A model generated the notes under the pieces. That model did not search any database, was not told the origin of the DNA, and saw only the letters and a program-made list of their open reading frames with translations. Position numbers and translations under genes: made by a program. Positions 1 to 22,136 of a DNA stretch of 22,136 nt are shown piece by piece. Source of the stretch: a virus; the IMG/VR virus record IMGVR_UViG_3300007734_000475, positions 1 to 22,136 of that record. The stretch is one strand, 5' to 3'. The number at the start of each line of letters is the position of its first letter. Within the stretch, counting starts at the first letter, position 1.

Positions 1-491
1 TAGATTTCTTTGAGAATCCACAGAAGGCAATTCAGAGGACTGTTGATAATCACCCCGACATCCAAGCGGCTCGCATGGCGACTCTTGAGATGAAGAAGGC
101 ACAAATTCAGCAAAGGTTAGCGCAAGAACATCCCGACTTTGGTGAAATTGCCAGAGATCAGGATTTTGCAAATTGGGTGAAGTCTAGCCCTGTTCGCATT
201 AAAATTTTTGAGCAAGCCGATGCAGGATATGATTTTGACTCTGCCAATGAATTGCTATCGACCTATAAACAGCTACGTTCTGTTAAACAGAAGCAAACAA
301 GTGATGAGGGTGAGGTAACTCGCAAACAGAACTTGAAAGCAGTAGGTGTAGATGTAGGTGGTTCTGGTGAATCATCAAAGAAGGTATACCGAAGGGCAGA
401 CCTTATTCGGCTGAAAATGCAAGACCCAGATCGGTATGATGCCTTAAGTCAAGAAATTATGGCAGCATACCAAGAAGGTCGAGTTCGTTAA
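1..491 (+). CDS. Capsid scaffolding-type protein, C-terminal part (5' truncated by window)
   Basis: The reading frame is open from base 3 with no start needed, so the gene begins before the window; the first in-frame ATG (75) is probably internal. About 163 residues are visible. They are highly charged and predicted helical, with a Lys/Arg-rich end (YRRADLIRL ... YQEGRVR) and no membrane segment. Ending 18 nt before the major capsid gene and carrying a basic helical C-terminus is what head scaffolding proteins of tailed phages look like; the C-terminus usually contacts coat protein. Function is inferred from position and composition, not from a diagnostic motif. It could instead be another minor head assembly protein. 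Confidence 0.6.
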   Translation, partial: DFFENPQKAIQRTVDNHPDIQAARMATLEMKKAQIQQRLAQEHPDFGEIARDQDFANWVKSSPVRIKIFEQADAGYDFDSANELLSTYKQLRSVKQKQTSDEGEVTRKQNLKAVGVDVGGSGESSKKVYRRADLIRLKMQDPDRYDALSQEIMAAYQEGRVR

Positions 492-509
492 ACTTTAGGA
501 GATTTAATC

Positions 510-1472
510 ATGGCATATCCAACACCAGCGGTAACAGTAACCACCGCAGCAACGTTCATTCCAGAAATCTGGAGTGATGAAATCGTAGCCGCATACAAGA
601 AAAACCTTGTATTGGCTAACATCGTAATGAAGATGAACTTCAAGGGCAAGAAGGGTGACACTGTTCACATTCCAGCTCCTACCCGTGGTTCAGCTTCTGC
701 AAAAGCCGCCTCTACTGCTGTTACTTTGATTGCAGATACTGAGACAGAAGTTTTGGTTAATATCAACCAACACTTTGAATACTCACGTTTCATTGAGGAC
801 ATCGTTGAAGCACAAGCCCTGAACAGCTTGCGCCAGTTCTACACTGCTGATGCGGGCTATGCGCTTGCCAAGCAAGTAGACACTAGCTTGATCCAATTGG
901 GTCGTGCATTCAATGGTGCTACTGTCGGTACTAACGACTACGCTACAAGCAACACTACTACCAAAGCCTTCATCGGTTCTGATGGTACTACTGCTTACAA
1001 CAGCACATCTTCCAATGCAGCCGCATTGACTGATGCCGCTATCCGTCGCACCATTCAGCGTTTGGACGACAATGACACTCCTATGGATGGTCGCTTCTTT
1101 GTTATTCCTCCTTCAAGCCGCAACACGTTGATGGGTCTGTCCCGTTACACCGAACAGGCTTTTGTGGGCAATGGCAACGCAATCCGTACAGGTGAAATCG
1201 GTCAACTGTATGGTATCCCCGTGTTCACAACAAGCAATGCTGATACTGGTGCTGGTAACTCTGCAACTGATCGTATTTGCTTGATGGGTCACAAGGACTC
1301 TATGGTTTTGGTTGAGCAAGTGGGCATCCGTTCACAGACTCAGTACAAACAAGACTACCTTGCTACTTTGTTCACATCGGACACTCTGTATGGTGTGAAA
1401 GCCATGCGTACTGCCGCTACAACTGGTGCAGCTTTGTCTTCTAGCGCATTTGCGTTAGCAGTTCCAGCCTAA
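510..1472 (+). CDS. Major capsid protein (HK97-fold coat protein)
   Basis: Structural coat subunit of the icosahedral head, 320 residues. It starts MAYPTPAVTVTTAATFIPEIWSD, the usual opening of podovirus and pelagiphage-like coat proteins that assemble with a separate scaffold. The segments KGDTVHIPAPTRG (about 47-59) and INQHFEYSRFIEDI (about 84-97) match the N-arm/E-loop and spine-helix pattern of HK97-fold coats. No delta domain or protease is fused. AGGAG lies 7 nt before the ATG. A strong hairpin terminator follows at once, consistent with a highly expressed gene needing its own transcript end. Codon use favours GCT, ACT and GGT more strongly than neighbouring genes, again fitting high expression. 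Confidence 0.9.
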   Translation: MAYPTPAVTVTTAATFIPEIWSDEIVAAYKKNLVLANIVMKMNFKGKKGDTVHIPAPTRGSASAKAASTAVTLIADTETEVLVNINQHFEYSRFIEDIVEAQALNSLRQFYTADAGYALAKQVDTSLIQLGRAFNGATVGTNDYATSNTTTKAFIGSDGTTAYNSTSSNAAALTDAAIRRTIQRLDDNDTPMDGRFFVIPPSSRNTLMGLSRYTEQAFVGNGNAIRTGEIGQLYGIPVFTTSNADTGAGNSATDRICLMGHKDSMVLVEQVGIRSQTQYKQDYLATLFTSDTLYGVKAMRTAATTGAALSSSAFALAVPA

Positions 1473-1484
1473 TAGTTGCCTTTT

Positions 1485-1515
1485 CCCCTCGCCTTAATCG
1501 GTGGGGGGATTTTTT
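1485..1515 (+). terminator. Rho-independent terminator after the capsid gene
   Basis: A 9-bp stem, CCCCTCGCC (1485-1493) against GGTGGGGGG (1500-1508), pairs fully if two G-U pairs are allowed, with a 6-nt loop TTAATC and a run of six T (1510-1515). It lies 13 nt after the coat stop codon. Confidence 0.85.
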
Positions 1516-1533
1516 ACATCAAGGAGATTTATT

Positions 1534-1857
1534 ATGGCAGCAGCAACAGCAGTTACCTCACGCAGGGGTAATGACCAGTTCCGTGGTCTTTTTACAGACA
1601 CTTGGGATGTTTCTTGTACTCTTGATAGCGCATCAGTAGCTACTACTGCAACCGCTACAGACACAGTTACAGTACCAGGCGTTGCTTTGGGTGATATGGT
1701 TGTCGGTATGTCTATTGGCGTATCTGAGGCAGGTTTGGTTCGTAGAGCCTATGTTTCAGCCGCTAATACAGTTACTATCGTGACTTACAACCCTACAGCA
1801 GGTTCTGTAGACTTAGCATCAACTACATTAAATTTAGTTATTGCTCGTTCGGTGTAA
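1534..1857 (+). CDS. Head decoration / cement-type protein
   Basis: A 107-residue protein rich in Ala, Thr, Val and Ser. The start at 1534 is chosen because AAGGAG (1521-1526) precedes it; an upstream GTG at 1501 would lie inside the terminator stem. The core pattern VPGVALGDMVVGMSI ... AYVSAANTVTIV ... LASTTLNLVI is a beta-rich motif that recurs in small phage proteins encoded beside coat genes, where decoration or stabilisation of the head is the usual assignment. The gene is bracketed by terminators at 1485-1515 and 1859-1886, so its level may be set separately from downstream genes. It could also be a small fibre or knob protein of the head. Confidence 0.6.
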   Translation: MAAATAVTSRRGNDQFRGLFTDTWDVSCTLDSASVATTATATDTVTVPGVALGDMVVGMSIGVSEAGLVRRAYVSAANTVTIVTYNPTAGSVDLASTTLNLVIARSV

Positions 1858-1858
1858 T

Positions 1859-1886
1859 AAAAGGGGGCTAATACCCCCCTTTTTTT
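1859..1886 (+). terminator. Rho-independent terminator after the decoration gene
   Basis: An A-rich 5' arm ending in GGGGG (1863-1867), a short loop, then CCCCCC (1874-1879) and seven T (1880-1886). It begins right at the stop codon of the preceding gene. The next gene's ribosome site (GGAG) follows directly, so read-through feeds the downstream genes. Confidence 0.85.
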
Positions 1887-1895
1887 GGAGTTCTT

Positions 1896-2090
1896 ATGGC
1901 AACCTTTAGATGTTTAGCAAGTGGACAAACAGTCACTTTTACCTATCAGCACGATATTGATTCGATGAAAGGTCATCAAGGTTACGTCAGAATAGATGAA
2001 GTTGAGGAAGAAACTTCTGAAAAACAAATAGTTTTGAAACCTCCAGTACCTGTTAAGAAGATGGGTCGTCCAAGGAAATCAAATGTCTGA
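1896..2090 (+). CDS. Small hypothetical protein with basic AT-hook-like C-terminus
   Basis: 64 residues, not assigned to a named family. The N-terminal half (MATFRCLASGQTVTFTYQHD) looks beta-rich. It is followed by an acidic stretch (IDEVEEETSE) and a Pro/Lys-rich tail ending KKMGRPRKSNV. GRPRK resembles the GRP core of AT-hook DNA-binding motifs, but a single short match in a tail is weak evidence. GGAG sits a few bases before the ATG, just after the terminator T-run. It overlaps the next gene by 8 nt, suggesting coupled translation. Confidence 0.7.
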   Translation: MATFRCLASGQTVTFTYQHDIDSMKGHQGYVRIDEVEEETSEKQIVLKPPVPVKKMGRPRKSNV

Positions 2091-2286
2091 TATTGATCCA
2101 CGAGAATTTGGTAAGCTAGAAGCCCAAGTTGAGGCGCTTCAAGCAGAAGTCCATGCACTTCGCCAAGATATTAAAACGCTTTTAGAGATGGCAAACAAGT
2201 CAAAAGGTGGCTTTTTCGTAGGAATGGCTATCGCCTCTATTGTGGGCGGTGTCATTTCTTTCATTGCAACCAAGCTAGTTCGATAA
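2083..2286 (+). CDS. Small coiled-coil plus single-TM membrane protein
   Basis: 67 residues. Residues about 8-40 (FGKLEAQVEALQAEVHALRQ and on) form a clear heptad coiled coil. Residues about 43-62 (GFFVGMAIASIVGGVISFIA) are one hydrophobic segment, followed by a short basic end (TKLVR). This plan resembles XhlA-like membrane proteins that assist holins, and other small phage membrane anchors. Here it lies among head genes rather than in the lysis block, so a lysis role is only a possibility. The start overlaps the previous gene by 8 nt. Confidence 0.7.
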   Translation: MSDIDPREFGKLEAQVEALQAEVHALRQDIKTLLEMANKSKGGFFVGMAIASIVGGVISFIATKLVR

Positions 2287-2294
2287 GGATTTAT

Positions 2295-2480
2295 ATGCCT
2301 CAAGTTGGAAACAAGAAATTCCCATACACAGAAAAAGGCGAGAAAGAAGCCAAAGAGTATGGCAAGAAGAAATCTATGCCCGTTACTGTAATGATTGCTA
2401 TTGGTAAGCCTAAAGCTATGCCTACCCGTGGTGGTCGTACTGCTACCAACATGATGAAAAAAGCAGGTCGTGGCAAATGA
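2295..2480 (+). CDS. Lysine-rich micro-protein (cassette gene 1)
   Basis: 61 residues, strongly basic, opening MPQVGNKKFPYTEKGEKEAK. The GNKKFPYTxKG motif is a recurring opening of small phage proteins of unknown role that I recognise by pattern but cannot name. There is no transmembrane segment; a short hydrophobic patch (PVTVMIAIG) lies mid-protein. GGAT, a weak ribosome site, precedes the ATG. The stop overlaps the next start by 4 nt (ATGA). It is the first of six consecutive basic micro-genes between the head genes and the adaptor gene. Confidence 0.75.
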   Translation: MPQVGNKKFPYTEKGEKEAKEYGKKKSMPVTVMIAIGKPKAMPTRGGRTATNMMKKAGRGK

Positions 2481-2623
2481 AAAAGACTGCCCGTCAAGAA
2501 AAGATAAGCAAAGTAATGAAAGAGTTTGGTGCGGGTAAGTTGACTTCCAATAAGAAGGTAGTCAAAGACCCAAAGCAAGCAATGGCAATTGCCTTGTCAG
2601 AGGCTAAAAAGGTTAAGAAATGA
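2477..2623 (+). CDS. Lysine-rich micro-protein, DUF6496-like (cassette gene 2)
   Basis: 48 residues, MKKTARQEKISKVMKEFGAG at the start. The pattern VMKEFGAGKLTS ... KVVKDPKQAMAIALSEA matches the conserved core of small phage/bacterial proteins I know as DUF6496 (xGxLxSG ... VxxxKQAIAIALSEA); the assignment is from memory of the motif. It is starkly basic and likely helical at the C-terminus. It starts by a 4-nt overlap with the previous stop and ends by another with the next start. Function is unknown; the position suggests co-expression with virion genes. Confidence 0.75.
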   Translation: MKKTARQEKISKVMKEFGAGKLTSNKKVVKDPKQAMAIALSEAKKVKK

Positions 2624-2799
2624 AGACCAAGAGCAAAGTCAACCAAGCAGGGGTTTATACAAAGCCAACTATGCGGAAGGCTTTGTTTGAGCGTATCAAG
2701 GCGGGAACAAAAGGTGGTGATCCTGGTGAATGGTCTGCCCGTAAAGCACAACTTCTTGCCAAGGAATACAAGGCCAAAGGTGGAGAATATAAGACATGA
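2620..2799 (+). CDS. Basic micro-protein with GGDPGEWSARKAQLLAKEY motif (cassette gene 3)
   Basis: 59 residues. The C-terminal half, KGGDPGEWSARKAQLLAKEY then KAKGGEYK, is a well-conserved motif in phage and giant-virus small proteins; I believe it belongs to DUF5872, but this should be checked. It is soluble and basic. It is linked by 4-nt overlaps to the genes on both sides. No catalytic motif is visible and I assign no function. Confidence 0.75.
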   Translation: MKTKSKVNQAGVYTKPTMRKALFERIKAGTKGGDPGEWSARKAQLLAKEYKAKGGEYKT

Positions 2800-2939
2800 G
2801 CAAAGACAAACCACATTACACGCCTGATGGCAAGTTGTATAAAGGCGAGACTCACAAGGTCGGCACTAAGTTAATGACAGGTGCTAAACATACACCTACA
2901 AGTAAGACTTTGACGCATACACCCAAGAAGAAGAAATGA
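2796..2939 (+). CDS. Lysine/threonine-rich micro-protein (cassette gene 4)
   Basis: 47 residues opening MSKDKPHYTPDGKLYKGETH, ending in the run PKKKK. It looks largely disordered, with repeated HTP elements (KHTPTSKTLTHTPKKKK). Such YTPDGKLYKG proteins recur beside similar small genes in other phages (pattern recognition only). It has 4-nt overlaps on both ends. No function is assignable. Confidence 0.7.
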   Translation: MSKDKPHYTPDGKLYKGETHKVGTKLMTGAKHTPTSKTLTHTPKKKK

Positions 2940-3169
2940 AGAATCCTCAACAGTCCTTAAAAGATTGGTCTGCCCAGAAGTGGAGAACCAAGTCTGGTAA
3001 ACCATCTTCACAGACGGGAGAGAGGTACTTACCAGAGGCGGCAATTAAGTCTTTGAGTCCTCAAGAGTATGCGGCAACCACCAAAGCCAAACGTGAAGGC
3101 ACAAAGGCGGGTAAACAGTTTGTTAAGCAACCTAAAGCGATTGCAAAGAAAACAGCAAAATTTAGATGA
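2936..3169 (+). CDS. Basic small protein (cassette gene 5), SLKDWSAQKWRTKSGK family
   Basis: 77 residues. The strings LKDWSAQKWRTKSGKPS, TGERYLPEAAIKSLSPQEYA and TKAKREGTKAGKQFVKQPK are the hallmark of a small basic protein family widespread in phage and virus metagenomes. I recognise the pattern without a secure family name. It has no membrane segment. The start overlaps the previous gene by 4 nt; a 7-nt gap separates it from the next. The abundance of Lys and Arg suggests nucleic-acid contact or packaging with DNA, which is inference. Confidence 0.8.
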   Translation: MKNPQQSLKDWSAQKWRTKSGKPSSQTGERYLPEAAIKSLSPQEYAATTKAKREGTKAGKQFVKQPKAIAKKTAKFR

Positions 3170-3176
3170 GGTAGAT

Positions 3177-3470
3177 ATGAAAAGTCCTGCTTGGCAAACA
3201 AAAGAAGGAAAAAACCCCAAGGGGGGCTTGAATGCCAAAGGAAGAGCATCGTATAATGCAGAAACGGGTGGTAATTTAAAACCACCAGTAAAGTCGGGAG
3301 ATAACCCTCGTAGGGCATCCTTTTTAGCACGAATGGGCAATATGCCTGGCGCTGAGATGAAAGATGGGAAGCCTACCCGACTCCTATTATCTCTTAGAGC
3401 TTGGGGCGCATCGTCCAAGGAAGACGCTAAAGCGAAGGCTAAAGCGATCTCTAAGAGGAATAGTAAATGA
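3177..3470 (+). CDS. Basic small protein, DUF6321-like (cassette gene 6)
   Basis: 97 residues from the ATG at 3177, which has GAGG 5 nt upstream. A longer frame from 3069 would overlap the previous gene for 100 nt and adds unrelated sequence, so it is rejected. Motifs SPAWQTKEGKNPKGGLNAKG, KSGDNPRRASFLARMG and LLLSLRAWGASSKEDAKAKA match a conserved phage/virus family I know as DUF6321 (NPKGGLNxxGR ... RRxSFxARM). The family has no established function. It ends in a Lys/Ala-rich helix and overlaps the next start by 4 nt. Confidence 0.8.
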   Translation: MKSPAWQTKEGKNPKGGLNAKGRASYNAETGGNLKPPVKSGDNPRRASFLARMGNMPGAEMKDGKPTRLLLSLRAWGASSKEDAKAKAKAISKRNSK

Positions 3471-3802
3471 GGCCAACCTCAGTCGGAATTAGCCCTACAG
3501 CGGCAACGCTGACTACTGTTTACACAGTTCCTACGGGTTATTACGCCAAATTTACTGTCATGTACATCCACAATACTGGTGGATCGACAAAACACATCAC
3601 AGTGCAATGGTATGACGCAAGTCTAGCGACTACTTACGATATTCTTACTCAATACGACTTTACTTCAAAGCAATACCTTCAGTTTGATGGTGCGGCTTAT
3701 ATCGTTTTGGAAGAAGGCGATAAGATTCAGATTACGACTCAAAGTGCAAGTACATTCACTTTTCTAGCAACCTTTGAGGTTAATGGAGCACAACGAACAT
3801 GA
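3467..3802 (+). CDS. Small beta-rich virion-type protein
   Basis: 111 residues, almost entirely short beta-strand patterns (TTVYTVPTGYYAKFTVMYIH, KHITVQWYDAS, YLQFDGAAYIVLEEGDKIQI). The arrangement VPxGxxAxFTVMYIHN ... EGDxIxITTQS recurs in phage genes beside adaptors and has the look of a jelly-roll or Ig-like fold. It overlaps neighbours by 4 nt on both sides. Position between head and tail genes suggests a head-fibre or decoration role. I cannot distinguish this from a minor tail component. Confidence 0.7.
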   Translation: MRPTSVGISPTAATLTTVYTVPTGYYAKFTVMYIHNTGGSTKHITVQWYDASLATTYDILTQYDFTSKQYLQFDGAAYIVLEEGDKIQITTQSASTFTFLATFEVNGAQRT

Positions 3803-4443
3803 CCTACTTAGAACTTGTTAATGATGTATTGACTCGATTGCGTGAAACAAATGTATCTACTGTTTCAGAAACATCCTATTCTGCTTTAATTGGCAAATTT
3901 ATCAATGATGCCAAGCGTCAAATTGAAGACTCTTACACTTGGAATTCTTTGTCTCAAACAGTTACAGTTACTACGACTTCTGGTACAAGTTCATACGCTT
4001 TAACTGGTGTTGGTCAGAAGTTTAGGGTGATGGATGCTATCAATACGACTAGCGTAATTACTTTGAATAACATTGCTGTTTCTGACATGAACCGCAAGTT
4101 AAACTTTGGCACACCTTCGCAGTCTATCCCTTCCGAGTTTTGTTTCAATGGTGTAGATGGAAATGGGGATACAAAGATTGATTTGTTTCCTGTTCCTTCT
4201 GGCGTGTTTACGCTGAAGTTTGATGTCATAGTTCCACAATCTACATTGTCATCAGATGGAACATCTGTCAAAGTATTAGATTACTTGGTTACTCAGAGTG
4301 CTTATGCTCGGGCTTTGATTGAGCGTGGTGAGGATGGAGGGACTGCATCTTCTGAAGCCTATGCACTTTTTAGGGGAATGCTATCTGATGCTATTGCAAT
4401 GGAAAGCACTCGCTATCCTGAAGACAACTTTGAGGCGGTCTAA
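3799..4443 (+). CDS. Head-to-tail adaptor / connector protein (SU10 gp-type)
   Basis: 214 residues. The opening MTYLELVNDVLTRLRETNVS, followed by FINDAKRQIEDSYTWNSLSQ, is typical of the phage adaptor family described for SU10-like and related podoviruses. The N-terminal helices bind the portal and the beta-rich middle (about 55-150) extends the channel. The C-terminal helix region (DYLVTQSAYARALIERGEDG) is also standard. It plugs the portal ring to the nozzle encoded next. The next gene starts 1 nt inside its stop (TAATG), as expected for partners made in fixed ratio. The family call rests on motif memory. Confidence 0.75.
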   Translation: MTYLELVNDVLTRLRETNVSTVSETSYSALIGKFINDAKRQIEDSYTWNSLSQTVTVTTTSGTSSYALTGVGQKFRVMDAINTTSVITLNNIAVSDMNRKLNFGTPSQSIPSEFCFNGVDGNGDTKIDLFPVPSGVFTLKFDVIVPQSTLSSDGTSVKVLDYLVTQSAYARALIERGEDGGTASSEAYALFRGMLSDAIAMESTRYPEDNFEAV

Positions 4444-5987
4444 TGTCTGCACCACTTCAAAGTCAAAGCATTAGCGCACCAGGCTTTTATGGCCTGAACA
4501 CGCAAGATTCGCCATTGGATTTGGCATCTGGCTTTGCTTTGGTCGCCAATAACTGTGTGATTGACCAATATGGTCGTGTTGGCTCTCGTAAGGGTTATAC
4601 AAGGGTTAACTCATCGTCTGGCAATCTTGGTGCTAATGACGTTACTGTCATCCATGAGTTAGTTCAGACTGATGGCACTTTGACTGTTCTGTTCGCAGGA
4701 AATCTCAAGTTATTCAAGTTCAATAGCTCAAATGCCGTAACTGAATTGACCTATGGGGGAGGTGGGTCTGCTCCTACCATCACTGCTAACAATTGGCATT
4801 GTGCTTCTTTGAATGGGATTACTTATTTCTTCCAATCAGGGCACGATCCTCTCATATTCGATCCTGCTGTAAGTACAACTACTTATCGCAGAGTTTCTGA
4901 AAAAACTGGTTATACGGGTACTGTTCCTTCTGCCAACATCTGCATTTCTGCTTTTGGTCGTCTATGGGTGGCTAATACATCTACAGATAAGGTCACTATC
5001 AGCTTCTCAGACCTGATTGCAGGTCATGTATGGTCTGGTGGGACAACTGGCTCACTGGACATCTCTCGTGTGTGGCCTAATGGCGCAGATGAGATTATGG
5101 GCTTGGCTGCTCACAATGATTTCTTATTCATCTTTGGTAAACGACAGATTCTTGTTTATCAGGGGGCTACTACTCCTTCTACGATCCAGTTGAGCGACAC
5201 TGTAGGTTCTATTGGGTGTATTGCTCGTGATTCAATCCAGAGTATCGGTACAGACGTAATCTTCTTGTCTGATTCAGGTGTTCGTTCATTGATGAGGACT
5301 ATCCAAGAGAAGTCTGCTCCTTTGAGAGACTTATCTAAGAATGTTCGTTCCGACTTGGTTTCATCTTTGGCGGTAGAGACTCTTGCTAATCTGAAGTCTG
5401 TTTACTCAGAAAAGAATGCCTTTTACCTGTTAACTTTGCCATCAACTGCACAAGTCTTTTGTTTCGATACAAAGATGCAATTGCAAGATGGTGCGGCTAG
5501 AGTCACTAAGTGGGATTCAATTACCCCTACAAGCCTGTATTCGCTTCGTAATGGTGATTTATACATTGGCAAGAATGGGTATATTGGTAAGTACGCAAGC
5601 TATTTAGATCACACATCTACTTATCGGTTTTCTTACTTCACTAACCATGCAGACTTGGGTAATCAGAATCAGATTTCTATTCTGAAGAGAATCAAGACTG
5701 TTGTGATTGGTGGGTCTGCACAATATGTGACGATTAAGTGGGGATTTGACTTTGCTGCCAACTACTTATCAGGCAATGCTTACATCCCTGAACAGAAGAA
5801 CTATGAGTATGGTCTTGCTGAATATGGTGTGGCAGAATACTCTGGTGGTGTGCTTATCAAGACGCTAGATGTAAATGCTTCTGGCGCAGGAAAGATTGTT
5901 CAAACTGGTTACGAAACCACCATTAACGGCACACAGTTGTCAATTCAGAAGATTGAGATTCAATCTAAGAACGGGAAAATATCATGA
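4443..5987 (+). CDS. Tail nozzle / tubular-B-like protein with beta-propeller
   Basis: 514 residues starting with SISAPGFYGLNTQDSPLDLA, a signature opening of short-tail nozzle and stabilisation-type proteins (G-x-N-x-x-x-S-P-L-x-L, then NNCVIDQYGRVGSRKGY). Residues about 65-380 show repeated propeller-blade-like strands (FLFIFGKRQILVYQG, DVIFLSDSGVRSL, NAFYLLTLP). In podoviruses this protein forms the lower tail tube that carries DNA and internal proteins and to which fibres attach. It directly follows the adaptor gene and overlaps the fibre gene by 4 nt. The exact homologous family (P22 gp10, T7 gp12 or SU10 nozzle type) cannot be settled by eye. Confidence 0.7.
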   Translation: MSAPLQSQSISAPGFYGLNTQDSPLDLASGFALVANNCVIDQYGRVGSRKGYTRVNSSSGNLGANDVTVIHELVQTDGTLTVLFAGNLKLFKFNSSNAVTELTYGGGGSAPTITANNWHCASLNGITYFFQSGHDPLIFDPAVSTTTYRRVSEKTGYTGTVPSANICISAFGRLWVANTSTDKVTISFSDLIAGHVWSGGTTGSLDISRVWPNGADEIMGLAAHNDFLFIFGKRQILVYQGATTPSTIQLSDTVGSIGCIARDSIQSIGTDVIFLSDSGVRSLMRTIQEKSAPLRDLSKNVRSDLVSSLAVETLANLKSVYSEKNAFYLLTLPSTAQVFCFDTKMQLQDGAARVTKWDSITPTSLYSLRNGDLYIGKNGYIGKYASYLDHTSTYRFSYFTNHADLGNQNQISILKRIKTVVIGGSAQYVTIKWGFDFAANYLSGNAYIPEQKNYEYGLAEYGVAEYSGGVLIKTLDVNASGAGKIVQTGYETTINGTQLSIQKIEIQSKNGKIS

Positions 5988-8551
5988 GCCAATACACAAA
6001 AAGTACTAATTTCGCCACAAAAGATAACCTTAGCCCTGGTGATCCGCTTAAGATTGTCCGTGGTACTGAGATTGACACTGAGTTCAATAATATCTCTACT
6101 GCCATCTCTACGAAGACAGATAACTCTGCTGCGGCAATCACTGGTGGTTCGATTACTGGTATCACAGACTTAGCCATTGCTGATGGCGGTACTGGAGCTT
6201 CTACGGCTACTGCGGCTTTGAATAATCTATTGCCTAGCCAAACAAGTAACGCAAACAAATACCTCCAAACTGATGGCACTAACGCTACTTGGGATGCAGT
6301 AAGCCTTTCTACTTCCGACATTACAGGCACTCTTCCAGTAGCCAATGGTGGTACAGGTGTAACTTCATCTACAGGTACAGGTTCAGTGGTGTTGTCAAAC
6401 TCGCCAACACTTGTTACTCCCGCATTGGGAACTCCCGCTTCTGGTACGGCTACTAACCTAACTGGTCTGCCGATCTCAACAGGTGTCTCTGGTCTTGGTA
6501 CTGGTGTGGCTACGTTCTTGGGTACTCCATCTAGTGCCAACCTTGCATCTGCCGTAACAGACGAAACTGGTTCTGGTGCTTTGGTGTTCGCCAACTCACC
6601 CACCTTGGTTACTCCTGCTTTAGGCACTCCATCTGCTTTGGTAGGCACAAACATCACGGGTACTGCCTCTGGTCTGACTGCGGGTAATGTCACAACTAAC
6701 GCCAACTTAACAGGTGCAGTCACTTCTGTTGGCAATGCAACATCTTTAGGTTCATTCACATCTGCTCAACTGGCTACTGCTTTGACTGATGAAACTGGCA
6801 GTGGATCAAATGTCTTTGCGACTTCTCCGACTTTGGTGACTCCAGTTCTAGGAACTCCTACATCTGTGACGCTAACCAATGCAACTGGCTTGCCATTGTC
6901 TACAGGTGTGACAGGTACGCTTCCAGTTCTAAATGGTGGCACTGGCGTAACAACATCTACTGGTTCTGGCAACAATGTCTTGTCTACAAGCCCAACCCTT
7001 GTCACGCCTATCCTTGGAACACCAACATCAGGAAACTTCAGCACTGGCACATTTACATGGCCTACGTTTAACCAGAACACAACTGGAACTGCTGCTGGAC
7101 TGTCTGCCACTTTAGCCACAACATCAGGCGGCACAGGCTTAACATCATTCACATCAGGCGGTGTGGTTTACGCCTCAAGTACAAGTGCATTGGCTACTGG
7201 CTCTGCGCTTACTTTTGATGGGGTTACTTTTTCGACTACAGCAAAAATTTATTCAGCAGGTTCAAGTACATCTGCCACATATTTTCAAAGAAGCATTGCG
7301 CCTGCTACAGAATCAGGTACTGAAACAGCAATAGTAACTACAGGCAACGGAGACAATCAAAGAGCAGGCTTGTTTGCCTCAAACAATTACGCAAGTAACT
7401 TAACAACTGAACTTATATTTAAAACTAATGCTTCAACTGGTAGCGCAACTGAAGGTCTGCGCCTAACAAGCACATCGCTATACACCGCAAGCGGCATCAA
7501 TGTGGGGTTTGGGACAAGTTCGCCTGCACAAACACTTCATGTAAAAACATCAACATCTGCAACACCAATTACTTTGGGTGTGTTGTCAAACGCTACAGGC
7601 TTACCAGCGTTGTCATTTAATGGTGCATACGCATCGTCAACAATGGCGGGTATTTATGCTAATGGTGCAACAAGCACAAGTCTTTACTATGAAGTGCCAT
7701 CAGGAAATAGCCATTTCTGGGGTATTGCTGATTCAACCAAAATGACCCTCGACAGCGCAGCCAATCTAGGGCTTGGTGTTACACCGAGTGCTTGGGGTTC
7801 ATCGTTTAAAGTTTTGCAATTTGCAAATGCGGCAAGTATTGGTAGTTCAAATGACCCAACATTGCAGATTACACAGAATGGTTTTTACAACGGCACTAAT
7901 TGGATTTATAGCACCACCGCACCCGTTTCAAATTATTACCAATCTGCTGGAACTCATGTTTGGCGCACAGCCGCATCAGGCACAGCAGGAAACGCTATCT
8001 CCTTTACTCAAGCAATGTCGCTAGATGCGTCTTCTAGGTTAAGTGTTGGAACAACAAGCACTCTTGGGCAATTAACAGTTTCAGCAGGCTCAAATAGAAA
8101 CGGACTTTGGGTTGAAAACGATACATACGATTATCAAACCTTAAGTTTGTATAACAAAGCAGATGCTAACGACAATATTTTTGCTCGTTTCTTTACGGAA
8201 TCAGCATCACCAAATGCAAGAGGCTCAATCACCTATAACCGCACAGGCGGTTTGGTTGCGTACAACACAACTTCTGATTACAGAGCAAAAGACATAAGTG
8301 GCCCTGTTACTGATAGCGGTTCATTGATTGATTCTGTGCCTGTTTACATGGGAACAATGAAGGGTGCTACACAAGAACGCCCAATGTTCATTGCTCACGA
8401 AACACCCGCCTATGCACATACTGGTGAAAAAGACGCAGTAGATGCAGACGGAAATCCTGTTTATCAGCAAATGGATGCCTCTGCACTTATCCCTGTAATG
8501 TGGGCTGAAATTCAATCTTTGCGTCAGCGTTTGTCTGCCGCTAATCTTTAA
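5984..8551 (+). CDS. Tail fibre with C-terminal S74 autoprotease/chaperone
   Basis: 855 residues. The N-terminus (STNFATKDNLSPGDPLKIVR, then GTEIDTEFNNISTAI) is a common virion-anchor opening in phage fibres. Residues about 60-400 are Ser/Thr/Gly/Ala-rich with four SPTLVTPxLGTP repeats, likely a long trimeric beta shaft. The C-terminal 94 residues begin TTSDYRAK and contain FIAHETPAYA and a final coiled coil (WAEIQSLRQRLSA), the intramolecular chaperone (peptidase S74) plan of endosialidases. Ser764 and Lys769 are the expected cleavage dyad, so about 92 residues should be released after trimer folding. The middle (about 430-760) probably carries receptor-binding parts. It overlaps the nozzle gene by 4 nt. 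Confidence 0.88.
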   Translation: MSQYTKSTNFATKDNLSPGDPLKIVRGTEIDTEFNNISTAISTKTDNSAAAITGGSITGITDLAIADGGTGASTATAALNNLLPSQTSNANKYLQTDGTNATWDAVSLSTSDITGTLPVANGGTGVTSSTGTGSVVLSNSPTLVTPALGTPASGTATNLTGLPISTGVSGLGTGVATFLGTPSSANLASAVTDETGSGALVFANSPTLVTPALGTPSALVGTNITGTASGLTAGNVTTNANLTGAVTSVGNATSLGSFTSAQLATALTDETGSGSNVFATSPTLVTPVLGTPTSVTLTNATGLPLSTGVTGTLPVLNGGTGVTTSTGSGNNVLSTSPTLVTPILGTPTSGNFSTGTFTWPTFNQNTTGTAAGLSATLATTSGGTGLTSFTSGGVVYASSTSALATGSALTFDGVTFSTTAKIYSAGSSTSATYFQRSIAPATESGTETAIVTTGNGDNQRAGLFASNNYASNLTTELIFKTNASTGSATEGLRLTSTSLYTASGINVGFGTSSPAQTLHVKTSTSATPITLGVLSNATGLPALSFNGAYASSTMAGIYANGATSTSLYYEVPSGNSHFWGIADSTKMTLDSAANLGLGVTPSAWGSSFKVLQFANAASIGSSNDPTLQITQNGFYNGTNWIYSTTAPVSNYYQSAGTHVWRTAASGTAGNAISFTQAMSLDASSRLSVGTTSTLGQLTVSAGSNRNGLWVENDTYDYQTLSLYNKADANDNIFARFFTESASPNARGSITYNRTGGLVAYNTTSDYRAKDISGPVTDSGSLIDSVPVYMGTMKGATQERPMFIAHETPAYAHTGEKDAVDADGNPVYQQMDASALIPVMWAEIQSLRQRLSAANL
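6385..7030 (+). repeat. Four imperfect repeats encoding SPTLVTPxLGTP in the fibre shaft
   Basis: Copies start near 6400, 6597, 6825 and 6988, each encoding SPTLVTP[AVI]LGTP. They are flanked by related pieces TDETGSG (twice) and LPVxNGGTGVTxSTGxG (twice). Spacing is uneven (about 160-230 nt), so these are diverged protein modules, not a DNA array. Confidence 0.8.
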
Positions 8552-8559
8552 GGACTGAC

Positions 8560-8727
8560 ATGACCAAAGATGAAGCCTTACAACTTGCGCTAGAAGCTTT
8601 TGAAAAAATGGCATCTTGGAGAGATGGTGAAGTTGGAAGCCACATGGATGAGCCTTATGCCGCTGAAATTTCAAGAAATGCTATTTCCGCTATTAAACAA
8701 GCATTAAACACAGAGGAAACAGTTTGA
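8560..8727 (+). CDS. Small helical protein, MTKDEALQLALEA type
   Basis: 55 residues, all helical in appearance. It opens MTKDEALQLALEAFEKMASW and ends AISAIKQALNTEETV. The opening is nearly identical to the N-terminus of the minus-strand gene at 19686-20129 (MTKDEALKLALEALEEAWYH), and its end is shared with the next gene, so it belongs to a small in-genome family. Such proteins with a KQAL/KEAL end are common accessory genes in phages of Gram-negative hosts, with no known function. It starts 8 nt after the fibre stop with AGGA as ribosome site. Its TGA overlaps the next start, a TTG. Confidence 0.75.
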   Translation: MTKDEALQLALEAFEKMASWRDGEVGSHMDEPYAAEISRNAISAIKQALNTEETV

Positions 8728-8934
8728 CTACTATGATTAAAGATTTAATAGAAGACTTGCGTTTAAACCACGAATATTGTCCTCAAGAAGTTATCTTGCA
8801 AGCCGCTGATATTCTTGAAAAAGCATTAGAAACCTTGGAAAAGATTGCCAATGTAAATGCAATGGACTATGAGTATCAGCAATGGGCAAGAGAAGCCCTT
8901 AAACAATTAAACACAGAGGAAACAGTATGACTAC
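8703..8934 (+). repeat. 29-bp direct repeat at two gene junctions (8703-8731 and 8906-8934)
   Basis: Both copies begin ATTAAACACAGAGGAAACAG and run through the stop of one gene into the start of the next. They match at 28 of 29 positions; the one difference turns the start codon TTG (first copy) into ATG (second). Start-to-start spacing is 203 nt. It indicates that the intervening small gene arose by duplication or recombination at the repeat. Confidence 0.85.
8724..8930 (+). CDS. Small helical protein, paralogue of preceding gene (TTG start)
   Basis: 68 residues starting with TTG in a TTGA overlap with the previous stop; an alternative ATG lies at 8733, 3 codons in. The GAGGAAA sequence at 8713-8719 is a plausible ribosome site for either. 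The core ALETLEKIA and the end REALKQLNTEETV align with ALEAFEKMA and AIKQALNTEETV of the preceding gene. Residues about 1-35 (IKDLIEDLRLNHEYCPQEVI) are different and occur in many phage micro-proteins. It appears to be a mosaic of a different N-terminus and the shared C-terminal module. Function unknown. Confidence 0.7.
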   Translation: MTTMIKDLIEDLRLNHEYCPQEVILQAADILEKALETLEKIANVNAMDYEYQQWAREALKQLNTEETV

Positions 8935-9223
8935 ACAATGGACTATCTCAACTCTTGAGCGTGAGACCTCAAACGGATTCGTAATTGTTGCCCACTGGCA
9001 AGCCACAGCAGTAGATGGAGACTACACAGCCCAAATCTATTCAACTTGCTCATGGGCAGAAGGAACACCTACGATTCCATATGCAGACCTGACACAAGAA
9101 ACAGTCCTTAATTGGGTATGGGCTAATGGTGTTGACAAGCAAGCCACAGAAGATGCACTAGCAGCTAACATTGCTTTGCAGAAGAATCCTGTGACTGCTA
9201 CTGGGACACCTTGGTCAGCATGA
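8927..9223 (+). CDS. DUF7936-like phage protein
   Basis: 98 residues: WTISTLERETSNGFVIVAHW, then DGDYTAQIYSTCSWAEGTP and IPYADLTQETVLNWVWANGV, ending NPVTATGTPWSA. This pattern is a common small protein after fibre genes in marine and freshwater phages; I believe it corresponds to DUF7936. The many Trp and beta-strand patterns plus the NPVxxxGTPW end suggest a compact beta/helix fold. Its place after the fibre gene could mean a fibre-associated or assembly role, which is inference. It overlaps its neighbours by 4 nt on each side. Confidence 0.75.
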   Translation: MTTQWTISTLERETSNGFVIVAHWQATAVDGDYTAQIYSTCSWAEGTPTIPYADLTQETVLNWVWANGVDKQATEDALAANIALQKNPVTATGTPWSA

Positions 9224-9318
9224 AGTACCCTAGTTATTGTTGCCAGAAATGTGGTGAACACATAGGCTGGCTTGGACGACTTTTAAAATTTAATCATACT
9301 TGCAAAAAACTATTATGA
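9220..9318 (+). CDS. Zinc-finger-like micro-protein (32 aa)
   Basis: Only 32 residues. MKYPSYCCQKCGEHIGWLGR is followed by a short linker and NHTCKKLL. Cys8 and Cys11 form a CxxC (Cys7 is an extra candidate), and His26 and Cys28 could complete a zinc site. Similar YCCQKCGExIGWLGR micro-proteins recur in phages with this gene order. ATGA overlaps on both ends link it to its neighbours, which supports real translation despite its size. Metal binding and any nucleic-acid role are inferred. Confidence 0.7.
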   Translation: MKYPSYCCQKCGEHIGWLGRLLKFNHTCKKLL

Positions 9319-9455
9319 AATTAGAACTAGACGTAAACGAAATTAACTTTGTTCTACAGACCTTGGGAAACCTCCCATCGTCTAGTGGTGTGTGGCCTTT
9401 GATTGTTAAGATTAAAGAGCAAGCAGAGGCTCAATTGCCTAAAGAAGAGGAATAA
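9315..9455 (+). CDS. Small conserved phage protein (46 aa)
   Basis: 46 residues opening [20 protein letters not shown], with a [16 protein letters not shown] helix. The pattern LELDVxExNxxLQxLGxLPxxxGVWPLIxKI is familiar from many tailed phages, where it lies near fibre genes or early genes; no function is established to my knowledge. The start overlaps the zinc-finger micro-gene by 4 nt. The next gene begins 5 nt after its stop. Confidence 0.75.
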
Positions 9456-9460
9456 ATATC

Positions 9461-11470
9461 ATGGCCGTGACAAGTCAACAAATTATAGATTTTCTGGTAT
9501 CAAACCCAGGCATGAGTGATGCCCAGATTGTTGCGGCTATGGAGCAATATGGAGTATCTCCTGCTCAAATGGCTCAAGCTGTTGGCTTGCCAGAGGGAGA
9601 GGTTGTTTCTAGGGTTGCGGCAGTTGTTCCACCTGGTCAAGCAAAACTTCTTGGTGACACATGGGTTCAACCAAACTACCAAACTATTGGTTCTGGTGAA
9701 GACCAACAAATTGGAGCTATTGAGAGTGTTCAAACCTATAAAACATCTGGTGATGTAAATAGCCAAGTTCCTGTAGGAACAACCATTCAGAACTATAGTC
9801 CTACTGGTGAATTTGCTGGTACTTCACAAACAACTCCAAGTGGTGGGACTTCATTCTTTGGTGGTTTAATAGACGCTTTTAAAGACCCTGTAGTGTTAGC
9901 CGCTTTGGGCGGTGCTGCTGCGGGTGGATTGCTAGGTACTGGCGGTGCATTGGGAGGTGCGGGGACTACTTTTGCAGGTGAAGCACTTGCTGATGCAAGT
10001 TTACTTTCTGGTGGGGGTGGTACTGCTCTTGGTTCTACTTTGGGTGGAACTACTTTTGCAGGCGAGGCATTAGCTGATGCGGGATTACTTTCTGGTGGTG
10101 GTTTAACTACTGGAGCATTAACCGCTGGTGGAATTGGTGGTACTGTTGCAGGAATGGGTACAGGAACTGGAATAACCGCAGGTGCTGGCGGTCTAGGTCT
10201 TAGCACAACTGGTGCGGGTCTTGGTACTTTAGGAACTGGCGCAGGAATTACCGCAGGTACAGGTTTAACAGGTACTGGTGTTTTAACAGGTTCAGGTCTT
10301 GGCACTACTTTGCTTGGTACTGGTGCTGGTGCATTGACGGGAACTGGAATCCTTACAGGCTCTGGACTTGGTACTACTTTATTGGGTACAGGAACAGGAA
10401 CAGGCGTTACTGGTGGTGTCACTGGTTTAGGTACAGGAACACTTGGTACGGGTGCATTAACAACTGGTGTGGGTACTGGTCTTGGTACAGGATTAAACGC
10501 AAGCAATCTAGCTAATCTACTTTCTGGTGGGCTAGGTACTGCGGGTAGTTTGCTTCAGATGCAACAATCTAAAGAAGCGGCTTTGGCGGCTCAACAAAGA
10601 ATTGATGCTGAAACTGTTGCGGCTAAAGCGGCTTCTCAGTTTAGACCTATTGGCATGACCACCCGCTTTGGTACTTCTCAGTTTGCAGTTGATCCTGTAA
10701 CTGGTCAGTTGACTAGCGCAGGATATACCTTAAGTCCTGAAGCTAAGAATGCTCAAGATCGTTTGGTTAAGTTGGCTGAACAAGGTTTAGTACAAGCTGA
10801 AGGAGCGCAAGCTCAATTTGCTCCTCTTCAAACAGGTGCTCAAAGTTTGTTTAACCTTGGTAATCAGTATCTTGCTCAGAGTCCTCAAGATGTGGCACAG
10901 AACTATCTGAATCAACAGATGGCTTTGCTACAACCTGGTCGTGAGTTAGAGTTAGCTAATCTGCAAAACAGACTGCAACAACAAGGTCGTGGTGGTTTGT
11001 CTGTTGCTCAAGGCGGTACTTTGGGTGCTACTACACCTGAACTACAGGCTTTGTTTAATGCCCGTGCTCAACAAGAGGCTCAGTTGGCGGCACAGGCTCA
11101 ACAAGCGGGTCAACAACAGGTTACATTCGGTGCGGGTCTATTGGGTCAAGGCTCACAAGCTATGGGACAATACTATGGTGGTCAGCAAGCGGCTTATACG
11201 CCTTATACGACTGCTTTAGGTCAGGTTCAAGGCTTAGAGACTGCGGCACAACAACCCTTCACTATGGGTACTAATCTAGCTCAACAAACATCTCAAGCAG
11301 GAACAAATGTAGGGAAATTGGGTTTAACGGGTGCTCAACTGAGTACCAATTTAGCAACAAGTGCGAATGCTACCGCTAATCCTTATGCTCAAGCATTGAT
11401 GGCGGCAGGTAATCCTAACGCTATGTTTGGTCAAGCACTTGGCAATGTGTTTGGCGGTCTATTTTCGTAA
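9461..11470 (+). CDS. Internal virion / ejection protein with Gly-Thr-rich segment
   Basis: 669 residues. Residues about 8-52 ([20 protein letters not shown] then [16 protein letters not shown]) form a helical motif often found at the N-terminus of phage internal proteins. Residues about 126-343 are a low-complexity Gly/Thr/Leu/Ala region with internal repeats. The rest is Ala/Gln-rich helix ([20 protein letters not shown] and on). The gene lies after the fibre module and before two more large helical proteins, as ejection proteins do in short-tailed phages, where they leave the head and build a channel across the envelope. The role is inferred from position and composition. Ribosome site GAGGAA precedes the ATG. 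Confidence 0.6.
9965..10470 (+). repeat. Imperfect tandem repeats encoding the Gly/Thr-rich segment
   Basis: Two units encoding [18 protein letters not shown] start at about 9965 and 10049 (84-nt period). Two units encoding [18 protein letters not shown] lie at about 10270 and 10339 (69-nt period). Around them are shorter GGTACTGG/GGAACTGG-type repeats giving GTGTG runs. Copies differ at third codon positions, so selection holds the protein pattern. Confidence 0.75.
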
Positions 11471-11479
11471 GGAATCATC

Positions 11480-11980
11480 ATGGCAGACAGAATCGTGGCA
11501 GGTCTTTTCGGCATGACTCCTGAAGCATATCAGGGTCAACAGTACCAACAAGACTTAAAAAGAAGCTATGAATTAGCACAATTAGACCCTGGTGCTGCGG
11601 CTCGTGCGCAGTTGGGTGCAAGTGTTGGTCAACTAGGTCGTGGCTTTGCGGGTGCTATGGGCATAGAAGACCCTCAATTGAAGCTAATCAGTGCTAGGAA
11701 TGCTATTGCCCAACAAATTGACCAAACCAATCCTGAGTCGATCCTGAAGGGTGCTCAGATGTTGGCTCAAGCGGGCGACCAACAAGGTGCTATGGCTTTG
11801 GCTCAATATGCTCGTCAAGCGCAAGGTGAGATGGCTCTTGTACAGCAGAGAAAAGCAGCAGAACAAGCATCTTTGGCACAACTGCTAAGACTCAATTATC
11901 TATCAGGCAAGAAGAACAATTGCGTGATGAGTTATCTAAACTTCCACCTGATGCAACGCAAGACCAAATTCTTGGCGTAG
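11480..11980 (+). CDS. Internal virion protein, N-terminal part (frameshifted)
   Basis: 166 residues as read. AAGGA precedes the ATG 9 nt after the previous stop. Residues 1-133 are a coherent Gln/Ala-rich helical protein (AGLFGMTPEAYQGQQYQQDL ... ALVQQRKAAEQASLAQ). The final 33 residues (LLRLNYLSGKKNNCVMSYLN and on) look random and overlap the next open frame, which continues the helical pattern at once (TAKTQLSIRQEEQLRDELSK). A shift of -1 near 11879-11881 joins the two into one protein of about 397 residues. It probably is an ejection protein between those at 9461 and 12682. Its current end is unlikely to be the functional one unless the shift is programmed. Confidence 0.65.
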   Translation: MADRIVAGLFGMTPEAYQGQQYQQDLKRSYELAQLDPGAAARAQLGASVGQLGRGFAGAMGIEDPQLKLISARNAIAQQIDQTNPESILKGAQMLAQAGDQQGAMALAQYARQAQGEMALVQQRKAAEQASLAQLLRLNYLSGKKNNCVMSYLNFHLMQRKTKFLA

Positions 11981-12672
11981 TAACTAAGTATGGTTCGCCA
12001 GATAAAGTATTGGCTGCTTTACAAGGTTCTGCTGACAGAGCTGCCCAACGAGAAGCCATGCTTACATTGGGTCGTGAAAAAATTGAAGCTAAATTAGAAT
12101 CTGACCTTAGACAAGCAAAAACTGATATAGAAAAAGAGCAGATGAAAATTGAAGCAAGAAAAGAACTTGCTCAATTAGTTGCATCTCTTAAAGGCCCAAG
12201 TGCTGCTGTACTGAAGGCTCAAGAAAAGGCTGACAAAATTGCAGAAGGCAAAGCGGGTCTTTCAGATACTCTTGAAGTAGCAAAAACACTTGTTAATGAT
12301 ATTGCAAAACTTGGTGGTATGACGAGCACTGCAAAACAACCATTAGCAAATTTAGTAACCTCATTGGGTACTGGAACAGTTGGTCAAATGGCTGGTCAAG
12401 CGTTTGGAACTCCAACGCAAGCAAAACGAGATGAGCTAAAAAGTGTAAGACTTCAGTTATTGAATGCGGTTAAAGAAGCAACTGGCATGAGCGCTCAACA
12501 ACTTAACTCTAATGTTGAATTGAAAACTTGGTTAGATTCGCTTGGCAGTGAGAAAATGACCAAAGAAGCAAATCTTGCAATCATTAACAATATCTCCAAT
12601 AGATTCTTAAAGGGAACTATCAATTCCCCTGAAGGTTCTGGCACTGCTTCAAACCCGATTGTTCTAAAGTAA
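11920..12672 (+). CDS. Internal virion protein, C-terminal part (frameshifted, weak TTG start)
   Basis: 250 residues if begun at a TTG at 11920, which has no convincing ribosome site; the frame is open back to 11830 without any ATG or GTG. It is a long charged helix (about 45-110: REKIEAKLESDLRQAKTDIE and on) followed by a globular part containing TPTQAKRDELKSVRLQLLNA and VELKTWLDSLGSEKMT, ending SGTASNPIVLK. It is best read as the continuation of the gene starting at 11480. The next gene starts 9 nt after its stop with TAAGGA, so the operon is intact. If it were translated alone, initiation would have to be coupled to the upstream frame. Confidence 0.65.
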   Translation: MRDELSKLPPDATQDQILGVVTKYGSPDKVLAALQGSADRAAQREAMLTLGREKIEAKLESDLRQAKTDIEKEQMKIEARKELAQLVASLKGPSAAVLKAQEKADKIAEGKAGLSDTLEVAKTLVNDIAKLGGMTSTAKQPLANLVTSLGTGTVGQMAGQAFGTPTQAKRDELKSVRLQLLNAVKEATGMSAQQLNSNVELKTWLDSLGSEKMTKEANLAIINNISNRFLKGTINSPEGSGTASNPIVLK

Positions 12673-12681
12673 GGAATTAAA

Positions 12682-14841
12682 ATGCCTGTTTATCAATACG
12701 AAGGCAAGCATTATGATTTGCCAGAAGGATTATCTAACGATCAGGCTATTGCCAAGATTGAAGGATTTTTAGGAAAAACTACTCCTCCTCAGGCATCTCC
12801 TGAAGTTTCTAAAACTGAATTGATGTTTGGAGCTGGCAGTCCTATTGCTCGAACAATCAAGGGTGCAGTTGTTGATCCTGCATTGGCAGTTAATCAATTA
12901 TTGGCAAGCACAGGATTGTTTGGTGGCGAGATTAAAAAAGGCGCAACTCAACTTGTAAGTGATGTTGAGCAAGCTACTCAAGAAGGTCGTGCAAGAGTTG
13001 GAAGCACTGGTTTTGATCCTTACCAGATGCTTGGAAATGTTATTAGTCCCGTTAATCGCTTAGTTGGTGCTACACAAGCTCCTTTAGCTAGTGCTGGTCT
13101 AATAAGTAACATTGTTCGATCAGGAAGCACTGGTGCGGCTTTAAGTGCCTTGCAACCAGTAAATGCTCCTGTAGATCAGTTTGCTGAACGTAAATTAGAG
13201 CAAATGGCTACTGGCTTTGTATTAGGCCCTGTTGTTGAAGGTGGTGTAAAGGCTGTTGGAGGTCTTTTAAACACACTTAAAGGTCTTACTCCTTCTGGTC
13301 GTCAAGAATTCATGCAGAAACAACTGAATGAACTTGCTGGCTCAGATAGAACAAAAGTTATTGAAGCATTGCGTGATGCTAAAGAGATTGTTACTGGCTC
13401 TCGCCCAACTGTGGCACAAGCAATTTCTGACATTCCATCTGCGGTTGAATTGGCAGCGGCACAGAGTAAACTTGCTAGTAAAGCCAAAGTATCAGGTCAA
13501 TTCCAAGAGCGTTTAGTTGAGCAACAAGCGGCTAGAGCAAGAGAAATTCAATCTATTGCTGGAACAGAAGCTCAAAGAGCATCTTTGATTGCCGAAAGAA
13601 CTGGTGTTACGACTCCAATGCGTGAGACTGCATTAGAGCAAGCAAATCTTGCTGGCCCAATATTTACTAAATTAGAAAAGGAAATTTCAGATAAGTTTAA
13701 TAGCTTGGCGGCTGCTGAACAAACATCTGGAATGATTGGTTTGGCTGCAACAACTCAAAAACAAAAATCTTTGGCAGAAATGGGTCGTCCAGGTTGGTTA
13801 TCTACTGGTGATATTGCGGCAGAAGCGGCAAGTCGTGCAAAAGCATATAAAGAACTTGCGGGAACACTGCGTGGTGAAGCGCAATTAAAACAATTTCAAC
13901 TTAATAGTTTAGAGCAAAATGGATTTTTTCCATTACGTGCATCCGATTTAACAGACCAACTAGACAAAGCCATTCGTGGAACTGTATCTGACCAAAGCAA
14001 AGCAGTTTTGCAAGGTATTAAAGATAAAGTTGTTTCTAAAGCCGATGAAAATGGTTTGTTAAACAGTCGTGATGTGTACGAAAACATTAGAAAAATATCA
14101 AATCAAGATGTTGCAAAAATGCTTAATCTTGGTGAGCAATATGCTTCTGGTGGAATCCCTCAACAAGCGGCTAAAGCCTTGGGTAGTGCAAAACAATTTA
14201 TTGATGCGTCGTTAAACAAGTCATCTGATGGATTGTGGGGTAAATATCTTACTTCTTATGCGGATTACAGTAAGAAACTTAATCGCATGGAAGTTGGAGA
14301 TTACTTATCTAAGAGTTTAAACACACCCTTGGGTAAGGAGACTGCGGGTGAATTTGCTACTGCTGTTGAGAATGCCGCTGGAACAATTAAGAAATCTACT
14401 GGGATACCAAGGTTTGAGAAGTTATCAGATGTTCTTTCATCTTCTGAAGTTGCATCTGTGAATAATGTATTGGCAGATTTGAAACGTGATTCAAAAGCAA
14501 AAGAACTTGCAAGAAAAGTTGGTGCACTTGACATTGGCGGCCCAGATGTAGTTAAGGAAGCTCCTCAACTATTAAATAGAACATTTACATTGATGAAGGC
14601 GGCTGTTGAGCATTTACAAAGAGGTAATACTGACGCTTACAACAGGCAAATGGCTGAGTTGATGATGAACCCTGGTGCTTTAGCTCAATTTATGACTGTT
14701 GGCATACCAAAAAGTAGAACAAATGATTTTGTATCGTCAATGATGAAACTAATGGATGCTCCAACTCGATCTGCATTTGTTCAGTCATTTACAGTACCCG
14801 CTGCGGCTAAAGAGGTTGGGACTGAAGTTCCTGTTGAATAA
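12682..14841 (+). CDS. Large internal virion / ejection protein
   Basis: 719 residues, mostly helical. Residues 1-35 (MPVYQYEGKHYDLPEGLSND then QAIAKIEGFLG) form the small domain often seen at the start of phage ejection or tail-tip-delivered proteins. A hydrophobic Gly/Ala-rich stretch near residues 125-200 (PLASAGLISNIVRSGSTGAA and LEQMATGFVLGPVVEGGVKA) could insert in membrane. The remainder is long charged helix (QFQERLVEQQAARAREIQSI and on). No catalytic transglycosylase motif was recognised. The third in a row of large helical proteins after the fibre, it likely enters the cell envelope with the DNA. TAAGGA precedes the ATG; the next start overlaps its stop by 1 nt. Confidence 0.6.
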   Translation: MPVYQYEGKHYDLPEGLSNDQAIAKIEGFLGKTTPPQASPEVSKTELMFGAGSPIARTIKGAVVDPALAVNQLLASTGLFGGEIKKGATQLVSDVEQATQEGRARVGSTGFDPYQMLGNVISPVNRLVGATQAPLASAGLISNIVRSGSTGAALSALQPVNAPVDQFAERKLEQMATGFVLGPVVEGGVKAVGGLLNTLKGLTPSGRQEFMQKQLNELAGSDRTKVIEALRDAKEIVTGSRPTVAQAISDIPSAVELAAAQSKLASKAKVSGQFQERLVEQQAARAREIQSIAGTEAQRASLIAERTGVTTPMRETALEQANLAGPIFTKLEKEISDKFNSLAAAEQTSGMIGLAATTQKQKSLAEMGRPGWLSTGDIAAEAASRAKAYKELAGTLRGEAQLKQFQLNSLEQNGFFPLRASDLTDQLDKAIRGTVSDQSKAVLQGIKDKVVSKADENGLLNSRDVYENIRKISNQDVAKMLNLGEQYASGGIPQQAAKALGSAKQFIDASLNKSSDGLWGKYLTSYADYSKKLNRMEVGDYLSKSLNTPLGKETAGEFATAVENAAGTIKKSTGIPRFEKLSDVLSSSEVASVNNVLADLKRDSKAKELARKVGALDIGGPDVVKEAPQLLNRTFTLMKAAVEHLQRGNTDAYNRQMAELMMNPGALAQFMTVGIPKSRTNDFVSSMMKLMDAPTRSAFVQSFTVPAAAKEVGTEVPVE

Positions 14842-14933
14842 TGAAAGACTGGCTGTTTGCAATCATTGCGGCAGTCTGTATCACTTGTTTTGTCATCTTT
14901 TGTAGTTATATTATTATTTGGGCTATGCCGTGA
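14841..14933 (+). CDS. Membrane micro-protein (30 aa)
   Basis: MKDWLFAIIAAVCITCFVIF followed by CSYIIIWAMP: one hydrophobic helix from about residue 4 to 28 and nothing else. It starts in a TAATG overlap with the ejection gene and ends in a GTGA overlap with the next gene, which supports real coupled translation. Three Cys lie in the helix. It could be a pinholin-like or regulatory membrane peptide of the lysis block, but no evidence separates these. Confidence 0.55.
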   Translation: MKDWLFAIIAAVCITCFVIFCSYIIIWAMP

Positions 14934-15082
14934 AATGGCTACTGATACTGTCAATATTGTTTACATTGGTAGTATCTAGTAAAGAAAAAACTGAATATCG
15001 TTGTGTTAGATGGTCATGGACAGGTGATGTCTATAACCGAAAAGTAGTATGCCTTGAATGGCAAAAGGTTGAACGGAGATGA
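14930..15082 (+). CDS. Small signal-peptide protein with two cysteines (GTG start)
   Basis: 50 residues from a GTG in a GTGA overlap. MKWLLILSILFTLVVSSKEK reads as a signal peptide or N-terminal anchor. The rest, TEYRCVRWSWTGDVYNRKVV then CLEWQKVERR, has two Cys spaced to form a periplasmic disulphide. The CVRWxWTGDVYNRKVxCLxW pattern is familiar from lysis-region micro-genes of many phages. Likely periplasmic and possibly tied to lysis or superinfection, without known function. The stop overlaps the next ATG by 4 nt. Confidence 0.7.
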   Translation: MKWLLILSILFTLVVSSKEKTEYRCVRWSWTGDVYNRKVVCLEWQKVERR

Positions 15083-15573
15083 TTGATCCGATGACAGCCC
15101 TAGCGGGCATTCAGCAAGCCATTAGCATGGTTAAGAAGGCGAGTAAGGTCGCCAATGATTTAGGTTCTCTTGCCCCGATGATTGGCAAGATGTTCGATGC
15201 CAAGAGTACCGCTACCAAGGCATTGATTGAGGCAAAGAAGGGCAAAGGCTCAAACATGGGGACTGCTCTCCAGATTGAGATGGCTTTGGAACAAGCTAGG
15301 GCGTTTGAGGAAGAGCTAAAGATGCTCTTTATGACAACAGGCAAGATTGACGTTTGGAACAAGATTAAAGAGCGTCAAGCCCAGATGGACATAGATGATG
15401 CCAGAGAACTTAGGTCTTTAGAAAGAGCAGAGAAGAAGGCTAAAGAGAAAGAAGCAGAAATGCAAGAGTTAGCAATCATCATTGGTGGGGTGGCTTTTGT
15501 TTTGTTCTTGGTTGCAATTGGCATTTATGAATTGATGGAGTTCTGCGACACAACAAGAAGGTGTGGTCGGTGA
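15079..15573 (+). CDS. Conserved helical phage protein with C-terminal membrane helix
   Basis: 164 residues. MIDPMTALAGIQQAISMVKK and LEQARAFEEELKMLFMTTGK (about 70-89) are hallmarks of a protein common in phages between internal virion and lysis genes; I cannot give a secure family name. Residues about 95-130 form a highly charged coiled coil (ERAEKKAKEKEAEMQE). Residues 131-150 (LAIIIGGVAFVLFLVAIGIY) are one membrane helix, with a short Cys/Arg tail. A minor virion or lysis-accessory function is inferred from the neighbours. It has 4-nt overlaps on both sides (ATGA, GTGA). Confidence 0.7.
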   Translation: MIDPMTALAGIQQAISMVKKASKVANDLGSLAPMIGKMFDAKSTATKALIEAKKGKGSNMGTALQIEMALEQARAFEEELKMLFMTTGKIDVWNKIKERQAQMDIDDARELRSLERAEKKAKEKEAEMQELAIIIGGVAFVLFLVAIGIYELMEFCDTTRRCGR

Positions 15574-15725
15574 ATGAGTATCAGAAGACTTTTGATTTAG
15601 CCCTGAAGATATTTATTTATGGGTGTGTGGCTTTATATTTTCTGGGGTTTCTACGTTTTCTTCCTGACGATTTGTCTGACAGAATTGTTAATCTCCTACT
15701 CGGAAAGGTTGGACTTGGTAAATGA
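15570..15725 (+). CDS. Small membrane protein (51 aa, GTG start)
   Basis: GTG start in a GTGA overlap with the previous stop; an ATG 5 nt later is out of frame. One hydrophobic stretch at about residues 9-30 (DLALKIFIYGCVALYFLGFL), then an amphipathic C-terminus (LPDDLSDRIVNLLLGKVG). It is part of the run of tiny membrane proteins before the spanins and ends in an ATGA overlap with the lipoprotein gene. It could be an antiholin or holin partner; not recognised. Confidence 0.6.
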   Translation: MNEYQKTFDLALKIFIYGCVALYFLGFLRFLPDDLSDRIVNLLLGKVGLGK

Positions 15726-15910
15726 AATATCTTTTCGTGCTAATACTGCTCACAGGATGCAAAGACGTTTACCGCTATCCCTGCCAGAACCCTGATAACT
15801 TCTACACACCAGACTGTCAGAAGCCTAAATGCTTGTTTACCCAACAATGCCCAGAATACTTAGTAGCCCCAATTTTGGAGAAAAAGGTCAATGAACAACC
15901 AGAAAAATGA
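15722..15910 (+). CDS. Cys-rich small lipoprotein
   Basis: 62 residues. MKYLFVLILLTGCKDVYRYP shows a very short signal peptide and a lipobox ending LTGC, so Cys13 should be lipidated and the mature part of about 50 residues tethered to a membrane. After it come Cys21, Cys32, Cys37 and Cys43, enough for two disulphides. The GCKDVYRYPCQNP pattern is shared by lipoproteins in the lysis blocks of many phages. The true o-spanin is encoded at 16623, so this is a second lipoprotein with a separate job, perhaps superinfection exclusion or envelope protection (inference). It overlaps the next gene by 20 nt. Confidence 0.75.
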   Translation: MKYLFVLILLTGCKDVYRYPCQNPDNFYTPDCQKPKCLFTQQCPEYLVAPILEKKVNEQPEK

Positions 15911-16415
15911 GCTTCTAACTACTGAGGCTTTTGAGGTCAGAATTTGGGGCTTTGTGGTCATTATGGTCACTTGTATCCTCTGTTTTATTGTCATTGCATT
16001 ACTTTATTCTGTTACTTTTGTAACTCAACCCATCAAGTCGATGGCTCCGATTGACCAAGCCTATACCAAGATGCTGAATGACATTGTTCTATTGATTGTT
16101 GGCGGTATCGGTGGGGTGATGACTAAAAGAGCCGCTGGAGCTGTTTCTAAGGCTTTTGGGACTCCAAATCAACCTCAGATGATGCAACCTATGTGTCAGC
16201 CAATGCAAGGCTTCCAAGGCGGTTATTCAAATTATGCTTCTACGCAATCTGCGTATGGTTTGCCTAGTCAACCTTTTGGTGCAATGCCTGTTTGGACTAA
16301 TCCTGAGTTGGATGAGTCTTGGACACCAGGGCCACCTCCCACTACGCCCCCAGACCACTTAGAAGATGACCATGAGCGTATTCAAATGGCTGTTGCTCGA
16401 CAGGAGGCAGACTAA
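15891..16415 (+). CDS. Two-helix membrane protein, holin candidate
   Basis: 174 residues. Hydrophobic helices at about 18-43 (IWGFVVIMVTCILCFIVIAL) and 62-78 (LNDIVLLIVGGIGGVMTKRA), then a long Gln/Met/Pro/Tyr-rich tail (PQMMQPMCQPMQGFQGG and on) ending in an acidic segment. It sits directly before the spanins and endolysin, the normal place of a holin, and the TM2 edge (GGIGGVMTKR) is typical of one. The tail of about 90 residues is far longer than usual for a holin, so the call is tentative. A ribosome site GGAG lies 11-14 nt upstream. The stop/start with the next gene is TAATG. Confidence 0.5.
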   Translation: MNNQKNELLTTEAFEVRIWGFVVIMVTCILCFIVIALLYSVTFVTQPIKSMAPIDQAYTKMLNDIVLLIVGGIGGVMTKRAAGAVSKAFGTPNQPQMMQPMCQPMQGFQGGYSNYASTQSAYGLPSQPFGAMPVWTNPELDESWTPGPPPTTPPDHLEDDHERIQMAVARQEAD

Positions 16416-16891
16416 TGTTCGGAATACCTTTACCCTATATCGCCCTTGCGGTCGCTATTGCCTTGTTTGGCAGTTATCGTGGTGGCTACCACTTCGGATG
16501 GGAAGATAGAGACAATGACATGAAGATTGCCATTGCTAAAAAGAACGAAGAGGCTAGGGCTAAAGAACAAGAATTAGGCTCTAAGTTACAGGATCAGGAA
16601 ATTCAACTCAGAAAGGCACAAGATGATATTGTTAAGAAACAGTCTGCTATGCACGAGCTTGCTCGCACTGGTAGGTTGCGCCTCCCAACCCCAAGTTGTC
16701 CACAAGCCAGTACAAGTGCCACCCCTGTCTCTGGAAATCCACAACCCATCGATCCCCCTCAAGCCGAATCTGAGCGACAGGTTATTGAAGCTCTTATCGA
16801 CCTCGCAGCAGACGGAGACAAAGCCATCACCAAACTTAACTCCTGCGTTGCCGCCTATGAAGAAGTAAGGAGAATCGTCAATGGTCAGTAA
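16415..16891 (+). CDS. Inner-membrane spanin (Rz-like)
   Basis: 158 residues. An N-terminal anchor at about 5-20 (PLPYIALAVAIALFGSYRGG) is followed by a charged coiled coil (about 35-80: KIAIAKKNEEARAKEQELGS) and a periplasmic C-terminus with two Cys. This is the usual i-spanin plan. The decisive point is that a lipoprotein gene is nested in the second frame at 16623-16868, the classic Rz/Rz1 arrangement. With its partner it fuses inner and outer membranes in the last step of Gram-negative lysis. It overlaps the endolysin start by 11 nt. Confidence 0.85.
   Translation: MFGIPLPYIALAVAIALFGSYRGGYHFGWEDRDNDMKIAIAKKNEEARAKEQELGSKLQDQEIQLRKAQDDIVKKQSAMHELARTGRLRLPTPSCPQASTSATPVSGNPQPIDPPQAESERQVIEALIDLAADGDKAITKLNSCVAAYEEVRRIVNGQ
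16623..16868 (+). CDS. Outer-membrane spanin lipoprotein nested inside the i-spanin gene (Rz1-like)
   Basis: 81 residues in the +1 frame relative to the i-spanin gene and lying wholly inside it. MILLRNSLLCTSLLALVGCA is a type II signal with lipobox LVGC, so Cys19 becomes the lipidated N-terminus. The mature part is Pro-rich (KPVQVPPLSLEIHNPSIPLK), as Rz1-type o-spanins are. It ends in PALPPMKK. The overlapping frame retains a functional signal and lipobox across 246 nt, which would be unlikely by chance. Its length is somewhat greater than lambda Rz1 (60 residues). Confidence 0.85.
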   Translation: MILLRNSLLCTSLLALVGCASQPQVVHKPVQVPPLSLEIHNPSIPLKPNLSDRLLKLLSTSQQTETKPSPNLTPALPPMKK

Positions 16892-17477
16892 AGAACAGTT
16901 GGCTCAACTTCACATTGGTGAGCAGTGGGTAGATGCTCTTAATGCTACTTTTGAGAGGTTTGACATTATGAATCCGCTAAGAAAGGCGGCTTTTATTGGT
17001 CAATGTGGGCATGAATGTGGTAACTTTAAGATGCTTGAAGAGGGCTTATCTTATTCTGCGGCTGGTCTGATGAAAACATGGCCTAAAAGATTTGATGCTG
17101 AAAAGGCTCAAGCCTGTCAGAGAAACCCTAAGTTGATTGCCAATGTTGTTTACTCAAATCGCATGGGAAACAGAGATGAAGCCTCTGGTGATGGGTGGCG
17201 TTTCCGAGGAAGAGGATGTATACAGCTTACTGGCTCTAGCTCTTATTTTCACGCAGGGAAGGCTCTAGGAGTTGATTTCTGGGCAAACCCTGATCTTGTT
17301 TCTACACCTCAGTACGCTGCCCTAACTGCGGGATGGTTCTGGGACACGCATAAGCTAAACCAGTATGCAGATTCCCAAGACTATAAAACCATGACCAAGA
17401 AGATAAATGGTGGCTTTATTGGCTTAGATGATCGCATCAAACATATTGAGCACGCTTTACAAGTGCTATCAACTTAA
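16881..17477 (+). CDS. Endolysin, glycoside hydrolase family 19
   Basis: 198 residues, full length for a single-domain GH19 phage lysozyme, which cuts the peptidoglycan sugar backbone. His44-Glu45 in GQCGHECGNF holds the expected catalytic acid; Glu53 or Glu54 in MLEEGLSYSA is a candidate for the second carboxylate. SGDGWRFRGRGCIQLTG (102-118) and KKINGG (174-179) are the family's substrate-cleft motifs. No signal peptide or SAR helix is present, so release needs a holin. AAGGAG lies 8 nt before the ATG and inside the end of the i-spanin gene; the o-spanin stop codon abuts it. It closes the lysis block. Confidence 0.92.
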   Translation: MVSKEQLAQLHIGEQWVDALNATFERFDIMNPLRKAAFIGQCGHECGNFKMLEEGLSYSAAGLMKTWPKRFDAEKAQACQRNPKLIANVVYSNRMGNRDEASGDGWRFRGRGCIQLTGSSSYFHAGKALGVDFWANPDLVSTPQYAALTAGWFWDTHKLNQYADSQDYKTMTKKINGGFIGLDDRIKHIEHALQVLST

Positions 17478-17512
17478 ACTAAACTGTAACAATATTGATA
17501 TAAGGTGTTGAA

Positions 17513-17887
17513 ATGCCTAACATTCCCACACCGCAAGATGTTGCTTTATTCGCACAAAGTGTCAGAAAGTGGCAACAAGTGCTGAGTTTGGGTGATTGGA
17601 GAATAGAGAAGGGAAGTAAACCCGCAAAGGCGGCTATGGCTTCTGTTGAGTTCAATGCTTCTGCTCGGTTGGCTACTTATAGATTGGGTGACTTTGGTGC
17701 TGAGAAGATCACACCAGAATCTCTGGATCAGACTGCTTTGCATGAGTTACTTCATGTGTTTTTGCACGATTTAATGACTGTGGCACAAGACCCTAAATCC
17801 TCTCAAGATGAGGTAGAGATGCAAGAGCATAGAGTCATCAATCTGCTAGAAAAGTTACTCTCTAAGGATTCCAATGGGTTCACATAA
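17513..17887 (+). CDS. Zincin-like putative metallopeptidase (HELLH)
   Basis: 124 residues. HELLH at 77-81 in TALHELLHVFLHDLM is a HExxH zinc-binding site with Glu78 as possible catalytic base. His85 or a Glu in DEVEMQEH (99-106) may give the third ligand. The N-terminal half (VRKWQQVLSLGDWRIE ... VEFNASARLATYRLGD) resembles the strand-rich start of SprT- or minimal-zincin phage proteins. Proteins of this size with this motif are common in phage genomes with unproven activity. Ribosome site AAGG lies 8 nt before the ATG. It overlaps the next gene by 14 nt. Confidence 0.75.
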   Translation: MPNIPTPQDVALFAQSVRKWQQVLSLGDWRIEKGSKPAKAAMASVEFNASARLATYRLGDFGAEKITPESLDQTALHELLHVFLHDLMTVAQDPKSSQDEVEMQEHRVINLLEKLLSKDSNGFT

Positions 17888-18860
17888 CGAAACGTGTACG
17901 GATATGGAGTTCATCCAACTCTGGGAGAAACTGCAATCTGCAACCGAAATAGCTAAACACCTTGGAATCCCCAACAGAGCAGTTCATTTGCGTAGAAGGT
18001 GGATTGAGGAAAACCACAAGATTACCCTCATAGCAAAAGACCATCGTGGTGCTAACTATGCCGCTAACAGACCAAAATCCTTCTCTCCTTTAAGACAAGT
18101 AAAGCTCGGCATACTGGATGGGACTGTCATTGTGTTCTCAGATGCCCACTTCATCCCGAGTCAGCGTACAACAGCCTTTAAAGGGCTTCTATGGGCTATA
18201 GAACAGTTCAAACCCAAGGTTCTGATATGTAACGGGGATGCCTTTGATGGAGCGTCTATATCTCGCCATGATATAACTGACCAACCACAGACTTCTGTCA
18301 TCCAAGAGTTGAAAGCTACGCAAGGTGCGTTGGGTGAGATAGAGGAAGTCGCTAAAGCAGCGAGGCACAATGTAAAGCTCTTGTTTACATGGGGAAATCA
18401 CGATATTAGATTCGGTAATCGTTTAGCCCAACACGCACCCCAATTTAAGGAAGTTCAGGGCTTTAAGCTGACAGACCACATCCCAGATTGGGACTTTTGT
18501 TGGGCAGTATGGCCTACAGATAACGTAATTGTTAAGCATCGATATAAGGGTGGAATCCATGCCACTCACAACAATACTGTCAATGCGGGAGTCTCGGTGG
18601 TTACGGGGCATCTTCATAGCCTCAAAGTGACCCCTTTTAGCGACTATAACGGGGTTCGGTATGGGGTAGATACGGGGACTTTAGCTGAGACTGATGGGCC
18701 ACAGTTTACTTACGCTGAAATAAACCCAAGCAACCATAGATCAGGTTTTGCAGTGTTAAACTTCTTCAATGGTCAGCTTTTATGGCCTGAACTCGTCCAT
18801 AAATTTGATGAAGACCAGATTCAATTTAGGGGTGAAGTGATTGATGTAGGTGCATTTTGA
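17874..18860 (+). CDS. HTH-containing calcineurin-like metallophosphoesterase
   Basis: 328 residues. Residues about 11-48 (MEFIQLWEKLQSATEIAKHL then GIPNRAVHLRRRWIEE) form a helix-turn-helix like those in small terminase or homing proteins. The catalytic domain follows: Asp90-x-His92 (SDAHF), Gly121-Asp122...Asp125 (NGDAFDG), GNHD (174-177), a His in KGGIHATH (229/232) and GHLH (245-248), the complete set of two-metal phosphoesterase motifs. It may act on nucleic acids, nucleotides or phosphoproteins; the HTH favours DNA. AAGGA before 17874 supports that start over the internal ATG at 17904. It overlaps genes on both sides. Confidence 0.85.
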   Translation: MGSHNETCTDMEFIQLWEKLQSATEIAKHLGIPNRAVHLRRRWIEENHKITLIAKDHRGANYAANRPKSFSPLRQVKLGILDGTVIVFSDAHFIPSQRTTAFKGLLWAIEQFKPKVLICNGDAFDGASISRHDITDQPQTSVIQELKATQGALGEIEEVAKAARHNVKLLFTWGNHDIRFGNRLAQHAPQFKEVQGFKLTDHIPDWDFCWAVWPTDNVIVKHRYKGGIHATHNNTVNAGVSVVTGHLHSLKVTPFSDYNGVRYGVDTGTLAETDGPQFTYAEINPSNHRSGFAVLNFFNGQLLWPELVHKFDEDQIQFRGEVIDVGAF

Positions 18861-19000
18861 GTGCTTGGCTCATCATTGTCACAGGTGGTATCTACGCCTA
18901 TATTGCTGGTGAGCAGCTCTATAAAGAAAACCCCTACATGGCTATCGTGTACGCAGGGTACGCCTTTAGCAATGTGGGGCTTTATCTACTAGCAAAGTAG
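18857..19000 (+). CDS. Small two-helix membrane protein (TTG start)
   Basis: 47 residues from a TTG in a TTGA overlap with the phosphoesterase stop. SAWLIIVTGGIYAYIAGEQL and MAIVYAGYAFSNVGLYLLAK form two hydrophobic segments joined by YKENPY. The pattern xGYAFSNxGLYLLAK is familiar from phage micro-proteins next to metallophosphoesterase or terminase genes; the function is unknown. It is the last plus-strand gene; its TAG lies 8 nt from the opposing stop. Confidence 0.65.
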   Translation: MSAWLIIVTGGIYAYIAGEQLYKENPYMAIVYAGYAFSNVGLYLLAK

Positions 19001-19008
19001 CTTATAAG

Positions 19009-19230
19009 TTACAACGGCTCGTGAGTGTTTAAAGCAAAGGGCGGCACTTCTTCTTCTTCAGTTTCTTCATCTTCAAAATCAAGTGGCTCAGTTGCTTCAT
19101 AGTCAACTGCCCAACCATGTTCTTCTTGGAACTCAATAAATTCTTGAATGATTTGAATCTTCTCGAAGTCAAAGGTTTCAACTGTAATTTTCTCATTACC
19201 AATAAAGCCAAAATCCATTTCAAATTTCAT
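19009..19230 (-). CDS. Small acidic protein
   Basis: 73 residues from the ATG at 19230, preceded by AAGGAG at the right distance; a TTG six codons upstream lies before this ribosome site and is rejected. MKFEMDFGFIGNEKITVETF is beta-like; the C-terminal half is extremely acidic (DFEDEETEEEEVPPFAL). This charge resembles DNA mimics or inhibitor proteins of phage early regions, but acidic composition alone proves nothing. It is the last gene of the minus-strand block and has a candidate promoter of its own at 19266-19292. Confidence 0.65.
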   Translation of the reverse strand: MKFEMDFGFIGNEKITVETFDFEKIQIIQEFIEFQEEHGWAVDYEATEPLDFEDEETEEEEVPPFALNTHEPL

Positions 19231-19265
19231 GGTGTTCTCCTTACGCAACCAATTGTTGCAATGAA

Positions 19266-19292
19266 ATATTAGGCTAAATTTATGTCACTCAA
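19266..19292 (-). promoter_or_regulatory. Candidate sigma70-like promoter before the acidic gene
   Basis: On the minus strand, TTGAGT (19287-19292) and TAATAT (19266-19271) are separated by 15 nt, shorter than the optimal 17. A small inverted repeat GCAAC/GTTGC lies between it and the ribosome site. Plausible but weak. Confidence 0.3.
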
Positions 19293-19534
19293 GTGTTTTT
19301 CTCCTTTAGTTTGGCTTCAATGGCTTGGTAATACTCAAATGGTGTCATGTTGGTTTTCCACAAAACACCGCATTGAGCCTCCGTCAGTCCAACCCAAATG
19401 CGCTTTGGACTGACCAATTCTTGTGCCGCAAACGTCATGGCTTGCCCCAACTTCTTGACCAGCACCTGCTCAATCAAAGGCACGATGGCCTCTTGCAGGT
19501 AGTCACGCAACGCTTCTTCTTGCTTTGTATTCAT
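19289..19534 (-). CDS. Small hypothetical protein
   Basis: 81 residues opening MNTKQEEALRDYLQEAIVPL, with a helical N-terminus and LTEAQCGVLWKTNMTPFEYY (about 50-69). I do not recognise a family, although the end (MTPFEYYQAIEAKLKEKN) looks like a short helix-turn-helix hairpin found in several phage early proteins. AAGAAAG precedes the ATG. It overlaps the preceding gene on the same strand by 4 nt (ATGA). Confidence 0.65.
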   Translation of the reverse strand: MNTKQEEALRDYLQEAIVPLIEQVLVKKLGQAMTFAAQELVSPKRIWVGLTEAQCGVLWKTNMTPFEYYQAIEAKLKEKNT

Positions 19535-19689
19535 GCTTTTTCTTTCTTGATTGGTTCACTCACAATGCGCCCACAAAGTTTGCATTCTTTGTGAAAATAG
19601 CCGTTGTAAATCCAACCTGTTCGCGCCCCAAGGTGGCCTGTCTTTTCGCAAAGCCACCAACCAAATCTGATGTACCAAGGTTGGTTCAT
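19531..19689 (-). CDS. Small Cys/Trp-rich protein, possible zinc ribbon
   Basis: 52 residues. MNQPWYIRFGWWLCEKTGHL is followed by GARTGWIYNGYFHKECKLCG and a basic end. Cys14, His19, Cys36 and Cys39 could bind one zinc ion. Both ends are 4-nt ATGA overlaps with neighbours, so it is a real translated member of the block despite its size. Not assigned to a family. Ribosome site GGGGGAAG lies before the ATG. Confidence 0.65.
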   Translation of the reverse strand: MNQPWYIRFGWWLCEKTGHLGARTGWIYNGYFHKECKLCGRIVSEPIKKEKA

Positions 19690-20129
19690 GCTTCCCCCTT
19701 AATGCCGTGTGCGGCTTCAATGGCTCGGGCAAAGTAAATGCACCAGTCTCTGTCTGTCACAGTTTCATCAGGAACGCTGTTCTCGCAAGAAAATATCTCC
19801 TCATCCGTCAGCGGCTTGCGCTGTGGTGGGGTAAGAGCAACATCAACAGCCGCCATGTAAATAGATGCCGCATGACCCGCATACAAACGCTCGTCATAGC
19901 CCTCTGTTGAACACTCATCCATTGCTTTAAGCATTTCATTGGTTGGCTCTATTGGAACAAGTTTCCACGCCACAGGCTCCTGCTCTGGCTGTGCCAAGGC
20001 TTCTTTAATGGCGGTTCTTGCGTCGTCATACAGGTCTATTGCCTTTTCGGTTGGCTGAAATGTGCCAACGTGATACCAAGCCTCCTCCAACGCCTCCAGC
20101 GCCAGCTTCAATGCTTCGTCTTTAGTCAT
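19686..20129 (-). CDS. Phage accessory protein with ALE-type helical N-terminus
   Basis: 147 residues from the ATG at 20129, which has AAGGAGG upstream; a frame extending to 20252 would overlap the upstream gene by over 100 nt and is rejected. MTKDEALKLALEALEEAWYH is close to the start of the plus-strand gene at 8560. Then come ARTAIKEALAQPEQEPVAWK, VPIEPTNEMLKAMDECS, and PLTDEEIFSCENSVPDE in the C-terminal half. The QPEQEPVAW joint and LTDEEI end are typical of modular hypothetical phage proteins seen many times in phages of Gram-negative hosts, with no known function. It overlaps neighbours by 4 nt on both ends. Confidence 0.75.
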   Translation of the reverse strand: MTKDEALKLALEALEEAWYHVGTFQPTEKAIDLYDDARTAIKEALAQPEQEPVAWKLVPIEPTNEMLKAMDECSTEGYDERLYAGHAASIYMAAVDVALTPPQRKPLTDEEIFSCENSVPDETVTDRDWCIYFARAIEAAHGIKGEA

Positions 20130-20314
20130 CTCACCCTCCTTAATGGCTCTTGATACTTCTCTGGTGGCGGTGGTGGAGGAATCATATTCTCCGAGGGTGG
20201 AGTCCATCCATGCTTTCTCCATAGTGCTTGGACATCCGATCCAGACTCCCATTTAAAGTCTTTCAGAGGGACTGAAGGGTAGCTAATCTTGGAATGTGGT
20301 GGTAGTTCTATCAT
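20126..20314 (-). CDS. Small Pro-rich hypothetical protein
   Basis: 62 residues. MIELPPHSKISYPSVPLKDF, then ALWRKHGWTPPSENMIPPPP and an Arg-rich end (YQEPLRRVR). The WRKHGWTPPSE piece resembles a short motif found in phage early proteins. A Pro-run hints at an extended linker or binding peptide. It has 4-nt overlaps with the genes on both sides. No function is assigned. Confidence 0.6.
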   Translation of the reverse strand: MIELPPHSKISYPSVPLKDFKWESGSDVQALWRKHGWTPPSENMIPPPPPPEKYQEPLRRVR

Positions 20315-20643
20315 TTTGCTGCCCTCATCACCCTTTGATTACGACCAAATTTGCCTCGTTTGACACCCGAAACTTCAATAAATCCCTTGTCTAACAAAGC
20401 ACGATACCTTGCCGTTATTGAGGAATATGGGTAGTCTGGGAACATACCAAGGATGTCGTCTGAGATACACCCCTCTGGAAAGCCTTTAATAGCCTCATAG
20501 ACCATTGTTTCTAGCTTGGTGGTGTCAACTGCTTGAGCTGCTTGATGGCTCGTTACAGGGTCTTCTCGTCTAGCCAGTTTAAACGCTGGCGTACCAAAGA
20601 ATCTTTCCATTGATTCTTTCATGCTTCCAAAAATATCATTCAT
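20311..20643 (-). CDS. Winged-helix-like DNA-binding protein
   Basis: 110 residues. EDPVTSHQAAQAVDTTKLET (about 28-47), VYEAIKGFPEGCISDDILGM, then YSSITARYRALLDKGFIEVS and a GKFGRNQRVM wing form the pattern of small phage winged-helix proteins (SHxAA ... hSDDI ... ITxRxxxLxxKGxI). They probably bind DNA and may regulate early genes or replication; the target is unknown. Ribosome site GGAG lies in a repeated 17-nt leader. A T3-promoter-like sequence lies directly upstream. The gene leads the distal part of the minus block and overlaps the next gene by 4 nt. Confidence 0.7.
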   Translation of the reverse strand: MNDIFGSMKESMERFFGTPAFKLARREDPVTSHQAAQAVDTTKLETMVYEAIKGFPEGCISDDILGMFPDYPYSSITARYRALLDKGFIEVSGVKRGKFGRNQRVMRAAK

Positions 20644-20644
20644 T

Positions 20645-20661
20645 TATTAACTCCTATTAGT
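20645..20661 (-). repeat. Repeated 17-nt leader, copy 1 (before 20643 start)
   Basis: ACTAATAGGAGTTAATA on the minus strand, holding the AGGAG ribosome site just before the start codon. Two more copies lie at 21646-21662 and 22030-22046, with at most two or three differences in 17. Confidence 0.7.
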
Positions 20662-20673
20662 GAGGGTACTAAC
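20651..20673 (-). promoter_or_regulatory. T3-phage-promoter-like sequence
   Basis: The minus strand reads AGTTAGTACCCTCACTAATA followed by GGAG. ACCCTCACTAA (11 nt, 20657-20667) is identical to the core of the bacteriophage T3 RNA polymerase promoter, and TAGGAG stands where T3 has AGGGAG. An inverted repeat TTAGT/ACTAA (20657-20661, 20668-20672) covers the same bases, so an operator is an alternative. The lack of a visible single-subunit polymerase gene in this window keeps confidence low. Confidence 0.3.
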
Positions 20674-20729
20674 TGCTCGTCCGCTAGCTTGAAAAGTCTT
20701 TGCACAGCGTTCCCCTCGGGAAAAGTTTA
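20674..20729 (-). other. Untranslated stretch between the SSB-like gene and the winged-helix gene
   Basis: 56 nt without a gene. It holds a small hairpin TTCCC/GGGAA just after the SSB-like stop, with no T-run to make a standard terminator, and a GCTAGC palindrome. It may be a processing or regulatory spacer. Confidence 0.35.
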
Positions 20730-20984
20730 TCAGAAAGGCATTGATTCGTCATCAAATCCTGTTGCTTTAGAACGCTCTGATGGCTTGGGTTTATATTCGT
20801 CACGAGGCGCTACTGCCAAACCCATAAACTTGCCCTTCTTACCCTCTTTAATCCATGCTGATAGCCAATAGTCTTTGCCATCAACAGTAATATTTCCCTT
20901 GTACTGAGGAGACCTTTCATTCTCGATTTTGTCGGATTTAAAAAGGACACCGCTGTTGTCCCGCTGATTTTGTTTCTTTTCCAT
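20730..20984 (-). CDS. SSB-like single-stranded DNA-binding protein with acidic tip
   Basis: 84 residues from the ATG at 20984, which has AAGGAG upstream; longer versions lie inside the annealing-protein gene. The core (SGVLFKSDKIENERSPQYKG, VDGKDYWLSAWIKEGKK, FMGLAVAPRDE) is a small OB-like strand pattern rich in Lys and aromatic residues. The last residues, GFDDESMPF, closely resemble the acidic C-terminal tip of bacterial SSB (E. coli DFDDDIPF), the docking point for SSB partner proteins. It starts inside the stop codon of the annealing gene (1-nt overlap), a fitting partner. The role is inferred from tip, core and context. Confidence 0.65.
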   Translation of the reverse strand: MEKKQNQRDNSGVLFKSDKIENERSPQYKGNITVDGKDYWLSAWIKEGKKGKFMGLAVAPRDEYKPKPSERSKATGFDDESMPF

Positions 20985-21646
20985 TACAGCTCCTTCGCCT
21001 TTTTTAATGATGTACGCACTTTGCTTGGCAGAAGTGTCCAGAGGGCAATTTTCTGTTCCCCGTCTAGGTTCTGCTCTTCCAATTTTACCCAAGCTGCCTT
21101 GGGATCACCCTGTTCGCAAGTAGCAATCAGTTCAATTGCTAATTCCTCTAGGTATCGTAATTCCTCCATAGGAATGTTGTCTGTTGCGCCCTGAGTAGGC
21201 GTAATCACTACTGATCTGCCCTCTTCTGGTAGGTCTTCACCCGCATAGATGTATAGAGAGAGTCCATGTAGGGCTAAAGCCTTGGTCATGCACCTCATAA
21301 TGGCTGTATTGACCGCAAAAGCATCAGGATTAGGGATAGCCTTGTTCCGATAGTCCATGACGGGTAACTGGCAAGTCATTGGCTTTTTAAACATGGTAAC
21401 TGTAACAAATACCATTGCTGTGCCGTTAATGTCCATAAAGCACTTGCCATCGAACATCTCTACCCTATAAGTAGCGTCTGCATCAGCTTTGAGAGCCTCT
21501 GCCCATGCCCAAGCCCATGACAGGTAGGACAGGCCGTTCTTTTTCTCAAGATGACCATTGACATTTGTTGCCAACAGTTTTGCAATTAACTCTTTGCGTT
21601 CAACCAAAGTGCCTGGTTGGTTTGGGTCTTGTGTATAAGTGTTCAT
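20984..21646 (-). CDS. DUF1071-type single-strand annealing protein (Sak3/Erf-like group)
   Basis: 220 residues. The start at 21646 is chosen because ACAGGAGTTAAT precedes it; an 18-codon longer frame lies upstream of this site. GHLEKKNGLSYLSWAWAWAE (31-50) and MDYRNKAIPNPDAFAVNTAI then MRCMTKALALHGLSLYIYAG (97-136) are the two signature blocks of the DUF1071 family, phage proteins thought to anneal complementary strands in homologous recombination. The C-terminal third is helical and acidic, then basic (KVRTSLKKAKEL). The adjacent SSB-like gene supports a recombination module. No exonuclease partner is seen in the window. Confidence 0.82.
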   Translation of the reverse strand: MNTYTQDPNQPGTLVERKELIAKLLATNVNGHLEKKNGLSYLSWAWAWAEALKADADATYRVEMFDGKCFMDINGTAMVFVTVTMFKKPMTCQLPVMDYRNKAIPNPDAFAVNTAIMRCMTKALALHGLSLYIYAGEDLPEEGRSVVITPTQGATDNIPMEELRYLEELAIELIATCEQGDPKAAWVKLEEQNLDGEQKIALWTLLPSKVRTSLKKAKEL

Positions 21647-21662
21647 ATTAACTCCTGTAAGT
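21646..21662 (-). repeat. Repeated 17-nt leader, copy 2 (before 21646 start)
   Basis: ACTTACAGGAGTTAATA on the minus strand, whose last base is the A of the start codon. It overlaps the end of the upstream gene. Confidence 0.7.
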
Positions 21663-21833
21663 ATCGAACTCGTCTTCAATGATTGCTTTTTGTTGGTCAA
21701 GGTCTAAATCCTTGAACTCGATGAAGTCTGCTTCTTGGCAGCAAACTATTTTATCTCCCTTGATTGCCAGGCAATAAGGGCAGTAGTGGATGTCTGAGAA
21801 CTCTTCCACAAAGAATTGAAATAGTGTTTTCAT
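21648..21833 (-). CDS. Small Cys-containing conserved phage protein
   Basis: 61 residues from the ATG at 21833, in an ATGA overlap with the upstream stop; a longer frame begins in the upstream gene and is rejected. MKTLFQFFVEEFSDIHYCPY, then CLAIKGDKIVCCQEADFIEF. CxxC at 27-30 plus Cys40-Cys41 could hold zinc. The HYCPYC ... CCQExDFI pattern recurs in early regions of many tailed phages without a known role. The acidic C-terminus (DLDLDQQKAIIEDEF) is helical. Confidence 0.7.
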   Translation of the reverse strand: MKTLFQFFVEEFSDIHYCPYCLAIKGDKIVCCQEADFIEFKDLDLDQQKAIIEDEFDTYRS

Positions 21834-22030
21834 GTGAGACTCTCGAAAGCCATTTCCCACACAACATCACCCGCCAGATCGGTGAGCTTGTTCAACTCAT
21901 CTTCTGTCAATGGTGTTCCATCTTCGTAGTATCCATCTGAGAAGTAGGCATCAGAGAAATCTGGGAAGTCTCTGCTATCTACTCCATCTACTTCTAGGTC
22001 AACGACCTTTTTTCCATTAAGCATCGGCAT
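21830..22030 (-). CDS. Small acidic conserved phage protein
   Basis: 66 residues from the ATG at 22030, which has AGGAG 5 nt upstream; a GTG at 22036 overlaps that site and is rejected. VDGVDSRDFPDFSDAYFSDG, YYEDGTPLTEDELNKLTDLA, then VVWEMAFESL. This pattern (DGxDxRDxPDFxDAY ... YEDGTPLTxxEL) is a common conserved phage protein in early regions, function unknown. It is strongly acidic. It is the first gene of the visible minus block and overlaps the next by 4 nt. Confidence 0.72.
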   Translation of the reverse strand: MPMLNGKKVVDLEVDGVDSRDFPDFSDAYFSDGYYEDGTPLTEDELNKLTDLAGDVVWEMAFESLT

Positions 22031-22046
22031 ATTCACTCCTGTTAGT
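22030..22046 (-). repeat. Repeated 17-nt leader, copy 3 (before 22030 start)
   Basis: ACTAACAGGAGTGAATA on the minus strand with AGGAG as ribosome site. Confidence 0.7.
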
Positions 22047-22136
22047 TTATTAAAAGTGTCCGTTTTTGCAATTCGTCCCTAAACTTCATGTCGAAACATA
22101 AATATTGGGCTTAAGTTTCGATGGCATTGCAACTGT
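22047..22136 (-). promoter_or_regulatory. Gene-free upstream region with inverted repeats
   Basis: About 90 nt of AT-rich sequence up to the window edge, with no gene seen. It holds TCGAAAC (22091-22097) and GTTTCGA (22115-22121), a 7-bp inverted repeat 17 nt apart, and TTGCAAT (22066-22072) and ATTGCAA (22126-22132). These look like operator arms or part of a promoter/regulatory region for the minus block. No clear -35/-10 pair with good spacing was found. Confidence 0.35.

Follow-up and report, generated by a model that had tools for sequence, protein, structure and literature searches.

The window analysed here is the whole stretch of 22,136 nucleotides taken from the IMG/VR virus record IMGVR_UViG_3300007734_000475, and all coordinates given for it are positions within that stretch. 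It carries sak, the gene of a single-strand annealing protein, followed by a smaller gene whose SSB-like product terminates in GFDDESMPF (Table 1). The two genes meet in the sequence TAATG, in which the stop codon of sak (TAA, 20986-20984) and the start codon of the SSB-like gene (ATG, 20984-20982) have one base in common. Thus, the earlier description of an 84-residue protein with this ending, starting within the sak stop codon, is confirmed by its translation and by the overlap itself. Additionally, both starts are plausible, as an AAGGAG resembling a ribosome-binding site can be read inside sak just 5′ of the SSB-like ATG, and an AGGAG precedes the ATG of sak. The SSB-like gene is followed, at a distance of about 86 bases and in the same orientation, by a 110-aa ORF that matches phrog_1123, a group with no function annotated (E 6.7e-9), and that has no match in Pfam. 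Elsewhere in the window, downstream of the endolysin region, a metallophosphoesterase gene was observed (17874-18860, plus strand; PF00149, E 9.6e-7), the start of which shows a weak helix-turn-helix match. No match to defence-system models was obtained in the analysis.

Table 1. Features of the sak locus, with positions in the 22,136-nt window
Feature	Position	Strand	Basis
sak, single-strand annealing protein (Sak/DUF1071), 220 aa	21646-20984	minus	PF06378 SSAP_Sak
84-aa SSB-like protein	20984-20730	minus	translation, C-terminal GFDDESMPF
Core, residues 10-61, predicted to form four beta strands	20802-20957	minus	AlphaFold2 model
Linker, residues 62-77	20754-20801	minus	pLDDT 53-60, variable
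Acidic tip DDESMPF, residues 78-84	20733-20753	minus	column conservation
110-aa ORF	20311-20643	minus	phrog_1123

Judging from its match to PF06378 (E 1.2e-39; 135.7 bits, above the family cut-off of 22.3), the sak product is a member of the Sak annealing proteins. It also matches phrog_659 (E 5.1e-45) and has a solved relative, the PDB chain 8qe9_1A, described as “DUF1071 domain-containing protein” (E 9.1e-22). The 84-aa protein, in turn, matches two groups annotated as “single strand DNA binding protein”, phrog_18154 (E 6.8e-13, residues 7-58) and phrog_7364 (E 9.9e-9, residues 5-72), and by the similarity of its core it is a member of this phage SSB family, in which the phrog group also takes in the two-core protein p31 of phage phiVC8. 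The SSB name of these groups is an annotation, and neither an ssDNA-binding measurement nor other biochemistry on family members was found in the literature searched, the coverage of which was partial.

Relatives of the 84-aa protein were gathered from IMG/VR and from phage records, with individual relatives serving as queries. Relatives were found in 25 phage records with the 84-aa protein as query and in 140 with the core of a relative, and further relatives occur in 115 IMG/VR stretches. Some of the collection scans had tip peptides among their patterns, each candidate also needing a tblastn match; the tip count given below was obtained solely with a core profile (residues 10-61), built to avoid selecting on the tip, which recognised 201 complete proteins, all distinct, among the loci retrieved. 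In bacterial genomes, a scan with the 84-aa protein found no relative, and one with the core consensus found three (two in betaproteobacteria and one in Paramagnetospirillum), all of them ending in -PF.

The earlier note had asked whether the ending is conserved among homologues, and it is: an exact PF end is present in 188 of the 201 relatives, and 187 of these 188 have at least two acidic residues among the six that precede it. By comparison, only two of 1,370 other ORFs of at least 100 aa from the same loci end in PF, and none has an acidic tip, so the conservation of the tip is not a matter of chance. Among the other 13 relatives, nine retain a sequence resembling the tip, at the very end or close to it (e.g., DDDIPW, DDDIPFAMEWR or DDNLDDVAF), and the tip is absent from four (L158, L283, L284 and, in L089, the first gene of a pair). 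In L158 (1658-1891), an unrelated ending stands in place of the tip, apparently as a result of a frame change. In the alignment of 78 relatives, P83 and F84 are each 97% conserved, and the linker that joins the core to the tip shows low column conservation and large variations in length. Read as sequence, the tip has the features of the acidic C-terminal tip of bacterial SSB, which in E. coli is quoted as DDDIPF (PMC5928155).

The resemblance to bacterial SSB is confined to this tail. NCBIfam SSB models do not match the 84-aa protein, and in its relatives they match the tail only (profile positions 115-177 of 177); likewise, in a profile search of the PDB, SSB chains were matched only in their last ~26 residues. 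Consequently, it is the tail, together with the gene context, that supplies the sequence evidence for an SSB function, and not the core, which has no detectable sequence similarity to the OB DNA-binding domain of bacterial-type SSB. The name that databases give to the family may itself derive from the tail.

The structure of the core was considered from predicted models. An AlphaFold2 model based on 78 relatives shows four strands (residues 11-16, 28-34, 37-48 and 51-60) and no helix, with a pLDDT of ~86-92 in each block of ten residues between 11 and 60 and ends of low confidence. A second model, obtained for the core of the relative from L082 with 70 relatives, has the same four strands and no helix, at moderate confidence. 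The conserved residues of the core are P26, G30, W44 and G51, and among the 78 relatives W44 is 99% conserved and an aromatic residue is found at position 40 in 85%, at position 44 in 99% and at position 53 in 95%. These three positions alternate with polar and basic residues and, within the predicted sheet, they would suit stacking on ssDNA.

Fold comparisons returned weak matches. Foldseek searches of the PDB yielded nothing significant for either model (best E 0.69 and 0.63), nor did a sequence and profile search of solved structures, the best match of which was to PC4 (E 0.56). With a second-look aligner, Borrelia Pur-alpha was on top for both the first model (Z 4.2, rmsd 3.8, 49 aligned residues) and the L082 model (Z 3.9, rmsd 3.6, 50 aligned), values of a size that, by the aligner's own caveat, may mean merely a common arrangement. 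Further PUR and PC4 rows stand below, mixed with unrelated proteins and including, for the first model, the PC4 homologue of phage T5. The likeness to the ssDNA-binding proteins of the PUR and PC4 types (3nm7, 8cht, 4bg7, 6ycs) lies in a four-stranded antiparallel sheet and extends over 42-50 residues, with weak Z values of 2.6-4.2. In PUR and PC4 proteins, which form dimers, the sheet is followed by a C-terminal helix, whereas none is predicted in the 84-aa protein. The best current description of the core is thus a predicted four-stranded sheet of ~50 residues. The OB fold for which the earlier note had proposed a structure prediction is so far unsupported, as each model consists of four strands, lacks a helix and has no significant fold match.

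Some members of the family carry more than one core. For instance, p31 of phiVC8 (L288:2501-3016) contains two copies in a single chain (60.8 and 43.2 bits), followed by a DFDDDIPF tip and then by 14 residues. Additionally, in L089 (2229-2710) there are two adjacent genes with a core in each and a tip in the second only. As p31 and the L089 genes carry paired cores, they hint that two cores work together, as those of a dimer would.

A possible parent family, DUF736 (PF05284), was considered and set aside, since the order of its motifs (P-D-F/Y, A-x-W, Y/F-x-S-V) is suggestive and resembles that of our family, but the statistics are too weak: four of 12 members of our family match DUF736 weakly, below the Pfam cut-off (best E 0.018), the first member scores 12.1 bits where 22.1 would be required, and hhalign assigns a probability of 6.9% to the relation between the two profiles. 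Separately, two plasmid proteins from Burkholderiaceae (L286:1291-1788 and L287:1285-1785), one of them annotated as DUF736, have the family core in their second half and end in DEDIPF or DDEIPF. A DUF736-type plasmid protein from Sphingobium (L295:301-903) has an ending, NDLNDEVPY, that resembles the SSB tip.

The genomic settings of 196 distinct relatives were also compared, in tallies that reflect the choice of queries and should not be read as frequencies in nature. A Sak gene lies at most 3 kb upstream in 104 of them, and in 57 of these 104 the genes are within ~17 bases of each other. The others are found with Erf (42), with an exonuclease only (11), with PolA, DnaB or UvrD only (15) or in no assigned setting (24), so that 157 of the 196 stand beside an annealing or exonuclease gene. 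There is a further group of loci where a YqaJ-type exonuclease gene separates the annealing gene from ssb, and in a cluster of ~26 loci (including L059, L022 and L251) an ORF, or similar frames, lies between sak and ssb, with three scanned members matching HNH_3. In phages such as SH-Ab 15497 and PMBT28, the family gene is located between those for DNA polymerase I and adenylosuccinate synthetase; phages of this kind are PurZ-type, 2-aminoadenine phages, an identity also given in the annotations of two related records. This arrangement, with a purZ-type synthetase gene, is seen in the phage records L005, L091, L095 and L096 and is a setting of replication and not of recombination. No annealing gene was found in reach of the members linked to DNA polymerase I.

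With a slightly looser definition, the tip is kept in all of these settings (Sak, 104 of 104; Erf, 41 of 42; exonuclease only, 11 of 11; replication, 15 of 15), which argues for a general docking tail of the SSB type, not one made for Sak alone. Among 102 Sak-linked relatives, 72 have L or M before PF, where I or V predominates elsewhere; we do not press a tuning to the partner, as shared ancestry explains this shift equally well. The idea that the small protein guides its own annealing protein has to be loosened, since the conservation of the tip is not specific to Sak and extends to genes that neighbour Erf or DNA polymerase I. At the present locus, Sak is the likeliest partner by position only. 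As for the two-gene recombination unit that had been proposed, the coupled sak-ssb pair (abutting in 57 of 104 cases) and the conserved tip stand, and the OB fold has so far found no support. The hijacking of SSB-binding enzymes of the host, also suggested in the earlier note, is a possibility.

Gene pairs of this kind, and loading that depends on the tip, have been published. In phage HK620, the gene of the annealing protein Sak4 adjoins that of a phage SSB, and removal of the last six residues of this SSB abolishes the binding of Sak4 to SSB-coated ssDNA and cuts recombineering tenfold (PMC5928155). The HK620 SSB also has an acidic -PF tip, but it belongs to DUF669, has a mass of 21.3 kDa and behaves like a tetramer (PMC5928155), and its partner is a RecA-like Sak4, whereas here a Sak is accompanied by an 84-aa protein with a different core. 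Thus, a tip required to load the annealing protein has been demonstrated for HK620 and would apply to the 84-aa family by analogy. In the staphylococcal phage 80alpha, a Sak-family annealing gene also has an adjacent ssb, and the two act together genetically and are both needed for normal replication; however, the 80alpha Ssb is 79% identical to the host SsbA and hence an ordinary SSB (PMC5499656), in contrast to the 84-aa protein, in which no similarity to the DNA-binding domain of SSB is detectable. The order duf1071-ssb is prevalent in phages of Firmicutes (PMC8093625). The adjacency of an annealing gene and ssb recurs in the present family with both Sak and Erf, as in pairs of the HK620 and 80alpha kind, and what differs is the small and probably non-OB core.

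We consider it fairly probable that the 84-aa protein is a miniature SSB of the phage, made jointly with Sak, with a four-strand core that would lie on ssDNA and a tip that would dock partners. The overlap of the two genes would allow their products to be produced together. The core of ~50 residues, a predicted four-stranded antiparallel sheet that probably forms a dimer or a larger assembly, would bind the ssDNA left by an exonuclease or by replication through a face of aromatic and basic residues (W40, W44, K46 and F53). A flexible linker would bear the SSB-type acidic tip, available for docking DNA-processing partners, and the tip would recruit Sak (in other phages, Erf or enzymes of replication) to the coated ssDNA, with annealing as the outcome. 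The nearest proof for such a loading of Sak is that of Sak4 by the SSB tip of HK620. Counted against this explanation are the weak fold matches (best Z 4.2, best Foldseek E 0.63), the equal conservation of the tip where Sak is not a neighbour and the perhaps tail-based SSB name.

Other explanations were considered as well. The tip might mainly occupy host SSB-binding proteins (e.g., nucleases, RecO or PriA), the small protein being a decoy or recruiter paired with Sak for operon convenience. The retention of the tip where no annealing gene is found in reach would agree with this, as would the presence of the E. coli tip, DDDIPF, in nine of 14 exact-PF cases from phages with their own polymerase. 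Nevertheless, the core is strongly conserved too, and the fact that 157 of 196 relatives neighbour a gene for annealing or for an exonuclease agrees better with a role in coating and recombining DNA than with a decoy alone, so we regard this explanation as unlikely. It has also to be asked whether the core binds DNA at all, as it could bind Sak or Erf instead, with the tip mimicking SSB and directing the annealing protein to sites or enzymes of the host that bind SSB. Such an adaptor or mediator would account for the tight linkage to two annealing families and for an SSB resemblance confined to the tail, but it sits poorly with the conserved aromatic face of the core and with members beside PolA and PurZ, near which no Sak or Erf was found, and we hold it to be quite improbable.

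A different doubt concerns the fold alone and is compatible with an SSB function, namely that the core has a shortened OB fold not captured by the models, in an otherwise ordinary small SSB. The lack of a fold match does not preclude this, and the only OB-fold proteins recognised among the fold matches listed are weak Foldseek rows of the OB-type SSB of phage Enc34 (5odl, 5odk and 5odj; E 2-3.2, ~31 columns). By contrast, both models place four strands and no helix in ~50 residues, and for both a PUR protein heads the second-look rows, those of the PC4 type standing further down. A shortened OB fold therefore seems rather unlikely, and the core of the miniature phage SSB is probably non-OB.

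More broadly, and as a tentative suggestion that we hold less firmly than the miniature phage SSB itself, the family could be a widespread one of phage SSBs in which a tiny PUR/PC4-like four-stranded sheet in place of an OB fold, single or in tandem, has independently acquired the tip of bacterial SSB to load Sak, Erf or polymerases. A family that now bears the SSB name, with no test of it found in the literature searched, would thereby receive a functional basis. Should the core bind ssDNA through a fold other than OB, the tip of SSB would amount to a portable docking tag, carried by unrelated DNA-binding modules. The small pair would then also offer a compact test case for the loading of Rad52-type annealing proteins by the tip and, together, sak and the mini-SSB gene would be a possible recombineering cassette for bacteria in which the present ones work poorly.
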